Shown here piece by piece: positions 1-64,000 of a DNA stretch of 64,000 nucleotides. How positions within the stretch are numbered: position 1 is the stretch's first letter; every line of letters starts with the position of its first letter. Source of the DNA: an uncultured Opitutaceae bacterium (GTDB taxonomy: Bacteria; Verrucomicrobiota; Verrucomicrobiia; Opitutales; Opitutaceae); the NCBI GenBank assembly GCA_937902925.1, contig CALFNN010000070.1, positions 186,001-250,000 of the forward strand, written 5' to 3'. A program made the position numbers and the translations under genes. The notes below the pieces were generated by a model. It made no database searches and was not told where the DNA came from. It saw only the letters and a list, made by a program, of their open reading frames with translations.

Positions 1-53
1 GCGCACGAAATATTTTCAATCCCTTCCGCGCACCCCGCGCGACGGGCCGCGGC

Positions 54-704
54 TCACTGTGCCTGCGTGCTGCGGCCGCGACCGCCGCGCGGACCGTTTT
101 GATTTTGCCCCGGCACCCCCTGCGGTCGCGGCTGAATCGCCGGCGGCACGCCCATCCCGCCCGGCGGTGCGGCCTGTTCGCGCAACGCGCGGCGCCGGGC
201 CACGTCGGCCGCGATCGCGTCGAGCTGGCTTTGCGTCGTGGGGCTCACACTGGGCGGCGCCATCACCACCCCGGCCCCGATCACGGGCTGCGGGTTGACC
301 GCCGGCATCATCGCCAGATTCGGCACCGCCACGCCGCCCGAGGTGACCTTCGCCTCGTGCAACGGCAGCGTCAGGGTGCGGCCCTGGTATTCGACGGTGA
401 GCATCTCGCCGCCGGAGTCATATTGCTTCGCGAGGACTCCGAGGTCCGAATCGCGCTCATTCAGCCGGACCCACGTGCCGCTTTTTTTCGGCCCGGTCTC
501 GACCAGCCGGAACTTTATGCCGTCGCCGGCATCGGCCACGGCCCGGAACTCCAGCGGCGCATTCGCCGTCGGAGCCTCCGGGTTGGCGCCCTGCACGGGA
601 ACAAAAGGGGAGCTGGCCGCGAGCTGCGCCCCCGCCCGTCCGGCGCCCGCCCACGCAAGCAGGGCGCAAACCAGATACCGCGGCAGTGGACGACGGGGGG
701 CCAT
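54..704 (-). CDS. Secreted protein of unknown function, paralogue A
   Basis: I do not recognise a named family. From the ATG at 704 the protein has an Arg-containing N-terminus, a hydrophobic stretch and an AGA-type cleavage site before QLAASSPF, so it is probably exported. A more upstream start at 794 would put 30 extra residues before the signal peptide and is less likely. The middle carries a compact conserved block (PLEF, then a basic/GTW.RLNERD segment, QYDSGGE, VEYQGRTLTLPLHEAKV). It is followed by a helical ARRRALREQA segment and a low-complexity Pro/Gln/Gly/Arg tail. The next gene on the same strand (870-1526) has the same architecture, so the pair arose by tandem duplication. The block resembles in style the small periplasmic domain of pilus or secretion proteins, but that is only an impression. 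Confidence 0.7.
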   Translation of the reverse strand: MAPRRPLPRYLVCALLAWAGAGRAGAQLAASSPFVPVQGANPEAPTANAPLEFRAVADAGDGIKFRLVETGPKKSGTWVRLNERDSDLGVLAKQYDSGGEMLTVEYQGRTLTLPLHEAKVTSGGVAVPNLAMMPAVNPQPVIGAGVVMAPPSVSPTTQSQLDAIAADVARRRALREQAAPPGGMGVPPAIQPRPQGVPGQNQNGPRGGRGRSTQAQ

Positions 705-869
705 GGGAAAACAAGGATTGGTCAATGGGACGGACGCCGCACCAACAAGTGACACAAGATTTCGGGCCGATTCAAGATTCGTCCTCCCCGGCATGCCACG
801 CGCCGCGCCGATCCCCCGGCCTTGCGCCCGCGGCCTCGGACCGTGACGCGTCCATGCGGGTCACTCCCG

Positions 870-1526
870 CTACTGGCCGCGCGCCCGGCCGCCGCGCTGC
901 CCGCGGGCCGCGTTGGGATTCTGCTGGAAGCCCTGCGGCCGCGCCGGTTGCACCGGCTGCAGGATCGGCGGCGTCATGGGAATCACCTGGCCGTTGGGTT
1001 GCACCGCCTGCTCGCGCAGCGCCCGGCGCCGCGCCACCTCCGCCGCCACCGCCTCGAGGCGTTGCTGTTCCTGCGCGGGAGTCACGTTGAGTGCCACCGG
1101 CGCGGTGACCCCGACCGGCATCGGCATCGCGCTCATCGCGATGTTCGGCGCCATGCCCGACGAGGTCACTTTGGCCTCGTGCTCGGCGAGCGTGAGGGTC
1201 TGGCCGTGGTATTCGACTATGGCGGTGTCGTGGTTCGCGTCGTATTGCTTGACCACAAACTCATACGCGGGATCGCGTTCGTTGATCTTCAGCCACGCGC
1301 CGGTTTTTTTTCCCGGATCGTAGATTCGCACCTTCAGCCCCTCGCCCGGCAGCTCGATCAGTCCGCGGAATTCCAACGGAGCCCCTGCCGTGGGCGTCGA
1401 TGAATCGGCCGGCTTGACCGGGAGAAACGGCGAGCTGGCCGCCAGTTGCGCCCGGGCCGCGGTCACCGGGGACCCGGCGAGGCCGAGGATCGCAAGGGCT
1501 CGGAAAACTTGGGACCGGTGATTCAT
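870..1526 (-). CDS. Secreted protein of unknown function, paralogue B
   Basis: This 218-residue protein has a clear Sec signal peptide (MNHRSQVFRALAILGLAG with an A-R-A site before QLAASSPF). It shares the mature N-terminus QLAASSPF.PV, the PLEF block, the K.GAWLKINERDP block, VEYHGQTLTL..HEAKVTS and the AEVARRRALREQA helix with the gene at 54-704. The C-terminus is again Pro/Gln/Arg/Gly-rich. The gap between the two genes is about 165 bp on the same strand, so they may be cotranscribed, with this copy upstream. Function is unknown; I infer an envelope role only from the export signal. Confidence 0.72.
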   Translation of the reverse strand: MNHRSQVFRALAILGLAGSPVTAARAQLAASSPFLPVKPADSSTPTAGAPLEFRGLIELPGEGLKVRIYDPGKKTGAWLKINERDPAYEFVVKQYDANHDTAIVEYHGQTLTLAEHEAKVTSSGMAPNIAMSAMPMPVGVTAPVALNVTPAQEQQRLEAVAAEVARRRALREQAVQPNGQVIPMTPPILQPVQPARPQGFQQNPNAARGQRGGRARGQ

Positions 1527-1620
1527 GCCAGGGAACGCATAGTGAAAGGACGCGCGCGCCGTCCGTCAAGGGACACCGTTTTTTGCCAACGGGTCCCTGC
1601 GGTCAGCCATCGGGTCCCCG

Positions 1621-3006
1621 CTACAGCAGCGTTCCGCGCATGATGAGGAGCGCCACGGTGAAATAGATGATCAACCCGGTCACGTCCACGAGCGTCGCGA
1701 TGAACGGCGCGCTGGATGTCGCGGGGTCGAAGCCCGCCCGCTTGATGAGCAACGGCAGCATCGAACCCATCAGCGAACCCCACATCACAATGCCTACGAG
1801 CGCCGTGCCGACGGTGGCGGCGACCAGCAGCCAGTGTTCGCCATAAGTGTTTGGAAAAATAAACGACCAGACCGAGATGCGCAGCACCCCGATCACCCCC
1901 AGAATTATGCCGAGCGACAGGCCCGCCACCAGCTCGCGTCGCATGATGCGCCACCAGTCGCGCAACTTGAACTCGCCGAGCGCGAGCGCCCGAATGACGA
2001 GTGTCGCGGCTTGCGAGCCGGCGTTGCCGCCCGAGCTGACAACCAGCGGTAGAAACAGCGAAAGCACGATGGCCTTGGCCAGTTCCCCTTCGTAGTATTT
2101 CAGCGCGGTCGCCGTCAGCATCTCGCCGAGAAACAACACGACGAGCCAGCTCGCACGTTTCTTCACCATCTTGGAGAGCGCGATCGTCGTGTAGGGTTCG
2201 TCCAGCGCCTCGCTGCCGCCCATCTTCTGGATGTCCTCCGTCGCCTCCTCCTCCGCCACGTCGAGCATGTCGTCGACCGTCACGATCCCGATGATCTTCT
2301 TGTTTTCGTCGACCACCGGCAGCGCCACGCGGTCGAACGTCCGGAACAGCCCGAGCGCCTTCTCGCGGTCGTCCGTCGGCGCGAGCATCGTGAAGTTGCC
2401 GTCGAGCAGCTCGCGCACGGGCCGGTCCAGCGGCGACAGCAGGAAGCGCCGCACCCGGATGTCGTCGATCAGGTGCCCCGCGTCGTCGACGACGTAGACC
2501 ATGTTGAGCGTCTCGCGGTCGTAACCGTGCTCGCGGATGTAATCGAGCGCCTGCCGCACGCTCCACTCCGGGTGCACCGCCACGTAGTCGAGCGTCATCA
2601 TCCGGCCGACGCTGTGCTCCGGGTAGGCGAGCAGCGACTGCGCCACCTGCCGCTCGTCGGGCGTGAGCATCGAGAGCATCTGCATCGCCACGTCGAGCGG
2701 CAGCTCGTTGAGGAACGCCGTGCGGTCGTCGGGCGGCAGCGCGTTCAGCAGCGCCGCGGCCTGGTCCTGCGTGAGCACCTTGAGCAGCTTCTTCTGCGAC
2801 TCGAGCGGCATGTAGGTGAAGATCGCCGCGTCGAGCGGACGCGAGCCGACGCGGAACAGCGCCGCCAGTTCCTCGACCGGCAGGTCGGCGATCAGTGGCG
2901 CGAGATCGGCGGGCAGCCACGGCTCGAGGTATTTTTTCAACGCGGCAAGGTCCTTGCGCGCGATGAGCGCCGAGATTTCGATTTTGACATTGGCCTGCGC
3001 GGGCAT
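1621..3006 (-). CDS. mgtE: Magnesium transporter MgtE
   Basis: The 461-residue protein has the full MgtE order. The N-terminal superhelical domain (roughly residues 10-130, with LLNALPPDDRTAFLNELP) is followed by tandem CBS domains (about 135-255, including VVDENKKIIGIVTVDDMLDVAEEEATEDI). The C-terminal part has five hydrophobic helices (about 280-460) with SSGGNAGSQAATLVIRALALGE, the family's pore signature. MgtE is a Mg2+-gated channel or transporter of the inner membrane; the CBS and N domains sense cytosolic Mg2+. Length is typical. No Mg2+ riboswitch could be recognised in the ~215 bp upstream of the start, although GC-rich dyads are present there. Confidence 0.95.
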   Translation of the reverse strand: MPAQANVKIEISALIARKDLAALKKYLEPWLPADLAPLIADLPVEELAALFRVGSRPLDAAIFTYMPLESQKKLLKVLTQDQAAALLNALPPDDRTAFLNELPLDVAMQMLSMLTPDERQVAQSLLAYPEHSVGRMMTLDYVAVHPEWSVRQALDYIREHGYDRETLNMVYVVDDAGHLIDDIRVRRFLLSPLDRPVRELLDGNFTMLAPTDDREKALGLFRTFDRVALPVVDENKKIIGIVTVDDMLDVAEEEATEDIQKMGGSEALDEPYTTIALSKMVKKRASWLVVLFLGEMLTATALKYYEGELAKAIVLSLFLPLVVSSGGNAGSQAATLVIRALALGEFKLRDWWRIMRRELVAGLSLGIILGVIGVLRISVWSFIFPNTYGEHWLLVAATVGTALVGIVMWGSLMGSMLPLLIKRAGFDPATSSAPFIATLVDVTGLIIYFTVALLIMRGTLL

Positions 3007-3181
3007 GGACCGAGGCAGACAGTTCCCGCCGCCCGTTTCAATCCCCGCGCAATGCAGCCGGGCTCTTCCCTTCCCCTCCCCCGCCGCCGGCGGGAAGCGC
3101 CCCCGCCTCCCGCCGTGCCCGCCAACGGCGCCTCGCCGCGGAGTCCGCGGGATTTGAACCCGGGGAAAATTTTTCTTGCCA

Positions 3182-3211
3182 AGGAAACTTAAAATACTTT
3201 TTTAGTTTCCT
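3182..3211. promoter_or_regulatory. Long dyad upstream of TetR gene, probable operator
   Basis: An AT-rich 30 bp palindrome has 13 bp arms (3182-3194 and 3199-3211, one mismatch) around a 4 bp centre. It ends 11 bp before the ATG of the TetR-family gene and stands out in otherwise very GC-rich DNA. TetR dimers typically bind 15-30 bp palindromes in their own promoter, so autoregulation of the whole export operon is the natural reading. A transcription terminator is less likely because it lies before, not after, genes on both strands. Confidence 0.6.
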
Positions 3212-3222
3212 GATTTTCCGCC

Positions 3223-3864
3223 ATGCCCGAGCCCATCCCGACACCCTTCGCCGCCGAGCCACCGGCCACCGCCCGCATCCTGCTGGCGGCGCACCGGCAC
3301 CTGTTCAGCCGCGGCTACAACGCGCTCACCATGGACGACCTCGCCCATGAGCTGGGCATGAGCAAGAAAACGCTCTACCTCCACTTCCCGGGCAAGGACG
3401 CGCTCATCGAGCGGATCATCGACCTCGTCGGCCAGTCGCTGCACGTCCGCATGGAGGCGGTGCTCTCCGACCCGAAGCTCACGTTTCCCCAGCGGCTCGC
3501 GGGAGTGGTGGAGATCGTCGGGAGCACGCTCGCCAAGGCCAGCCCGACCATGCTGCGCGATCTCCAGCGCTTCACGCCCCACATCTACCAGAAAATCGAG
3601 CAGCTCCGGCAAAAAAACATCCCCTATGTTTTCGGCCGTCTCATCCGCGACGGCATCGCCAGCGGCAAGGTGCGGCCGGACATCGATCCCGCTTTCGCCA
3701 CCGAGTTCTGGCTCCAGGCCATCCGCAACCTGATCCAGCCCGAGACACTCGAGCATACCGGCCTGACGCCGCGGCAGACTTTCGAAAAAGCCCTCAACCT
3801 GTTCTTCAACGGGCTCCTCACGCCCGCCGGACGCAAAGATTATGAAAAATCCCTTGTTCCCTGA
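3223..3864 (+). CDS. TetR/AcrR-family regulator of the export operon (CecR-like)
   Basis: The 213-residue protein has an N-terminal TetR helix-turn-helix (about residues 15-62: ARILLAAHRHLFSRGYNALT, then DDLAHELGMSKKTLYLHF, KDALIERI) and a divergent all-helical ligand domain. It overlaps the start of the adaptor gene by 23 bp, so it is the first gene of the export operon. The E. coli equivalent, CecR (YbiH), sits at the head of ybhGFSR and represses it; position and domain type match, though orthology is inferred. The palindrome at 3182-3211 is the likely binding site. Inducer is unknown. Confidence 0.88.
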   Translation: MPEPIPTPFAAEPPATARILLAAHRHLFSRGYNALTMDDLAHELGMSKKTLYLHFPGKDALIERIIDLVGQSLHVRMEAVLSDPKLTFPQRLAGVVEIVGSTLAKASPTMLRDLQRFTPHIYQKIEQLRQKNIPYVFGRLIRDGIASGKVRPDIDPAFATEFWLQAIRNLIQPETLEHTGLTPRQTFEKALNLFFNGLLTPAGRKDYEKSLVP

Positions 3865-4849
3865 CCGCCGCGTGCGCCGCGCCGCGCTGCTCCTCCTCGC
3901 CACGCTCCCGCTCGGGTTCGGCGCGTGCCACCGCCCCGCCGAAACCCCATCCGGCGACCTCCTCCTTTCCGGCAACATCGAGGTCACCGACGCCCAGCTC
4001 GGCTTCAAGATCCCCGGCCGCGTCGCCGAGCGCGCCGTCTCCGAGGGCGGCCGCGTCACCGCCGGCCAGCTCATTGCCCGCCTCGACGACGCCGAGCAAA
4101 AGGAGCAACTCGCGCTTCGGCGCGCCGAGCAATCCGCTGCCGAGGCCGCGCTGGCCGAACTCGAGGCCGGCTCGCGCCCGCAGGAAATCGCCGCCGCCGA
4201 GGCCACGCTGCACAGCGCGGAGGCGGAACGCGATCGCGCCAGGCTCGATTTCACGCGCCAACAGGAATTGCTCGGCAAGGAGGCCATTTCGAACCGCGAG
4301 TTCGAGGCGGCCCAAGCGCAGTTGAAAGTCGCCGACGCCCGGGCCGCCGAGGCCGGCGAGCGCCTGAAACTCGTGCAAGCCGGCCCGCGCACCGAGACGA
4401 TCAACCAGGCCCGCGCCCGCGTCGAGCAGGCGCGCGCCTCCGTCGCCCTCGCCGGGACCCAGCTCGAAAACACCCGGCTCGTCTCGCCGCTCACCGGCGT
4501 CGTCCTCTCGCACAACGTCGAGCCCGGCGAGTTCGTCTCCGCCGGCACGCCCGTCGCGACCGTCGCCGACATCGCCCACATGTGGGTCCGTGCCTACGTC
4601 AACCAGACCGATCTCGGCCGCGTCCACCTCGGCCAGAAGGTCGCCGTCCACACCGACACGTTTCCCGACAAGACCTACGACGGCACCGTCAGCTTCATCT
4701 CCGCCGAGGCGGAGTTCACGCCGAAGACCGTCCAGACGCCGAAGGAGCGCGTGAAGCTCGTCTTCCGCCTCAAGGTCGACGTTGCCAATCCCAACGACGA
4801 GCTCAAGTCCGGCATGCCGGCCGACGTCGTCATCCCGGTGAAATCGTAG
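3842..4849 (+). CDS. ybhG: HlyD-family periplasmic adaptor (YbhG-like)
   Basis: This is the membrane-fusion or adaptor subunit that links an inner-membrane ABC exporter to a TolC channel. The N-terminus is hydrophobic and ends in FGAC, so it may be a lipoprotein, although the lipobox is not perfect. A split lipoyl domain (PGRVAERAVSEGGRVTAGQLIARLDDAE near residue 55, and SPLTGVVLSHNVEPGEFVSAG later) brackets a long helical hairpin (about 85-205, with repeated AEA/EQARA heptads). Barrel domains with a K.A.V.TD.FPDKTYDGTVSFIS segment follow. The 335-residue length agrees with YbhG. It overlaps the regulator upstream and is followed after 44 bp by the first ATPase. Confidence 0.9.
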   Translation: MKNPLFPDRRVRRAALLLLATLPLGFGACHRPAETPSGDLLLSGNIEVTDAQLGFKIPGRVAERAVSEGGRVTAGQLIARLDDAEQKEQLALRRAEQSAAEAALAELEAGSRPQEIAAAEATLHSAEAERDRARLDFTRQQELLGKEAISNREFEAAQAQLKVADARAAEAGERLKLVQAGPRTETINQARARVEQARASVALAGTQLENTRLVSPLTGVVLSHNVEPGEFVSAGTPVATVADIAHMWVRAYVNQTDLGRVHLGQKVAVHTDTFPDKTYDGTVSFISAEAEFTPKTVQTPKERVKLVFRLKVDVANPNDELKSGMPADVVIPVKS

Positions 4850-4893
4850 GCGCGCCCTTCCCGCCCGCCCCGCATCCGCCTTCGCGCCGCACC

Positions 4894-5826
4894 ATGTCCA
4901 TCATCCACACGCAGGGCCTGCGCCGGACCTTCGGTGACGTCGTCGCCGTCGACGGCCTCGATCTCGACATCGCCGCGGGCGAGATCTTCGGCCTCGTCGG
5001 ACCCGACGGGGCCGGCAAGACGACGACGATGCGCATGCTCACGGGCATTCTCACGCCCACCGCCGGCCAGGCCACCGTCGCGGATTTCGACGTCACGCGC
5101 GACGAGGACCGGTTGCAGGATCACATCGGCTACATGAGCCAGCGCTTCGGGCTCTACCCGGATCTCACGGTCCACGAAAACCTGATGTTCTACGCCGACA
5201 TCTACGGCGTGCCCGCCGCCGGCCGCCGCGAAAAAACCGAGCGGCTCCTCGGCTTCAGCAACCTCACGCCGTTCCAGCACCGCCTCGCCGGCAACCTCTC
5301 CGGCGGCATGAAACAGAAACTCGGCCTCGCCTGCGCGCTCATCCACACGCCGCGCGTCCTCTTCCTCGACGAGCCGACCAATGGCGTGGACCCCGTCTCG
5401 CGCCGCGACTTCTGGCGCATCCTTTACCAACTCGTCCGCGACGGCGTGACGATCTTCGTTTCCACCGCCTATCTCGACGAGGCCGAGCGGTGCAACCGCC
5501 TCGCGCTCCTCCATCGCGGCAAGCTCCTCGGCGTCGGCACGCCGGCCGAGTTGAAGGCGATGATGCCCGGCGCGCTCTTCGAGGTCCGCACTTCCGATTC
5601 GCGCCGCGCCGCCGCCCGGCTCCGCGAAAATTTAACCGGCGCCACGGTCGGCCTCTTCGGCGACCGCGTGCACGTGTCGCTCCGCGACTCCGCCAACGCC
5701 GAGCGCCGCACCCGCGAGCTGCTGGCCTCCGCGCAGCTCGAACTCATTTCGTTCCGCGCCATCGAGCCGTCGCTCGAGGATGTGTTCGTTTCCGTGATCG
5801 ACGCCCCCCAACCCGGCCCGTCCTGA
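4894..5826 (+). CDS. ybhF: ABC exporter ATPase, equivalent to the N-terminal half of YbhF
   Basis: The ATG at 4894 is preferred: the frame is open far upstream but that part overlaps the adaptor gene and reads as shadow sequence. The 310-residue product has Walker A GPDGAGKTTT (about 36-45), Q-loop YMSQRFGLYPDLT, signature NLSGGMKQKLGLA and Walker B LFLDEPTNGVDP. The switch (H-loop) position is Ala (STAYLDEAERC), matching the degenerate first nucleotide-binding domain of E. coli YbhF (GPDGAGKTT, STSYLDEAE). In E. coli both ATPase domains are one polypeptide; here the second is a separate gene 114 bp downstream. It energises export together with the permeases at 6933-9199. Confidence 0.92.
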   Translation: MSIIHTQGLRRTFGDVVAVDGLDLDIAAGEIFGLVGPDGAGKTTTMRMLTGILTPTAGQATVADFDVTRDEDRLQDHIGYMSQRFGLYPDLTVHENLMFYADIYGVPAAGRREKTERLLGFSNLTPFQHRLAGNLSGGMKQKLGLACALIHTPRVLFLDEPTNGVDPVSRRDFWRILYQLVRDGVTIFVSTAYLDEAERCNRLALLHRGKLLGVGTPAELKAMMPGALFEVRTSDSRRAAARLRENLTGATVGLFGDRVHVSLRDSANAERRTRELLASAQLELISFRAIEPSLEDVFVSVIDAPQPGPS

Positions 5827-5842
5827 AGTCGCCGCCGCTCCC

Positions 5843-5932
5843 ATGATCGTCGCCATCATCGTGCTTGTCCTGCTCACCGCTCTCGTCGCCACCGACACCG
5901 GTGCCGGCGGCGACGGTCCGCACTCGGATTGA
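5843..5932 (+). CDS. Possible 29-residue single-helix membrane peptide
   Basis: A 30-codon ORF lies exactly between the two ATPase genes: ATG at 5843 (MIVAIIVLVLLTALVATDTG...) and TGA at 5930-5932. Its stop is 8 bp before the ATG of the next gene. The first 17 residues are almost entirely aliphatic, as in a transmembrane helix, and the rest is short and polar. No strong Shine-Dalgarno is visible. It could be a genuine small subunit or merely a translational bridge at the point where the YbhF fusion is split. Existence as a gene is uncertain. Confidence 0.35.
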   Translation: MIVAIIVLVLLTALVATDTGAGGDGPHSD

Positions 5933-5940
5933 TTCGCGCC

Positions 5941-6936
5941 ATGCCCTCCACCACGCCCACACCGCCACCGGCCGACGCCGCGCCGATCGTCGAGGTCCAG
6001 AACCTCGAGAAGCGGTTCGGGGCGTTCCGCGCGGTCGCGGGCATCTCGTTTTCCGTGCGCCGCGGCGAGATTTTCGGCTTCCTCGGCCCGAACGGCGCCG
6101 GCAAGTCCACCACGATCCGGATGCTCTGCGGCCTGCTCACGCCGTCCGGCGGCTCCGGCCGCGTCGCGGGCTTCGACATCATCCGCGAGACCGAGCGGAT
6201 CAAGACGCGCATCGGCTACATGAGCCAGAAATTCTCCCTCTACGACGAACTCACCGTCGGCGAGAACATCGATTTCTACAGCGGCATCTACAACCTGCCG
6301 CGCGCAAAAAAATCCGAGCGCAAGGCCTGGGTCCTCGAGATGGCCGGCCTGCAGGAACTCCACCGCACGCGCACGCGCGACCTCTCCGGCGGCTGGAAAC
6401 AGCGCCTCGCGCTCGGTTGCGCCGTGTTGCACGAGCCGCCGATCCTGTTTCTCGACGAACCGACGTCGGGCGTCGATCCCATCAGCCGCCGGCAGTTCTG
6501 GGACATGATCTACCGGTTCGCCGGCGCGGGCGTCACCGTGTTCGTGACGACGCACTACATGGAGGAGTCCGAGTATTGCGACCGGCTCGGCATCGTCTAC
6601 CGCGGCGAACTCATCGCGCTCGGCACGCCGCGCCAGCTCAAGACCGAGAAGATGCCCGAGTGCGTCCTCGAGATCGACTGCGCCCGGCCCAACGACGCGA
6701 TGGCCGCGATCGAGCGCCTGCCCGAGGTGCAGGAGGTCGCGCTCTTCGGCAAGGGCCTGCACGCCATCGCCCAGAACGCCGAGACCGCGAGCGGCGCCAT
6801 CCGCACCGCGCTCACCGCCGGCGATTTCGCGCTGACGCGGATCGAGCGCATCGCGCCGACGATGGAGGACGTGTTCGTCTCGCTCATCGAGGCGCGCGAC
6901 CGCGCCAGCGGCCGGCAGGCGGAGGTGAGCCGGTGA
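5941..6936 (+). CDS. ybhF: ABC exporter ATPase, equivalent to the C-terminal half of YbhF
   Basis: The ATG at 5941 is chosen over an in-frame TTG at 5929. The protein has canonical Walker A GPNGAGKSTT, Q-loop YMSQKFSLYDELT, signature DLSGGWKQRLALG, Walker B LFLDEPTSGVDP and an intact H-loop His in TTHYMEESEYCDRLG. These fit the second, catalytically complete domain of YbhF (TTHFMDEAEYCDR). The C-terminal ~100 residues form the usual regulatory extension ending in TMEDVFVSLIEARD. It overlaps the next permease gene by 4 bp (GTGA). I infer that it forms a heterodimer with the ATPase at 4894-5826, giving one consensus and one degenerate nucleotide site. Confidence 0.92.
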   Translation: MPSTTPTPPPADAAPIVEVQNLEKRFGAFRAVAGISFSVRRGEIFGFLGPNGAGKSTTIRMLCGLLTPSGGSGRVAGFDIIRETERIKTRIGYMSQKFSLYDELTVGENIDFYSGIYNLPRAKKSERKAWVLEMAGLQELHRTRTRDLSGGWKQRLALGCAVLHEPPILFLDEPTSGVDPISRRQFWDMIYRFAGAGVTVFVTTHYMEESEYCDRLGIVYRGELIALGTPRQLKTEKMPECVLEIDCARPNDAMAAIERLPEVQEVALFGKGLHAIAQNAETASGAIRTALTAGDFALTRIERIAPTMEDVFVSLIEARDRASGRQAEVSR

Positions 6937-8066
6937 AACTGCAACGCCTCTGGGCCGTCGCCCGCAAGGAATCGATCCACATCCGCCGCGACCCGCGCAG
7001 CCTCGGCCTCGCCATCGGCATCCCGATGCTGATGATCCTGCTCTTCGGCTACGCGCTCACGCTCGACGTCGACCACGTGCCGCTCGTCGCGTGGGACCAG
7101 AGCGGCACGCCCGCGAGCCGCGCCTACCTTTCGCAGTTCACCAGCTCGCGCTACTTCGCGTTTCAAGGCGCCGCCGACAACTACCGCGACCTTGAGCACG
7201 CCATCGACACGCGCCAGGCGTGGATCGCGCTCGTGATTCCCTCCGGCTTCGCCCGCGATCTCGCCGCCGGCCGCCAGCCCGCCGTGCAGGCGCTCGTCGA
7301 CGGCTCCGACTCGAACACCGCCGGCATCGTGCTCGGCTACGCGCAGGGCATCACGCTCGCCTACAACCAGCACATCACGCTCGCCGAAATCCAGCGCGCC
7401 ACCGGCACCACGCCCGCGCCGTCGCTCGATCTCCGCTCGCGCGTCTGGTTCAACCCCGACCTCGAGTCGAAGAACTTCATCATCCCCGGCATCATCGCGG
7501 TCATCATGGGCCTCATCGCCGCGCTGCTCACCTCGCTCACCGTCGCCCGCGAATGGGAGAGCGGCACGATGGAGCAGCTCATCTCGACTCCCATCCGGCC
7601 GGCCGAGCTCATCCTCGGAAAACTTCTCCCCTACTTCGTCATCGGCCTCGTCGACGTGCTCATCGCCGTCCTGATGGCGGTGTTCCTCTTCCACGTGCCG
7701 CTGCGCGGCAGCGTGCTGCTGCTCTTCGGCGTCGCCGCCCTCTTCATCATCGGCACCATCGCGCAGGGCATCCTCATCAGCACGGTCGCCCGCCAGCAAT
7801 TGCTCGCGAGCCAGTTTGCGATGGTGTCGACGTTCCTCCCCGCGTTCCTGCTCTCCGGCTTCACGTTCGCCATCGCGAACATGCCGCTGCCGGTGCAGGT
7901 CATCACCTTCGTCGTGCCCGCGCGCTACTTCGTGGCGCTCGTGAAGGGCATCTTCCTCCGCGGCGTCGGACTCGGCGCGATGTGGCCCGACGCGCTTTTC
8001 CTGCTCGTCTTCGCGACCGTCGTCGCGGGCGCCGCCATCAGGAAATTCCGCAAGAAACTCGTCTGA
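6933..8066 (+). CDS. ybhS: ABC-2 type permease (YbhS-like)
   Basis: The GTG start at 6933 overlaps the stop of the ATPase gene. The 377-residue protein has one N-terminal membrane helix (PMLMILLFGYALTLDV), a large periplasmic domain (about residues 45-180, with DGSDSNTAGIVLGYAQ) and five C-terminal helices including the ABC-2 signature region EWESGTMEQLISTPIRPAELILGK. Length and topology match YbhS/YbhR and the drug-exporter permease YhhJ. It is separated from the second permease by 2 bp, so translation is probably coupled. Substrate is unknown; E. coli YbhFSR has been linked to antibiotic and cation efflux. Confidence 0.9.
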   Translation: MKLQRLWAVARKESIHIRRDPRSLGLAIGIPMLMILLFGYALTLDVDHVPLVAWDQSGTPASRAYLSQFTSSRYFAFQGAADNYRDLEHAIDTRQAWIALVIPSGFARDLAAGRQPAVQALVDGSDSNTAGIVLGYAQGITLAYNQHITLAEIQRATGTTPAPSLDLRSRVWFNPDLESKNFIIPGIIAVIMGLIAALLTSLTVAREWESGTMEQLISTPIRPAELILGKLLPYFVIGLVDVLIAVLMAVFLFHVPLRGSVLLLFGVAALFIIGTIAQGILISTVARQQLLASQFAMVSTFLPAFLLSGFTFAIANMPLPVQVITFVVPARYFVALVKGIFLRGVGLGAMWPDALFLLVFATVVAGAAIRKFRKKLV

Positions 8067-8068
8067 CC

Positions 8069-9199
8069 ATGTGGGAACGCATCCTCACCATGCTCCGCAA
8101 GGAGTTCCGCTCCGTCTTTCGCGATCCGCGGATGCGCTTCGTCATTCTCGGGCTGCCCGTCGTGCAGACGCTCATCTTCGGCTACGCCGTCACGCTCGAC
8201 GTCCGCCACGTGAAGTTCGTCCTCATCGATCGCGACAACACCCCCGCCAGCCGCGCCCTCGTCTCGCGTTTCACGGGCTCCGGCTATTTCGACCTCGTGC
8301 GCCAGACCGACTCGGAAACCGACGCCAGCGCGGCCCTCGATTCGGCCGGCGCCTCGGCCATTCTCCAGATCGACTCGGGCTTCGCCGCCGACCTCGATGG
8401 CGGCCGCACCGCGACGGCCCAGCTTGTCGTCGACGGCTCGGATTCGAACACCGCCCGCTTCGTCCTCAATTACAGCTCGATCATCGCGGGCACGTTCAAC
8501 AGCGACGTCGTCCTCTCGCAGGCGCTCCGCCGCACCGGTCGCGTGGTTCCCGCCGGCGGCGTCGACCTCCGCGGCCGCGCCTGGTTCAACGCCGATCTCG
8601 AGAGCCGTAATTTCTACGTGCCCGGCATCATCGCCACGCTCGTGATGCTCGTGAGCCTGATGCTCACCGGCATGGCCATCGTCCGCGAAAAGGAGGTCGG
8701 CACCATCGAGCAGATCATGGTCACGCCGATCCGCCCGGTGGAATTCATCCTCGGCAAGTGCGCGCCGTTCGCCGTCATCGGCTACATCAACGTCGTCATG
8801 GTCACGCTGATCGGCCTCTTCTGGTTTCACATCCCCATGCGCGGCAGCTTTCCGCTGCTCCTGCTCGGCACGACGTTCTTCCTCCTGAGCACGCTCGGCA
8901 TCGGCCTGTTCATCTCGACCGTCTGTCGCACGCAGCAGCAGGCGATGATGACGACCTTCTTTTTCTTTTTTCCGGCGATGCTGCTCTCCGGCTTCGTCTA
9001 TCCCATCGCCAACATGCCGCCGGCCGTGCAGTGGCTGACCTACCTCGACCCGCTGCGCTATTTCCTGATCATCATCCGCGGCGTGTTCCTGAAGGGCGTC
9101 GGCCTCGACATCCTCTGGCCGCAAGCCGCCGCGCTGCTTGCCATCGGGCTCGGCGTGATGACTTTCGCCGTCACCCGCTTCCACAAAACGCTCGCGTGA
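8069..9199 (+). CDS. ybhR: ABC-2 type permease (YbhR-like)
   Basis: The ATG at 8069 directly follows the preceding stop; the longer open frame upstream is shadow sequence. The 376-residue protein is a paralogue of the preceding permease: helix 1 contains FVILGLPVVQTLIFGYAVTLDV, the periplasmic domain repeats the VDGSDSNTARFVLNY motif, and the C-terminal helices carry REKEVGTIEQIMVTPIRPVEFILGK. It is the second half of the heterodimeric pore. The outer-membrane channel gene starts 28 bp after its stop. Confidence 0.9.
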   Translation: MWERILTMLRKEFRSVFRDPRMRFVILGLPVVQTLIFGYAVTLDVRHVKFVLIDRDNTPASRALVSRFTGSGYFDLVRQTDSETDASAALDSAGASAILQIDSGFAADLDGGRTATAQLVVDGSDSNTARFVLNYSSIIAGTFNSDVVLSQALRRTGRVVPAGGVDLRGRAWFNADLESRNFYVPGIIATLVMLVSLMLTGMAIVREKEVGTIEQIMVTPIRPVEFILGKCAPFAVIGYINVVMVTLIGLFWFHIPMRGSFPLLLLGTTFFLLSTLGIGLFISTVCRTQQQAMMTTFFFFFPAMLLSGFVYPIANMPPAVQWLTYLDPLRYFLIIIRGVFLKGVGLDILWPQAAALLAIGLGVMTFAVTRFHKTLA

Positions 9200-9227
9200 T
9201 TTCCCTTTGCTCAACCCACCGTCCTTC

Positions 9228-10556
9228 ATGAAACGAATCCTCTGCGCCTCCCTCCTTGCCGCCGCCACGCTGCGCCTCGCCGCCGCCGACAACGCGCCCG
9301 CGGCGGACCCGTCGAACGGTCCAGCCCTCTCGCTCGACGACTGCCTCCGCGCCGCCACCGGGAAGCAGCCCGCGCTCGCCGCCGCCCAGGCCGGCGTCGC
9401 CGCCGCCACCGAGGCCGTCGGCGAGGCGCAGGCGCCCTATTATCCGCAGGTCGACCTCGACGCCGGTTACCATCGCTGGCAGCGCCGTGCGTTCCTGCCG
9501 TCCGGCTTCGCTCTTCCCGGCGGAGCCCTCCCCGACATCATCGGCCCGCTCGACGACTGGAACGGCGGCCTCTCCTCGCATGTGACGCTCTACGATTTCG
9601 GTGAACGCCGCGCCGGCCTCGATGCCGCGCGCGCCCGCCGCGCCGGCGCCGAGGCGGACGCCTCCGCCACCCAGGCCGACGTCCGGCTCAACGTGCAGTC
9701 CGCCTTCTACGCCGTTGCCGCCGCCCAGGACCTGCAGACCGTCGCCACCAAGAGCCTCGCCCGCGCCGAAACCCACGCCCGCCTCGCCCAGGTCCGCTAC
9801 GACGGCGGCGCCGGCTTGAAGGCCGACGTGTTGCGCACCCAGTCGGAGGTCGCGGACGCCCGCCTGCAACTCATCGACGCCGACAGCCGCGTGCGCGTCG
9901 CCACCGGCCGGCTCAACACCGCGATGGGCCGGCCCGCCGCCTCGCCCCTCGTCATCTCCGCCACACCCTCCGCCCCTCCTCCACCCACCGCCGCCGAACT
10001 CGCCGCCGCCGCCGATCGCGCGCTGACGCGCCGTCCGGAAATCCAGTCCGGCGAAAAACGTTCCGAGGCCGCCCGCGCCGCCGTGAACGCCGCCCGCGCC
10101 GCGCGGGCGCCGAAAATCCGCGCCGATGCCTCCTTCGGCTGGAACGACACCACATGGGTGCCCGACACGCGCGAATGGCAGGCCGGCTTCTCGGTCGACC
10201 TGCCGGTGTTCGACGCCGGCAGCCGCGCGCGCCGCCTCGCCCGCTCGAAGGCCGACGCCGCCCGCGAGGACGCCGTCCTGGAAAACCGCCGCCTGCAAAT
10301 CCGCGAGGAGGTCTGGTCCGCCGGGGTCGAGTTGCAGCGTTCGTGGGCGGCCATCGCCGCCAACGAGGCCAGCGTCCGCACGAGCGAGGAGAGCCTCCGG
10401 GTCGTGCAGGAGCGCTACCAGTCCGGCGCCGCCCTCGTCTCCGACCTGCTCGACACCCAGACCACGCTCGTCCGCGCCGAATCCTCGCTCGCCACCGCGC
10501 GCTGGAATTATCTCGCCGCGCGCGCCGCCTACGAGCGCGCCATCGGCGGCTCCTGA
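9228..10556 (+). CDS. TolC-family outer-membrane efflux protein
   Basis: The ATG at 9228 begins a Sec signal peptide (MKRILCASLLAAATLRLAAA); a TTG at 9207 is in frame but adds no signal-like sequence. The 442-residue protein has two OEP repeats with the family's regular pattern: SLDDCLRAATGKQPALAAAQAGVAAA, long heptad helices with VRLNVQSAFYAVAAAQDL, then a second copy with TRRPEIQSGEKRSEAARAAV and LQRSWAAIAANEASVRTSEESLRVVQERYQSG. TolC-type trimers form the outer-membrane tunnel. Its place at the end of the operon provides every part of a tripartite efflux pump in one transcript. Confidence 0.92.
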   Translation: MKRILCASLLAAATLRLAAADNAPAADPSNGPALSLDDCLRAATGKQPALAAAQAGVAAATEAVGEAQAPYYPQVDLDAGYHRWQRRAFLPSGFALPGGALPDIIGPLDDWNGGLSSHVTLYDFGERRAGLDAARARRAGAEADASATQADVRLNVQSAFYAVAAAQDLQTVATKSLARAETHARLAQVRYDGGAGLKADVLRTQSEVADARLQLIDADSRVRVATGRLNTAMGRPAASPLVISATPSAPPPPTAAELAAAADRALTRRPEIQSGEKRSEAARAAVNAARAARAPKIRADASFGWNDTTWVPDTREWQAGFSVDLPVFDAGSRARRLARSKADAAREDAVLENRRLQIREEVWSAGVELQRSWAAIAANEASVRTSEESLRVVQERYQSGAALVSDLLDTQTTLVRAESSLATARWNYLAARAAYERAIGGS

Positions 10557-10570
10557 GCGGCCGCCGGGCG

Positions 10571-11908
10571 CTACTTCTTTTCCGCCAGCGCCCGCGCCAC
10601 CGGGCCGTCGAGCTGCACCGTCTGCGTCGGGAAGGCGAACGACAGCCCGCGCGCCGTCACCGCGCGCATGAACGCCAGGTTGATCCGCTGCCGCAGCCGC
10701 ATGTATTTCTGGAAGTCCGGGTCCAGCGCCACGTAGACCACCCAGATGTCGAGCGACGACGCACTGTAGTCGCGGAAGAACACCATCACCGACGCCGGGT
10801 CGACCTCGGTTTCGCCGAGGACGATCTGCCGGAACTCCTCCACGATCGCGTCCATCTTTTCCGGCGGCGTGTCGTAGGTGAGCCCGATGACCTGCTCCGT
10901 GCGGCGCTGCGTGAAGCGCGAAAAATTCTGGATCGCCTCCGCCGCGACGGTCTTGTTCGGCACGACCAGCAGCGACTTGTCGAGCAGCCGGATCCTCGTC
11001 GAGCGCAGCCCGATGTCCTCGACCCCGCCGACGTTCGCGCCAATCTTGATGAATTCACCGACCTTGAACGGCTGGTCGATCGCGACGACGAGCGAGCCGA
11101 ACACGTTCGCGAGCGTGTCCTGCGCCGCGAGCGCAAACGCCAGGCCGCCGATGCCCAGGCCGCCGAGGATCGCCCGCACATCGTAGCCGAGGCTTTGCAC
11201 CGTCAACAGCACGCCGACGACGACGAACACGCTGACCAGCGTCTTCTTGATCCACGGCATGAACGCCGCGATGCCCATCCCTTTCGCTTTCGCGATTTCG
11301 TGCGCGTGATCGATCAACGCATCGAGCGACCGCAGCAGACCCCAGAACAGCACCAGCGAAAACGCCACCGTCGAGCCGAAGCCGATCATCTGGTCCGTCG
11401 CCGGCGACAATTTGAGCACCTTCAGCGCGGCGAAGATGCCCGTCACCATCACGAAGGTCGCCACCGGCGCCTCGAGCGCGGGGAAGAGCTTGTCGTCGAG
11501 CGTGGTCTCCGTTTTCTCCGCAAATTTTTTCAGCCGGCTGAAAATGATGCCCGTGACCACGCGCCGGAGCAGGAACGCGCACACCAGGAGCAGCGCGCTG
11601 ATGCCGTAATGCACCACCGTGTTGCCGCTGTGCTGGACATCGAATAACTCGAGGACCGCGTCGACGAGGTGCTCGAGAAAGTCGGGCGTGCGGTCGACCG
11701 GCTTTGCGATGACCGTCGTCGCCGCCGCGGCGTTGTTCGCTGCGGCGTGCTGCTGGGCGTCCGGGTCCGGGTTCGGATTGGTGGCGGTTTGCGCCGGGGC
11801 GGTCGTCGCGGCGGGCGGCGGCGAAGTGTCCGCCGGCTGCGCGGGCAGCGGCGCCATCGCCACCGTGAACGCCAGCAGCATCAGGAAATGTGGAAACCAA
11901 CGCTTCAT
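10571..11908 (-). CDS. MscS-family mechanosensitive channel
   Basis: The start at 11908 gives a signal-like N-terminus (MKRWFPHFLMLLAFTVAMAPLPAQ); 13 further codons upstream are open but not needed. A Pro/Ala/Thr-rich periplasmic segment is followed by four predicted membrane helices, then the MscS pore helix and beta domain (ILGGLGIGGLAFALAAQDTLANVFGSLVVAIDQPFKVGEFIKIG). The VPNKTVAAEAIQNFSR motif and an alpha/beta C-terminal domain ending in LDGPVARALAEKK complete it. It would open under membrane tension and protect against hypo-osmotic shock. It converges with the TolC gene, with only 14 bp between the stops. Confidence 0.93.
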   Translation of the reverse strand: MKRWFPHFLMLLAFTVAMAPLPAQPADTSPPPAATTAPAQTATNPNPDPDAQQHAAANNAAAATTVIAKPVDRTPDFLEHLVDAVLELFDVQHSGNTVVHYGISALLLVCAFLLRRVVTGIIFSRLKKFAEKTETTLDDKLFPALEAPVATFVMVTGIFAALKVLKLSPATDQMIGFGSTVAFSLVLFWGLLRSLDALIDHAHEIAKAKGMGIAAFMPWIKKTLVSVFVVVGVLLTVQSLGYDVRAILGGLGIGGLAFALAAQDTLANVFGSLVVAIDQPFKVGEFIKIGANVGGVEDIGLRSTRIRLLDKSLLVVPNKTVAAEAIQNFSRFTQRRTEQVIGLTYDTPPEKMDAIVEEFRQIVLGETEVDPASVMVFFRDYSASSLDIWVVYVALDPDFQKYMRLRQRINLAFMRAVTARGLSFAFPTQTVQLDGPVARALAEKK

Positions 11909-12078
11909 GGGCCCCCGAACCTGAACGTCGCCACCGTCGGTTGTCAAAACCTCCGTCCCATGGACGCGAGCTGTGAGGTTGCCGGTCCGGAGCGCCCTCG
12001 TCGAAACCCGTCCGATGTTTCCATCCGGCCACTCGTCGCTTGCCCGTCCCGCCCGCCCGGCGGCACACTCCGCCCGCC

Positions 12079-13032
12079 ATGCCGCTCCTCCTCGCCGTCA
12101 TCAAGTCCATGCCGTTCTGGGCGTGGGGCGGCTTTTTTCTCTTCATCACCGCGATGCTCGCGCTCGACCTCGGCGTCTTCCAGCGCAAGGCCCACGAGAT
12201 GAAGATGCGCGAGGCCCTCGGGTGGTGCGTCGTCTGGATCACCCTCGCGCTCGCGTTCGACGGCCTCCTCTGGTGGTGGCGCGGCCCCGACGCCGGCCAG
12301 CAGTTTCTCGCCGGCTACCTCGTCGAGCTCTGCCTGAGCGTCGACAACGTCTTCGTCTTCATCCTCGTCTTCGCCTACTTCAAGGTCGCCCCCGTCTGGC
12401 AGCACCGCGTCCTGTTCTGGGGCATCATCGGCGCCGTCCTCATGCGCGCCGCCTTCATCCTGGTCGGCGTGAGCGTCATCGCGCGGTTCCACTGGGTGCT
12501 CTACCTGTTCGGCGCGTTCCTCGTCTACACCGGCGTCAAGATGGCCCTCCCGCAGAAGGCCGAGAACGAAATCGACCCCGAGCACAACGTCGCCGTCCGC
12601 TTCTTCCGGAAATATTTTCCCGTCGGCCCCGATCCCGGCAACGGCCACTTCTTCGGCCACCACGAGGGCCGGCGCGTCGCCACGCCGCTTTTCATCGTGC
12701 TCATCGTCATCGAGACGACCGACCTCGTCTTCGCCCTCGACTCGCTGCCGGCCGTGCTCGCCATCACGAAGAGCGGCTTCGTGGCGCTCACCTCGAACAT
12801 CTTCGCCATCCTCGGCCTGCGCTCGCTCTACTTCGCGCTCAACGGCGTGATGCAGCTCTTCCGTTTCCTGAAGGTCGGCCTCGCGGTCATCCTTGTCTTC
12901 ATCGGCGTGAAGATGCTCGTCGAGCACTGGGTGGAGATCACGACCGCCGTCTCGCTCGGCGTCATCGGCGGCGTCCTTGCCACCTCCATCCTGATGTCCG
13001 TGCTCATCCGGCCGGATCCGGAAAGGAATTAA
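12079..13032 (+). CDS. TerC/Alx-family integral membrane protein
   Basis: The ATG at 12079 (MPLLLAVIKSMPFWAWGGFF) is preferred over a TTG at 12040. The 317-residue length matches Alx. At least eight hydrophobic helices are visible, with the conserved acidic membrane motifs LVELCLSVDNVFVFILVFAYFK and FIVLIVIETTDLVFALDSLPAVLAIT that define TerC. Family members are implicated in manganese export or pH-responsive metal handling and in loading Mn into exoenzymes. The gene stands alone, divergent from the MscS gene. No Mn (yybP-ykoY) riboswitch was recognised in the ~170 bp upstream. Confidence 0.9.
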   Translation: MPLLLAVIKSMPFWAWGGFFLFITAMLALDLGVFQRKAHEMKMREALGWCVVWITLALAFDGLLWWWRGPDAGQQFLAGYLVELCLSVDNVFVFILVFAYFKVAPVWQHRVLFWGIIGAVLMRAAFILVGVSVIARFHWVLYLFGAFLVYTGVKMALPQKAENEIDPEHNVAVRFFRKYFPVGPDPGNGHFFGHHEGRRVATPLFIVLIVIETTDLVFALDSLPAVLAITKSGFVALTSNIFAILGLRSLYFALNGVMQLFRFLKVGLAVILVFIGVKMLVEHWVEITTAVSLGVIGGVLATSILMSVLIRPDPERN

Positions 13033-13220
13033 CCGCCGATTGCCCGGACTACCCGGATAAGATTTCCGTCACCCGTGCCCATCCGCTGAGCTACCCCTCA
13101 TTCCGGCGCACCTTCGCATTTGGACTTTTCGAGGAGAACGGACCGGGAGGTCCGTTCTCCGCAAAATCCAATAATCGAGGGACGCTCTTGTCACCCGCGT
13201 GCGCTTGAAAACAGTCCCGC

Positions 13221-13415
13221 TCGGTGCCTCTCCGTTCACTATCCCCGAACATGCCCGCGGCCTGCGACGATCCATTTCAATTCATGGACCACAGATTACG
13301 CGGATATCACATGCCTGCGGCGGTGCCTCTGCCTTCATCTGCGGCATCCGCGTCATCTGCGGTCAAAGGATTGCGGCCTTTCGTTCGGTTCCCGCGGAGC
13401 CGCGCCTGGGATTCC
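13221..13415. repeat. Left copy of ~200 bp inverted intergenic repeat
   Basis: This noncoding stretch matches the reverse complement of 13950-14150 over nearly its full length. Shared blocks include GTTCACTATCCC near the outer end, CTGCGACGAT, GATTACGCGGAT, CTGCCTTCATCTGCG, ATCTGCGGTCAAAGG, GGCCTTTCGT and CGGAGCCGC at the inner end. The stretch is rich in short words of the ATCTGCG/ATCCGCG type. The gene between the copies is 13438-13881. The rest of the gap 13033-13437 holds no credible gene; a fragment CCGTGCCCATCCGCTGAG near 13073 resembles the ATCCGTG repeat listed separately. Confidence 0.8.
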
Positions 13416-13437
13416 GCCGTAAAAACTCCGTGGCGAC

Positions 13438-13881
13438 TTACTCCAAAAACCGCGCCACCCACTCCGGCCGCGGCAGCGGACACGCCCGCCACGCCCCGAT
13501 AATCTCGTAGCGCCACCGCGCCACCAGCCGGTAGCCCGCGTCGCGCCACGCCGCCGGAAATATTCCCAGCACTCCCGCCAGCGCCCGCCCCGCCCCGCCG
13601 CACACCCGCAACGCCGCCATCGCGCCATCCGTCCGCAGTTTGAATTCCGGCGTCGAACGCCGCGCCCAGTCCGGCACGAATACCAGCGAATCGAAATCCG
13701 CCGTCGGCAGCCCGTGCGTGCGTAAAAACTCCTGCGCCGCCGGCCCCTGCAACGGCGCGAACCGTAACCCGCCGCTCCGGTCGAGCCGCAGCAGCAGCCG
13801 CACGACGCGGTTGCACAGCCCGCATTCGCCGTCGAACAGCAGCACCGGCCCGACCTTCGCATTGGCGGATTTCTCGTTCAT
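13438..13881 (-). CDS. DCC-family (DUF393) thiol-disulfide oxidoreductase-like protein
   Basis: From the ATG at 13881 the protein is 147 residues and opens with VLLFDGECGLCNRVVRLLLRLD. This contains the DxxCxxC signature of the DCC family (predicted thioredoxin-fold proteins of unknown substrate). FAPLQGPAAQEFLRTHGLP and SLVFVPDWA...YEIIGAWRACP follow in the usual order. It is cytoplasmic (no signal peptide). It is enclosed by the two inverted ~200 bp repeats, which may be relevant to its mobility. Length is normal for the family. Confidence 0.88.
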   Translation of the reverse strand: MNEKSANAKVGPVLLFDGECGLCNRVVRLLLRLDRSGGLRFAPLQGPAAQEFLRTHGLPTADFDSLVFVPDWARRSTPEFKLRTDGAMAALRVCGGAGRALAGVLGIFPAAWRDAGYRLVARWRYEIIGAWRACPLPRPEWVARFLE

Positions 13882-13949
13882 CGCATCGTGCCAAAGTGCC
13901 TCCGCGCTCTTCCGAACGCAAACCCGCGGTCCTGCCCTCCGCATTCACC

Positions 13950-14150
13950 CACGGATGGCCTGGTGCGGCTCCGCCGCAACTGGACGAAAGGCCCCAAACC
14001 CTTTGACCGCAGATAACGCGGATGACGCAGATGAAGGCAGACGCACCGCCGAAGGCGTCCGTGAAATCCGCGTAATCTGCGGTCGATTGATTGAAACGAA
14101 TCGTCGCAGGCTGCGTGCATGTCCAGGGATAGTGAACTGAGGCGCACGGA
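13950..14150. repeat. Right copy of ~200 bp inverted intergenic repeat
   Basis: This is the inverted partner of 13221-13415. Divergence is scattered substitutions rather than large gaps, so the copies are not recent identical duplicates. It occupies most of the region upstream of the DCC gene. Between it and the methyltransferase (14150-14628) I see a hairpin, an ATCCGTG-type repeat, a GATC cluster and a REP-like sequence, but no gene. Confidence 0.8.
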
Positions 14151-14209
14151 TGATTTCCAACCCGGCTTTCATACCAACCGCCCGTGGATTCCCGGATTCC
14201 GGACTGTAG

Positions 14210-14231
14210 GGCGGGATCGCCGAATCCCGCC
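14210..14231. repeat. Perfect hairpin, 8 bp arms
   Basis: GGCGGGAT (14210-14217) and ATCCCGCC (14224-14231) flank a 6-nt loop, in a gene-free stretch. There is no T-run, so it is more like a REP-type element than a terminator. Confidence 0.6.
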
Positions 14232-14299
14232 ATCCGCGGCATTCGACGGCGGGGTTCGCGACCCCGGCCACAAAATCCCGCGGTCCCGGGCGATTGGCA

Positions 14300-14338
14300 T
14301 TTATCCGTGCCCATCCGGGACTCATCCGTGGTTAAAAC
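14300..14338. repeat. Dispersed ATCCGTG-type repeat, copy 1
   Basis: The ~39 bp sequence beginning TTATCCGTGCCCATCCG and continuing CTCATCCGTGGTTAAA closely matches 36611-36650. Both copies lie in short noncoding gaps and read in the same direction relative to the next plus-strand gene. Confidence 0.6.
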
Positions 14339-14536
14339 TCCGCGCCATGGATTCGGGTTCGGTCACCTCACCCCAACCATTGGTCTTGCCGCCCTGCGCC
14401 ACCGGATCGGCAAAATCTTTCTCGTTCTCGTAATCGTTCTCTTTCTCTCCACCCTGCTCGCTCGGCCCGAATCGGAGAACGCTTCCCGTGCGTAGTCCGA
14501 CGTGCGACAGGAATTGGGCTTGATCCGTTCCTACCC

Positions 14537-14551
14537 CGGATCGATCCGATC
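14537..14551. promoter_or_regulatory. GATC-dense 15-mer upstream of the methyltransferase, copy 1
   Basis: The 15-mer CGGATCGATCCGATC contains three GATC sites in 13 bp and a GGATCGATCC palindrome. An additional GATC lies at 14522. The identical 15-mer recurs at 15604-15618 inside the methyltransferase gene. As the product resembles GATC adenine methyltransferases, a methylation-sensitive control site is possible; this is inference. Confidence 0.5.
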
Positions 14552-14627
14552 CTCGCGGGCCGCCGAAGAAAAAAAGCACGCCAAAGTCGAAGTCGCCCCA
14601 ACCCGCCGCGACGAAGTCGCGCCCTGC

Positions 14628-14662
14628 CGTGTCCGCCATAGCCTCGGCGAAGGCGGAAGCCC
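14628..14662. repeat. REP-like hairpin overlapping the methyltransferase start
   Basis: TCCGCC (14631-14636) pairs with GGCGGA (14652-14657) in a sequence of the form TCCGCCATAGCCTCGGCGAAGGCGGA. I recall such phrases as common extragenic repeats in several phyla. The GTG start codon (14629) lies at its edge, so the first ~12 codons are repeat-derived. Confidence 0.45.
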
Positions 14663-15840
14663 GTCGAAGGGCCGCCGCCGTTCCCACGGACTACCCGACT
14701 CACGACGACATCTTCCGTCCCGCCGACGCCATCGTCGCCGACGACACCCCGGGCATCCTGCAGCCGAGCCGCCTCGCGTGGAGCGACGACGCCCGCGGGC
14801 TCTACCTCTACCACGGCGACTGCCTCGAGGTTATGGACACCATCGCCACCAAGCACCCCGACGGCGTCTTCGACCTCATCTTCGCCGACCCGCCCTACTT
14901 CCTCTCCAATGGCGGCATCACCTGCCACGCCGGCAGGATGGTGAAGGTCGACAAGGGCGGCTGGGACAAATCCCGCGGCCCGGCACTCAACCACGAGTTC
15001 AACACCGCGTGGCTCGAACGCTGTCAGCGCCTGCTCAAGCCGCACGGCTCGCTCTTCGTGAGCGGCACCCACCACATTATCTTCTCCGTCGGCTTCGCGA
15101 TGCAGCAGCTCGGGCTGAAGCTGCTCAACCAGATCACGTGGCAGAAGCCGAACCCGCCGCCGAACCTCGCCTGCCGCACCTTCACGCATTCGACCGAGAC
15201 CGTGCTCTGGGCCGCGAAGAACGAGAAGAGCAAGCACCGCTTCAACTACGCCGACATGAAGCGCGCCAACGCCGGCAAACAGATGAAGGACGTGTGGACG
15301 TTCACCGCGCCGAAGCCCGACGAGAAAACGCTCGGCAAACATCCGACGCAAAAACCGCTCGTGCTCCTCGAACGCATCCTGCTCGCCGCGTCGAACTCCG
15401 GCGACTTCGTGCTCGACCCCTTCATGGGCAGCGGCACGACGGCCATCGCGTGCGTGCGGCTCGGGAGAAAATTCGTCGGCATCGAGCAAACGCGAATCTA
15501 CGTCGAACTCGCCGCGCTTCGGCTCGAAGCCGACTCGTTCACGCTCGTCGCGTGCGTAAACGTTTTCGTGAAGACTCAAAATGATCTTGAACTGTCCGCG
15601 GAGCGGATCGATCCGATCTCAGCGATGTCCACCCCGGGCTCGCCACCACACGACTGTATTTTTCACGAGACGAAGTTCGTCTTCCTCTCGTGCGCGCACG
15701 TGAGTCACGCGAGCATCGTCCACACGACGCTCAACGTGACGCTGCAAGAAGCCTGGGCGCACGCCCCCGACGGCAAAAAACGCGAGACGACGCACATCGT
15801 GCGGTGTGAGACGGAGATTCTGCGGGTGAAATCAAGTTGA
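14629..15840 (+). CDS. Type II beta-class adenine DNA methyltransferase, DpnA/M2.DpnII-like
   Basis: The order is that of a beta-class amino-methyltransferase: catalytic motif DPPY (residues 87-90, within FADPPYFLSNGG), the target-recognition region, then the AdoMet motif DPFMGSGTT (263-271). Extended stretches match my recollection of pneumococcal DpnA, which methylates adenine in GATC: DPPYFLSNGGI, VDKG.WDK, ITWQK.NP.PNL.CR, FTHSTET.LWA.KN, GKQMKDVW and GKHPTQKP. The start is a GTG at 14629; the frame is open from 14524 (KKKKH-rich) but has no ATG. Residues ~305-403 are an extension not present in DpnA and of unknown role. The stop abuts the ATG of the DpnI homologue, so the two are probably cotranslated. 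Specificity for GATC is inferred from homology only. Confidence 0.92.
   Translation: MSAIASAKAEARRRAAAVPTDYPTHDDIFRPADAIVADDTPGILQPSRLAWSDDARGLYLYHGDCLEVMDTIATKHPDGVFDLIFADPPYFLSNGGITCHAGRMVKVDKGGWDKSRGPALNHEFNTAWLERCQRLLKPHGSLFVSGTHHIIFSVGFAMQQLGLKLLNQITWQKPNPPPNLACRTFTHSTETVLWAAKNEKSKHRFNYADMKRANAGKQMKDVWTFTAPKPDEKTLGKHPTQKPLVLLERILLAASNSGDFVLDPFMGSGTTAIACVRLGRKFVGIEQTRIYVELAALRLEADSFTLVACVNVFVKTQNDLELSAERIDPISAMSTPGSPPHDCIFHETKFVFLSCAHVSHASIVHTTLNVTLQEAWAHAPDGKKRETTHIVRCETEILRVKSS
15604..15618. repeat. GATC-dense 15-mer inside the methyltransferase gene, copy 2
   Basis: Exact repeat of 14537-14551 (CGGATCGATCCGATC), located in the extra C-terminal part of the methyltransferase. One more GATC is at 15583. 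The two copies bracket the DpnA-homologous core. Confidence 0.7.
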
Positions 15841-16641
15841 ATGGCGAGGTCCACGGTGATCTCGTCCCCGCGGATGAATCTCCGGTTGTCCGCGCTTTTC
15901 GCCGAGGGCTACAAGAGCCCGTCGCAACGCGCGCGTCGCGTCACTGAACCCTGGGGGGCAGAAAACCTCTATTGTTGTTCGTGCGCGTCGGACGACCTCG
16001 ATTCGTTGCCGAACAATGCGCATGTTTCAGATCTCGTCTGCCCCGACTGCGCCGAGCGCTACCAGCTGAAGAGCCAGAGTAAACGAATCGGAGGGAGTGT
16101 GCTCGGTTCGAACTACCGAAAGATGCTCGAAGCCATCGCCGCCGACCAAACACCGCATTTCTTTCTACTGCATTACCAACTTCCGGCGTGGTTGGTGCGA
16201 GACCTGATGCTGATTCCGAAATTCACCATTACGAACTCGGTCATCCTCCCGCGAAAACCATTGGGCGAGACCGCGCGTCGCAAACATTGGCAAGGCTATA
16301 CGCTCAACTTCAGTCTGATTCCGGACGCGGCTAAGATTTCGCTCGTGGCGGCCGGAGTAGAACGCGATCCGGCGGCAGTCCGGGCAGACTTCGCACGAAT
16401 CGCGCCGGTGCGTGAGATGAATACGGACCAACGCGGATGGACGCTCGATGTGCTTCGCTGCGTGGAGAAAATTGGCGCGGCCGAGTTTACAAACGACCAA
16501 GCTTACGCATTCGAGGGGCGCTTGTCGGCACTTCACCCCGGCAATCGACACGTGCGCGACAAAGTTCGCCAACAGCTCCAAGTGTTGAGGGATTTGGGGT
16601 TTCTTGAGCATGTCGAGAGGGGACGCTGGCGTCGAAGGTAG
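15841..16641 (+). CDS. DpnI-family endonuclease homologue with Glu-to-Gln change in the catalytic motif
   Basis: DpnI cuts GATC only when its adenine is methylated. The 266-residue product aligns end to end with DpnI from memory: YKS.SQ.AR..TE.W near the N-terminus, a zinc site (C45..C48 and C67..C70), the PD-(D/E)XK core, RKPL..TARR..W.G, and the winged-helix end (RGWT..L.C..KI, EFT, RQQLQ.LRD). DpnI's catalytic residues are D53, E64 and K66; the matching residues here are D64, Q75 (codon CAG) and K77. Some active nucleases have Asn or Gln at related positions, so activity cannot be excluded. The ATG at 15841 directly follows the methyltransferase stop; the ATG at 15874 (MNLRLSALF) gives a better match to DpnI's N-terminus. 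GC is visibly lower than in the neighbours, suggesting transfer. Confidence 0.93.
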   Translation: MARSTVISSPRMNLRLSALFAEGYKSPSQRARRVTEPWGAENLYCCSCASDDLDSLPNNAHVSDLVCPDCAERYQLKSQSKRIGGSVLGSNYRKMLEAIAADQTPHFFLLHYQLPAWLVRDLMLIPKFTITNSVILPRKPLGETARRKHWQGYTLNFSLIPDAAKISLVAAGVERDPAAVRADFARIAPVREMNTDQRGWTLDVLRCVEKIGAAEFTNDQAYAFEGRLSALHPGNRHVRDKVRQQLQVLRDLGFLEHVERGRWRRR

Positions 16642-16894
16642 CTGCCCTCGCTTGGTTGCGTCCGGCGCTCACTGTCCCGCTCTGGATCGTGGCGCTGAAG
16701 TGAAGCCGTCCGGGGTGGAGTGCTCTGCTGGCCAGTAGAGCGCCTTGAGGGCAAGCCGCTTCACCTTCAAGCAATGCACAGGCAGCATCGGGTCCGGGCC
16801 CAATTTGGCGCGGTCACGCCGAATTCTGCGGTTAACGGCGGAATCGTGTGCCGCGGCGCACAATTCGACCACTGCCAGGCCGACGCTCGCGGAG

Positions 16895-16920
16895 CAAATT
16901 GCGCATCGTTGCGCAATTTG
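16895..16920. repeat. Perfect 11 bp inverted repeat
   Basis: CAAATTGCGCA (16895-16905) and TGCGCAATTTG (16910-16920) flank the tetraloop TCGT. It lacks a T-run on either strand. It may be a recombination or protein-binding structure; function unknown. Confidence 0.7.
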
Positions 16921-17101
16921 GCGGGCGCCGGGACCCCAGTCTCGCACTGGCTCGCGGCGTGGCGGGCCATGCGATCGAGCATGCACCGGCGATTCCGCGG
17001 CGCGATGAATTTTCGGCGGAAAGCCGGTGAACCGGCCTGTTCAAGTAAGTAACGCGCGGCGGTCGCGGCGTTATCCGGCGTCGGCCAACCGGCAAGCCCG
17101 A

Positions 17102-17208
17102 CGGGTAGTGAGTCAGTTTGATCTGTTTTTTGTAGGTCGGGGTTTACCCCCGACGTGTCGGGCGTGAAGCCCGACCTACATTCGGGCAAACTGACCCACT
17201 ACCGCCCG
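17102..17208. repeat. Long nested inverted repeat downstream of the restriction-type genes
   Basis: The outer arms (17102-17120, CGGGTAGTGAGTCAGTTTG, and 17187-17208) pair imperfectly. The inner arms TGTAGGTCGGG (17131-17141) and CCCGACCTACA (17170-17180) pair perfectly. A T-run (17125-17131) precedes the inner stem. It resembles the TAGGTCGGG-type REP hairpins common in this group, and may end transcripts from both sides, since the neighbouring genes converge here. Confidence 0.7.
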
Positions 17209-17229
17209 ACGCGCTCCACCACCCCTTGC

Positions 17230-18426
17230 TTAAGCCAGCTCCACCCGCCGGCCCTCGGCGGCGGAGAGGTAGGCGGCGTAGACGACGTTCACGACGTCGA
17301 CCGCGAGGTCGATGCCGGAGCGTGGCTCGCGGTCCTCGCGAATCGCCGATACGAAGTCCGCGATCTCCTGCGCAAAGCCGCGGAACCAGTCCTCGTCACA
17401 GCTCGGCCGGTTCCAGCCGGCCTTCGTCTCGAGCTTCTCCGTGAAATATTCGCCGCCGAACACGGCACCGTCGGGCGCGTAGGTCTCGATGGCGTCGTTC
17501 GCCGTCATGTTGGCCTTGATGACGCCGTCGGTCATGAACGCGGTCACGCGCGTGTTCAGCCCGCCGAGGCCGGCGTCGCTGATGATGACGCTCGCGCGCG
17601 TGCCATCCTCGAAGCGGATGACGAGGTTCGCCCAGTTCTCGACGTCGATCGGGTTCGCGCTGATCCACTGGTTCGCACCGGCGCTGCGGGCCGCGTCCGC
17701 GGCCGCCGTGTGCACGAGGTCGGCGGTGTCGGCGAGGACGGACACGGGCCGGATGCCGCGACCGCGCCGCTGCCGGCCTTCCCAATCCTTCAGGTGCAGG
17801 CAGGCGCCGACCGAGTGCGCGCCCATCCGGAGCAGCACGCCGCCGCCGGTATTCTTCCAGTCGCGGGAAAAAACCGAATTCGAGCCCGAGTGGTTTTCCT
17901 CGGCGCGGACCTCGAGGATGCCGCCCTTCGCGGCGGCGATCAGCTTGCGCATCTTGTCGATCGGCGGCGCGTAGACCCAGTTTTCCGCATAGCAAAACTT
18001 CACGCCTGCTTTCCGCACGGCTGCGCGGACGGCCTCGGCGTTGCGGCGCGCGCCTTCACGCATCACCGCACGCGGCACGTGGAGCCCGATCGGCTCCGCG
18101 TCTCCCGGGGCGCCGAAGTAGCCGGTAAGCGGCTTCTCCATGATGATGTGCTTGCCGGCGGCGGCGGCACGGATCGCGAAATCGTGGTGCAGCGCCGGCG
18201 GCGTGCAGATATCGATCACGTCGATGTCGGTGCGGGCGAGGAGCGTGTCGAAACTGTCGGTGACGAAGGGTATCTTCGCGTCTCGAGCCAGCGCCTCCGC
18301 GCTCTCGCGCGTGCGCGAGCAGACGCCGCGCACCTCGACGGAGCCCGCGGGCAGGTTGGCGTAGTTGGCGAGATGCATCCGGGCGCCGTAGCGGGCGCCC
18401 GCGAAACCGATTCCGAGGGTCTTCAT
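17230..18426 (-). CDS. Gfo/Idh/MocA-family NAD(P)-dependent oxidoreductase
   Basis: The N-terminal Rossmann fold begins MKTLGIGFAGARYGARMHL and includes DVIDICTPPALHHDFAIRAAAAGKHIIMEKPLTGYFG, with the family's EKPL motif. The C-terminal alpha/beta domain (from about residue 145) has the substrate-side motif GGGVLLRMGAHSVGACLHL, containing the conserved His that follows GG....GAH in these enzymes. Length (398) is normal. It has no signal peptide, so it acts in the cytoplasm, probably on a sugar or inositol derivative; the substrate cannot be told. It lies downstream of the Hsp20 terminator and is likely transcribed on its own. Confidence 0.9.
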   Translation of the reverse strand: MKTLGIGFAGARYGARMHLANYANLPAGSVEVRGVCSRTRESAEALARDAKIPFVTDSFDTLLARTDIDVIDICTPPALHHDFAIRAAAAGKHIIMEKPLTGYFGAPGDAEPIGLHVPRAVMREGARRNAEAVRAAVRKAGVKFCYAENWVYAPPIDKMRKLIAAAKGGILEVRAEENHSGSNSVFSRDWKNTGGGVLLRMGAHSVGACLHLKDWEGRQRRGRGIRPVSVLADTADLVHTAAADAARSAGANQWISANPIDVENWANLVIRFEDGTRASVIISDAGLGGLNTRVTAFMTDGVIKANMTANDAIETYAPDGAVFGGEYFTEKLETKAGWNRPSCDEDWFRGFAQEIADFVSAIREDREPRSGIDLAVDVVNVVYAAYLSAAEGRRVELA

Positions 18427-18490
18427 GGGGAAAAGAGGCCACGAGAGAGGCGGTTTTCCCTTCGGAAGACAACTGGACTTCGCTGGCGCG

Positions 18491-18526
18491 AAAAAAAAAG
18501 GCCGGACGCCTCGATGGCATCCGGCC
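18491..18526 (-). terminator. Rho-independent terminator of the hsp20 genes
   Basis: On the minus strand an 11 bp stem (18526-18516 with 18510-18500, one mismatch, 5-nt loop) is followed by nine T residues (18499-18491). It lies 35 bp beyond the stop of the 18561-18965 gene. Confidence 0.85.
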
Positions 18527-18560
18527 CCTGTCGTTGTCGTGATTTGCTGCTATCGGCGAC

Positions 18561-18965
18561 TCAGCTCACCGCGATCTTGCGCGGCTTCAGTGCTTCCTGC
18601 TTCGGGAGCGAGACGCGCAGCACGCCATCGCGGATCTCGGCGGCGATCTTGTCAGCGTCGAGGGCGTTGTCGTGCGTGAGAACGAGCTCGTAAGGCACGT
18701 CGGCGCTTTCGCGGTGGAGCGCGGTCCAGCCCTCGGGCTGTTTCCATGCGTTGCGGCCCGTGATGCGGAGCTGGCCCTCCTCGGCGGTGATCTCGAGGCC
18801 GTCCTTGTTGACGCCCGGCAGATAGACGGTGAGCTCGTAGGCGTCGTCGGCCTCCTTGATTTCATACGCAGGCTTCACGATCGGGCCGGACTCGTTCGCG
18901 CCGCCGTTGGCGGGAAGCGCTGGAGTGCGGGTGAGCGAGGGAATGAGCGATTGGAAGAGTGACAT
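18561..18965 (-). CDS. Small heat-shock protein, Hsp20 family
   Basis: The 134-residue protein is an alpha-crystallin domain (AYEIKEADDAYELTVYLPGVNKDGLEITAEEGQLRITGRN ... RVSLPKQEALKPRKIAVS) with short N- and C-terminal tails. The ELTVYLPGV and GVLRVSLPK motifs are standard. It would hold unfolding proteins in oligomers in the cytoplasm. A good Shine-Dalgarno (AAGGAAA) lies upstream of the ATG at 18965. It follows the second Hsp20 gene by 65 bp on the same strand and shares its terminator. The two proteins are diverged rather than a recent duplicate. Confidence 0.93.
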   Translation of the reverse strand: MSLFQSLIPSLTRTPALPANGGANESGPIVKPAYEIKEADDAYELTVYLPGVNKDGLEITAEEGQLRITGRNAWKQPEGWTALHRESADVPYELVLTHDNALDADKIAAEIRDGVLRVSLPKQEALKPRKIAVS

Positions 18966-19030
18966 GTTGGATTTCCTTTTTTTGAATTTTTTCGTTTCGG
19001 ATTGGCGATCGATGGTTGGCCGCGGCGCGG

Positions 19031-19510
19031 TTATTTGACCGCCACGGTGATCTTCTTCGGCTTGGCCTCCTCGCGTTTCGGCAGCGTGACGATCAGAACG
19101 CCGTTTTCGTAGGCGGCGCTCACCTTGTCGGCTTGCACCGTGTCGCCCACGCTCACGGAGCGGCTGAACGAGAACGACTGCTCCTTTGCCTGCCCTGAGC
19201 CCGTCGAAGAGCCGTCGGCGGCTGGCGTCTTGCGGGCGGCGGTGACGGTCAGGTAGCCGTCGACCACCTCGACGTTGATGTCGTCGCGGTTTACGCCGGG
19301 CAGTTCGGCGCGGACGTAGGTGTTGTCCTTGTCCTCATAGAGGTCGACGGGGAAGCGCGTGCTGGGCACGGCACCGGCGAAATCGCCGAGGGCGGAGGTG
19401 AACAGGCGGTCGATTTCGCTTTCAAGGCCGGACCACGGCGAACGAGTCAGGCCGCTGAAAACCGGCGACAGCCTGCGATAGGATGGATAGGTGTAACGAA
19501 CGAGTCTCAT
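19031..19510 (-). CDS. Small heat-shock protein, Hsp20 family (with repeat-derived insertion)
   Basis: The ATG at 19510 (MRLVRYTYPSYRRL) has a strong ribosome site, AAAGGAG, 11 bases upstream; the longer open frame upstream is not needed. The 159-residue protein has the alpha-crystallin core (TRFPVDLYEDKDNTYVRAEL, PGVNRDDINVEVVDGYLTV) and ends in GVLIVTLPKREEAKPKKI. After AARKTPAADG the loop carries SSTGSGQAKEQ, encoded by a 23 bp sequence that looks like a dispersed repeat (19191-19213). This is an in-frame insertion in a variable loop and is unlikely to harm the fold. Confidence 0.93.
   Translation of the reverse strand: MRLVRYTYPSYRRLSPVFSGLTRSPWSGLESEIDRLFTSALGDFAGAVPSTRFPVDLYEDKDNTYVRAELPGVNRDDINVEVVDGYLTVTAARKTPAADGSSTGSGQAKEQSFSFSRSVSVGDTVQADKVSAAYENGVLIVTLPKREEAKPKKITVAVK
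19191..19213. repeat. Dispersed repeat word inside the Hsp20 gene
   Basis: TGCCCTGAGCCCGTCGAAGA plus GCC matches the CCTGAGCCTGTCGAAGG-type phrase that I recall as widely scattered in bacterial genomes. A related CCCGTCGAAGGGC is seen at 14660-14672. Here it sits within coding sequence and is translated. Confidence 0.45.
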
Positions 19511-19835
19511 GATGATTTTTCTCCTTTGATGGTTTGGTTCGGATGAACGGTTGGATGCCCCCCCTTTTTGCATGCGGGGTGCCGGCCACACCGGATATAC
19601 AAACTGCTTATCCATAGATGCCTGGCTTTCGCTCTGCGAAAGGCTGGCGGGAAAAATCGGCGCCCCGGCCGGCTCAACCCGGGAAAAACTTGCGCGTAAA
19701 AGGCTCGGCACGCGTCGGAATTTACCAACCAGATTCAGGTTAGCTGGCGCCACGCGTTTCGCGCTGTCACCCGGGCCATACCCCCGGAATTAACGTGCCA
19801 ATCTTCCGAATCCTAGGCCAACGGCTTATGTGGGC

Positions 19836-19850
19836 GATACGTAGCGTATC
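19836..19850. promoter_or_regulatory. Palindrome upstream of the PEP-CTERM surface protein
   Basis: GATACG-TAG-CGTATC is a perfect 6 bp inverted repeat 80 bp before the ATG of the 19930 gene. It is a candidate operator; the binding protein is unknown. Confidence 0.4.
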
Positions 19851-19909
19851 TATCATTCATTAGGGACAATTACGGAGTGAAAAATCATCGCATGAGTCGA
19901 CTTAGATAG

Positions 19910-19925
19910 TAGGGTTCAGACCCTA
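19910..19925 (+). promoter_or_regulatory. Hairpin directly before the start codon of the surface protein
   Basis: TAGGGT-TCAG-ACCCTA is a perfect 6 bp stem with a 4-nt loop that ends only 4 bases before the ATG at 19930. It covers the place where a Shine-Dalgarno should be, and no other ribosome site is visible. It could control translation or be a binding site. Confidence 0.45.
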
Positions 19926-19929
19926 GAAG

Positions 19930-22900
19930 ATGACATCGAATCCCCATCACCTTAGCCGCCGCCTCTATCGCGCGCTGGCAGTGCTCGCCACCAGCGTGGC
20001 GGCGCATGCTCAGGTGATCACGGAGACCTTTCAGAATTCGACGGCTCCCGGCTGGGTTTTCGCGGGCACCGGTTACACGCCGACGCTCACATCGGGTGTG
20101 TCCGATCCGACCGGCAGCGGCTGGCTGCAGCTCACCAACACCGGAGGCAATGAGGCGACGAGCGCGTATTACAACACCGCCTTCACCGCGGCGGGCGCCA
20201 CCATTTACGCGACGTTCAACTACCAGTCCTACGGTGGCACCGGTGCCGACGGCATAACGTTCTTCCTCTTCGACGGCTCCGTGCCGTTCAGCGTCGGCGC
20301 CAACGGCGGCTCCATCGGCTACGCCCAGAAGACCGGCGTCAACGGCCTCGCTGGCGGCTACCTCGGCGTCGCCCTCGACGAATACGGCAATTTTTCCTCC
20401 GCCTCCGAAGGCCGCGTCGGCGGCCTCAATGGCACGACCGGCCTCGTGCCCGACGCCATCGCCGTCCGCGGCCCTGGCTCTGGCACGAACGGTTACGCCT
20501 ACCTCGGCGGCACCAGCACGCTTTCCCAGTCCATCGATTCCGCGACGCGCCCGACCCAGACCAACACGGTTCAGATTCTCATCAGCGCGACAAACCAGCT
20601 CACCGTCACCCTCCAGCAGGGCGGCACCTCGCCGCAGACGGTGCTCCAGATGGATCTCTCCGGCTACGCCCGGCCGGACACGCTCAAGTTCGGCTTCGCC
20701 TCCGGCACGGGCGGCTCGACGAATATCCACGACGTCAACGACCTCAACGTCACAACCCTGGTGGCGAATCTCTGGTCGAACGCCGCCGGCACCAGCACGT
20801 GGGACGCCGCCGGCTCGAGCACCAACACCGGCAATTGGAACCCCACGATCAACCCCACGACCGGCGCCGACATCCTCTTCGACAACAGTTTCGTCAACAG
20901 CAACCAGACGATCAACGTCAACGCCAGCCAGACGGTCCGCTCCATTTCGTTCGACGCGCCCTACGACTACACGCTCAACAACAATACCCTCACGTTCGAC
21001 AAGGGCCTCGTGGCGGGATTCTCCGGCATCGCGGTGACCCAGACCCACGGCGCCGCCAACGACACGATCAACTCGAATCTGGTCCTCAACAACGCGATCA
21101 ACCTCCGCAACAACGCGACCGGCAACCTCAGCGTCACGGGCACGATCGCGACCAACGGCAACGCCATCACCCTCGACGGCACCGGCACCAGCACGACCGT
21201 TTCCGGTAATATCTCGGGGGCCGGGGCGATCATCAAGAACGACAGCGGCACCGACACGCTTTCTGGCAACAACACTTACTCCGGCGGCACCACGGTCAAC
21301 GGCGGCACGCTCAATGCCAACAGCAGCACCGCCCTCGGTTCCGGCAACGTCACCCTCGCCGGTGGCACGCTCTCAACCACGAACAGCACTACGATTGCGA
21401 ACAACATCGCCCTCACCGGCGATGCCACGATGAGCAATCACCTCACCTCGTCCGGCACGCTCACCCAAACCGGCGGCAACCTCACCCTCGACCTCGACAA
21501 CGCCCGGCAGTCGGGGGCCGTCAATCTCTCGAATAACTCGACGGGCCGCACGCTCACGGTCCAGGTGGATAACAGCGGCACCAGCTATATCGACGGCGCG
21601 ATTTCCAACGGCGGCAATAGCACCGGCGGCAGTCTCACCAAAACCGGCACAGGCACGCTCATCCTCTCCGGCAACAACACCTATAACGGCACCACCACCA
21701 TCAGCGACGGCACTGTGCAATTGGGGGCGAGCGACCGGCTCGCCGATGGCAGTTCCCTGAGCATCGGCGCCACGGGCACCCTCAACCTCAACGGCTTCTC
21801 GGAAAAGATCGGTGCGCTCACCGCCGCCGGCGGCGCGACCGTCGATTTCGGCTCCGCCAGCGGCAACAACACCTTCCTTTTCGGCGCCTACACCGCGCCC
21901 ACCAGCGGTGTCCTGGTCATCAATAACTGGGAGCAATCCAAGGACACGCTCGCCACCACCGTCGCCTCCGGCAACCAGACCACGAACGGCTCCGGCCTGA
22001 ACATCAACAACTCGATCTACATTTCCGGCTACGGGCTGGCCACCGAATCGGGCAATCTTTCGACCACCATCTACGGGACCAACTCCGGTTACCTCCTGAC
22101 GCCGGTCACCGCCACGCTCAAGGAATGGGACGGCAGCAGCAGCAGCACTTGGAGCACGGCCAACAACTGGACCGCCACCAACGCCCCCACCTCCACCCAG
22201 GTCGCACTGTTCGATTCGCTCGGCGTCGCCCGCCCCAGCGTGAGCCTCACCGCCAACACGACCGTCGCCGGCGTCCGCTTCGGTTCGAGCGGCAACGTCT
22301 CCTACAACATCACCGGCAACAACACCCTCACGCTGGCCGGCACGATCCCCTACATCCAGCAGCAGAATTCGCACGACCAGACCCTCAGCCCCACCAAGCT
22401 CGCCCTCTCCAACAACACCGTCGCCGACATCACCGGCTCCGGCAACCTCACCATCGGCAGTGCCATCAGCGGCTCGGTCAACCTCATCAAGGACGGCACC
22501 GGCGCCGGCAAACTCATCCTCACCGGCAACAACTCCGCCCTGACCGGCAGCGTCTACATCAACAACGGCATCGTGCAGGCCGCCAACGCCAACGCCCTCG
22601 GCACCGGCGCCACGACCGTTTCCGGCGGCGCCACCCTCGAACTTTCCGGCATCATCACCGTCGCCAACGCCATCACCGCCACCGGCCCGGGTGTCGGCGG
22701 CGCGGGCGCCATCCACAATGTCGGCGGCAACAACACCCTTTCCGGCGCCATCACCGAGACCGGTGCCACGACCATTGCGGCCGACAGCGGCACGCTCCTG
22801 ACCCTGGGCGGCAACATCACCGGCACCAACACCGCCACCACGCTCAACGGCGCCGGCAACATCAACGTCGCGAACATCGCCACCGGCACGGGCACGGTCG

Positions 22901-24450
22901 ACATCAACTCCACCGGCAACGTCACCTTCAACGGCGCCGCGGCCAACACCTACACCGGCACCACGACCGTCAACTCCGGCACCCTCATCCTCGGCAAGAC
23001 GGCCGGCGTGAACGCCATCGCCGGCGACCTCGTCGCCAACGGCGGCACCGTGAAGCTCACCGCCGCCAACCAGATCGCCGACACGTCTTCCATCACCCTG
23101 AACAATTCGAGCACGCTCAATCTCAACGGCAACGCCGAGACGCTCGGCCAGCTCACCAGCACGAGCACCACCGCCACCGTCGCCCTCGGCGCGGGCGCGC
23201 TCACGGTCAGCGGCCCGAACAACACCAACTCGAATTACGCGGGCACGATCACCGGCACCGCCGCCAGCAGCCTCACCGTCAACGGCACCGGCAAGGTTTA
23301 CCTTTCCGGCAACAATTCGGGTTTCCTGGGAAACATCAGCGTCACCAACGGCACGCTCAACGCCAGCGGCTCGAACAGCGTGCTCGGCACCGGCAACGTC
23401 AGCATCAGCAGCTCCGGCAATCTCCAGTTGCAGGGCGGCATCAGCGTGGCGAACAATTTTACCATCAACGGCACCGGCACCTCCGGCAACGGCGCCATTG
23501 AGAACTTCGCGGGCAACAACGCCATCTCCGGCAACATCACCCTCGGCGGCGCCAGCCGCATCCAGTCCGACGCCGGCACGCTCATCGTTGGGCAACGCGT
23601 CACCCTCGGCTCGAACACGCTCACCGTCGGCGGCGTCGGCACCACCTCCATCACCGGTCTCATCGCCGGTGCGGGCGGCCTGACCAAGGACGGCGCCGGC
23701 ACCCTCCGCCTCGGCAACAGCGGCAATACCTTCGCGGGCGCCACGCTCATCAGCGCCGGCACGGTCATCGCCGACGCCTCCAATGTCTTCAACAACACGG
23801 CCGCGCTCAACGTGGCGACGGGCGCCAGCCTCTCGCTCCAGACCTACAGCGAAAAGGTCGGCAGCCTGACCGGCGGCGGCCTCGTCGACTTCGGCACCGG
23901 CGGCATCCTCAACCTGAGCTCCGGTTCCGCGACGTTCTCCGGCAGCTTCGCCGGCACCGGCGAGCTCATCATCGGCCCCGGCGCCTCGCTCACCCTCGGT
24001 GCGAATTTCAACGACCCCAACCTGAAGATCACCCTCGCCGGCGGTTCGCTCTTCCTCAACGGCACGAACTCCACGTTCGGCACGCTGAACATCACGGGCA
24101 ACTCGATCCTCGATTTCGGCAACACCGCGAATTCCACGCTCAACGTGAACAACGTCACGTTCTCCGCCACGAACCTGGCGCTCACCGTGAACAACTGGAC
24201 GAACGTGCAGGACTACTTCTACTCGCAGAATTTCACCGGTGCCGTCCCGAATACCCGCGGCTCGACCCCGGAAGACCAGGTTGTGTTCAACGGGTTCACC
24301 GCCGCCAACACGAGTTGGTTGAGCAGCGACCACCAGATCACGCCCGCGCCGGAACCCGCCACCTACGGCATGATTTTCATCGGCCTCAGCGTGGCCGCCG
24401 TCGGCTTCCGCCGTTTCCGCCGCAACCGCCAGCCCGCGAAAGCGGCCTGA
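19930..24450 (+). CDS. Large PEP-CTERM surface protein with lectin-like domain and autotransporter-type strand repeats
   Basis: The 1506-residue protein starts with a Sec signal (LYRALAVLATSVAAHA). An L-type-lectin-like domain (about residues 27-280; GADGITFFLFDGS, GGYLGVALDEYGNF, LKFGFASGTGG) follows. Then come over 1100 residues of Gly/Asn/Thr-rich passenger repeats with units such as TLSGNNTYSGGTTVNGGTL and LILSGNNTYNGTTTISDGTV. The C-terminus is a PEP-CTERM tag: PEPATYGMIFIGLSVAAVG, a hydrophobic helix, then RRFRRNR. Such tags are processed by an exosortase. No autotransporter beta-barrel is present, so the repeats form a beta-helix held or released through the exosortase route instead. 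I infer a role at the cell surface or in matrix, possibly with carbohydrate binding through the lectin domain. Confidence 0.92.
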   Translation: MTSNPHHLSRRLYRALAVLATSVAAHAQVITETFQNSTAPGWVFAGTGYTPTLTSGVSDPTGSGWLQLTNTGGNEATSAYYNTAFTAAGATIYATFNYQSYGGTGADGITFFLFDGSVPFSVGANGGSIGYAQKTGVNGLAGGYLGVALDEYGNFSSASEGRVGGLNGTTGLVPDAIAVRGPGSGTNGYAYLGGTSTLSQSIDSATRPTQTNTVQILISATNQLTVTLQQGGTSPQTVLQMDLSGYARPDTLKFGFASGTGGSTNIHDVNDLNVTTLVANLWSNAAGTSTWDAAGSSTNTGNWNPTINPTTGADILFDNSFVNSNQTINVNASQTVRSISFDAPYDYTLNNNTLTFDKGLVAGFSGIAVTQTHGAANDTINSNLVLNNAINLRNNATGNLSVTGTIATNGNAITLDGTGTSTTVSGNISGAGAIIKNDSGTDTLSGNNTYSGGTTVNGGTLNANSSTALGSGNVTLAGGTLSTTNSTTIANNIALTGDATMSNHLTSSGTLTQTGGNLTLDLDNARQSGAVNLSNNSTGRTLTVQVDNSGTSYIDGAISNGGNSTGGSLTKTGTGTLILSGNNTYNGTTTISDGTVQLGASDRLADGSSLSIGATGTLNLNGFSEKIGALTAAGGATVDFGSASGNNTFLFGAYTAPTSGVLVINNWEQSKDTLATTVASGNQTTNGSGLNINNSIYISGYGLATESGNLSTTIYGTNSGYLLTPVTATLKEWDGSSSSTWSTANNWTATNAPTSTQVALFDSLGVARPSVSLTANTTVAGVRFGSSGNVSYNITGNNTLTLAGTIPYIQQQNSHDQTLSPTKLALSNNTVADITGSGNLTIGSAISGSVNLIKDGTGAGKLILTGNNSALTGSVYINNGIVQAANANALGTGATTVSGGATLELSGIITVANAITATGPGVGGAGAIHNVGGNNTLSGAITETGATTIAADSGTLLTLGGNITGTNTATTLNGAGNINVANIATGTGTVDINSTGNVTFNGAAANTYTGTTTVNSGTLILGKTAGVNAIAGDLVANGGTVKLTAANQIADTSSITLNNSSTLNLNGNAETLGQLTSTSTTATVALGAGALTVSGPNNTNSNYAGTITGTAASSLTVNGTGKVYLSGNNSGFLGNISVTNGTLNASGSNSVLGTGNVSISSSGNLQLQGGISVANNFTINGTGTSGNGAIENFAGNNAISGNITLGGASRIQSDAGTLIVGQRVTLGSNTLTVGGVGTTSITGLIAGAGGLTKDGAGTLRLGNSGNTFAGATLISAGTVIADASNVFNNTAALNVATGASLSLQTYSEKVGSLTGGGLVDFGTGGILNLSSGSATFSGSFAGTGELIIGPGASLTLGANFNDPNLKITLAGGSLFLNGTNSTFGTLNITGNSILDFGNTANSTLNVNNVTFSATNLALTVNNWTNVQDYFYSQNFTGAVPNTRGSTPEDQVVFNGFTAANTSWLSSDHQITPAPEPATYGMIFIGLSVAAVGFRRFRRNRQPAKAA

Positions 24451-24605
24451 AACCGGACGGCTCCGGCCCGCGGGTTCGGATTTGGTCCGGCATCATCCGC
24501 TGAGCCGGCGCCCGCGATCGGCCGCTGTATTCATCCCCCGGGCTTATGTCGGAAAAAATCCGTGCCCCGCGGCGCATTCCGTGGTTTCCTGCCCATCCTT
24601 CATCG

Positions 24606-25787
24606 ATGAGTTTCGACTTCGACACGCCCCTGAACCGCGCCGGCACCGACTCGCAAAAGTGGCAGAAATACGCCGGCCGCGATGTGCTGCCGCTCTGGGT
24701 TGCCGACATGGATTTCCAGTCGCCGCCGGCGATCCTCGAGGCGCTGCACCGTCGCGTCGAGCACGGCATTTTCGGCTACGCCCGGCCGGTGAAATCCACC
24801 GTCGACGCCGTCGTCGCCGCGCTGGCAGCGCGCTACGGCTGGCGGATCGATCCTGCGTGGCTCGTCTGGCTCCCCGGCCTCGTCGTCGGCCTGAACGTCA
24901 CGGCGCAGGCCTTCGCCGAACCCGGCGACGAAGTCCTCACGTTGTCGCCAATCTACCCGCCGTTCATGACCGCGCCGAAAAACTCGGCGCGCGTCTCCGT
25001 GCAAGTGCCCCTGATCTTGAGCCACGCCGGGGGATCCGCCGGGAATGGCGGCACCTGGTCCATCGACTGGGATGCGCTCGAACGCGCCGTCACGCCCCGC
25101 ACGCGGCTGTTTTATTTCTGCAACCCGCACAACCCCGTCGCTCGGGTCTGGCGGCGTGACGAGGTTGCGCGCCTCGGCGAATTCTGTGTGCGACACAACC
25201 TCGTGCTCTGCTCCGACGAGATTCATTGCGACCTGATCCTCGACCCCGCGTTGCCGCATGTGCCCGCCGCGCCGCTCTCGCCCGAGATCGCCAGTCGCAC
25301 GATCACCCTCATGGCGCCGAGCAAGACCTACAACGTGCCCGGCCTCGGCACGTCGTTCGCGATCATCCCCGACCCACTGCGCCGCGCGCGCTTCGTCCGC
25401 GCGACCGCCGGGATCGTCGCCGAGGTCACGACGCTGGGCTTTGCCGCCTGCGAAGCCGCCTACCGGGACAGCGAACCGTGGCGGCAGGCGTTGCTCGCCT
25501 GCTTGCGCGGCAACCGCGATTTCCTGCTCGATTATGTGGCCCGCGAGCTGCCCGGCATCCGGGTCGAAGCCCCCGTCGAGGCCACCTATCTCGCCTGGCT
25601 CAACGTCTCCACCCTTGGTCTCGCCGACCCGATCGGTCATTTCGAAAAGCACGGCGTCGGGCTGAGCGACGGCGCCTACTTCGGTTCACCCAAGGGCCGG
25701 CATGTTCGCATCAACTTCGGCTGTCCCCGGGCCACGCTCGCGCAGGCGCTCCAGCGGATGAAGTCGGCGCTCGCGGCGCCGGCCTGA
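24606..25787 (+). CDS. patB: PatB/MalY-family PLP-dependent C-S lyase (aminotransferase fold)
   Basis: The ATG at 24606 (MSFDFDTPLNRAGTDSQKW) starts exactly where PatB/MalY proteins begin; an in-frame ATG at 24546 adds 20 atypical residues. The 393-residue protein has LPLWVADMDFQSPPAI, FYFCNPHNPVARVW, LCSDEIHCDLIL (the Asp contacting the PLP pyridine) and MAPSKTYNVPGL with the PLP-binding Lys. These enzymes cleave cystathionine or cysteine conjugates to a thiol, pyruvate and ammonia. It stands between two unrelated genes, so no pathway context is available. Confidence 0.92.
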   Translation: MSFDFDTPLNRAGTDSQKWQKYAGRDVLPLWVADMDFQSPPAILEALHRRVEHGIFGYARPVKSTVDAVVAALAARYGWRIDPAWLVWLPGLVVGLNVTAQAFAEPGDEVLTLSPIYPPFMTAPKNSARVSVQVPLILSHAGGSAGNGGTWSIDWDALERAVTPRTRLFYFCNPHNPVARVWRRDEVARLGEFCVRHNLVLCSDEIHCDLILDPALPHVPAAPLSPEIASRTITLMAPSKTYNVPGLGTSFAIIPDPLRRARFVRATAGIVAEVTTLGFAACEAAYRDSEPWRQALLACLRGNRDFLLDYVARELPGIRVEAPVEATYLAWLNVSTLGLADPIGHFEKHGVGLSDGAYFGSPKGRHVRINFGCPRATLAQALQRMKSALAAPA

Positions 25788-25800
25788 ATCCGGACGCCCC

Positions 25801-27702
25801 TCAGGCCGTCGCCTTCATCGCCCGATCGATCGCGGCGAAAAGATCCTTGGAGGAGATGGGTTTCGCCAGGCACTCGATCGGAGGCCCGGCGATCTGCCCC
25901 ATCTTGTGGCGGTTGGCGTCCATCCAGCCGCTGATGGCGATGATCTTGAGGTCGGGCGCGAGCCGGCGCAACGCCGTGACGACCTCGGGGCCGCCCATCT
26001 CGGGCATCATCATGTCCGTTATGACGAGGTCGATCTGGCCGCGGTGCCGTTGAAACTGCGCGAGACCCGCCGAGCCATGGGCCGCGGGGAAAACCTGATA
26101 GCTCGCACCCTCCAGCAGCAACCGGAGGATGTTCCGCACCGCGTGGTCGTCGTCGATGACGAGAATGCCCAACGGCCCGCGGGCTGGAAACGGCTGGGCC
26201 GAGGGGACGGTCGGCCGCCCCGCCGCGGGCGACGACGCCGGCAGGTAGACCCGGAACCGAGTGCCCCGGCCCACCTCGCTCTCGACATGGATGCAGCCGC
26301 CATGGCCCTTGATGATACCCCGCACGGTCGATAGCCCGAGACCCGTGCCTTTGCCGAGGCCCTTCGTGGTGAAGAACGGATCGAAAATCTTCTCGAGGAC
26401 GTCGGGTGCCATCCCGGTGCCGCTGTCGGCGACGTCGATACAAACCCAGGGACCCGGTTTCCCCTCGGGCAACGCGCGCGCCGCGACCTCATCGAGGGTG
26501 ACATTGGCGACCGCAACCTCGAGCCGGCCGCCATCGGGCATCGCGTCGCGGGCGTTGATGCACAGGTTGAGCAGCACCTGGCTCAGCTGCGTGGCGTCGC
26601 CCCGCACCGGCCAGATGCCTTCCGGGGCATTGAGGATGAGGTGGAGATTGCGCGGCAACATCGGTTGCAGCAGGCGGCCGAGATCCATGATGAGCCGGCG
26701 CGGCTGCACCTCGCTGTGCGCACCTTCGGCACCGCGGGCGAACGCGAGAAGTTGCTGGATCAACGCCGCCCCGTGCTGGGCCCCCGACTCGATGGCTTCC
26801 GCGAGCTGGGCCGCGGACGCATGGGCCGGTTCACGGCGCAGCAGCCCCGCCGCGACCAGGATCGGGTTGAGCACGTTGTTCAAGTCGTGCGCGATGCCGC
26901 CCGCCAGCGTCCCGATGCTGTCGAGCCGTTGCGCCCGCAGGAACTCCGTCTCGAGCTTTTTCTTTTCCGTGATGTCCGTGTTGATCGACAGCACGTGCGG
27001 CGGCGCTCCCGCCTCGGCGGGCACTCGCGTCCAGCGACTCTCGACAATCACCGTCGCGCCGCTTTTCGCCACCGGTTGCAGCTCCCCCCGCCACTCGCCG
27101 GGGGCCCGCAACTGCCGCCTCGCTTCGTCATAGGCGGCGGGGTTCCGATGGAAAAGCAGCGCGCGAAGGTCGCGACCGAGCGCCTCGACCGTCGTCCAGC
27201 CAAACAGCCGCTCCGCGCTGGCGTTCCAATAGGTCACGCGGTGTTCGAAATCCGTCACGCAGATCGCATCGCGCGCCTGGTCGAGCAGGGCCGCCTGCTC
27301 GTGGAGCCGCTTCTCGCCCCGGCGACGTTGCTCCACCTCGTCGTGCAGCACGAGCGCCTGGCGGATGGCCGGCACGACGCGGCTGGGGCGGTCCTTGATG
27401 ACGTAGTCGTCCGCCCCATGCTTGAGCGCCTCGATCGCGCGCTCCTCGCCGATGGTTCCCGAAACAAAAATAAACGGCGTGTCCGGGCAGCGCCGGCGGG
27501 CGAGCTCGAGGGCCGACAGCCCGTCGAAATCGGGCAGGGTATAGTCGGAAAGGATGAGGTCGAACCCGCCCCGGGCGAGCGCGGCCTCGAAGTCGGCGCG
27601 TTGCACCACCCGCTGAAACCGGCAGTCCGGCCATTCATCCCGAATGAGCCGTTCCACGAGTTCGGCGTCGTTGGCGGAATCTTCGAGATGGAGAAGGTGC
27701 AT
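25801..27702 (-). CDS. Hybrid sensor histidine kinase: REC-PAS-HisKA-HATPase-REC
   Basis: From the ATG at 27702 (a TTG at 27711 is also in frame) the 633-residue protein starts with a receiver domain ([11 protein letters not shown]; phospho-acceptor in [16 protein letters not shown]). A PAS domain (about 140-255, [19 protein letters not shown]) follows. The H box [14 protein letters not shown], the N box [33 protein letters not shown], the G2 box [10 protein letters not shown] and a second receiver ([28 protein letters not shown]) complete it. It has no membrane segments, so it senses something in the cytoplasm or takes phosphate from another kinase. There is no adjacent output regulator. Confidence 0.95.
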
Positions 27703-28078
27703 GACACTCAAAAGCAGCGGGCCAGACCACCGGGGTCAGCAAGCCGCGCACGCGCCGCCCTGCGACAGCCCGTGTTCGATGACGCCAATCGACCGACAAC
27801 ATTGCCCGTGGAGCGGAAAAATTTGCAAACTAACGAGGTTTTTACGCCAGCGCCCGCCAAGATGCCCGGGGGCCAGCCTCGCGGCGCCACGGTTTCGGAC
27901 TATCACCCAGCGTTCCATCCGGGTGATTGAAACGCCGCGCCGGCAATTTGCAACAAGGCGAAAGCCTTAAATATTCGCCGTGCGATTGCCCCTACCTTGC
28001 GCCCGTTCGAACCCGCTCGTTCGCACCTACGACTTGTAGCGGGGCTCAGCCAGCTTCACCTTGCCTTCCTTCAGCGAA
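27703..28078. other. Divergent promoter region between the kinase and dusB
   Basis: No gene is seen in these 376 bp. Two inverted repeats are visible: ATCACCC (27902-27908) with GGGTGAT (27921-27927), and GGCGAA (27957-27962) with TTCGCC (27974-27979) around an AT-rich centre. They may be operator or promoter elements, but nothing specific can be assigned. Confidence 0.45.
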
Positions 28079-29191
28079 ATGCGCCTCGGTCCCTACGAAC
28101 TCTCCTCCAATCTCTTTCTCTCGCCGCTGGCGGGTTACACGAACCTGCCCATGCGGCTCACCGTGCGCGAACTCGGCGGGCTCGGCTGGGCCACGACCGA
28201 TCTCGTCAACGCCCGCTCGCTCCTCGAGCGCAACCGAACCGCCCTGAAACTGGTCGCAACTTCGCCGGCCGACCGGCCGCTTGCCATCCAGCTCTTCGGC
28301 AGCGTGGCGGGGGAAATGCGCGATGCCGCCGCAATGTGCGAATCCCTGGGCGCCCAGGCGGTCGACATCAACATGGGCTGCCCGGTGCGCAAGGTCGTCA
28401 AGGTCGGCGGCGGCTCCGCGATGATGACCGAGCTCGACAAGACCGCGGCGCTCGTTCGTGGAATGATCGCAGCCGTGAAAATCCCCGTCACCGCCAAGAT
28501 GCGGCTCGGCTGGGACGACGACAACCTGACCGCCCCCGATCTCGCCCGCGTGCTGGAGGACGCCGGCGTCGCGGCGATCTTCGTGCACGGGCGCACGCGG
28601 GCGCAGGGGTTTTCCGGCGGCGTCAACCTCGCCGGCATCCGCGCCGTCGTGCAAGCCGTGCACCGCATCCCCGTGATCGGCAACGGTGACATCACGACCC
28701 CGGCGGCGGCGAAACACATGCTCGACGAGACGGGTTGCGCCGGGGTCAGCGTCGGCCGCGGCGCGTTTTACGATCCGTGGATTTTCCGGCGCACGGAGCA
28801 TTTCCTCCGCGCGGGCGAATTGCTGCCCGAGCCGGATTTCGCGGAACGGCTGCGCGTCCTCCGCCGGCACTTCGAGCGCTATGTCGAGTTCTACGGCGAG
28901 GAACACGGCGCGCGCCTGTTTCGCAAGGTCGCCCCGTGGTATGCGAAACGCTTCGGCCCGGTGAAACCCTTCAAGCGCCTCATCATCGGCATCGCGTCGC
29001 GCGCGGACTTCGAGGCGGCCATCGCGGAATACCTCGCCTGGCGCGCGCAGTTTTGCGACGAACACGGCGTGTTGCTGGAGAAATTCGCGCCCGCACCGCT
29101 GGTGGCCTCGTTCATGCGCGAACCGGGGGCCGGCGGCGAGGCGGAGCGCACCGCGATTCCCGTGCCCAAGGGTCCGGTCGAGGTCTGGTAG
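28079..29191 (+). CDS. dusB: tRNA-dihydrouridine synthase DusB
   Basis: The ATG at 28079 is preferred to a TTG at 28061. The 370-residue FMN enzyme reduces a uridine in the D-loop of tRNAs. The TIM barrel opens with LFLSPLAGYTNLPMRL and has the catalytic Cys in VDINMGCPVRKVVK, then GGGSAMM, VTAKMRLGWDD, IFVHGRTRAQGFSG, VIGNGDITTP and GVSVGRGAFYDPWIF. A small helical domain (FERYVEFYGEEHGARLFRKVAPWYAKRF) follows. An extra C-terminal tail after about residue 320 is low in conservation. The context (next gene marC) gives no further hint. Confidence 0.94.
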   Translation: MRLGPYELSSNLFLSPLAGYTNLPMRLTVRELGGLGWATTDLVNARSLLERNRTALKLVATSPADRPLAIQLFGSVAGEMRDAAAMCESLGAQAVDINMGCPVRKVVKVGGGSAMMTELDKTAALVRGMIAAVKIPVTAKMRLGWDDDNLTAPDLARVLEDAGVAAIFVHGRTRAQGFSGGVNLAGIRAVVQAVHRIPVIGNGDITTPAAAKHMLDETGCAGVSVGRGAFYDPWIFRRTEHFLRAGELLPEPDFAERLRVLRRHFERYVEFYGEEHGARLFRKVAPWYAKRFGPVKPFKRLIIGIASRADFEAAIAEYLAWRAQFCDEHGVLLEKFAPAPLVASFMREPGAGGEAERTAIPVPKGPVEVW

Positions 29192-29241
29192 GCGGCACCG
29201 CGCACGCTTGAGTTTTCCCGGGCGCCTCGCGAGGGTCGGCC

Positions 29242-29919
29242 ATGCTCAGCGCCAGTCATTTTTGGCAGCTCATCCTTGGCACCGTCGTCGCGTTGCTGCC
29301 GTTGATCAACCCGCTGGCCTCGGCCCCGACGTTCCTCGCGATCACCGAGGGTGACACCCACGCCCGCCGGATGCAGCAACTGCGCATGGCGTGCATCTAC
29401 ATGGTGGTCATTCTGGTGAGCTTTCTGATCGGGGGCACCTTTATCATGCGGTTTTTCGGCCTGTCGATTCCCGGCCTCCGCATCGCCGGCGGCCTGCTCG
29501 TGGCCGGCATCGGCTCGAGCATGCTGATGGCGCCGCCCCGGGGCGCCGAACAGGACGACGCCGCCCACGCCGCGGCGCGGGCCAAGCGCGACGTCTCGTT
29601 TTCTCCGCTCGCGATGCCGATGATGAGCGGTCCGGGTTCGATCGCGGTCACGATCGGCTTCACGTCCCTGGCGACCGCGTGGTTCGATTACATCGCGATC
29701 ATTCTCGGCATCGCGATCGTCGCAATCATCACCTACGTCACCCTGCGCCTGTCCGAACGCGTGGTGCTGGTCATCGGCGTGGGCGGCATGAACGCGCTCT
29801 CGAAGGTGATGGGGTTCATCATCCTTTGCATCGGCATTCAGTTCGTCGTGAACGGCGTGATCGACATTGCCACGGATCCGACGCTGCTCCAGCGGATCCG
29901 CGACGCCGTGCAGCGCTGA
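29242..29919 (+). CDS. marC: MarC-family integral membrane protein
   Basis: The 225-residue protein has six predicted helices with the family motifs LLPLINPLASAPTFLAIT near the N-terminus, FGLSIPGLRIAGGLLVAGIG and PLAMPMMSGPGSIAVTIG. MarC proteins are inner-membrane proteins of unclear function; the old link to multiple antibiotic resistance has not held up. It follows dusB by 50 bp and converges with the proline-rich protein gene. Confidence 0.92.
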   Translation: MLSASHFWQLILGTVVALLPLINPLASAPTFLAITEGDTHARRMQQLRMACIYMVVILVSFLIGGTFIMRFFGLSIPGLRIAGGLLVAGIGSSMLMAPPRGAEQDDAAHAAARAKRDVSFSPLAMPMMSGPGSIAVTIGFTSLATAWFDYIAIILGIAIVAIITYVTLRLSERVVLVIGVGGMNALSKVMGFIILCIGIQFVVNGVIDIATDPTLLQRIRDAVQR

Positions 29920-29937
29920 GCGGACTGGACCCGGCGG

Positions 29938-31332
29938 TCAATAGCGACGGGTGACGGTCGCGCCGGTCTTGTCCTTGAAGAGGATGATCCGCTTTTCGAT
30001 GTCGAGCCCCGAAAAAATGACCCCGAGGCCGGCATCCACGGTCTCGCCCGCCCGCGCCAGCCGGCCGTTGAGAATCATCTTCGCCGGGTCCGCCTCGATC
30101 ACGCCCACGATCTTCGCGTTGGCCACGAACGAGCGAAATGCCGGCGTCGCCTCCGCCACCGCCTCGACGTTGGAATTCGTCGCCGACACTCCCGGCGCAA
30201 TCTTGCTCTCCGTCTCGACGAATTTCGGCGCCGCCGGGGCCGCCGGTTTGTCCGCGACGGCGCCGCCGGGCGTCACTGCTTCGACCGCCGTCTTGGCCTC
30301 CTTGACGGCGTCGACCGACGTGTGCGCCAATTCAGTCACGGACGGCAGGGGCGCGGGAGCCGCCGGCTTGGCCGCGGGCTTCGGTCGCGTCACGACAGGC
30401 GGCGGTGGTGGCGGCGGGGCAAAGAATTTTTTCGCGGCGAAATATCCCCCGGCGAGAACCACGAGCAACACTGCGGCGGCGGTGGCCAACACCATTGGCG
30501 GCGGCTTGGGCTTCCGTCTTCTCGGCAGCGGGAGTCCCGGCGCCGGCACGGCGACTTCTCCGGGCACGCTGATATGCGGAATGGGCGGCGCGGTCTTCCC
30601 GGTTTTCGGTGGAGCAACCACGGGAAACGGCGGCGGGGCCTTGGCGTCGCTCCCGGTTGGCGGCGGGGGCGCGCGCGGAGGCGCAGCTGCCTCCGCCGGT
30701 GCTTCGGCTGTCGGCAGCGCGCCCGCGGGCGCCGGGGCGGACACCGGTGCCGGGGGCGCCGGCACCTTCGGCTTGAGTTTGAATTTTCCCGTTTCGGCCT
30801 GCGCCGCCGAGGCAGCCACGGGGCTGGGCGCCGGTGGAGGCGGCGGTGGCGGCGGTGCGACAACGGCCGGAACGACTGCCGGGGGTGGCTCGACCACGGT
30901 CGACGGTGGTGGAGGCACCACGGGAACAGCCGCCGGTGCGGGAGGCGCATCGGCACTTCCACGCGGCCTCAGTCGCACCCGCGGAGCTCCGGCCGCCGGA
31001 GCCTCAGCGGGTGCCACGGACACCGACTGAGGTGGCGCAATCGGCTCCGGCGGAGGTGGCGGTGGCGGCGCCTCCGCCACGGGCGCCACGGTCGGTTCGC
31101 TCGCAACCGCCGTGGCGGCCGCGGGCGCTGGCGATTCAACGGAAAGACGCGGTTTGATCCGGAGCTTCGGAGCCACGCCGGCCGCCTCCGCAGCCGTCGG
31201 GCCGGGAGGAGGCGGCGGCGGTGGTGGCGCGGCCGCCGCCGACGGCGGAGCGGGCGAATTCTCCGCTCCCGCGACGGACAACCGCGGTTTCAGGCGAAGC
31301 GCGGGGGGCGGGGGCGGTTGCTCGTCACTCAT
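29938..31332 (-). CDS. Proline-rich single-pass membrane protein with repeated basic motif
   Basis: From the ATG at 31332 the protein is 464 residues. A cytoplasmic Pro/Ala-rich half (many P6-P8 runs) contains four spaced copies of a basic motif: LRLKPRLSV, LRIKPRLSV, VRLRPRGSA and FKLKPKVPA. One membrane helix (about 280-300, VLATAAAVLLVVLAGGYFAA, preceded by RRRKPKP) follows, then a periplasmic region. The ~90-residue globular end reads FRSFVANAKIVGVIEADP, LNGRLARAGETVDAGLG and IFSGLD..KRIILFKD. The end domain resembles in style the small domains of PilP/GspC-type proteins. Function unknown; I suspect a scaffold that ties a cytoplasmic partner to the envelope. Confidence 0.75.
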   Translation of the reverse strand: MSDEQPPPPPALRLKPRLSVAGAENSPAPPSAAAAPPPPPPPPGPTAAEAAGVAPKLRIKPRLSVESPAPAAATAVASEPTVAPVAEAPPPPPPPEPIAPPQSVSVAPAEAPAAGAPRVRLRPRGSADAPPAPAAVPVVPPPPSTVVEPPPAVVPAVVAPPPPPPPPAPSPVAASAAQAETGKFKLKPKVPAPPAPVSAPAPAGALPTAEAPAEAAAPPRAPPPPTGSDAKAPPPFPVVAPPKTGKTAPPIPHISVPGEVAVPAPGLPLPRRRKPKPPPMVLATAAAVLLVVLAGGYFAAKKFFAPPPPPPPVVTRPKPAAKPAAPAPLPSVTELAHTSVDAVKEAKTAVEAVTPGGAVADKPAAPAAPKFVETESKIAPGVSATNSNVEAVAEATPAFRSFVANAKIVGVIEADPAKMILNGRLARAGETVDAGLGVIFSGLDIEKRIILFKDKTGATVTRRY

Positions 31333-31430
31333 GCAGGTCAGCAAAGCAATATTTTCGTATAGCGCGAAACCAAAAAGATTCCCTCGCGGTCTACCCCTCG
31401 CCGCGCCACGTTCGCCGCCCAAATCCCGTC

Positions 31431-31685
31431 ATGATCAAACGCCTCCTTCTGCCCGTCCTCGCGCTTGCCGCCGTGTTTCTCGGCGGCTGCCTGCATTCCA
31501 AGAAGAACTCGTCGCCCAAGGATTCAACCATCACGGGCGAGGTCGAAACGGATTTCCGGCAACGCTGGATCGACAAGCGCGCCGCTGAACTCGTCAGCCA
31601 GGGCAAGGCCGAGAGCGTCGCCCGCACCCAGGCGGCGACCGAGTTTCACGATCAATACGAATATCTGCCCGCGCCTAAAAAATAA
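31431..31685 (+). CDS. Small predicted lipoprotein
   Basis: The 84-residue product starts with a lipoprotein signal (MIKRLLLPVLALAAVFLGGC, lipobox LGGC, lipidated Cys at 20) followed by a polar, charged helix-rich body (FRQRWIDKRAAELVSQGKAESVARTQAATEF). No family is recognised. It is divergent from the proline-rich membrane protein with ~98 bp between the starts, so both may share a control region. Confidence 0.75.
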   Translation: MIKRLLLPVLALAAVFLGGCLHSKKNSSPKDSTITGEVETDFRQRWIDKRAAELVSQGKAESVARTQAATEFHDQYEYLPAPKK

Positions 31686-31781
31686 GCGCACGGTCCGCCT
31701 CGCGTCCGGGCGCACCGCTCCCGCACGTTATCCGGCACAGTCCGCGCGCGGATTGACGGCGCCCGGAGTCCGGCAAACGTC

Positions 31782-32714
31782 GTGCGCGTGAGCAATCCGC
31801 CCGCCCCGACCGCCGTCGCCCCGCGACCACCCGCGGAAGCCTCCGCCCGGGCAGGCGCGCTGGCCGCGGCCCTCTGTTATTTCCTGTGGGGCCTGGTCCC
31901 CGTCTATTGGAAGCAGCTCGGCGCCGTCAACGCCGTCGAGCTCATCGCGCACCGGCACATCTGGTCGCTTGTGTTCGTGCTCGCGCTCGTGGCCGCGCAG
32001 GGCCGCCTCGGCGAAATCCACGCGGCGCTCGGCACCGCGCGACAAACCGGCCGTAATTTTCTCAGCGCGGTCCTGCTGACGGCGAACTGGCTCGTCTATG
32101 TCTGGGGCGTCAACACCGGCCACGTGATCGAAACGAGTCTCGGCTATTTCCTCGTGCCGCTGGTCAACGTCGCCGCGGGCCGCTTCGTGCTTCGCGAGCA
32201 TCTGCGCCGTCTGCAATGGGTCGCCATCGCGCTGGCGGCCACCGGCGTCGCGGTCCAGATCGCCGGCCTCGGCCGGCCGCCATGGATCGCGCTCGCCATC
32301 GCCGGTTCGTGGGGCGCCTACAGCCTGATGCGGAAACAATCGCCGCTCGGCTCGCTCACGGGCCTGACCGTGGAGACGTTGTTGCTCGCGCCGTTTGCCG
32401 TGGCGTTTCTGCTCTGGCAGCACCACACCGGCGCCGGCGCGCTCGGCCACGCGGACCGGTGGACGCACGCGCTTCTCCTCAGCTCCGGCGTGATCACGGC
32501 GATTCCGCTGTTGCTCTTCGCCTATGGCGCGCGGCGCATCCGGTTCTCGACACTCGGCCTGCTCCAATACATCGCGCCGTCCGCGCAGCTCGCCATCGGC
32601 CTGTGGGTTTATCACGAGCCGTTTTCCCACGCCCGGGCGTTCAGCTTCTTGTTCATCTGGGCCGGCCTCGCGCTCTACACCGTGGACAATCTGCTCGCGC
32701 AGCGGCGAAGGTAA
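31782..32714 (+). CDS. rarD: RarD/EamA-family membrane transporter
   Basis: Ten hydrophobic helices fill 310 residues. RarD-type signatures are present: ALCYFLWGLVPVYWKQL, VELIAHRHIWSLVF, LLTANWLVYVWGVN, HVIETSLGYFLVPLVNV and STLGLLQYIAPSAQLAIGLWVYHEP. The start is GTG (31782, or 31788 three codons in). RarD proteins belong to the drug/metabolite transporter superfamily, with mostly unproven substrates. No partner gene is nearby. Confidence 0.9.
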   Translation: MRVSNPPAPTAVAPRPPAEASARAGALAAALCYFLWGLVPVYWKQLGAVNAVELIAHRHIWSLVFVLALVAAQGRLGEIHAALGTARQTGRNFLSAVLLTANWLVYVWGVNTGHVIETSLGYFLVPLVNVAAGRFVLREHLRRLQWVAIALAATGVAVQIAGLGRPPWIALAIAGSWGAYSLMRKQSPLGSLTGLTVETLLLAPFAVAFLLWQHHTGAGALGHADRWTHALLLSSGVITAIPLLLFAYGARRIRFSTLGLLQYIAPSAQLAIGLWVYHEPFSHARAFSFLFIWAGLALYTVDNLLAQRRR

Positions 32715-32876
32715 GTGGCGGCGGGATTCCGGCCCGCGTCGGCCCAAAGACGGCGCTCCCGGGTTCCGAATTTCATTGCCGGCCCCGGGCGGCGACGGCA
32801 CGAGAAAGATACCGCCCCACCCCACGCGCGGCTGCTTTGCCGCCACGCTTTCCCGCGTCGTCACCGTTTCTCCACC

Positions 32877-33500
32877 ATGAAATTCCCGACCTTGCTGCTC
32901 CTGTCCCTGTGCACGTGCGCCACCGCCGCGACGCCGGCCACCCCGATCGACAACGACAAGGTGACCGCCTATGAGGAAACGCTTCAGCCGGCCGAAACCG
33001 AGAGCGGCGGCGGCGGGTTGCCCAACATCACGATTTTTCTCAACGACGGCATCATTCGGCACAGCCCGGCGACCGGGCCGGCGACCACCGCCGCGGTCAA
33101 GCGGGGCGAGGCGATTTTCCGCGGGCCGCGGGACGGGAAGATCACGGCCACCGGCCCGACGGGGATGCACCTTGTCCGGATCGAGTTTCATCATCCGGAA
33201 TCGAAGATCATGTGGGGCAAGAGCGGGTTTGCCCCCGACTACAAGATGCTCGTCGAAAACGGCTACGCCCGCACCTACGACATCCGCATCGCCGCGGGCA
33301 AGAGCGAGCCGATGCACTCGCACCACGACCGTGTCGTCATGTGCTTGTCGGGCGCCCAGCTGCGGCACGTGCTGCCGGACGGGAGCAAACAGGACTCGAG
33401 CATTGCGACCGGCCAATGTTTGTGGCGGCTCGGCCAGACCCACGAGGGCAACAATATCGGCCAGACGGATCTCTGGGTGATCGCCGTCGAGCCCAAGTAA
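32877..33500 (+). CDS. Secreted cupin-fold protein
   Basis: The ATG at 32877 starts a signal peptide (MKFPTLLLLSLCTCATAATPA); the open frame before it is not coding-like. Two similar halves can be seen. The C-terminal one has the cupin pattern YDIRIAAGKSEPMHSHHDRVVMCLSGAQLRHVLPDG with the metal-binding His cluster (HSHHD). The N-terminal half (GIIRHSPATGPATT, HLVRIEFHHPES) looks like a degenerate copy. It may bind a metal or a small ligand in the periplasm. The catalytic role is unknown. Confidence 0.78.
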   Translation: MKFPTLLLLSLCTCATAATPATPIDNDKVTAYEETLQPAETESGGGGLPNITIFLNDGIIRHSPATGPATTAAVKRGEAIFRGPRDGKITATGPTGMHLVRIEFHHPESKIMWGKSGFAPDYKMLVENGYARTYDIRIAAGKSEPMHSHHDRVVMCLSGAQLRHVLPDGSKQDSSIATGQCLWRLGQTHEGNNIGQTDLWVIAVEPK

Positions 33501-33546
33501 CCCGCGCGGACCGGCGCCGCCGCGCCGGGCGCGACAACGTTCCGCG

Positions 33547-36084
33547 CTAATCGTCGTCGTCCTGCTTCGGATGCGCCTTGAAAAACGCCGCACGCACCGG
33601 CGCGGGCATCGGCGCGTTCGCTCCGCGCACGCTGCGCCAGACAATTTCGTTGAGCTGGATGTCGTCGGCCTTGTCCGGCTCCGAGAAATCCATCCGGTTC
33701 GACTCGCGCGCCCCCCACGCAACGCGCGTGTTGACGGCGGTCAGGTCGACCTGCGCCGGTTGCGCCGTATAGGGCGCCAAATCGGTCCGGTCGGCAAACG
33801 AAGCCCACATCGGCATCGCCGCCGCGTCGAACTGCGACATCGGCTGCAGCCCGAGGACGAGCTCGATCGTGCGCAGCATGCTCGTCGTCGAATAGAGGGT
33901 GGAGTCGACCGCGTGGCGTTTCGTCCACGGGCTGACCACCAGCACGGGCATCCGGTGCGCGTCGACATGATCGGGACCGTTTTGCGCATCGTCCTCGAGC
34001 ACGAAAATCGCGGTGTCGGGCCAGAATTTCGAGTGCGACACGGCGTCGACGAGCCGGCCGAGCGCGGCGTCGTTTTCAGCCACCATCGCGGTCGGTGTCC
34101 GGGAGCCGGCGCGCGTGCCCACGGTGTGATCGCCCGGCAGCTGCACAACCTGGAGGCGCGGCATGTCGCCCTCGCGCTCGAAGCGTCGCAGCTCCGCGAC
34201 GAAGCGGTCCGCGCGCACGGTGTCGGGAATATCGGTGCTCCACGAGGGGTAGAGTTCGTCGACGTGCCCGCGCAGCACCGGCAGCGCCGCCCGCGCGGGT
34301 TTCTGCGGCGTCCCCTTGCCATCGAGCGTGAACTCCCCGTAGGTGCGGTAACTCACGCCCGCCTCGGCCGCGCGATTCCAGAGATAACCGTTGGCGGGAA
34401 AAGCCGCCGGGAAGCGGCCCTCGGCCGGATAGTCGTGCTTCTTGGTCTGCTTGTGCCCGTAGTTGAGCGGCCAGATCTTTTCCACGAAATCGGTCGCATA
34501 GGCCGCCATCGTCCACTCGTGGCCGTCCGCGCTGACCTCGCCGTCGGCGAAGAAATTATCGAGCAACACGAATTCCCGCGCGAGCGCGTGCGCGTTCGGC
34601 GTCACCTTCTCGCCAAAGAGGCACAGGTGCGGGTCGCCGTTGCCTTCCGCCAAGTCGCCCAGCACCTGATCGTAAGTCCGGTTTTCGCGCACGACGTAGA
34701 TCGCGTGCTTGATCGGTGAGGGGTCGCCGATCCGCGCCGGGATCGGGTTGCCCGGCGGGCGTTCGCCCCGCGGCACCAGCGTGGCGGCGAGCGGGCTGCA
34801 CGCATAGGCGATCTTCGTCCACGCCCCGAATTGCTCCGTGCGTTCGCCAGGCGCCGGCAGCGGAATGAACGTGATCGTGCCCTGCAACAGCCCGCCGATA
34901 TATTCCTGCAAATCGCGCGGCCGCGGATCGCCCGGAAACGTTCCGCGGGGATTGGCGGCGGCCGTAACCCCCTTGCCGTTGGCAACGAGCAGCGTCTTGC
35001 CGTCGCGGGTCACCCGCACACTGGTCGGATACCAGCCGACCGGGATGAAGCCGAGCGAGACCGCGTGTCCGGCCGAGGCGACATCGAACACCGCGACATT
35101 GTTCGCCCCGGCATCGGCCACGAACAGCAGCCCGCCGTCGGGCGAGAGCGCGACGCTGTTGGGCGTTGCACCCGGCGGCGAATTGGGGAACAGCGCCGCG
35201 GAGAGGGTCTCGGTGACGCGGCCGGTCGCCGTGTCGATCACGCTCACGGTATTCAAGTTCGCCTCGGCGACGAAAAGCCGGCCATCGCGGGCCAGCGCCA
35301 TCTCGTTCGGATGGGCGCCGACCGGCCACGTTGCGAGTTCGGCGCCGGTCTCCGCATCGAGCACCAGCACTGCCGACCGCGCCCAGAGACTCACGAACAC
35401 GCGCCGGCCGGCCGCATCCGGCAGGCAGGTATAGGGAAACGGCGCCGCCGGATCGTAGCCGCTGGGCAGACGCGCCTCATCGGCCGACATCTCCTCCCCG
35501 CCCTGCACCGCGCCCAGCGTGCGCGTCCACTGCGGAGCGCCGTCTTCGGCCGCGATTTTCTCCACGCGCTGACCCCAGACCTCGGCAATGTAGAGTGCCC
35601 GCCCGTCGGGCGACACAGCCAGCCCCGCGGGCACGCCCTTCTGTTGCACCGGCCGCAGCCGGAGTTCGCGGTGCGCCGAGAGATAACCGGCCTCAAAGTC
35701 GAACCCATGCACGACCTCCTGGCCTGCTCCGCTCGCGTAGAGCCGGCGGCCGTCGGGCGACCACGCGAGGCCGTAAAACGACTCCTCGATCGCGACTCGT
35801 GAGACCTCCCTGCCGGCCTTGAGGTCGAGGATCCGAACCTCATGCCGCCCCCAGCCGCTGTGCAGCACGGCGGCGAAGGCCCCGCTTGGATGCAACGCGA
35901 TGTTGACCGGAAAGTCACCGACCACGACCTGGCGCCCCACCGGCCGCAACGACCACTGGTTGGGCAGCAGCATCGAGCCGTCGGGCTGCAGTCCGGGCAG
36001 GACGGCCGCCGGTTTTTCCGGCGGCGGCGGGCTCGCACAGCCGGCGAGCGCACCGGCGAACGCAACGACAACGGACCATTTCAT
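33547..36084 (-). CDS. Lipoprotein with beta-propeller and phosphoesterase (phospholipase C-like) domain
   Basis: From the ATG at 36084 the protein is 845 residues with a lipobox in GALAGCASP. Residues ~30-420 form a YVTN/lactonase-type propeller (WSPDGRRLYASG, VSPDGRALYIAE, LSPDGGLLFVADAGANNVAVFD). From ~450 a phosphoesterase domain follows: IKHAIYVVRENRTYDQVLGD, LLDNFFADGEVSADGHEW, QLPGDHTVGTR, AIFVLEDDAQNGPDHVDAHRMP. This arrangement matches the alkaline-phosphatase-superfamily (PLC/acid phosphatase) proteins fused to propellers found in soil bacteria. It is envelope-anchored and probably hydrolyses phosphate esters or phospholipids. Confidence 0.88.
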   Translation of the reverse strand: MKWSVVVAFAGALAGCASPPPPEKPAAVLPGLQPDGSMLLPNQWSLRPVGRQVVVGDFPVNIALHPSGAFAAVLHSGWGRHEVRILDLKAGREVSRVAIEESFYGLAWSPDGRRLYASGAGQEVVHGFDFEAGYLSAHRELRLRPVQQKGVPAGLAVSPDGRALYIAEVWGQRVEKIAAEDGAPQWTRTLGAVQGGEEMSADEARLPSGYDPAAPFPYTCLPDAAGRRVFVSLWARSAVLVLDAETGAELATWPVGAHPNEMALARDGRLFVAEANLNTVSVIDTATGRVTETLSAALFPNSPPGATPNSVALSPDGGLLFVADAGANNVAVFDVASAGHAVSLGFIPVGWYPTSVRVTRDGKTLLVANGKGVTAAANPRGTFPGDPRPRDLQEYIGGLLQGTITFIPLPAPGERTEQFGAWTKIAYACSPLAATLVPRGERPPGNPIPARIGDPSPIKHAIYVVRENRTYDQVLGDLAEGNGDPHLCLFGEKVTPNAHALAREFVLLDNFFADGEVSADGHEWTMAAYATDFVEKIWPLNYGHKQTKKHDYPAEGRFPAAFPANGYLWNRAAEAGVSYRTYGEFTLDGKGTPQKPARAALPVLRGHVDELYPSWSTDIPDTVRADRFVAELRRFEREGDMPRLQVVQLPGDHTVGTRAGSRTPTAMVAENDAALGRLVDAVSHSKFWPDTAIFVLEDDAQNGPDHVDAHRMPVLVVSPWTKRHAVDSTLYSTTSMLRTIELVLGLQPMSQFDAAAMPMWASFADRTDLAPYTAQPAQVDLTAVNTRVAWGARESNRMDFSEPDKADDIQLNEIVWRSVRGANAPMPAPVRAAFFKAHPKQDDDD

Positions 36085-36143
36085 GCCGGCCAAGGTAACG
36101 GATTCGGGTGCGACGGCGAGCCAGTGTCCGTTACATTACCGCG

Positions 36144-36608
36144 TCACTCGTGCTTGATATCGAGGAGCTCGATCTCGAACACCAGCGTGGCGTCGCGGGG
36201 AATCTTCGGGGGCTGGCCGCGCGAACCGTAGGCCAGCTCCGGCGGAATGATCACGAGGCGCTTTTCGCCGAGCTTCATCATCGGCAGGATCTGATCCCAG
36301 CCATCGATCACCATCTGACGGCCAACGCGAAACGTAAACGGATGGTCGCGATCCTCGGTCTGGTCGAAAATCTCGCCGTGGAGCAGTTTGCCGACATAGA
36401 GCACGTCAATTTTGTCGCCGGGCTTGGGCGAGTCGCCGTGGCCCTCTTTCAGGACGACGTAGCGGATGCTGGTGCTGGTTTTTTTCGCGTCGGGCCAGGT
36501 CTTTTCGACGTAGTCGACATCGTCGGGCGGCAGTCTCTCGCGCTGGGCACGCAGCGCCGGCGCCACCACCACAGCGAACAAAAACAGGATCAATTGGGCG
36601 AAACGCAT
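36144..36608 (-). CDS. FKBP-type peptidyl-prolyl isomerase, exported
   Basis: The 154-residue protein has a signal peptide (MRFAQLILFLFAVVVAPALRAQ) and an FKBP domain: GDKIDVLYVGKLLHGEIFDQT, FTFRVGRQMVIDGWDQILPMMKLGEKRLVIIPPELAYGSRG and ATLVFEIELLDIK. Nearly all binding-pocket positions (Y, F, D, V-I, W, Y) are in place. It assists folding in the periplasm. It is divergent from the dehydrogenase gene with only 48 bp between the starts, most of it an ATCCGTG-type repeat. Confidence 0.94.
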   Translation of the reverse strand: MRFAQLILFLFAVVVAPALRAQRERLPPDDVDYVEKTWPDAKKTSTSIRYVVLKEGHGDSPKPGDKIDVLYVGKLLHGEIFDQTEDRDHPFTFRVGRQMVIDGWDQILPMMKLGEKRLVIIPPELAYGSRGQPPKIPRDATLVFEIELLDIKHE

Positions 36609-36610
36609 GG

Positions 36611-36650
36611 TTTATCCGTGCCATCCGGTTCATCTCTGGTCAAAGAATTT
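36611..36650. repeat. Dispersed ATCCGTG-type repeat, copy 2
   Basis: TTATCCGTGCCATCCGGTTC and the following CATCTCTGGTCAAAG match 14300-14338. The copy fills the whole gap between two divergent genes, so it must include or coincide with their promoters. Confidence 0.6.
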
Positions 36651-36656
36651 TCCACC

Positions 36657-37631
36657 ATGAGCGCCCTGCCCCTCGTCGTCATTCTTTGCCCGAAGGAGTT
36701 CCGGTTCACCGATCACACCGCGACCATCGAGGCGCCGTTCCTGGCCGGCGTCGCCGAGCTGAAAACGGTGTGGCTGGAGTTCAACGCACCCTTTCCCGAC
36801 GAGGTGCTCGGCGCCGCCGCGATCATCCTGTGGCACGGTCCGCTCGTCGACGCCGGCGTCGTTGCCCGCCTGCGCCATTGCCGCGCCATCATCCGCAATG
36901 GCGTCGGCTTCGACAGCGTCGACACGGTCGCGGCGGCCAAGGCGGGGATCGCCGTGTGCAACGTCCCCGACTACGGCACCGAGGAAGTCGCCGACCACGC
37001 CCTTGCGCTCACGCTCGCGCTCTACCGGCAGTTGTTTCCCCTCGACGCCGAGGCGAAACGGCTCGGGTGGAAAATCGACGTCGCGGCGAAGATGCGCCGG
37101 CTCCGCACGCAGACCTTCGGGATCGTCGGCCTCGGCCGGATCGGCACCGCGGCCGCGCTGCGCGCGAAGGCGTTCGGTTTCCGGGTCGCGTTCTTCGACC
37201 CTTACGCGCCCACCGGGACCCACAAGGCGGTCGGCATCGAGCGGGTCGGCTCCCTCGGCGAGCTGCTGAAAATATCCGACACCATCTCGATCCATTGCCC
37301 GCTCTCCGCCGAGACGCGCGGCATGATCGGCGAAAGTGAGATCGCGCGGATGAAGCCGGGCTCCTTCCTGGTCAACACCGCGCGCGGCGACATCGTGCAA
37401 AAAGCTCCGGTCTTCGCCGCGCTTCGGTCCGGTCATCTCGCGGGCGCCGGCCTCGATGTCGTCGAGGCGGAACCGCTCCGCACCGCCGGGGAGGCGGCGA
37501 CCCCCAACCTGATCGTGACCTGCCACGCCGCGTTCTGCAGTCCCGAGGGGATGGTCGAGATGCGCAGCACGTCCGCCAAAATCGCCCGCGCCGCCGTTCT
37601 CGGCGAACAGGTTTGGAACCGGGTGAACTGA
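36657..37631 (+). CDS. D-isomer-specific 2-hydroxyacid dehydrogenase (CtBP-like)
   Basis: The 324-residue enzyme has the NAD-binding core TFGIVGLGRIGTAAALRAKAFGF (GxGxxG) and the catalytic set: Arg in NTARGDIVQ, Glu in DVVEAEPL, and a His in the VTCHAAFCSPE segment. The C-terminus matches the C-terminal-binding-protein subgroup (VGIERV.SLGELLK.SD.ISIHCPLS). It would oxidise or reduce a 2-hydroxyacid in the cytoplasm; the substrate cannot be predicted. The ATG at 36657 gives a normal family length; an open frame upstream runs through the FKBP gene and is shadow. Confidence 0.9.
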   Translation: MSALPLVVILCPKEFRFTDHTATIEAPFLAGVAELKTVWLEFNAPFPDEVLGAAAIILWHGPLVDAGVVARLRHCRAIIRNGVGFDSVDTVAAAKAGIAVCNVPDYGTEEVADHALALTLALYRQLFPLDAEAKRLGWKIDVAAKMRRLRTQTFGIVGLGRIGTAAALRAKAFGFRVAFFDPYAPTGTHKAVGIERVGSLGELLKISDTISIHCPLSAETRGMIGESEIARMKPGSFLVNTARGDIVQKAPVFAALRSGHLAGAGLDVVEAEPLRTAGEAATPNLIVTCHAAFCSPEGMVEMRSTSAKIARAAVLGEQVWNRVN

Positions 37632-37641
37632 GATCGCCCGG

Positions 37642-38256
37642 TCAAAGACCGGCGTGGCCGCGGATCGCCTCGTGCCCCGCCACGAGCGCCAGCGCCCGGT
37701 GGAGCAGCGTCTTCCCGGGCTCCATCCGGTGCCACGGTGACGCGCCCGACGGATGCGGCAGCGGAATGCAGTCGGTCGCATGGCCGCGATAGACGATCGG
37801 GAATTTTTTTCCGATCACGTCGTTGAGCGGCGCCGGCTCCATGAACTGCGCAATCGCAAGCTTGCCGACCGGCAACACCAGCGCGGGCTTCAAGAGCGCG
37901 AACTCCCGCTCGAGCCAGACCGAACAATTCGCGATTTCCTCGGGCGCCGGCACCCGGTCGCCGCCCTCGGGGCGTTTTCCCGGGAAGCAGCGGCAGACCG
38001 CGGCAAAGTAGATCCGGTCGCGCACCTCGTCCTCGCTCCAATCGAGCGATGCGTGAAACCACTTGAAGAGCGTCTTGCCCGCGGTCCAGGCAAACGGCCG
38101 GCCGAGCTTCGGCTCCTTGTCGCCCGGCGCCTGGCCGACGAGCAGCACCTTGCCCGCAACCGGCCGCCCGACCACCACCGGCGGGTGCATCCGCGGGCAG
38201 CGGTCGCACGCGCGGAGCGCGGCAAGATGTTTTCCGACGGCGGCGCTCGTGGGCAT
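37642..38256 (-). CDS. Uracil-DNA glycosylase-superfamily protein with Fe-S-type cysteines
   Basis: The 204-residue protein has motif A VLLVGQAPGDKEPKLGRPF, with the family 4/5 GxAPG core, and a C-terminal PLPHPSGASPW motif in the position of the HPS loop. Cysteines in CDRCPRM (17, 20) and CRCFPGKRP are placed as in 4Fe-4S UDGs. It would remove uracil or a related damaged base from DNA. It differs enough from classic family 4 (GEAPG..E) that the exact substrate is uncertain. Confidence 0.85.
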   Translation of the reverse strand: MPTSAAVGKHLAALRACDRCPRMHPPVVVGRPVAGKVLLVGQAPGDKEPKLGRPFAWTAGKTLFKWFHASLDWSEDEVRDRIYFAAVCRCFPGKRPEGGDRVPAPEEIANCSVWLEREFALLKPALVLPVGKLAIAQFMEPAPLNDVIGKKFPIVYRGHATDCIPLPHPSGASPWHRMEPGKTLLHRALALVAGHEAIRGHAGL

Positions 38257-38431
38257 GGCTCTCCGCTGTCAGACATCTCCCCGCGCTGCGACGCCAAATT
38301 CCGCCCGGGGCACTGTCAACCAATAGTTGACAACCGATTTCGGGTTTCCGCCTGAAGGGGTCGCGGAGCGCCTCCCATAGGGGACACTTCCCGGGCCACT
38401 TGGCATCGATCCGGTCCGCACCGGCGGATGG

Positions 38432-39655
38432 TCACCGCCGGCCGCGGTAGCGATTAAAGCTTCCCTTGTGGCGGATCTGGCCGGGCAGGCTGCCGTGACC
38501 GCGCTGATGGGCCGGCTCAACCGTGCGCGCGACGAAGGCCCGGTAGGGAAAGCCCTCGAGCCGCAACTCCGGAATCTTCGCGCCGATGAACCGCTGGATG
38601 TCACGGATGTCGCCGGCGTTCTCCGGCGTCACCAGCGTGAACGCGTCGCCCACGGCCTGCGCCCGACCCGTGCGGCCGATGCGGTGCACGTAGTCCTCGG
38701 GTTTTTCCGGCACATCGTAGTTGATGACGTGCGAGACACCCGCGACGTCGATCCCACGCGCCGCGATATCGGTCGCAACCATCACCTCGTATTTGCCGCT
38801 TTTGAAACCGGCGAGCGCCTCGATGCGCTGGTTCTGCGACCGGTTCGCGTGCAGGACGGCGACGGAGTGATTCGCCGCCTTGAGGCGGCGGGCGATCTTG
38901 TCGGCACCGTGCTTGGTGCGGGAGAACACCAGCACGCTGTCGAAGTCGGTCTTGGCCAGGAGCGCCTCGAGCAGGTCGAATTTTTGATCGGCGGCGACGG
39001 GATAGAGCGCGTGTTTCACCGACTCGTTGACCGAGCGATTGATGCCCACCTCGACGCGCGTCGGGTTGCGCAGCGCGAATGAGGCCACCGCCTGGATTTC
39101 CGGCGGCACGGTGGCGGAGAAAAACAACGTCTGCCGTTCGCGCGGGCAGCGCGCGATGATATCCTTGACGACCGGCAGGAAACCCATGTCGAGCATCCGG
39201 TCGACCTCGTCGAGGACGAGGATGGTGATGTCGCGGAGATTGATTTCGCCGGTCTTGAGATAGTCCACCAACCGCCCCGGCGTGGCGACGAGGACGTCGA
39301 CCCCGCGTTTGAGTTCCTGCCGCTGGAGTCCATAGCCGACGCCGCCAAAGATGGCGACTGTGCGGAGATCGGTGAAGCGTGCGAAATCGCGGAAAGCGGT
39401 CTCGACCTGCGCCGCGAGTTCGCGGGTGGGCTCGAGCACGAGCACGCGGACGCGGCCGTGCTGGCCGAGGCGGGTGAGGATGGGCAGCGCGAAGGCCGCG
39501 GTCTTGCCGGTGCCGGTTTGCGCGGAACCGATGAGGTCGCCGCCGCCGAGGACGACGGGAATGGCGCGAAGCTGGATGGGCGTGGGATCGGTATAGCCGG
39601 CCGCCTGCACGCCACGAAGGACGTTGTCGGAGAGATGAAGAGCTTTAAAAGGCAT
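38432..39655 (-). CDS. rhlE: DEAD-box-type RNA helicase, RhlE-like (DEVD motif)
   Basis: The 407-residue protein has the RhlE order: Q motif (YTDPTPIQLRAIPVVL), Walker A SAQTGTGKTAAF, PTRELAAQ, TPGRL, motif II as DEVD (LVLDEVDRMLDMGF) instead of DEAD, SAT (FFSATVPPE), ARGIDV and HRIGRTGR. The tail is short and basic (HQRGHGSLPGQIRHKGSFNRYRGRR), probably for RNA contact. It is likely active in ribosome assembly or RNA turnover, especially in the cold, which suits the nearby cold-type RRM protein on the same strand. Confidence 0.93.
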   Translation of the reverse strand: MPFKALHLSDNVLRGVQAAGYTDPTPIQLRAIPVVLGGGDLIGSAQTGTGKTAAFALPILTRLGQHGRVRVLVLEPTRELAAQVETAFRDFARFTDLRTVAIFGGVGYGLQRQELKRGVDVLVATPGRLVDYLKTGEINLRDITILVLDEVDRMLDMGFLPVVKDIIARCPRERQTLFFSATVPPEIQAVASFALRNPTRVEVGINRSVNESVKHALYPVAADQKFDLLEALLAKTDFDSVLVFSRTKHGADKIARRLKAANHSVAVLHANRSQNQRIEALAGFKSGKYEVMVATDIAARGIDVAGVSHVINYDVPEKPEDYVHRIGRTGRAQAVGDAFTLVTPENAGDIRDIQRFIGAKIPELRLEGFPYRAFVARTVEPAHQRGHGSLPGQIRHKGSFNRYRGRR

Positions 39656-39667
39656 GATTGACTTGGT

Positions 39668-39765
39668 TTGTCATTCTGAGCGCAGCGAAGAATCCCATGG
39701 GACACCCGATGCTCTGGGCAGAAGCGTGGCTCCTGCTGGATTCCTCGCTCCGCTCAGAATGACAA
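39668..39765. repeat. Inverted repeat of the TGTCATTCTGAGCG family
   Basis: Arms of about 28 bp (39668-39695 and 39738-39765, two mismatches) start and end with the perfect 14-mer TGTCATTCTGAGCG and its complement, around a ~40 nt spacer. The sequence is known to me as a phrase scattered through many bacterial genomes and looks like a small non-autonomous mobile element. It lies upstream of the helicase and downstream of the RRM gene terminator. Confidence 0.8.
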
Positions 39766-39795
39766 GCGAAGGAAGCTGCCATGCGGCAGGGATAA

Positions 39796-39830
39796 ATAGA
39801 AAAGGACGGAGCCCCAAAGGAGCTCCGTCC
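39796..39830 (-). terminator. Rho-independent terminator of the RRM gene
   Basis: On the minus strand the 9 bp stem (39830-39822 with 39812-39804, loop of 9) is followed by TTTTCTATTT (39803-39794). It is 31 bp beyond the stop of the RRM gene. Confidence 0.85.
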
Positions 39831-39860
39831 CTCGAAAATCAGTTCGTTAGTGCGAAGCGA

Positions 39861-40238
39861 TTAGTAACGGCGCTCGCCGCGATCGCGGCCGCCACCGCCA
39901 CCGAAGCCGCCGCGGCCACCGCCGCCGCCGCCACCGCCGAAGCCACGACCGCCGCCGCCGCCGCCGAAGCCGCCACCCGGGCGCTCTTCCTTGGGACGGG
40001 CCTCATTGACGGTGAGCTGACGGCCGCCGAGATCGGTGCCATTCAGTTTTTCCGCCGCGGCCTTGGCCTCATCGGCCGTGCCCATGGTGACGAATGCGAA
40101 GCCGCGCGGGCGGCCGGTCATCTTGTCCATGGCGACGTAAACGTCGGTCACGGCGCCGAACTGGCCGAAGGCGGCGCGCAGCTCGTCCTCGGTGGTCTTG
40201 AAGGACAAATTGCCGACGTATAGTTTGGAGTTACTCAT
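39861..40238 (-). CDS. Small RRM-type RNA-binding protein with Gly-rich tail
   Basis: From the ATG at 40238 ([20 protein letters not shown]) the protein is 125 residues. It is one RNA-recognition motif with RNP2 LYVGNL and RNP1 RGFAFVTM, followed by a Gly/Arg tail made of FGGGGG repeats. This is the type of the cyanobacterial Rbp and other bacterial cold-induced RRM proteins. It would bind RNA and may help in the cold. A long gap upstream (about 200 bp) could hold a structured leader. An in-frame start at 40304 adds 22 residues unlike the family. Confidence 0.93.
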
Positions 40239-40439
40239 GTGATGTCTCGTAGATCCTTCGTCTGCTGCCAGGTCCGTTCCCAACGCGGGTTTCGAAATCA
40301 TCACTTAAGCCAAACGCTCAGCCAACGACTCACCAGATACTGTCGCCTAACGCTATCTCTAACGATCGGCGGCCTAAGACGCACGGGCGGGGGGTGAACG
40401 CAAGGGAATTCGGGACCACACGCCCGGCGGACGCCCGGT

Positions 40440-40853
40440 TCAGATGGAGTATTTGGCCCGGACGTCGTTCGGCAGCGCAGTCGACCGGCCGGTCGCGAGC
40501 GTTACCAGGGTGTAGTCGCAAAACCCTTCGCAAACGCGCTTTGCCGTCGGTCGCTTGTCGATCTCGAACGCCACGCGGCAGCCGGTTTCCGTAAAGTGCT
40601 CGATCCAGCAACGCACCGTCATCCGGTCGCCCCAGCCGAGCGGCCGCTTGAAGTGAATTGTCGCCGACACCATGAACCAGCCGAATCCGCGGTCGGCGAA
40701 CGCCTGCATCGACATGCCGTAATTCTTTTCCATCTGCTCGAATCGCGCCGCGAGCACGTAATCGAGATAGCGCGTCGAGTGCACATGCTGGTAGAGGTCG
40801 ATATCGTCGGGACGAACGGCGAGCTCGGTTTCGAATTTGGAAAAGACGTTCAT
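40440..40853 (-). CDS. Acyl-CoA thioesterase, 4HBT hotdog fold
   Basis: The ATG at 40853 (MNVFSKFETELAVRPDDIDLYQHVHSTRYLDYVLAARFEQM) gives 137 residues. The motif DDIDLYQHVHSTRYLDY is the 4HBT active-site region with the Asp of the family. SATIHFKRPLGWGDRMTVRCWI completes the hotdog strand pattern. It hydrolyses an acyl-CoA or acyl-ACP thioester; the substrate is unknown. Confidence 0.88.
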   Translation of the reverse strand: MNVFSKFETELAVRPDDIDLYQHVHSTRYLDYVLAARFEQMEKNYGMSMQAFADRGFGWFMVSATIHFKRPLGWGDRMTVRCWIEHFTETGCRVAFEIDKRPTAKRVCEGFCDYTLVTLATGRSTALPNDVRAKYSI

Positions 40854-40944
40854 GAAAACGTGGCTGTCAGGAAAGCAGCAACCCATCCTTGCATGCGACG
40901 CCTTTTTCCCGCTTTTCCTGAACTCCCATCGTCCGGCCGGTTCG

Positions 40945-41388
40945 CTATTCGAACAGCCGGTCCAGCAGCCGCCGGTCGCGCTTGGTCGGCCGGCCGCGGC
41001 CTTTTTCCCGCGCCAGCACTTGCTGCACGCTGCGCTCGCGCAGTTTTTCGTATTCGGCGGGCGGCGTGAGGTCCGTGCAGAACTGCGCGACGAGTTTCGC
41101 CCCGACGCGCGATCGCGGCACCGCCAGAACCCGCAGCGTTCGCGTGATCAATCCCAGCCGCACCGCGACCGACTCGCCCGCATGCACGTCGCGCCCGGGC
41201 TTGGCCGGCTGGTCGTTGACGGCCACGCTGCCGGCCCGGCACGCGTCGGTCGCCAGCGCGCGCGACTTGAAGACACGCACCGCCCAGAGCCACTTGTCGA
41301 GGCGCGCAGCGGGGTCGGTGATGGGGGTCACGCAGGGAGGGCGGGATTTCCCCGCACTGTGGCGCGCGCCCCGCAGCACGCAAATCAT
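40945..41388 (-). CDS. hslR: S4-domain RNA-binding protein, Hsp15/HslR-like
   Basis: The S4 domain is RLDKWLWAVRVFKSRALATDACRAGSVAVNDQPAKPGRDVHAGESVAV, close to E. coli Hsp15. A C-terminal basic tail follows (ARE KGRGRPTKRDRRLLDRL). Hsp15 recycles stalled 50S subunits that carry nascent chains. The ATG at 41388 gives 147 residues, but a GTG at 41331 (VTPITDPAARLDKW) would match the usual family length better; the first 19 residues are doubtful. Confidence 0.88.
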   Translation of the reverse strand: MICVLRGARHSAGKSRPPCVTPITDPAARLDKWLWAVRVFKSRALATDACRAGSVAVNDQPAKPGRDVHAGESVAVRLGLITRTLRVLAVPRSRVGAKLVAQFCTDLTPPAEYEKLRERSVQQVLAREKGRGRPTKRDRRLLDRLFE

Positions 41389-41407
41389 CCCGCGAACTCG
41401 CCGACGC

Positions 41408-41959
41408 TCAGTGCGTCGCCGCGCTGGCCACCGTCTTCTTCAACCCATGCAGATCCTCGCTCATCCAGTCGTCGAGCATTGCCTTTTCATGGCGGAGCGG
41501 ATCGTCCTGAAACGCCATGGTCAGCCGCATCATGAAGGTCGGATCGCGCAGCACCCGCTTGCCCTCCGCGAGCACCTTGCCCTCGGCATCGGTTACCTTG
41601 AACGTCAGGTCGATGCGCGGCGGATAGATGTCCTTCACGATCCGCACGTCGTCGAACTGCGGACCGCGCCATGGCTCGAATTCGCCGGCCAGGTCGACAT
41701 TGGTGATCGTGATCGTGAGTTTCTGCCCCGGCGCGAGGTAGCGCGTCGCCCGCTTGACCAGGTATTCCTTGATCATGTCGAGGTTCCCGTCGCGCCCGGA
41801 ATCCGAACCCATGTAGCTGTCGCGGGCGTCGGTGAAATTCTGGCGCTCAAAAAACACCACTTCCGTTTTGGGCAGTCCCTTCACGGGATCGAAGGCGTGC
41901 GCCACCCCGGCGCCGGCCACTGCAAGCGCCGAGAGCAGGAGAATGCGGATGGTTTTCAT
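41408..41959 (-). CDS. Secreted DUF3016-like protein
   Basis: From the ATG at 41959 (MKTIRILLLSALAVAGAGVAHA) the protein is 183 residues with a clear signal peptide. The mature part has VVFFERQNFTDARDSYMGSD, a LAPGQKLTITITNVDLAGEFEPW strand block and RIVKDIYPPRIDLTFKVTDAEGKVLAEGKRVLRD. This fits the DUF3016 family of periplasmic proteins of unknown function. It is in a run of minus-strand genes but has its own gap upstream. Confidence 0.8.
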   Translation of the reverse strand: MKTIRILLLSALAVAGAGVAHAFDPVKGLPKTEVVFFERQNFTDARDSYMGSDSGRDGNLDMIKEYLVKRATRYLAPGQKLTITITNVDLAGEFEPWRGPQFDDVRIVKDIYPPRIDLTFKVTDAEGKVLAEGKRVLRDPTFMMRLTMAFQDDPLRHEKAMLDDWMSEDLHGLKKTVASAATH

Positions 41960-42093
41960 GACAAGGGGTGGGACGGACAATGACGCCGAATTGTTCCAAG
42001 GCGAGCGTCGCGGCGCCCGCAAAAAAACCGGCGGCGCCAATGCGCCACCGGCCATAGTCTTCCGTCAGGCCGCGTCTGCGACCCGCCGGTGGA

Positions 42094-42831
42094 TCAATTA
42101 TTTTTCACCGTCATCTGGTTGTCGACGCTCTTCACCCCCCGCGTGGTTTTCGCGAGCTGCGTGATGAGATCCCGTTCCGCCGGCGAACCGGCTTCGCCGG
42201 TGACGACCACGGCGCCATCCTTCGTGTCGACGTCGGTCTTCAACGCGCTCGTCGACTGATGCGTCAGCAGCGCATATTTCACCTGGGCCGTGATCGACGC
42301 ATCGTCGACCACCTCGCCGAAACTGCGCTTCGCCACCACCGGGACGGTCAGGTTGTTCTGCACAGCCTTCACGCCTTCGATGTCTTTCACATAGGACTCG
42401 GTGAGTTCCTTCTGGGCGAGACTCGTGGCGTCGCCCGTCAGCGTCACAACCCCGTCCTTGACGTCGACGTTCGTCGCCCTCGCGCTGACATTCCCCTTCA
42501 TCAGGAGCGTCGTGCGAATCTTGAAGGCGATCCAGTCGTCGGAATGCTCCGGCGCCGCCGCCTGGACGGAGATCTGGTTGTCGACGCGCACCACCCCGGG
42601 AAGGCCCGCCGCGGTGTTCTCGGCGAGCGTCTTCTGGTCCGGGTCGGACACGGTGCCAGACAGCGTGACCACGCCGTCGCGCGCGTGCACCTTCACGTGA
42701 TTTTGGAGCACGGTCACATAGTTGTAGGAGCTTCGAGCCGCGTCCTCGATTCGGCGGTCGGTGGCCGAATCCGCCAGCAGCACGGGCGCCGGCGCAAGGA
42801 GAAGCCAGATCAGGAGTTTGGATGTTTTCAT
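42094..42831 (-). CDS. Periplasmic protein with three BON domains
   Basis: The ATG at 42831 follows a good ribosome site (AAAGGAC); an ATG at 42852 lies before that site. A signal peptide (MKTSKLLIWLLLAPAPVLLA) precedes three BON repeats (about residues 25-85, 95-160 and 170-240). Each has the pattern VKDGVVTLTGDATSLAQK...V..IEGVKAVQNNL. BON domains bind membranes or phospholipids; OsmY is the best-known relative. A stress-related envelope role is inferred. Confidence 0.9.
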   Translation of the reverse strand: MKTSKLLIWLLLAPAPVLLADSATDRRIEDAARSSYNYVTVLQNHVKVHARDGVVTLSGTVSDPDQKTLAENTAAGLPGVVRVDNQISVQAAAPEHSDDWIAFKIRTTLLMKGNVSARATNVDVKDGVVTLTGDATSLAQKELTESYVKDIEGVKAVQNNLTVPVVAKRSFGEVVDDASITAQVKYALLTHQSTSALKTDVDTKDGAVVVTGEAGSPAERDLITQLAKTTRGVKSVDNQMTVKNN

Positions 42832-43031
42832 GGTAGTCCTTTCATTTTGCACTGCTCCGCTAGACCCAACCCCGCCACGTCAGTGCGGCCCATTCCGGGA
42901 AAATAGCCGGGAACCAAATCGCTGCCACCCCGCCGGCGTCGCGATTCGCGCAAGATGCAAGATCCGGTGACAGGCGCACCCGGCTGGGCGTCACCGCGGA
43001 CCGTCCGCCCCGACCACCGTGCAGCCACCGA

Positions 43032-45077
43032 CTACCGGCTTTGCAAGCTGAGCTTGTTCAAACCGGCCGTCCGGCAGGCATCCATCACGAAGGTGAGCTT
43101 ATTCAGCGGCGTCTTCTCGCTGGCCTTGATGAGCACCGGCGCATCCGTGTCGACGCCGTGCGCCTGCCCAAGCAGTCCCGGGAGCGCGTCATCGGCTGCC
43201 TGGCGGCCGTTGACGAAGATCACACCGTCCTTGTCGATTTCGATCGTGACGGCAGCTTCGACGGTCGTGCCACCATCGCCGACGTTGCGCGCTTGGGCGG
43301 TCAGCTCCTGCAGTTTCTGCTCCTGCGCCTGCAATTCGCGCTCCTTGCCGAAATACGACTGCGCTTCCCGCTCGAAGGCGATCGAGTCCGCCTTGGCCCG
43401 CTCGAACGCCTGGCGCGCCCGCTCGAGATTCCGTCGCGCCATGTCGGCTTCGGCCGCAAGCTGACGGCAGACCGTGTCCACCACGCGCTGGAGTTCGTTT
43501 TCGCTGGCCGCGAGTTCACCCTTCGCATTCACGACCAGCGGGTGTTTCTCGAGATAGCGTTCGCTCAGGCCCAAAAGGGTCGTTCGCGCCGCAGCCACCC
43601 GCTGCACGAGTTGTGCGACCGCGGGTTGATTCCCGACGAACGGGAGATCCTTCAGGTCGGCGCCTCGCGCGCGGTAGTCGTTCAATTGATCGAGTTTCAC
43701 TTCCGCAATCCCGTCGGCCGTCTCCGCGGCGTGCACCTCGGAAGCCAGGGCTTTCAAGGTGTCGGCCGCGATATCCCTGCGTGTGTCGGTGGATATGAAG
43801 CCCTGCTTTTCCTTCATCGCCTGCAGTTCGCGCGCGAGTTGCGCGACCTTCTCCTTTTGCGCCTCGACCGCAGGCTTCAATTCGGCAAATGCGCGCTCGG
43901 TCCGATCCATCTTCGCCTTTCGCTCACTTTCCGTGATCGTCAGCGCGTGATTCTCCGCCGCGGGGGCCGCGGTCGCGGATGGCTCCGGCCTCGAGTCCGT
44001 GGCGACCGGATCGACCGAATTCGCCTCGGCGCGCGTTTCGCGCGTCATGCTGCCCGCCGCCAGCACCGCCACCAGCGCCACCCCGCCGAGCACCCGCGCG
44101 AACGTCGTGGTCTGATAGTCGGCGATCAGGCGCACGCGTTCTGCGAGTTGCTGCCGGCCCTCGAGAATGGCCACGACCGAACCGGGCCGCCGCCGGCCGC
44201 GGACCACACCCAGCACCTTCAGCAGCGTCGCGCCGTAGGAGCCGGCCCCGCCGGCCGCTTCGCGCCGCAGCACGAATTCGTCGCAAGCCGGTTCGCAATC
44301 CATCCGCGCCAGCCGCGCCGCGAGCCAGACCAGCGGGTTGAACCAATGCACCATCAGCGCCGCCTGCATCAGCCACTGGGCCGGCAGATCGCCCCGGCGC
44401 CAATGCGCGAGCTCGTGTCTCACGACCAGGCGAAGCTCGTCATCGGTGAGCTGCGGCGCAAAGCCCGGCGGAAAAAGCAGCCGCGGTTCCAGCAGGCCAA
44501 AGAGCGCGGGAGCATCGACCGCCCCGGTCTCCACGGCGACCACGCGCCGGTCGATGTGCCATGCCGCCGCTTCGCGCGCGAGCGTCGCGGCCACCCGGCC
44601 ATCGGCCAGCGCACTCGCCCGCGTCAACTGACGCCGAAACTTCCACGATGCGGCCGCCCGCCCCGCCAGCAGCACCACCGCGCCTGCGAGCCAGACCACG
44701 CCCATCGCCTCACGCCCGGTCCATCCCGCCGCCGGCTTTGCGGCGGATGCCGCCAGGTCCAACTCGGCGTCCGCGACGACGCTTCCCCGGCGCGCAACCC
44801 CGGCCTGCCCGCTCGTCCCGGTCGGTGGTGGCGGCGCATCCGCCGGCTGTTTCAGCGCCCGCGACCCAGCCAGATTGTAGGGACTCCAGCTCGTCGGCAC
44901 GCTGAAGGGAATCACCAGCCGCAACGCGACAACGATCCATACCCCGAACCAGACCTGCGCCGGGATCCGGCCCCGCACCGCCAGGCGCAGCGCCGCGAGC
45001 ACCGCGATCACCCAGCTCGCCCGCCACGACACGGCCGCCACCACGGAGAACGCCTCGGTCAGGGGTGTGAGATTCAT
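43032..45077 (-). CDS. BlaR1-like M56 metalloprotease fused to Wzz-like coiled coil and ExbD/TolR-like domain
   Basis: The ATG at 45077 overlaps the stop of the blaI gene by 4 bp (ATGA), so the 681-residue product is translationally coupled to the repressor. N-terminal membrane helices and the M56 core (HELAH at 221-225, FNPLVW, ACDEFVL at ~264) match BlaR1/MecR1. After a further helix (~328-343) a long coiled coil (~385-600) contains LSERYLEKHPLVVNAKGEL, reminiscent of the GNVR part of Wzz-type proteins. The last ~75 residues (TIEIDKDGVIFVNGRQ, PVLIKASEKTPLNKLTFVMDACRTAGL) resemble the periplasmic domain of ExbD/TolR. BlaR1's usual beta-lactam sensor domain is absent, so the signal must be different. 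Confidence 0.88.
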   Translation of the reverse strand: MNLTPLTEAFSVVAAVSWRASWVIAVLAALRLAVRGRIPAQVWFGVWIVVALRLVIPFSVPTSWSPYNLAGSRALKQPADAPPPPTGTSGQAGVARRGSVVADAELDLAASAAKPAAGWTGREAMGVVWLAGAVVLLAGRAAASWKFRRQLTRASALADGRVAATLAREAAAWHIDRRVVAVETGAVDAPALFGLLEPRLLFPPGFAPQLTDDELRLVVRHELAHWRRGDLPAQWLMQAALMVHWFNPLVWLAARLARMDCEPACDEFVLRREAAGGAGSYGATLLKVLGVVRGRRRPGSVVAILEGRQQLAERVRLIADYQTTTFARVLGGVALVAVLAAGSMTRETRAEANSVDPVATDSRPEPSATAAPAAENHALTITESERKAKMDRTERAFAELKPAVEAQKEKVAQLARELQAMKEKQGFISTDTRRDIAADTLKALASEVHAAETADGIAEVKLDQLNDYRARGADLKDLPFVGNQPAVAQLVQRVAAARTTLLGLSERYLEKHPLVVNAKGELAASENELQRVVDTVCRQLAAEADMARRNLERARQAFERAKADSIAFEREAQSYFGKERELQAQEQKLQELTAQARNVGDGGTTVEAAVTIEIDKDGVIFVNGRQAADDALPGLLGQAHGVDTDAPVLIKASEKTPLNKLTFVMDACRTAGLNKLSLQSR

Positions 45078-45448
45078 TTTTTCGCCTTCTTTTTCTTCAG
45101 CAGTTTCTCCAACTCGCGAATCTCGCCGTCCGTCAGGTCGGCCTGCTCGCAAAAATGCAGGAGCATCGGCCCCGCCGCGCCGCGAAAGATCCGCTCGAGA
45201 AAACCGCGGCCCTCGGCCGCCACGCAGTCCTCGCGCCGCAGCCGCGCCGCATAGCTGTTCACGTTCCCGGTTTTCGCGACGCGCACCACGCCCTTCGCTG
45301 CCAGCCGCGCGAGGAACGTGTTCACCGTCTTCGGGTGCCAGCCATGCCCCGCCGGTAGCGCGGCAAAGACTTCGGCCGCGGTGAGCGGCGATCGCGCCCA
45401 CAGCACGTTCATGACTTCCCATTCAGAGCTGGAGATTCGCGGGGGCAT
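45074..45448 (-). CDS. blaI: BlaI/MecI-family transcriptional repressor
   Basis: The 124-residue protein is a winged helix (ISSSEWEVMNVLWARSPLTAAEVFAAL, WHPKTVNTFLARLAAKGVV) with a C-terminal dimerisation helix and Lys-rich end, as in BlaI and MecI. These repressors are cleaved or released when the partner M56 protease is activated. The two palindromes just upstream of the ATG (45453-45488) are the likely binding sites, so the pair is autoregulated. The C-terminal stop is inside the protease gene start. Confidence 0.94.
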   Translation of the reverse strand: MPPRISSSEWEVMNVLWARSPLTAAEVFAALPAGHGWHPKTVNTFLARLAAKGVVRVAKTGNVNSYAARLRREDCVAAEGRGFLERIFRGAAGPMLLHFCEQADLTDGEIRELEKLLKKKKAKK

Positions 45449-45452
45449 GGTT

Positions 45453-45490
45453 TCCTACGGCTGTAGGAACCACAGACTACAACTGTAGGA
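45453..45490. promoter_or_regulatory. Twin BlaI-type operators
   Basis: Two perfect dyads precede the blaI start: TCCTACGGCTGTAGGA (45453-45468) and CTACAACTGTAG (45477-45488). Their centres are 22 bp apart, about two turns of the helix. The TAC...GTA half-sites correspond to the TACA/TGTA operators known for BlaI and MecI. They begin only 5 bp before the blaI ATG and also lie between blaI and the end of the ydeP-like gene. Confidence 0.75.
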
Positions 45491-45517
45491 TTCGTCAAGC
45501 CCGGATTTCCCGCGTGG

Positions 45518-47836
45518 TCAGCCGGCGGGTGCCGCGGCGATCGCCACCACCACGAACTTGCTCGTCGGCGTGTTGCTTTTGGCCGCCACGCTGTCGACCG
45601 GCACGAGGGCGTTGGCCTCGGGGAAATACGCCGCCACGCAACCGCGCGGGATCCGATACGGGGCGATCATGAATCCGCGCGCCACGCGCTCGGCCCCGCC
45701 GTGGCGGTTCGTCAGGTCGACCCGCTGTCCCGGCACCAACTTCGCCGCACGGATATCCTCCTCGTTCATGAACACGACCCGCCGGCCACCGAACACGCCG
45801 CGGTAGCGGTCGTCGAGGCCGTAGATCGTCGTGTTGAACTGATCGTGCGACCGGATCGTCATCATCACGAACTCCCCGGTTCCCCGCGGTGTCCGCGGAA
45901 CCGGCGCGACGATGAAGTTCGCCCGCTGCGTCGGCGTGCGCCACTCGCGCCGGTCGCGCGGCGGATTCGGCAGATAAAATATTCCGCCGCGAATCCGCCG
46001 GTTGAAATCCTCGAATCCCGGCACCACCCGCGCGATCCGGTCCCGGATCAAATCGTAGTTCGCCGCCAGCTCGCTCCAGTTCACGTGCGACCGCTCGTCC
46101 ATCACCGCCTGCGCGAGCCGGCCCACGATCGCCGGCTCGCTCAGTAGTTGCGCCGAGGCCGGCTCCATCCGGCCGCGCGAGGGGTTGATGATGCCCATCG
46201 AATCCTCGACCGTGACGAACTGGCCGCCGCCCGCCGACCCATCGCGCTCGCTGCGGCCCAGGCACGGCAAAATCAGTGCCGTCCGCCCGGTGATCAGATG
46301 CGAGCGATTCAGCTTCGTCGAAACATGCGCCGTCAACGCACACCGGCGCAGCGCATCCGCCGTGAATTCCGTGTCGGGCGTGGCCGAGAGAAAATTGCCG
46401 CCCAGCGCGAAGAACACCCGCACCCGGCCGTCATGCATCGCGCGGATGGTGCCAACCGTGTCGAGTCCCGGTGCACGCGGCGACCTCATCCCGAACTCCG
46501 CGTCGAGCCGGTCGATCCACGGCGGCGGGCGCTCCCACACGCCCATCGTCCGGTCGCCCTGCACATTCGAGTGGCCGCGGACGGGACAAGCCCCGGCGCC
46601 AGGGCGGCCGAGATTGCCACGCAGGAGCAGGAAGTTGACGATGGTCTGGATGGTCGCGACCGAATTTGGCTGCTGCGTCAACCCCATCGCCCAGCAGCAG
46701 ATCGTCGCACGCGATTCGATCGCGATCCTGGCCGCCGCCGCGATTTGCTCCCGCGGCACCCCGCTCGCCGTCACGATCTCGTCCCAGCCGGTCGCCCGCA
46801 GGTCGGCCACCAGCGCCTCGTAACCCTGCGTGTGTTCCCCGATGAAGGCATGATCGAAGACCGTCCCCGGCGCGGCGTCCTCGGCCGCGAGCATTTCCTT
46901 CATGAGGCCCTTGAACAACGCGAGGTCGCCGTTGATGCGCGGCTGGAGCCAGAGATCGGCCAGCCGCGCGCCCTCGCCGAGCAGCGTGGGCAGCGCCTTC
47001 AGCGGATTGAGAAAATGCTGCGGATTCTTGAATCGCTCGATGCCGACCTCGGGCAGCGGATTGACCGAGACGATCTTTGCGCCCCGCGCCTTCGCCGCCT
47101 CCAGGGTGGTGAGCATGCGCGGATGATTCGTGCCGGGGTTCTGTCCGATCACGAAAATCGCGTCCGCCTTTTCGAAATCGTCCAGCTTCACCGTGCCCTT
47201 GCCGATCCCGATGCTCTCGCTCAGCGCGGCGCCGCTCGACTCGTGGCACATGTTGGAGCAGTCGGGCAGGTTGTTCGTGCCGAACTGCCGCGCGAAAAGC
47301 TGGTAGAGAAACGCCGCCTCGTTGCTCGTCCGCCCCGAGGTGTAGAACGCCGCCGCATCCGGCGCCGGCAGCGCGCGCAACTCCGCCGCCAGCAGCGCAA
47401 ACGCCTCGGCCCATGAAATCGGCGCGTAGCGCGTCGCGCCCGGACGCAACACCATGGGCTCGGTCAGCCGGCCCTGCGCGTTGAGCCAGTGGTCGCTCTC
47501 CGCGGCCAGCTCCGCCACGCTGTGCTCCGCGAAAAACCCCCGCCCGATCCGGCGCGGCGTCGCCTCGTCCGCCACGGCCTTCGCGCCGTTCTCGCAAAAT
47601 TCAAAGACGTGCCGCTCGCCATCCGGCGAGGGCCACGCACAGCTCTGGCAGTCGAACCCGTCCTTCTGGTTCACCGCCAGCAACAGCTTCGCCCCGCGCG
47701 CGACGCCCATGCCGCCGACCAACGCGGTTGTCTTCGCCACCGCGCCCAGCCCCGCGGCCACGCGCGCCGGCTTTCCGAGACGCGCCGGCGCGGACTCGGG
47801 CGGCGTTTGGGCGGAGGGCGGGGCGGAATCGGCCAC
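45518..47836 (-). CDS. ydeP: Molybdopterin oxidoreductase, YdeP-type formate-dehydrogenase-like
   Basis: The 772-residue protein aligns well from memory with E. coli YdeP: GFDCQSCAWP, FYTSGRTSNEAAFLYQLFAR, NLPDCSNMCHE, GIGKGTVKLDDFEKAD, IGQNPGTNHPRML, CPVRGHSNVQGDRTMG, RSHDQFNTTIYGLDDRYRGVFG. It carries the bis-MGD cofactor. The N-terminal cluster site has only two cysteines (DCQSC), like YdeP, so a full 4Fe-4S cluster is not evident. It lacks a twin-arginine signal and is probably cytoplasmic. YdeP is linked to acid resistance in E. coli; the true substrate is unknown. Its start lies ~120 bp from the small plus-strand gene at 47960. Confidence 0.93.
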   Translation of the reverse strand: MADSAPPSAQTPPESAPARLGKPARVAAGLGAVAKTTALVGGMGVARGAKLLLAVNQKDGFDCQSCAWPSPDGERHVFEFCENGAKAVADEATPRRIGRGFFAEHSVAELAAESDHWLNAQGRLTEPMVLRPGATRYAPISWAEAFALLAAELRALPAPDAAAFYTSGRTSNEAAFLYQLFARQFGTNNLPDCSNMCHESSGAALSESIGIGKGTVKLDDFEKADAIFVIGQNPGTNHPRMLTTLEAAKARGAKIVSVNPLPEVGIERFKNPQHFLNPLKALPTLLGEGARLADLWLQPRINGDLALFKGLMKEMLAAEDAAPGTVFDHAFIGEHTQGYEALVADLRATGWDEIVTASGVPREQIAAAARIAIESRATICCWAMGLTQQPNSVATIQTIVNFLLLRGNLGRPGAGACPVRGHSNVQGDRTMGVWERPPPWIDRLDAEFGMRSPRAPGLDTVGTIRAMHDGRVRVFFALGGNFLSATPDTEFTADALRRCALTAHVSTKLNRSHLITGRTALILPCLGRSERDGSAGGGQFVTVEDSMGIINPSRGRMEPASAQLLSEPAIVGRLAQAVMDERSHVNWSELAANYDLIRDRIARVVPGFEDFNRRIRGGIFYLPNPPRDRREWRTPTQRANFIVAPVPRTPRGTGEFVMMTIRSHDQFNTTIYGLDDRYRGVFGGRRVVFMNEEDIRAAKLVPGQRVDLTNRHGGAERVARGFMIAPYRIPRGCVAAYFPEANALVPVDSVAAKSNTPTSKFVVVAIAAAPAG

Positions 47837-47959
47837 GTCGCGAAGGTGTGCATCGTCCCGCGCAATTCAACTCCGGTTGTCGCCCCGCCCGCGCAGCCCG
47901 AAGTCGGAGGAGGCTTTTCTTTTCCCGATCCGCGGGTATGGTGCGCCGTCCCATTCCCC

Positions 47960-48235
47960 ATGTTCGCGAATCTCCTCCAGCTCATCACGGGCCGGCCGCC
48001 GGTCGATTACGAGCGGAGCTTCGTGCGCGAGGTGCGGGTGCGGCGGCCCTACCCGCGAAACCAGCGCACGGAAAAACTCATCCTCGCCGGCTGGCTCTTC
48101 ATCCTCGCGAAAAGTTTCCTCATGATCTGGCTGGTCGACCGATACCATGTCCCGATCAACGCGGACTGGGTCATCGTGCCCACCGTGGCGTTCGCGCTGG
48201 TCTGCACGGCGGCGTATTTTTTCCTGCGCGACTGA
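47960..48235 (+). CDS. Small membrane protein of unknown function
   Basis: The 91-residue product (MFANLLQLITGRPPVDYERSF) has a polar N-terminal half with RRPYPRNQRTEK and two predicted C-terminal helices (LILAGWLFILAKSFLMIWLV and VIVPTVAFALVCTAAYFFL). No family is recognised. It is upstream of, and on the same strand as, the DUF5069 and gluconokinase genes (gap 44 bp), so it may start that run. Confidence 0.65.
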   Translation: MFANLLQLITGRPPVDYERSFVREVRVRRPYPRNQRTEKLILAGWLFILAKSFLMIWLVDRYHVPINADWVIVPTVAFALVCTAAYFFLRD

Positions 48236-48279
48236 GAGTTTGAGATTCCCGCCGTCCGGCGTTGTGTTCTTGTTTCCCC

Positions 48280-48732
48280 ATGCCCTCCGTCCCCGGTCTT
48301 CGCTCCCCTTACCTCAAGGTCGGCCGTCTCGTCTATTTCGGCCGCATGCTCGACAAGATCCGCCTCCACGCCCGCGGCGCACTGCCGGTCGCCGACTACG
48401 TGGCGAACCTCGGCAAGGGCTTTGACGCCCGTTGCTGCGGTTTCCTCCGCCTCCACTACGAGGAACTCAAGACTCGCACGCTCGCCGGCGACCTGAACGA
48501 CGAGGCGCTCCTCGCGTGGTGCCACGAACGCGGCGGCGCCCGCAGCGACGAGGACTGCGAGATCTGGAACGGCTTCATGATGAAACGCGGCTGGCGCGAT
48601 GCCTCCGCCGAGATCCTCGCGCGGCGCATCCGCGAAAGCAGCCTCGAGTCGCAGCCGATCCAGACGATGTTCGACTATCTCGACTTCGACGAAGGCCGCG
48701 ACTCCGTCGCCATTCGCGCGTGGGAGAAATAG
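48280..48732 (+). CDS. DUF5069-type protein
   Basis: The 150-residue protein starts MPSVPGLRSPYLKVGRLVYFGRMLDKIRLHARGALP. This pattern (R.P...VGG/GRL..F.RMLDKIRL...G.LP.DY...LG.G.D.RC..FL) is typical of DUF5069, a small cytoplasmic family of unknown role. The DEDCEIWNGFMMKRGWRD part is also conserved. It precedes the gluconokinase gene by 10 bp. Confidence 0.82.
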   Translation: MPSVPGLRSPYLKVGRLVYFGRMLDKIRLHARGALPVADYVANLGKGFDARCCGFLRLHYEELKTRTLAGDLNDEALLAWCHERGGARSDEDCEIWNGFMMKRGWRDASAEILARRIRESSLESQPIQTMFDYLDFDEGRDSVAIRAWEK

Positions 48733-48742
48733 TCCGGCCGCC

Positions 48743-49228
48743 GTGGTCGTGCTCCTCATGGGCGTCGCCGGCAGCGGCAAGACCACGATCGGTCGCGCGC
48801 TGGCCGCGTCCCTCGGCTGGAGTTTTCGCGATGCGGACGATTTTCATCCGCCCGCCAATATCACCAAGATGGGCGCCGGCCGGCCGCTCGACGACGCCGA
48901 TCGCGCCCCGTGGCTCGCCGCCATCCGGGCGCAGATCGACGGCCTGCTCGCCCATCATCAAGACGGCGTTGTCACCTGTTCGGCGCTGAAGGAAAGCTAT
49001 CGCACGCTGCTCGGCGTGGATCCGGCACGCGTAAAACTAGTCCATCTCACCGGCGACCCCGCCCTGCTCGCCGCACGTCTCGCCAGCCGCCGCGACCACT
49101 TCATGGGACCCGGGATGCTCGCCTCGCAGCTCGCCGCGCTGGAACCGCCGCACGACGCGCTCACCGTCGACATCGCGGCGCCTCCCGCTATCATCGTCAG
49201 CCAGATTCGCCGCGCCCTCTCGTTGTGA
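48743..49228 (+). CDS. gntK: Gluconokinase
   Basis: The start is a GTG at 48743 (or 48749). The 161-residue kinase has the P-loop LMGVAGSGKTTIGRALA, the substrate segment FRDADDFHPPANITKMGAGRPLDDADRAPWL and CSALKESYRTLL, as in GntK. SRRDHFMGPGMLASQLAALEPP is the family's lid and C-terminal motif. It phosphorylates gluconate to 6-phosphogluconate for the pentose-phosphate or Entner-Doudoroff route. Its stop is one base before the ATG of the penicillin-acylase gene, so the two are coupled although functionally unrelated. Confidence 0.93.
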   Translation: MVVLLMGVAGSGKTTIGRALAASLGWSFRDADDFHPPANITKMGAGRPLDDADRAPWLAAIRAQIDGLLAHHQDGVVTCSALKESYRTLLGVDPARVKLVHLTGDPALLAARLASRRDHFMGPGMLASQLAALEPPHDALTVDIAAPPAIIVSQIRRALSL

Positions 49229-49229
49229 T

Positions 49230-51653
49230 ATGAATCCCGCCGCCGCCAAACGCCTTCGCCTCCTCGCCAGCCTCTTGACCGTCCTCGTGGCGCTCGCGGC
49301 GCTCGCCGGCGGCTGGTTCTATTTCCGGCTGCGCGCCAGCCTGCCGCAACTCGACGGCCCGGCCGCCGTCGCCGGGCTCGGCGCATCCGTCATCGTCGAG
49401 CGCGATTCCCTCGGCGTGCCGACCGTGAAGGGACAAAATCGCGCGGATGTCGCCCGCGCACTCGGCTGGCTGCACGCACAGGATCGGTTCTTCCAGATGG
49501 ATCTGCTGCGCCGCAAGGCCGCGGGCGAGCTGGCCGAGTTGTTCGGCAAGGGCGCCCTGCCCCTCGACCGGGCGGCGCGCCTGCACGGTTTCCGCCAGCT
49601 GGCCGAGACCGTCGTCGCCCAGGCTTCGCCGGCCGAACGTGCGCTGCTCGAGGCCTACGCCGCCGGCGTCAACGCCGGCCTCGCCGCCCTCCACGCCAGG
49701 CCGTTTGAATATCTCGTGCTCCGCGACCAACCCCAGCCGTGGCGGCCCGAGGACAGCGTGCTCGTCAACTACGCCATGTGGCTCGACCTGCAGGAGCCGG
49801 AGGGTCGCTACGAACGCACGCTCATGACCATCCGCGACAAGCTCGGCTTCGACGCCGTCCCTTTCTTCGCCCCGCTCCTCGCTCCGGACGACGCCGCGCT
49901 CGACGGCACGACCGCGCCTCTCGCGCCGATGCCCGGGCCCAAGCAGATCGACCTGCGGCCGGCGGAGAAAACCGCCGCCGTCGCGCCCCCTGTTCGCTCC
50001 CCCGCGAGTTTCCCCTTTCCCGCCCGCGACCCGCAGCTCGCGATCGGCTCGAACGCCTTCGCTCTTTCGGCCGCCCACACCGCCGGCGGCCACGCCCTCC
50101 TCGCGAACGACATGCACCTCGATCTCGCGGTCCCCAACATCTGGTATCGCGCCTCCCTCGAGTTTCCCGGCCACAAGCTCACGGGCGTCACCCTGCCCGG
50201 GACTCCGCTCGTCGTCGCCGGCAGCAACGGCCACATCGCGTGGGGGTTCACCGATGCCTACGCCGACACGAGCGATCTCATCGTCGTCGAACTCGTGCCC
50301 GGCACCGAGTCGCTCTACTATTCACCCGGGCACGACGGCTTTCGCACCATCGAGAAACGGCATGCGACGATCCCGGTGAAGGGCGCGGCCCCCGAGCCGG
50401 TTGACTACCGCTGGACCATGTGGGGCCCGATTGTCGGCACGGACGAAAAGCAACGCCCGCTCGCCTATCACTGGCTCGCCCACGATCCCGCCGCCACGAA
50501 CCTCCATCTCGTGGAACTCGAGGACGCCACCGACGTCACCGCCGCTGTCGCCATCGCCCATCGCGTCGGCATTCCCGCGGAAAACTTCCTCGTCGCCGAC
50601 CGTGCCGGACGGATCGCATGGACCATCGCCGGCCGCTTGCCGCAGCGCATCGGTTATGACGGCCGGCTGCCGACCAGCTGGGCCTACGGCGACCGCCGGT
50701 GGGAAGGCTTGCTGCCGCCCGACGAAGTCCCCGCCATCGTCCAGTCCGCGACCGACGCGGGCGAAGGCCGCCTTTGGTCCGGCAACCAGCGCGAGGTGGG
50801 TGGTGCCGCCCTCGAGAAAATCGGCGACGGCGGCTACGACCGTCCCGCCCGTGCCACGCAGATTCGCGACGATCTCGCCGCCCTCGAAGACGCCACGCCC
50901 CGCGACCTGCTCGGCGTGCAACTCGACGATCGCGCGCTCTTCCTCGGCCGCTGGCAAAAACTGCTGCTCGACACCCTGACGCCCGCGGTCACCGCGCAGA
51001 AACCAGCACGCGACGAGCTGCGCTCGCTCGCGGCGAAATGGGAGGGGCGCGCAAGCGTGGATTCCGTGAGCTACCGGCTCGTGCGCAGCTTTCGCTCGGC
51101 CGTCTACACGCGGGTTTTTCCACCGATCTTCGCCTCGTGCACCGCGGTCGATCCCGGCTTCGATTGGGCGCGGCTCCACCTCGAATATGCCTTCTGGACT
51201 ATGGTCCGCGAGAAACCGGCGCATTTGCTCAACCCGCAATTCAAGACTTGGGACGAGATGCTCGTCGCCGCGGCCGACGATGTCATGGCCGGTCTCAAAC
51301 AGCAGAACGTCGACCCGGCGCGCGCCACCTGGGGCGCGAAGAACACCGCGCGGATCCGCCATCCCTTCAGTCTCGCGATGCCCGCGTTCCTGACCAACTG
51401 GCTCAACCTTCCCGCCGACCAGCTCCCGGGCGATCACGACATGCCCCGCGTGCAGACGCCGACGGCCGGTGCCAGCGAACGATTCGTCGTCTCCCCCGGC
51501 CACGAGAGCAACGGCATCTTCGAGATGCCGGGCGGCGAGAGCGGACATCCGCTGTCACCCTTTTATCGCGCCGGCCACGAGGCGTGGGTGCACGGCGAGC
51601 CCGCCCCGTTCCTGCCCGGCCCGGCCGTTCATACGCTGACGCTCACGCCCTAG
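49230..51653 (+). CDS. Penicillin acylase-family (Ntn) hydrolase
   Basis: The 807-residue precursor has an N-terminal membrane anchor or signal (LRLLASLLTVLVALAALAGGWF), an alpha-chain part (GVPTVKGQNRADVARALGWLHAQDRFFQMDLLRRKAAGELAELFG in segments) and a linker. The autocatalytic Ser is at about residue 274 in AIGSNAFALS. The beta chain follows with LLANDMHLDLAVPNIWYRASLEFPG, GSNGHIAWGFTDAYAD and later HDMPRVQTPTAGASERFVV. The family hydrolyses amides such as acyl-homoserine lactones or penicillins in the periplasm. The substrate here is unknown; quorum-signal degradation is possible. Confidence 0.92.
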   Translation: MNPAAAKRLRLLASLLTVLVALAALAGGWFYFRLRASLPQLDGPAAVAGLGASVIVERDSLGVPTVKGQNRADVARALGWLHAQDRFFQMDLLRRKAAGELAELFGKGALPLDRAARLHGFRQLAETVVAQASPAERALLEAYAAGVNAGLAALHARPFEYLVLRDQPQPWRPEDSVLVNYAMWLDLQEPEGRYERTLMTIRDKLGFDAVPFFAPLLAPDDAALDGTTAPLAPMPGPKQIDLRPAEKTAAVAPPVRSPASFPFPARDPQLAIGSNAFALSAAHTAGGHALLANDMHLDLAVPNIWYRASLEFPGHKLTGVTLPGTPLVVAGSNGHIAWGFTDAYADTSDLIVVELVPGTESLYYSPGHDGFRTIEKRHATIPVKGAAPEPVDYRWTMWGPIVGTDEKQRPLAYHWLAHDPAATNLHLVELEDATDVTAAVAIAHRVGIPAENFLVADRAGRIAWTIAGRLPQRIGYDGRLPTSWAYGDRRWEGLLPPDEVPAIVQSATDAGEGRLWSGNQREVGGAALEKIGDGGYDRPARATQIRDDLAALEDATPRDLLGVQLDDRALFLGRWQKLLLDTLTPAVTAQKPARDELRSLAAKWEGRASVDSVSYRLVRSFRSAVYTRVFPPIFASCTAVDPGFDWARLHLEYAFWTMVREKPAHLLNPQFKTWDEMLVAAADDVMAGLKQQNVDPARATWGAKNTARIRHPFSLAMPAFLTNWLNLPADQLPGDHDMPRVQTPTAGASERFVVSPGHESNGIFEMPGGESGHPLSPFYRAGHEAWVHGEPAPFLPGPAVHTLTLTP

Positions 51654-51726
51654 TCCCGCGACACCGGCCGCCGAACAAAAACGTTGAGCCGGCCGCGCCG
51701 CGGGAGTTTGCTGCCGTCGCGGCGGC

Positions 51727-52425
51727 ATGAAGAAAAAGAAACGGAGTTACACGGTCTACCTGGGCGGCGAGCTGTTTTCGCTCAAGCACCTCATCGGCAA
51801 TGCGTGGCTCGCCGAGGCCATCTACGAAAAGTCGCACGGTCGTTACCGCTGTCTCCTCCCGCAGGACATCGTGCCGCGACGGCGCGGCGGCGGCCGGGCC
51901 ATCCGCGACCAGGACTTGCGCGCGCTCATCGCCTGCGACCTCGGGCTGTTCAACTACGACGGCCCCGAGCTCGACAGCGGCACGGTCGTCGAGTTCATGC
52001 TCGCGAAGTTCGCCGACATCCCGTCCGTCCTTCTCCGCACCGACATCCGCAACGCCGGCGATTTCCGCGACGAGCCGTGGAACCTGATGACGAGCTATTT
52101 TCCGCGGACCGCGACGGTCGTCGCGCCGAGCCTGTTCGACTATCGCACCACGCTGAAGCGCCGGCACCCCCGCCTCGACGACGTCATGCGGCTGGCGGGG
52201 CAACACAGCTCCGCCGACGCCCAGCTCGTCTGCGAACGCATCGCCATGCTCTGCGTGCGCGCGCTCGACCGCGTGCTGGCAATGGAGCCGGTCATGCCGA
52301 AGCACCTGCGCGAGGAGGCGTATCTCTGGCTGGCGCTCCTGCCCGGGCTGCGCGGCAAGGAGAAGACGCTGCGCAAGGAATTCGAGCGCTACCTCGAGCG
52401 GAAAGTCGAACGCGACCTGCTCTGA
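51727..52425 (+). CDS. Nucleoside 2-deoxyribosyltransferase-like protein
   Basis: The 232-residue protein starts with VYLGGELFSLKHLIGNAWLAEAI, and has DQDLRALIACDLGLFNYDGPELDSGTVVEFMLAKFADIPSVLLRTD. This is the fold pattern of nucleoside 2-deoxyribosyltransferases, in which the Glu after D.GT is the catalytic nucleophile (here SGTVVEF). The C-terminal third is helical and not recognised. It lies before upp, which suits a nucleobase-salvage link, though gaps of 73 and 94 bp do not prove an operon. Confidence 0.8.
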   Translation: MKKKKRSYTVYLGGELFSLKHLIGNAWLAEAIYEKSHGRYRCLLPQDIVPRRRGGGRAIRDQDLRALIACDLGLFNYDGPELDSGTVVEFMLAKFADIPSVLLRTDIRNAGDFRDEPWNLMTSYFPRTATVVAPSLFDYRTTLKRRHPRLDDVMRLAGQHSSADAQLVCERIAMLCVRALDRVLAMEPVMPKHLREEAYLWLALLPGLRGKEKTLRKEFERYLERKVERDLL

Positions 52426-52519
52426 AATCATGCATCGCAGCGGGAAACCAGGAGGCCGGGAAATAATTCGCTGACTCTGCCACCATTGTCCCGGGCTTCC
52501 CCCTTCACCCTCTTCCGCC

Positions 52520-53140
52520 ATGCCGCTCCACGTTCTCGACCATCCGCTCGCCTCGCACATCATCACGCACCTGCGTGACAGGACCACGAAGCCGGCGACC
52601 TTCCGCACGCTGACCTACCAGATCAGTCTGCTGCTCGCGATCGAGGCGACCGCCGACATCGAGACGGAAGACAAACCGATCGAGACCCCGCTGGAGCGCG
52701 TCACCGGCCGGGTGCTCGCGCACCAGCCCATCGTCGTCGTGGCAATCCTCCGCGCGGGCCTCGGGATGGTGCAGCCGTTCCTCGACATTTTCCCGGACGT
52801 GAGCGTCGGCTACCTCGGCCTCGAACGCGACCACACCACCGCCGTGGCGCGGAGTTACTATAGCAAGCTGCCGCCGCTCGAAGGCCGGCACGTGTTTCTG
52901 GTCGATCCCATGCTGGCCACCGGCGGATCGGCGGCCAAGGCCCTGCGCGCCGTCAAGGAGCACGGCGCCGTCGACCCCACGCTCGTCTGCATCGTGAGTG
53001 CGCCCGAGGGCGTCGCCGAGGTGGAGAAACACCACTCGGGCACGACGATCCACACCGCCACCCTTGACCGCGCACTCAACGCGAACAAATACATCCTGCC
53101 CGGCCTCGGCGATTTCGGCGACCGGCTCTATGGGACGTAA
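52520..53140 (+). CDS. upp: Uracil phosphoribosyltransferase
   Basis: The 206-residue enzyme shows LRDRTTKPATFRTLTYQIS, VVAILRAGLGM (uracil-PRTase core), the PRPP loop VFLVDPMLATGGSA and the uracil-binding end YILPGLGDFGDRLYGT. It makes UMP from uracil and PRPP in pyrimidine salvage. Length is typical. The preceding gene is a deoxyribosyltransferase-like protein. Confidence 0.95.
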   Translation: MPLHVLDHPLASHIITHLRDRTTKPATFRTLTYQISLLLAIEATADIETEDKPIETPLERVTGRVLAHQPIVVVAILRAGLGMVQPFLDIFPDVSVGYLGLERDHTTAVARSYYSKLPPLEGRHVFLVDPMLATGGSAAKALRAVKEHGAVDPTLVCIVSAPEGVAEVEKHHSGTTIHTATLDRALNANKYILPGLGDFGDRLYGT

Positions 53141-53318
53141 CAGAGCGGAGGCGATGAAAACCGACTGAGAAACCGGCTTGCCGGGTTAACGAGTGCAGAA
53201 GCCCAAGGCGGCACGACCACCACGCGTCCCGCAATCGCCGCCAGAGGCGAGGAGACCGGCCCCGGGTGCGCGCTGGTTGAATTAAGGAAGCCGCGGTGGA
53301 ACGCAGTCCCGGTCGTCG

Positions 53319-56300
53319 CTATGGTCCCGGATTCACCACGATTGGCGTCGTCACATCCACTCCGTTTTGCTGCAAAACCGCCTTGTTGATTTGGGCTGGG
53401 AGCGTGTTGCCGCCCGAGTCGGAGCCGGCCATGAATTTGAGCTGCGTGATGCCGCTGACCTGCACGGCACGGCCGTTGAGCTGGAAGAGATCGCCCCCGG
53501 TGATCCAGGTATTGCCGGTCGCCCCGCCGAGGAGCAGCACGGGCGTCGCGGCATCGGCGGCGCTGATGTCTCCCACGTAGACGGGTCCGGAGAACGTCAC
53601 GCCCGGCGCATAGATGCCGGTCATCCCTTCGGCGGCAAAGTAGGTGGCGTCCGCCGTCCGCACACCGCCGAATTTGCCGTCGGTGCTCGCGATGGCGATG
53701 AAGCCGATGCCCGCCACGCCGTTGTAGACGGTGGCGCCGTGGCCTTGGAAGAGCGGGCTGCCGTTGTTGGCCGGATTGTTTGTCGCCCCGGCGGGCAGCA
53801 GGATGTTGAACACGCCCGTCGGGTCGAACGCGGTGGCGCGGCCGACGGTGAACACGGAAATATTGGTCGTATGGTCCGCGCCCGTGATCACGAGGTTTGC
53901 GTGGCCTTTCATGTAGCTGACGGCCGGCTGATTGTAGTTCACCGGCGCGGTGGGACCGGACGCGTTGTCCAACCCGATCGAGAGCGTCCCGGCACCGCTG
54001 AATTCCACCTGCACGATGTTGTCGGAAAGATCGATGAACGACGTGCGCGTGACCTTGCCGGAGTCCGCCGTGATGGTCGCCGCCGCGGCCGTCAGCAGCA
54101 CTTGGTCGAAGATGTTGCCGTTGGGGTGTGCGATATTCGAGCCCACGACCGATCCATCGCCAACGACCTTGTCGGTGGTGGCGATCCCGACAATCGCGGG
54201 GGATGTCGCCGTCGCGCCGCCCAAGTTGGAAACGATTGCCGTATAGAGGCCGGCGGCAGCGGGCTGGAGATTGGCGATGGTGAGCGCGGCGTTGGTGGCG
54301 CCCGCGATATCGCCTCCGTTGTCCTGCCACTGCACCGCCGGGCTGCCTGTCACGACGGCGGTCAGGGTAACGGAGGAACCCGGGCTGGCGATCCGGTTGA
54401 CGGGTTGCTGGGTGACGGTCGGGGCGGGCGGCGCGACGAGCGCGACGCGGCGGATCGTGCAGTTGATCCCGTCGGCGACATACATCACGCCGCTGGCGTC
54501 GAACGCGACATCCGAGGGGCCGTTGAAGCGGGCGAGGCTGGTGGCCCCGTCGATGTTCTCGGCGTCGGTGGACAGACCCGCCAGCGTCGTCACGACGCCG
54601 GCCGGGGTGATCTCGCGGATCGCGTTGTTGAAGAAATCGGCCACGAAGACATTGCCGGATGCGTCGACAGCCAGGCCGGTGGGTCCGTAGAATCGGGCGG
54701 CGTTTCCGGTGCCGTCGGTCGAGCCGGTGTTTTTCGCGCCGGGGAGGCCGGCGAGCGTCGTGACCACGCCGAGCGGCGTGATCTTGCGCACGGCGTTGTT
54801 GTTGAAGTCGCCCACGTAGACGTTGGCGGCGGAATCGACGCCGATCCCGGCGAGCAGGTCGAAGCGCGCCGCCGCGCCGGTGCCATCGACCGTGCCCGCC
54901 TGTGTTGCACCCGCGAGGGTCGTCACGACACCCGCGGGCGACACCTTGCGGACCGCGTTGCCGGAGCCATCGGCAATGTAGAGATTTCCCGCGGCGTCGA
55001 TCGCCAGGTTTTCCGGATCGGTGAAGGTGGCACCGGCGCCCGTGCCGTCCGCGTGGCCGGCGACGCCAGGATTGCCGGCGAGGGTCGACACCACTCCGCC
55101 CGGCGTGATCTTGCGGACCGCGTAATTCTGCGAGTCGGCGACAAACACGTTTCCGGCCGCATCGATGGCCACCCCCGCGGGACCGTTGAAACGCGCCGTG
55201 CCGCCGGGGCCGTCCGCATAGCCGGCTTGCCCGGGTGAACCGGCCAGGGTCGAGACGAAGCCCGCCGGGGTTATTTTCCGGACCGTGTGATTGCTCGCGT
55301 CGGCGACGTAGACGGTGCCCGCGGCATCGACACGCACGCTGCCCGTGTAGTTGAACCGTCCGGCCGAGCCCTGACCGTCGGCGAAACCCGACCAGCCGGG
55401 CCAGCCTGCCAGGGTCGAGACCCCCACCGCCGCCACCGTCAACGTGTCCGGGCTCGATGTGACCGTCGCGATGCCGTTGCCGACGACGCAGCGGAACTGG
55501 TCGCCGTTCATCGCCAGCCACGCCCCGTGAATCGAGAGCGCGTAGGTCGTCGAGCCCGAGAACGTCGCGTTGTCCGTGAGATTGGTCCACACCGGGGCCC
55601 CCGCCGCCAGGCGCTGCCATTGAAACGACGGAACCGGATTGGACGTGGCGATCACGTAGAACGTCGCCGCCTGCCCGATGGTCGTGAAGCGCCCGCCACT
55701 CTGCACCTCGATGACCGGAGCGAAATTGTCGGTCATCGCCGCCTGCATGAGGGCTGCGACGTTCGGCACGCCGAGGCCGGTGCACAAGTCGTAGCCGGCG
55801 CCCGCGCGATAGACCGAGTTGCCGCCGCCGGTCACGTCGCGAAAGACCGTCGTGCCCGCGAGTGGATAGAGGCGGGGATTGAGCGCGCCCAGCGGCGGCT
55901 GGTTGAGGCCGGCGCGAGCCTGGTTGATGAGCGCGCACCAGGCGGCCCAAATCGGGGAGGACAGGCTCGTGCCGCCGAGCCCGCTCGCGCGGCCGGAAAA
56001 AACAACCAACGCTCCTGTCGCCGGATCCGCCACCGCCGCGACATCCGGCACCAGCCGCATGGAACCCGCAGGCACGCCAACGCCGGCCTGCCAGCCGGGC
56101 CGGTTGAAAACGGCGCTGATGCCGCCACCGGTCGAACCCGAGGTGCCCGCGTTGGCGAGGCTGCCCCAGGCCGTCTCGCTGGCGACGTTGCCGTTCGCGT
56201 CGAGGGTCAGGGTCGTGCCGCCGACCGCCGTGACGTCGGGCATGCTGGCCGGAAAGCCGGTCTGCACGGTCGCTTGCTCGTTATCCAACGCACCGTTGTC

Positions 56301-57443
56301 GCCCGACGCGGCAAACACCGTGACGCCGGAGCTGACCAGGGTGGCCATGTATTGGGCCTCGATCGCAACGTAGTCCCGGTCGGCGGCGTTTTCGTCGAGG
56401 CTGAACGAGATCGTGAGTTGATGCAGCGTGGGCTGCGTGGGGAGATCGGCCAGGATTTGCTGAATGAGCTCATCGTCGCCGACGGGATCGTTTTCGCTGG
56501 CGGCATACACGCGGATGAATGCACCCGGGGCGAGCCCGCTGGCCCACTCGACATCCAGCGTCGCCTCCTCGATGCCGCCCGATGACGGGTTGCTGGCCGG
56601 ACCGCCGGCGACATTGATGTATTGGATGTTGGCCAGCGAAGCCCCGACACCGGCCGTCGCCCAAAACGAGGCAAGATCCGACGTCTTGGGAAACGCCACG
56701 GCGTAGATCGCGATCGTTTGCCCGGCACCCGTCTGGCTGAGCGTGCTGGCGTTGTAGGCCTTCGCGATTTGCGCCGGGACATAAGGCTGCGCAATCACGG
56801 GGCCGGCCAGCGGCCGCAGGATCACATGCGGCCGCCGCCGCAAGCGTTGGTAAGGTTGGAGCCCATGGATTCCGCGGACCGTAGCGGCCAGGTTTTCCGG
56901 CAGGCTGGGCGGCGAGATGACGGAGGTGTATTCCACACCGCTCGCGGCGACGCGCGCAAAGGTCGTCTGGAATACCCGGCTCACGCCCTCCACCGTGCCC
57001 CGGCCGAAAATCGCCAGACGATTGGCATCGGTGCGCGTGACCGACAGTCCCTCGGCCTGCAGCCAGCGAACCACCCGCTCGTGGTCGACGGGCAACGGCA
57101 GATAGCGGGCCTGCATTTCCGCCGGTGCAACGATCTCACTATGCGCCAGCCGGGCCTCGAGTTCATCGAAATGGCGCATCGTGAGCGCGATTTCGAATGG
57201 CATCGAGGCGGCGGTTTCCTCCGGTCGCAGGACGAGCCGGCTGATGAACGCGGGGTTGGGCCGGCCGTTCGCGTCCGTCGCGGTGGCCGGAACGGTGCGA
57301 ATGCTCCTGCTGAACGCCTTTCGGCCCGCAGCCGGCGCGAGGGCTGTCGCCGCGCGGGTCGCATTCGCACCCAGCGCAAACCCGAGCGCCGCCCAGAGCG
57401 GCACGAGGAACCTGAGGGCAGTCCGGCCGAAACGCAAAGTCAT
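53319..57443 (-). CDS. Sedolisin (S53) protease with NHL propeller and Ig-like domain
   Basis: The 1374-residue secreted protein starts with a signal peptide (ALRFLVPLWAALGFALGANA). The pro-kumamolisin domain (~60-200) and a sedolisin catalytic domain (~215-560) follow, with Glu/Asp in GGIEEATLDVEWASG, the oxyanion Asp region and the Ser in GLGGTSLSSPIWA near residue 492. After an Ig-like stretch, six NHL-type units with a V[ST]TLAG...DG..ARF.....VAVDA.GNVFVAD pattern form a probable six-bladed propeller (~675-1005). A second Ig-like domain and a ~290-residue beta-rich C-terminus end the protein. Sedolisins work at acid pH outside the cell. The C-terminus has no PEP-CTERM or sorting tag that I can see. 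Confidence 0.92.
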   Translation of the reverse strand: MTLRFGRTALRFLVPLWAALGFALGANATRAATALAPAAGRKAFSRSIRTVPATATDANGRPNPAFISRLVLRPEETAASMPFEIALTMRHFDELEARLAHSEIVAPAEMQARYLPLPVDHERVVRWLQAEGLSVTRTDANRLAIFGRGTVEGVSRVFQTTFARVAASGVEYTSVISPPSLPENLAATVRGIHGLQPYQRLRRRPHVILRPLAGPVIAQPYVPAQIAKAYNASTLSQTGAGQTIAIYAVAFPKTSDLASFWATAGVGASLANIQYINVAGGPASNPSSGGIEEATLDVEWASGLAPGAFIRVYAASENDPVGDDELIQQILADLPTQPTLHQLTISFSLDENAADRDYVAIEAQYMATLVSSGVTVFAASGDNGALDNEQATVQTGFPASMPDVTAVGGTTLTLDANGNVASETAWGSLANAGTSGSTGGGISAVFNRPGWQAGVGVPAGSMRLVPDVAAVADPATGALVVFSGRASGLGGTSLSSPIWAAWCALINQARAGLNQPPLGALNPRLYPLAGTTVFRDVTGGGNSVYRAGAGYDLCTGLGVPNVAALMQAAMTDNFAPVIEVQSGGRFTTIGQAATFYVIATSNPVPSFQWQRLAAGAPVWTNLTDNATFSGSTTYALSIHGAWLAMNGDQFRCVVGNGIATVTSSPDTLTVAAVGVSTLAGWPGWSGFADGQGSAGRFNYTGSVRVDAAGTVYVADASNHTVRKITPAGFVSTLAGSPGQAGYADGPGGTARFNGPAGVAIDAAGNVFVADSQNYAVRKITPGGVVSTLAGNPGVAGHADGTGAGATFTDPENLAIDAAGNLYIADGSGNAVRKVSPAGVVTTLAGATQAGTVDGTGAAARFDLLAGIGVDSAANVYVGDFNNNAVRKITPLGVVTTLAGLPGAKNTGSTDGTGNAARFYGPTGLAVDASGNVFVADFFNNAIREITPAGVVTTLAGLSTDAENIDGATSLARFNGPSDVAFDASGVMYVADGINCTIRRVALVAPPAPTVTQQPVNRIASPGSSVTLTAVVTGSPAVQWQDNGGDIAGATNAALTIANLQPAAAGLYTAIVSNLGGATATSPAIVGIATTDKVVGDGSVVGSNIAHPNGNIFDQVLLTAAAATITADSGKVTRTSFIDLSDNIVQVEFSGAGTLSIGLDNASGPTAPVNYNQPAVSYMKGHANLVITGADHTTNISVFTVGRATAFDPTGVFNILLPAGATNNPANNGSPLFQGHGATVYNGVAGIGFIAIASTDGKFGGVRTADATYFAAEGMTGIYAPGVTFSGPVYVGDISAADAATPVLLLGGATGNTWITGGDLFQLNGRAVQVSGITQLKFMAGSDSGGNTLPAQINKAVLQQNGVDVTTPIVVNPGP

Positions 57444-57812
57444 CGGAGTTCGATCACCAGCTTCGTCGAAAGCTGGCCGGGTCGGCGATCTTTTACGCGA
57501 ATGGAATGATGGCGCCGAACATCGACGGCCCGTGCGCCACGAGAATCATTCGAAAGCAGAAGGGATGCTGGCATCCGGGATGAATGACCTTGGGACGCCG
57601 GCCTCCGGCGGTGGTTCCATTTCCCGCCGTCATCGCGCAGGGCGGAGAAGCCCTCAGGCACGACCAGGCTCGATCCCGCACGCTACCGCCGTTCTCATCG
57701 TCGTCCTTGCCGTCCGCCAGCCTGCCACCGACCGCGGCGGCGCGCTGGCCCCGCGTGCACAAGAGAAAATTTTGAGGCCGGCGAACCGGCCGACCGGCCG
57801 GGCATCCGCCGT
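57444..57812. other. Gap between the sedolisin gene and the small secreted protein
   Basis: No gene is supported in these 369 bp. It should hold the sedolisin promoter (minus strand) and the terminator of the next upstream gene, which I list separately. Some GC-rich dyads are present (for example around 57596-57612) but none can be named. Confidence 0.45.
57768..57791 (-). terminator. Possible terminator after the small secreted protein
   Basis: On the minus strand GGCCGG-TTCG-CCGGCC (57791-57776), a 6 bp stem with a stable TTCG loop, is followed by TCAAAATTTTC. The U-tract is imperfect, so termination is only probable. Confidence 0.45.
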
Positions 57813-58205
57813 TTACTTCTTTTCGACGACGCGCTTCGCCACGATGTCGTATTCGGCAAAGTCGCCGACCTTGCGATGGAGCTTCAGCTCGTCGCCCGCG
57901 AGTTTTCCTTTGTATTCGATCGTGATGTCCTGATCTTGAATTTTCAGCGCCTCGGTGAAGGACACCTCGTCCTTCGCGATCTTGCCGTCCTTGAGGTCGA
58001 CGGTCGACGACTGGCCCTGGCGCTCGCCGGTGGCCTTGCCGGTGAGCTTCTCGCCGTCGGCCTTGAGTTCGAAGACGTATTTTTGCTGGCCGATCTGGCT
58101 GTCGAAGGTGGCGGCCCATTTGCCGTCGATGTCGGCGGCGCGACCGATGCCCAGCACGGCAAGGGCGAAGGTGGCGGAGAGGAGGATTTTGGATGACGTT
58201 TTCAT
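57813..58205 (-). CDS. Small secreted protein of unknown function
   Basis: From the ATG at 58205 the protein is 130 residues: a signal peptide (MKTSSKILLSATFALAVLGIGRA), then a single beta-rich domain (DIDGKWAATFDSQIGQQKYVFELKADGEKLTG and KIAKDEVSFTEALKIQDQDITIEYKGKLAGDEL in segments). Such IDGKW...KL.G domains are frequent next to or fused to secreted glycoside hydrolases in this phylum. It sits downstream of the GH27 gene on the same strand (gap 53 bp) and is likely part of that cluster. Confidence 0.78.
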   Translation of the reverse strand: MKTSSKILLSATFALAVLGIGRAADIDGKWAATFDSQIGQQKYVFELKADGEKLTGKATGERQGQSSTVDLKDGKIAKDEVSFTEALKIQDQDITIEYKGKLAGDELKLHRKVGDFAEYDIVAKRVVEKK

Positions 58206-58258
58206 GGGGGTTGGAAGGATAACGGTGAAAGCTGAGGAAAAATCTCCCCGGGTCGCGA

Positions 58259-59638
58259 CTACTTTCGCTCCGGGCTGAAACGGTAGAGCGCCGCCCCGTG
58301 GCCGACGATCCCGGGCGTGATATCGCCGGAAAGGTAGCCGACATTCTCCCGCCGCCACAAATCGCGCGCGTAACACGTGCCCTCGAGGCCAAGGTCGGCC
58401 AGCGGAATCGAGATCGACCCGCCGCCGGCCTCGAAGTCGGCGCCGTCGGGCTTGGGGCGGTCGTTGGTATTGAAGACGGCGAGATACTTGTCGGGCGAAT
58501 CCGGCACATCGGCCATCCATGCGACGAAGCCGTCACGGGCGAAAAGCTGGCGGTTGTTCTCGCTGTGCTGGTCGACGGCGATGACCTCGTCGTTGGAAAT
58601 CAGCGCGAGCGTGGCGTCGTCGAGTTTGGTCAGGTCGGCGCCAAGGATGAGCGGCGATCGGGCGATGCTCCAGAGCGTGAGCATCGTCCGCTGTTCCGCC
58701 GGTGTGAAATGCGTCTGCCGCCGGCCCAGGTCGAGCGTGCCGAGCGGCAGCATGTCCGCGTCCGGCCAGTGGCCGGGGCCGGCGAACGGCGCCCACTTCC
58801 GCAAACGCTCGAATTGTTCCAGCAGCGCCGGCCATTTGTCCCAGAAGTCGTCGCTGATCCGCCACATGTTCGCATGGGTGGCGACATGCGCGGCCTCGTC
58901 CAGCGGCGTCTCGCCGGGCGAGAGGCTCAGGACCATACGCCGGCCGGTCCGGTCGATTGCGCGACGGATTGCCTCGATTTCCGCCACGTTCCGATCGTAA
59001 GGGCGGCTGACGTCGTCGACCTTCACGAAGTCGACCTGCCACGACGCGACGAGCGCGAAGACGGAATCGTAGTATTCCTGCGCGCCAGGCTTGGTCATAT
59101 CCACGCCGAACATGTCGGTGTTCCATTTGCAGACGCTGTCGGGATTCGCGATGTCGGCGGCCCGGTAGTTCGTGCCCTTGACCGGCGTATTCTGCGCGAC
59201 GGCCTGCCGCGGGATGCCGCGGAGCAGATGAATGCCGAGCTTCAGGCCCTTCGCGTGAAGGTAATCGGCGAGCGGCTTGAAGCCCGCGCCATCGGTCGCG
59301 GACGGAAACCGGTTCGGCGCGGGGAGCAACCGGCCCCATTCGTCCATCGTGAGCGCGGCGCCCTTGCGATAGTTGAAGTTCTTCGCCTCCGGTTCATACC
59401 ACTGGATGTCGACCGTCACGATGTTCCAGCCATGACGCGCGAGTTTTTCCGCCATGACGACGGCCTGAGCCTTCGTCTGCGCCTCGGTGACGGTCGTCGC
59501 GAAACAATCCCAGCTGTTCCAACCCATCGGCGGCGTGGGCGCCCAAGTGAGAAAATCCGGCGCGGCCTTAGCTGCCCCAAGCGCACTCCCGGCGACCAGC
59601 CCGCAGCAGGCGGCGAAAGGAAGATTTATCCGATGCAT
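58259..59638 (-). CDS. Glycoside hydrolase family 27, alpha-galactosidase-type
   Basis: The ATG at 59638 (MHRINLPFAACCGLVAGSALG) gives an exported 459-residue protein. The GH27 barrel starts PPMGWNSWDCFATTVTE and includes YLHAKGLKLGIHLLRGIPRQA, the nucleophile Asp in WQVDFVKVDDVS and the acid/base Asp region in MWRISDDFWDKW. GPGHWPDADMLPLG and WSIARSPLILGADLTKLDD are standard. It would release alpha-galactosyl or related alpha-linked residues. The IPRQAV segment in place of the usual Cys-containing YDC region is a subgroup feature. Confidence 0.92.
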   Translation of the reverse strand: MHRINLPFAACCGLVAGSALGAAKAAPDFLTWAPTPPMGWNSWDCFATTVTEAQTKAQAVVMAEKLARHGWNIVTVDIQWYEPEAKNFNYRKGAALTMDEWGRLLPAPNRFPSATDGAGFKPLADYLHAKGLKLGIHLLRGIPRQAVAQNTPVKGTNYRAADIANPDSVCKWNTDMFGVDMTKPGAQEYYDSVFALVASWQVDFVKVDDVSRPYDRNVAEIEAIRRAIDRTGRRMVLSLSPGETPLDEAAHVATHANMWRISDDFWDKWPALLEQFERLRKWAPFAGPGHWPDADMLPLGTLDLGRRQTHFTPAEQRTMLTLWSIARSPLILGADLTKLDDATLALISNDEVIAVDQHSENNRQLFARDGFVAWMADVPDSPDKYLAVFNTNDRPKPDGADFEAGGGSISIPLADLGLEGTCYARDLWRRENVGYLSGDITPGIVGHGAALYRFSPERK

Positions 59639-59657
59639 CGGGAGCAAGGGTCTCTGG

Positions 59658-60614
59658 TCATTTGGCCGCCGGGACGATCCCTGCGGCCTTCGCGGAAAAA
59701 TAGGGCGCGAGTGGATCGGGCTTGAGCGCCTTCAGCCCGGCGACGACGCATTCGGCGTTGAGCACGGCGCCGGCCCAGTTGGTATGAGTGTGTTCATCGG
59801 TCACGCGCCCGTTCGCCGCAGTGACCGGTGCGGGGAAAAGTTTCATCACCGCATCGTGCCCGAGTTTTTCGTATTTTCGTGCGATGATTTCGTTGAGGTC
59901 GATGAAGCCGACGTGCTCCTGCGCGGCGACTTCCCGCGCCCACGCCCCGTAGGTGTCCGCGTCACGTTTCACCGTGCCGTCGGGATTCCACTGCTTGCGG
60001 GGAATGATCGAGCAGATGATCGGCGTCGCGCCTTTCGATTTCGCGTCGGTCACGAATTTCCGCAGATACCAGCCGTAGGTGTGCACGATCTCGTGTTTCT
60101 TGGTCATCACGTTGTCGATTTCCTTCGTCTCCTCGCCGGTGCCCTTGATCGTGCCGCGTGCCCGCAGCGGTCCGGGCGGCTCGTCGTTGAGCGCGCCATT
60201 GTCGTTCGTGCCGAGTTGAATGACGACGAAGTCGCCGGGCTTCAGCATCGCCATCACGCGGTCCCAGTGTCCGCCCGTCAGGTAGGTGCGGCTGCTGAGT
60301 CCGCCGACGGCACGGTTGACGACGTTGATTTTCGCCGGATCGAAAAGGTCGGCGATGGTGTGACCCCAACCCCACATGCCTTCCGGCCCCTTGCCCTGGC
60401 CGTCGTCGGCGCCGTTGCGCATGGTCGAATCGCCGACGAGGAACAGCGACGGCAGATTCGGGTTCGCTGGTTCTGGCATCCGCATCCGGGGACGCGACGC
60501 CGGGGCCGGCGGCGGCGCGGCGCTCTCGGCCGCCTGTGTCGTTTGCAGGCAAAGGCCGACCATCACGATCGGCGCGAAGAGAATGGAGCAGAGGGAGCGA
60601 ATGGGATTTTTCAT
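59658..60614 (-). CDS. SGNH/GDSL acetylesterase (rhamnogalacturonan acetylesterase-like)
   Basis: The 318-residue exported protein (signal MKNPIRSLCSILFAPIVMVGLCLQ) has block I FLVGDSTMRNG with the catalytic Ser, block II in NRAVGGLSSRTYL, block III QLGTNDNGA, and the Asp/His pair in TDEHTHTNWAGA. This is the pattern of CE12 rhamnogalacturonan acetylesterases. It would deacetylate pectic backbones so that hydrolases can act. The 19 bp gap to the GH27 gene and 12 bp gap to the GH53 gene support an operon. Confidence 0.9.
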   Translation of the reverse strand: MKNPIRSLCSILFAPIVMVGLCLQTTQAAESAAPPPAPASRPRMRMPEPANPNLPSLFLVGDSTMRNGADDGQGKGPEGMWGWGHTIADLFDPAKINVVNRAVGGLSSRTYLTGGHWDRVMAMLKPGDFVVIQLGTNDNGALNDEPPGPLRARGTIKGTGEETKEIDNVMTKKHEIVHTYGWYLRKFVTDAKSKGATPIICSIIPRKQWNPDGTVKRDADTYGAWAREVAAQEHVGFIDLNEIIARKYEKLGHDAVMKLFPAPVTAANGRVTDEHTHTNWAGAVLNAECVVAGLKALKPDPLAPYFSAKAAGIVPAAK

Positions 60615-60626
60615 CGTAAGCGGACG

Positions 60627-61754
60627 TCAGGGTGCGGGACCGAACTTCACCGCGGAGGGCGGCACGCGCGGCGGCGACTGGCCGTCGGTGCGGTGAGCCG
60701 GGCGTGTGTAAGGCAGGAAGGCGTCGAGCACCGGTTGTGCGTTGTGTTCGGCATCAAAAAATCCGCGCTGCACCAGCCCGCGACCGGCGGCAGGCTCCCA
60801 CCAGAACACGCCTTTGCCGCGGCCATCCGGCGTCGCCATCACCGCCTCGTTGACCGCCATCAACCACTGTTTCTGGCCTTCCGGCGATTCGGGAAACGGC
60901 GGTGGACTCGTCCGGAAATTCGAACTCGGCGCGTAGTAGTAGCCCGTCTCCACGACCATCACGTCCTTCTTCAGCTCCTCGGCGATGAAGCGGAGATTCG
61001 CGCGCAGGTCGACCAGCGTGCCGTGCGACCACGGATAAAACGAGACGCCGATCACGTCGTAGGGGATGCCGTAGCTGTTGAGCTTGTCGAAAAACGTCTT
61101 CGTCAGATACGGGTCGCCGCCATGGTCGACGTGCAGGAGGATTTTCGGCCGGCGGGTGTTGCCGCGGCCGGCATCGACACCGTTGATGCCGGCGTAGACG
61201 AGCCCCGCAAAGGTGTCCCAGTTCTCCGGCAGCTTGCCGACCGGCATGCAGAAGCCGTTCGTGATTTCGTTGCCGACGCCGACCATGTCGGGCATCAGCC
61301 CCGCGTCACGGAATGCCGCGATCGTGTCGCGCGTGTAGGCGAACACCTGCTCGATGAGCGCCTCGGGGCCGAGTCCGCGCCACGCGACCGGCGTCGGCTC
61401 GTTGCGCGGATCGGCCCAATCGTTCGAGTAGTGGAAAGTGAGGAAAAACTTGAAACCGAGCGCACGCGCCGATTTCGCCATCGCCAGCGTGTAGGCGAGA
61501 TCGTTCGGCAGGCCGCGACCGACCGGCTCCACGCAGATCCGGAGCCGGATCCAGTTGTAGCCGTGGTCGCGAAAAATCTGGAGACCGGGTCTCTCGACGC
61601 CGCCATCCTTGAACTTCACGCCGCCGTCCTCCTGCTGCTTCAAGAACGAAAGATCGGCGCCGAACGCGTAGTCGGAGTGTTCCTGCGCGCGAATAAGCGG
61701 CATCGCGACGAATGCAACAAAGGTGGCAACGAGGAGCGGCGAGAATATTTTCAT
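60627..61754 (-). CDS. Glycoside hydrolase family 53, endo-beta-1,4-galactanase
   Basis: From the ATG at 61754 (MKIFSPLLVATFVAFVAMPLIRA) the enzyme is 375 residues. The barrel begins YAFGADLSFLKQQEDGG and has RDHGYNWIRLRICVEP, FHYSNDWADP, the acid/base Glu in DMVGVGNEITNG and the nucleophile Glu in VMVVETGYYY, then GKGVFWWEPA. GH53 enzymes cut beta-1,4-galactan side chains of rhamnogalacturonan I. A second GH53 gene starts beyond the window end (63791-64000). A double-hairpin repeat lies upstream of this gene. Confidence 0.94.
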   Translation of the reverse strand: MKIFSPLLVATFVAFVAMPLIRAQEHSDYAFGADLSFLKQQEDGGVKFKDGGVERPGLQIFRDHGYNWIRLRICVEPVGRGLPNDLAYTLAMAKSARALGFKFFLTFHYSNDWADPRNEPTPVAWRGLGPEALIEQVFAYTRDTIAAFRDAGLMPDMVGVGNEITNGFCMPVGKLPENWDTFAGLVYAGINGVDAGRGNTRRPKILLHVDHGGDPYLTKTFFDKLNSYGIPYDVIGVSFYPWSHGTLVDLRANLRFIAEELKKDVMVVETGYYYAPSSNFRTSPPPFPESPEGQKQWLMAVNEAVMATPDGRGKGVFWWEPAAGRGLVQRGFFDAEHNAQPVLDAFLPYTRPAHRTDGQSPPRVPPSAVKFGPAP

Positions 61755-61786
61755 GATATGACGGATGAAACGTGGAGCGGCGTGCA

Positions 61787-61833
61787 GTAGCGCCAGTCTC
61801 CGACTGGCGCCGCCGGTCAAAGACCGGCACTAC
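61787..61833. repeat. Double-hairpin REP-like element
   Basis: Two perfect hairpins lie side by side: GCGCCAGTC-TCC-GACTGGCGC (61790-61810) and GCCGGTC-AAA-GACCGGC (61812-61828). Outer AGTAG (61787-61791) pairs with CTACT (61829-61833). The element lies between the agarase-like gene and the GH53 gene and could affect mRNA processing. Confidence 0.85.
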
Positions 61834-61848
61834 TTTGCGATCTCGGCA

Positions 61849-63627
61849 TCAAAGATCCCATGGCGACGACGGCGCGCCGACTTCGGACGCCTTGGGTTTC
61901 TGGCTGAACGGCAGGATTTTTCCGGAGTGAACGTCGAGCAAACGTTGGTGCGTGGCCTTGGCAGCTTCGACGAGTTCGGGATACGGCCGGTCGGTCGAGT
62001 CGACGAACCCGATGTTGTAGTTCTCGCCGTCCATCCGGCCGAGCACCGGCTCGTCGCGCCACGTGAACCAGTGCGCGCCGAGACTGTAGGGCAGCGACAG
62101 CGCCTGCTCGACGAAGTAGCGATAGCCGATGCCGCGCTCGGTCTGGTTCGCCGCCTGCACGAGACCGGACCCGAGGCCGTTTTCCGGCACGCCAAGGTGA
62201 AACTCGCCGATCAAGATCGGCCGGCCCGAGAGGCGGTGGGAGCGCTCGAGCTGTTTCGTCGGCTCGTATTCGTAGACGTTGATGCTGCACACGTCGAAGA
62301 CGCGCGCGAGCCGCAGCACGTCGTCCGCCGGCTTGCCGCCGAAGCGAATGCCGAGATTCAGGTGGTTCGGATCGTATTTGCGCACGGCGCCGCAGACGAG
62401 ATCGAGATAACGCTCGAACGCGGCGACGACGAATTCCTTCCGCCGTTTCGCCGTGTCGCCCGAGGCGAGGAATTCCTTCAGCTTTGCTTTCGTCGCCGTG
62501 TCGGGACCGGCAAGAATCAGATCGACGACCTCCGACTCGCGGTCGCCCCACGGCGGCTCGTTGCCCATGAAGTAGCCGATGATGAGCGGGTCGTCCTTCC
62601 GCGGCGCGCACTGGGTCTTCGCCGCCTCGTCGATGCTCGCGGCGAAATCGTCCGCGTAGACGTCCGGCACGCCGAGAAACGTGGTCGCCGGCGTGCGCGG
62701 CGCGCGGAAGAAAACGATGTTCGGCCGCCCCTGCCCGCCCGTGTTCATGCCCCACGCCTCGAGGCGGCGGTTGGTTCGCTCGGCCGCCGCGGTCTGCGCC
62801 GGGGTCGGCGTCCCGTTGCCACGCCCGCCGCGGCCACCGCCGCCAAACCCGCCGATGCCGTTCGAGCTGGTCGAGAGAAACAGGTGCCCGTGCGGATCGA
62901 CGAACCACCACACGCCGTCGATCTGCTCGACGTGGAAAAACCCCGTGGCCTTCGCGTGCGTGTCCTTGTAGCCGCCGAGTTCGCAATAGCCGAAGTCGGC
63001 GCCCGTGCCCCAGGCCTTTGCCTCGTCGGCGAGTTCCCGGTCGAGCTGGGCCTGGCTATGAACCTTGCGCGGGTAATCGACATGCGCCCACTGGCCGAAC
63101 TCGTCGACGACCGGCTTGCCTTCGAGGAAATCCGAGCCCTCGTCCTGCTTCGCGAGATGGATGTTGCGCAGCTCGATCGTCGGATGGTTGAGCGGATATT
63201 GCATCGCGAATCCGAGCGCCTCGACCGACTTCAGGTCGCCAAATGGCCCCCACACCGACATCCAGAACGAGTTCGTCCGCCGGTTGATCGTCGAGGCGAG
63301 GTCGGTGCCGGACTTGTCCATGCCGTTGAAATATTGCAGCGGGATCGACGCGCGCAGCCACACGTTCTGCCCGAACGGCTGGATTTCTGTCCGGCGCGGC
63401 CCGTCGGCGGTGTAGGCCCAGAGCGCGAAACGCTGCGGCGTCGAGGTCTTCATCTCGATCACGAGGTGCGTGTAGTCCGTCCAGTCGGCCGGCATCGCCG
63501 GATCGATGTCCTTGAGCGCCAGCCGGTGCTCGCTGAGCACGCCGTCGAAAACGAGTTTCCGCGGCGCGCTGGCGGCATGGGCTGCCGCGACCAAAGCGAG
63601 GAAGAGAAATGTCCGAAATGATTTCAT
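61849..63627 (-). CDS. Agarase-like glycoside hydrolase (clan GH-A, GH50-type)
   Basis: The 592-residue exported protein (signal MKSFRTFLFLALVAAAHA) has an N-terminal beta-sandwich (~20-165, carbohydrate-binding-like). A TIM-barrel part has VWWFVDPHGHLFLSTSSNGIG, the acid/base Glu in YFMGNEPPWG and the nucleophile Glu in PILIGEFHLG, followed by AHWFTWRDEP. This resembles the GH50 beta-agarase type. In a cluster with galactanases it may act on a beta-galactan or another galactose polymer rather than agar. A Gly-rich loop (FGGGGRGGRGNG) is unusual and may be disordered. Confidence 0.82.
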   Translation of the reverse strand: MKSFRTFLFLALVAAAHAASAPRKLVFDGVLSEHRLALKDIDPAMPADWTDYTHLVIEMKTSTPQRFALWAYTADGPRRTEIQPFGQNVWLRASIPLQYFNGMDKSGTDLASTINRRTNSFWMSVWGPFGDLKSVEALGFAMQYPLNHPTIELRNIHLAKQDEGSDFLEGKPVVDEFGQWAHVDYPRKVHSQAQLDRELADEAKAWGTGADFGYCELGGYKDTHAKATGFFHVEQIDGVWWFVDPHGHLFLSTSSNGIGGFGGGGRGGRGNGTPTPAQTAAAERTNRRLEAWGMNTGGQGRPNIVFFRAPRTPATTFLGVPDVYADDFAASIDEAAKTQCAPRKDDPLIIGYFMGNEPPWGDRESEVVDLILAGPDTATKAKLKEFLASGDTAKRRKEFVVAAFERYLDLVCGAVRKYDPNHLNLGIRFGGKPADDVLRLARVFDVCSINVYEYEPTKQLERSHRLSGRPILIGEFHLGVPENGLGSGLVQAANQTERGIGYRYFVEQALSLPYSLGAHWFTWRDEPVLGRMDGENYNIGFVDSTDRPYPELVEAAKATHQRLLDVHSGKILPFSQKPKASEVGAPSSPWDL

Positions 63628-63657
63628 GGCGGTGGATCAAGATCCGAAGGCTCCGAG

Positions 63658-63682
63658 GTGGGGCCCGCTCTCCGAGCGGGCT
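63658..63682. repeat. REP-like hairpin
   Basis: GCCCGCTC-TCC-GAGCGGGC (63663-63670 and 63674-63681) is a perfect 8 bp stem with the same TCC loop as the first hairpin at 61790. It lies between the agarase-like gene and the second GH53 gene. Confidence 0.75.
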
Positions 63683-63790
63683 TGGGTTGATAGACGATGC
63701 GCCAGCCGAATCTGAAACTGCGCCGGGAAACTCCATCGACCGCAGCGACGACCGCGAACCGCGCGGCGCGGGCAGAAATGCCAGGGATTC

Positions 63791-64000
63791 TCATGGCGAA
63801 GTGCGGGCGGGTGGTTTGCCGCGCGTGTATTTGTCGAACACGTCGATCACGGGTAGCGCGTTGCCCTCGTCGTCGAACATCCCGCGGTTGCGCAGCCGGC
63901 CGGACGGCACGGCGGGCTCCCACCAGAAGATGCCCTTGCCCAGGCCGTGCGGCGTCGCGAGCACGGCGCGCTGCACCTCCTCGAGAAATTCCCGCTGGCC
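63791..64000 (-). CDS. Second GH53 galactanase, C-terminal end only (runs off the window)
   Basis: The frame is open from the window edge to the stop at 63791. It reads QREFLEEVQRAVLATPHGLGKGIFWWEPA, then GMFDDEGNALPVIDVFDKYTRGKPP. This is the same C-terminal motif set as the GH53 protein at 60627-61754 (GKGVFWWEPA, GFFDAEHNAQPVLDAFLPYT). The catalytic part lies beyond position 64000. It is a paralogue on the same strand in the same cluster. The gap 63628-63790 holds a hairpin and no gene. Confidence 0.85.
   Translation of the reverse strand, partial: GQREFLEEVQRAVLATPHGLGKGIFWWEPAVPSGRLRNRGMFDDEGNALPVIDVFDKYTRGKPPARTSP

Follow-up and report, generated by a model that had tools for sequence, protein, structure and literature searches.

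In a 64-kb stretch of Opitutaceae DNA (the window), a gene for a predicted N6-adenine DNA methyltransferase (M) is followed in the same operon by a gene for a DpnI-family nuclease (R), and the locus has three further parts that the first-pass annotation overlooked: a duplicated GATC-rich element (P1 and P2), a small protein (S) that forms the C-terminal tail of M, and the probable true start of R. We tentatively read this arrangement as a self-silenced cassette for a methylation-dependent nuclease, in which M would mark GATC and methylation of P2 would keep R off. DpnI- and DpnII-type systems are the textbook example of mutually exclusive enzymes; the presence of such a pair, intact and conserved, within a single operon means that the coexistence of opposed methylation systems can be put to a direct test, the element and the small protein both being well-defined targets for mutation.

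Organization of the locus

Judged from its sequence, the M-R pair in the window is real. Its parts, given as positions within the whole window, all lie on the + strand:

14520..14551, +, P1, GATC-rich promoter-like element TTGATC-N13-GATCGATCCGATC, 5' of M
14629..15840, +, M, beta-class N6-adenine DNA methyltransferase (PF01555), predicted to be GATC-specific, with S fused in frame as its tail
15587..15618, +, P2, second copy of the element, TTGAAC-N13-GATCGATCCGATC, within the 3' part of the M ORF
15625..15840, +, S, R-linked protein of 71 aa that forms the C terminus of M and has a separate ATG after P2
15857..15866, +, conserved stretch TGATCTcGTC with one further GATC, directly 5' of the R start
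15874..16641, +, R, DpnI-family nuclease of 255 aa with a PD-(D/E)XK domain and a winged helix, D53..Q64-L-K66 (start position probable)

M is a protein of 403 aa that Pfam places among the N6_N4 DNA methylases (PF01555, 191 bits). It carries the motifs DPPY and DPFMGSG in the window, and DPPY followed by DPFxGxG is kept in 17/17 Opitutaceae M proteins. Most relatives start M at a GTG about 5 nt after P1; since the same codon reads GGG in the window, the first usual in-frame start there is the GTG at 14629.

The first-pass annotation had described the following ORF as homologous to DpnI over its whole length, and profile searches agree: R matches PF06044 (178 bits) and PF17726 (92 bits), both far over their cut-offs and together giving the full-length DpnI architecture, matches PDB 4esj with 190 bits over residues 10-265 of 266, and is called a 'Type II methyl-directed restriction enzyme' by PADLOC (234 bits). 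The zero-base distance it had noted between the M stop and the R start stems from the ORF call. The true start of R is probably not at 15841 and is instead the ATG at 15874, which corresponds in the alignment to Met1 of DpnI and to the start codons of ten relatives, nine of them ATG and one GTG, and leaves a gap of 33 nt. Among the seven genomes in which we found M and R together (M+R genomes), this gap measures 33 nt in six and 30 nt in one, and it contains an in-frame stop in six of them; the window has none. The conserved stretch directly before R takes the form TGATCTAGTC in 7/11 R loci.

Distribution and conservation of M and R

To place the pair in a wider setting, we surveyed 252 Opitutaceae genomes, counting G387 and G594, and likewise G388 and G428, once each as identical. 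R was found in 11 genomes and M in 17. A neighbourhood search for DpnI-family genes beside DpnA-family genes, which the first-pass annotation had suggested, placed an intact M directly 5' of R in seven of the 11 R genomes (Fisher p 5e-7 for co-occurrence, kinship ignored), unlike 12 more distant R homologues, none of which had an M-type methyltransferase in the fetched locus. Both genes are under purifying selection: over the nine closest pairs, dN/dS was 0.14-0.26 for the M core and 0.05-0.13 for R, dS being high for R.

Each gene also occurs without the other. No M was found in 4/11 R genomes, where R is nevertheless intact; these genomes fall on different branches in the R tree and include G018, a single-contig genome with 100% completeness, as well as G424 (79%) and G594 (93%). 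The one close pair here, G594-G593, has an R dN/dS of 0.05. R therefore appears not to depend on M for protection, and its persistence without M, which is not what an ordinary type II pair would show, speaks against such a pair. M was found without R in 10/17 M genomes, although the G408 contig stops at M itself and the G491 contig runs on for less than 1 kb, so that R or S may have been lost there. These separate occurrences count against a new type of system requiring both partners, as had been proposed.

Strong Dam genes (PF02086 E up to 1.2e-30, a threshold set in this analysis) were found in 0/11 R genomes and in 20/252 genomes overall, numbers too small for an exclusion test. Weak Dam-like genes are present in three R genomes (G018, G169 and G424), and we counted these against the self-silenced cassette. 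Outside the survey, the viral contigs searched held no relatives of S or R, phage records gave a single partial match to the winged helix, and among plasmid records R was confined to two gonococcal entries of 2.17 Mb.

A duplicated GATC element and a small R-linked protein

An element of the form TTGNWC-N13-GATCGATCCGATC precedes M, and again the unit that contains R, in 7/7 M+R genomes. A pattern search across the 252 genomes found just 25 such sites, spread over 18 genomes; 23 or 24 of the sites belong to M, R or Dam loci. The reversed pattern, run as a control, gave 0 sites. In the 6 Mb assembly, GGATCGATCCGATC occurs just twice. The 70-bp stretches around the 14 elements of the seven M+R loci contain 4-6 GATC each, compared with 0.24-0.43 expected, and three closely clustered GATC lie in P2 in all seven. 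Because the reading frame across P2 differs from that across P1 in 7/7 M+R genomes, the DNA itself appears to be conserved. Position and a TTGA box make both copies promoter-like; inspection of P1 and P2 revealed no good -10 hexamer. P1 is absent in six of the ten genomes with M only, which we counted against a self-silenced cassette.

The element also occurs at a different methyltransferase. In G181, a P1-type copy lies 5' of an unrelated Dam-family methyltransferase gene (TIGR00571, 248 bits, cut-off 115), and the next gene encodes a DUF6996/6997 protein; a homologue of this protein (34% identity, E 1e-40), which PADLOC scores as REase_II (137 bits), a putative type II nuclease, is encoded directly 3' of M in G406.

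S begins six bases after P2 in the window, and the M frame runs open into it in 7/7 M+R genomes. It was found in 9/252 genomes, all of them bearing R, and in none of the 241 without a found R. The protein is conserved (dN/dS 0.04-0.15 over the nine closest pairs) and has no Pfam, NCBIfam or PADLOC match; one of five structure models reached pLDDT 81, with the others at or below 53 and no PDB match below E 0.5, and a model of M with S gave pLDDT 40. S thus has no fold that could be recognised, which we counted against the self-silenced cassette, and these models carry no weight in the readings below. S is unlikely to be a domain that M requires, having been found in 0/10 genomes with M but no R. 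It probably adds control over R, although it may have been lost along with M merely through one deletion of the shared ORF. Linked to R and placed 5' of it, S may be a candidate for the small neutralising protein of a toxin-antitoxin module.

How a methyltransferase and a nuclease against its mark could coexist

The first-pass annotation saw an apparently self-destructive pair. The conflict is genuine at the level of sequence, since R keeps the residues that read the mark and M is probably GATC-specific. The duplicated element and S make better sense of the locus. In the self-silenced cassette, M would methylate the adenine of GATC and R would recognise fully methylated GATC in the manner of DpnI, the two coexisting by virtue of parts built into the locus that restrain R expression or activity. 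P2 would act as a copy of M's own P1, such that methylation by M silences the S-R unit; through P1, M would regulate itself. S, at once the C terminus of M and the leading gene of that unit, would probably exert extra control over R. If M were lost, inhibited or diluted, P2 would become unmethylated and R would be made; either R would then destroy DNA still bearing the mark, or the lineage would end up with R alone and restrict foreign DNA that is methylated, as a DpnI strain does. The analysis establishes gene order, conservation, the duplicated element, the linkage of S to R and the presence of intact R without M; what the proteins do, how R would be silenced and what part S plays are inferred. 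Silencing of this type has been reported for the methyl-dependent restriction enzyme PcaRCII, through promoter methylation by M.PcaRCI (PMC8989522); the three GATC of P2 would match such a promoter site provided that M is GATC-specific and P2 is a promoter. Were promoter methylation the lock here as well, the locus would be a built-in, heritable form of the silencing known between two separate Pectobacterium loci, and a simple circuit that fires upon methyltransferase failure.

A more speculative extension, which we consider doubtful, would make the locus a device for abortive infection or addiction: the mark itself would carry the nuclease's off-switch, and S would be a guard fused to M, so that failure of M frees R. 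If this were true, blocking, degradation or dilution of M by a phage or by accident would remove both locks, marked host and phage DNA would be destroyed, and the logic of restriction-modification would be inverted.

Residues of the nuclease

We checked R for the catalytic-domain methyl pocket and the GATC contacts, using the roles assigned to DpnI residues (PMC4117772). Q18, N48, D53, K66, R126, L129, R135, W138 and G140 are invariant in 11/11 members of the R clade; the position of DpnI S17 holds S in nine and A in two, and that of D78, a main-chain contact, holds G in all 11. (The residue table was made without L014-L016, which are fragments, and L024-L026, which match by the winged helix alone; L023 and L027 were inspected separately, and L022, where R is split by a frame break, was included up to the break and excluded from the R tree.) R thus retains the methyl-binding pocket and GATC contacts of the DpnI-family catalytic domain, and, because these reading residues are kept throughout the clade, it is predicted to be a nuclease that reads 6mA-GATC methylated on both strands.

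The catalytic motif D-X(n)-E-X-K is altered. The residue earlier flagged as Q75 occupies the position of DpnI E64 and is Q in 11/11 clade members, with D53 and K66 kept. In DpnI this glutamate is a ligand of the site-1 metal (PMC4117772), and its replacement may weaken R. It need not abolish cleavage, since D-QXK nucleases exist: Mrr- and MspJI-type enzymes are described with the catalytic motif (D/E)..(D/E/Q)XK (PMC3874153), and a 'PD-QXK' nuclease motif is named in PMC11037411. That the nuclease no longer cuts, as had been suggested, is therefore possible, but the substitution is clade-wide and belongs to a known nuclease variant.

Taken further, the loss of this metal ligand could mean that R has lost all or most of its catalytic activity and works instead as a reader of methyl-GATC, one of the options raised in the first-pass annotation; it might, for instance, bind the P1/P2 clusters to repress or mark them. 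We regard this as unlikely. The GATC clusters at both start sites would suit such a reader, as would the retained winged helix (PF17726, as above), a domain described in DpnI as separately specific for methylated GATC. Against this, the invariance of D53 and K66 fits selection for catalysis, Mrr- and MspJI-type nucleases are reported to work with the Q variant (PMC3874153, PMC11037411), and R is retained in the four genomes without a found M, where there would be little M mark to read.

Specificity of the methyltransferase

CcrM, whose target is GANTC, is the best solved-structure match of M (190 bits, with H. pylori DpnA at 112 bits) and also its best NCBIfam model, although the score of 222 bits is far under the cut-off of 830. 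The tree, for which the reference enzymes did not include pneumococcal DpnA, separates the Opitutaceae M enzymes from all six others with support of 0.998, and, at a moderate 0.876, places them beside M2.LlaDCHI and two further plasmid M2 enzymes and away from CcrM; the CcrM side of the latter split also holds the gonococcal DpnIIB-like enzyme and L023. M is 54% identical to M2.LlaDCHI over 240 residues. 'DpnA-like', the name originally given to M, is thus sound as a family label on the strength of this grouping, even though CcrM outscores H. pylori DpnA as a structure match. The LlaDCHI restriction enzyme is a PF04556 DpnII protein by profile search, and LlaDCHI is described as a 5'-GATC-3' system (PMC4190342). 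Since M groups with M2.LlaDCHI, and since the element also precedes a Dam gene whose partner family follows M elsewhere, M probably methylates GATC. A shift in the specificity of one partner, another of the earlier suggestions, is accordingly less likely for M and found no support for R.

There would be no conflict to resolve if M had a different target (GANTC as for CcrM, or a longer site), R being a stand-alone methyl-GATC nuclease and the adjacency chance. We hold this to be quite improbable: the two CcrM matches and the separate occurrence of R (4/11) and of M (10/17) would fit, but the tree sets M with M2.LlaDCHI and away from CcrM, GATC-rich elements lie 5' of M and of a Dam gene whose partner protein is related, and S and P2 bind M to R in 7/7 genomes.

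A GTAC-specific M was considered because the window has 0 GTAC where 67 are expected, and was rejected on finding 0 GTAC also in 20-kb samples of G091, G271, G140 and G459, in which M and R were not found; other Opitutaceae samples, e.g. G088 and G560, are near expectation. Avoidance of GATC as a solution to the conflict was likewise rejected, GATC being near expectation, with 390 sites observed in the window and 439 expected.

Alternation and ordinary restriction

The locus could also be a toggle, a one-locus version of the pneumococcal DpnII/DpnI alternative, whose two states would be M-on/R-off, with GATC methylated, and M-off/R-on, with GATC unmethylated. Like elements 5' of both genes and the self-consistency of either state would accommodate this, and the split between DpnI and DpnII is said to guard the pneumococcal species against both kinds of phage (PMC3573125). 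An unsystematic look at the locus, however, revealed no invertible or slipping repeat, and passage from the methylated to the R-on state would cut the chromosome unless methylation were diluted beforehand, making a toggle very unlikely. Least probable of all is an ordinary restriction-modification system in which R has changed to cutting unmethylated GATC and M protects the host, for although in gene order and co-occurrence the two look like a type II pair and a different putative type II nuclease follows M in G406, R is intact in the four genomes without a found M, including G018, and the DpnI methyl pocket residues checked are invariant.

Comparison with known systems

R shares with the DpnI/Drg type IIM enzymes the two-domain architecture (PF06044 and PF17726) over its whole length and the catalytic-domain methyl- and GATC-reading residues, and differs from them in having Q for E64 across the clade. 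M resembles M2.LlaDCHI and M2.DpnII (DpnA), but, unlike in DpnII systems, it has no adjoining DpnM or DpnII nuclease, carries the S tail and has a DpnI-type partner. An adjacent DpnI-type and DpnIIB-like pair is already known from gonococci, where drg lies close to dpnIIB (NgoAXI; PMC4269198; L117); the order there is R then M, unlike here, and the DpnIIB-like methyltransferase has an in-frame stop in the record examined. A methylome of 25 gonococcal strains is reported to show GATC methylation in two strains only, with dam replacing the nuclease gene (PMC6789123).

As in Pectobacterium PcaRCI/PcaRCII, a methyltransferase coexists with a nuclease targeting its mark; that system is described as having cytosine methylation at CCWGG, an HNH nuclease, separate loci and one promoter site (PMC8989522), whereas the Opitutaceae pair has predicted adenine methylation, GATC, one operon and a three-GATC element before both genes. 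Aba4572I (PLD-wH, Helbrecht 2024) is likewise a methyl-reading winged-helix nuclease that adjoins a methyltransferase predicted to make its substrate, but it has another nuclease domain, and the text consulted in PMC11037411 describes neither a duplicated element nor a tail protein; its authors, too, raise possible self-restriction.

A methyltransferase gene followed by a DpnI homologue

The genome from which the window derives is a 6.0 Mb draft in 105 contigs, and the locus comprises the following features.

14520-14551: P1, first copy of a GATC-rich promoter-like element, TTGAWC-N13-GATCGATCCGATC
14629-15840: M, predicted GATC-specific methyltransferase (N6_N4 DNA methylase, PF01555, 191 bits)
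15587-15618: P2, second copy of the same element
15625-15840: S, the last 71 codons of the M frame, with its own ATG
from 15874 (probable start): R, DpnI-family nuclease homologue

Matches of R to PF06044, PF17726 and PDB 4esj bear out the first-pass annotation in its reading of the second gene as homologous to the whole of DpnI. The zero-base junction that it described arises from an 11-codon extension of R, which is open in the window and carries an in-frame stop in the six other genomes with both genes. Because ATG 15874 lines up with Met1 of DpnI and with the start codons of ten relatives, it is the probable start of R, and the gap between M and R is 33 nt in six of the seven genomes with both and 30 nt in one. 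The GTG start found behind P1 in most relatives is GGG here (window 14552-14562), so another codon must serve as the start of M in this genome, the first usual one in frame being GTG 14629.

A survey of 252 Opitutaceae genomes turned up R of this clade in 11 and M (E <= 1e-40) in 17. A neighbourhood search, suggested by the same annotation, placed M directly before R in each of the seven genomes that have both (the window's genome, G169, G330, G411, G428, G513 and G593). Ten genomes hold M without R (in G408 the contig stops at M), and four hold R without M (G018, G424, G430 and G594; completeness 100, 79, 98 and 93%, so that M may have gone unnoticed elsewhere in the incomplete ones, above all G424 and G594). 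In a sample of the phylum, PF06044 was matched in 15 of 387 genomes, 14 above the cut-off, and this M was absent from the fetched loci of all 12 more distant DpnI homologues (7-19 kb long in 11 cases and 4 kb in the twelfth). We recognised no description of this Opitutaceae locus among the titles and abstracts found in the open-access literature.

R is maintained without M

Judged by sequence, M is not needed by R. The R tree scatters the four genomes that lack M over different branches: G424 stands beside G169 (support 1.0), G594 falls inside the G513/G593 group (0.871), and G430 and G018 each have a branch of their own, with neighbouring splits at 0.753-0.908. In G430 a deletion seems to have joined the first codons of M to the sequence before R, while just 3' remnants of the M-S frame remain in G018 and G594. 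R is intact in all four, which makes it unlikely that the genes form an ordinary restriction pair, in which R would cut unmethylated GATC and M would protect it, since such a nuclease should not outlive the absence of M. Between G594 and G593 the dN/dS of R is 0.05, the other R-only pairs being too distant for a good estimate.

Across the nine closest pairs for each gene, a Nei-Gojobori script gave dN/dS values of 0.14-0.26 (M core), 0.04-0.15 (its tail S) and 0.05-0.13 (R); all three are under selection. We also compared the residues named in PMC4117772 across the 11 clade members of R. All 11 retain Q18, N48, D53, K66, R126, L129, R135, W138 and G140; S17 is replaced by A in two, and both D78 (a main-chain contact) and E64 (a metal ligand) are changed throughout, to G and Q respectively. 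R also retains the winged-helix domain at the level of the PF17726 profile, and still resembles a methyl-GATC reader. Q64 may weaken R; it is no proof of inactivity, because Mrr- and MspJI-type nucleases have sites of the form (D/E)..(D/E/Q)XK (PMC3874153). Among 12 other DpnI homologues, Q at this position was seen once, in a gene (L022) broken by a frame break.

M is probably GATC-specific

In a phylogenetic tree, a moderately supported split (0.876) sets the Opitutaceae enzymes and the M2.LlaDCHI group off together from CcrM. LlaDCHI is described as a 5'-GATC-3' system (PMC4190342); besides M2, its plasmid has a Dam-family gene and one for a DpnII-family nuclease. Genome G181 has a P1-type element before a Dam-family gene (TIGR00571, 248 bits; cut-off 115) that gave no significant BLAST match to M and is followed by a DUF6996/6997 protein, a homologue of which (34% identity, E 1e-40; PADLOC REase_II) lies directly 3' of M in G406. 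Since two methyltransferases unrelated in sequence share the element before them and the kind of probable nuclease after them, this suggests one common specificity, GATC. The DUF6996/DUF6997/DUF7226 proteins (L107:6260-7297 in G406, after M; L163:1787-3046, minus strand, in G181, after Dam) probably form a family of GATC-specific type II nucleases, to which Pfam assigns no function.

Three R genomes (L137, L138 and L139) carry short Dam-like D12 genes, at 63-82 bits against the Dam cut-off of 115; if any of these methylates GATC, there would be one more conflict. Separately, GTAC does not occur at all in window positions 1-64000, where 67 copies are expected, nor in 20-kb samples from several more Opitutaceae genomes (loci noted with the window: L120, L121, L125, L129 and L133), but it is near expectation in yet others, a pattern that is independent of M and R and suggests some GTAC-directed process in the family. 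CTAG occurs five times in the window against 52 expected.

A duplicated element and an R-linked tail

The 14-mer GGATCGATCCGATC has exactly two copies in the 6 Mb assembly. The looser pattern TTGNWC-N13-GATCGATCCGATC matched 25 sites in 18 of the 252 genomes, and the reversed pattern none. Fourteen sites fall in the seven genomes with M and R, two in each; single copies precede R in G424 and G430, M in four of the ten M-only genomes (G406, G408, G491 and G075), and Dam in G181. Judged by eye, the single copies in G155 and G590 precede apparent truncated M remnants, that in G419 is followed by too little sequence to judge, and that in G431 is apparently due to chance. Because the M frame at P1 differs from that at P2, the element seems to be conserved as DNA for its own sake. 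A start codon follows about 5-6 nt after most copies, a spacing that would be compatible with leaderless transcripts, but the copies showed no convincing -10 box.

S is absent from the M-only enzymes and occurs in nine of the 252 genomes, every one with R. In all seven genomes with both genes it lies 3' of P2 and starts with ATG, and the frame from M to S is open, the other two frames holding stops. Where M is missing, G018 retains S residues 5-70 and has lost the ATG, G594 keeps the last 30 residues, and S was not found in G424 or G430. S is intact in seven of seven genomes with M versus one of four without (G018 counted as intact; Fisher p 0.02, kinship ignored), although one deletion could explain the joint loss of S and M. 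S gave no match to a known family and no usable structure model; our preferred reading is that it acts as a partner or controller of R while also being joined to M. In G424, an unrelated 69-aa ORF with CxxC pairs (L066:9026-9232, minus strand; Pfam matches all below cut-off) lies between the P1-like element and R, in the position of S at other loci, and possibly replaces it.

A proposed mechanism and comparison with other systems

We infer that M would methylate GATC, that R would cut G6mATC, and that S would act in some way. GATC, the probable resident mark, is clustered in P1 before M and again in its copy P2 before S-R, where its methylation would silence the nuclease. Birkholz et al. showed a real case in which a methyltransferase methylates the promoter of a nuclease that targets the mark it makes, and so keeps that nuclease silent (PMC8989522), and the Opitutaceae locus appears to have the parts for promoter silencing of the PcaRCII type inside one operon.

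According to Helbrecht et al. (PMC11037411), 87% of more than 1,000 winged-helix fusion proteins have no methyltransferase within three genes, the adjacent 4mC/6mA enzymes cited as examples for the PD-(D/E)XK type are frameshifted, and tight expression control is suggested as a way round such conflicts. The neisserial solution differs from the one proposed for the Opitutaceae locus: in one Neisseria gonorrhoeae record, the DpnIIB-like methyltransferase gene beside the nuclease (L117:4992-5729, 59% identical to M) is broken by an in-frame stop, and GATC methylation is reported in two of 25 gonococcal strains, those with dam replacing the nuclease gene (PMC6789123). The gene pair at L023:3473-5213 is apparently a second arrangement with the same mark/nuclease conflict: a methyltransferase that shares 49% identity with M precedes a protein with a C-terminal DpnI-like winged helix and, on our reading, a PLD-type nuclease domain. 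This methyltransferase and the gonococcal one fall on the CcrM side of the tree split that sets off the Opitutaceae enzymes and the M2.LlaDCHI group.
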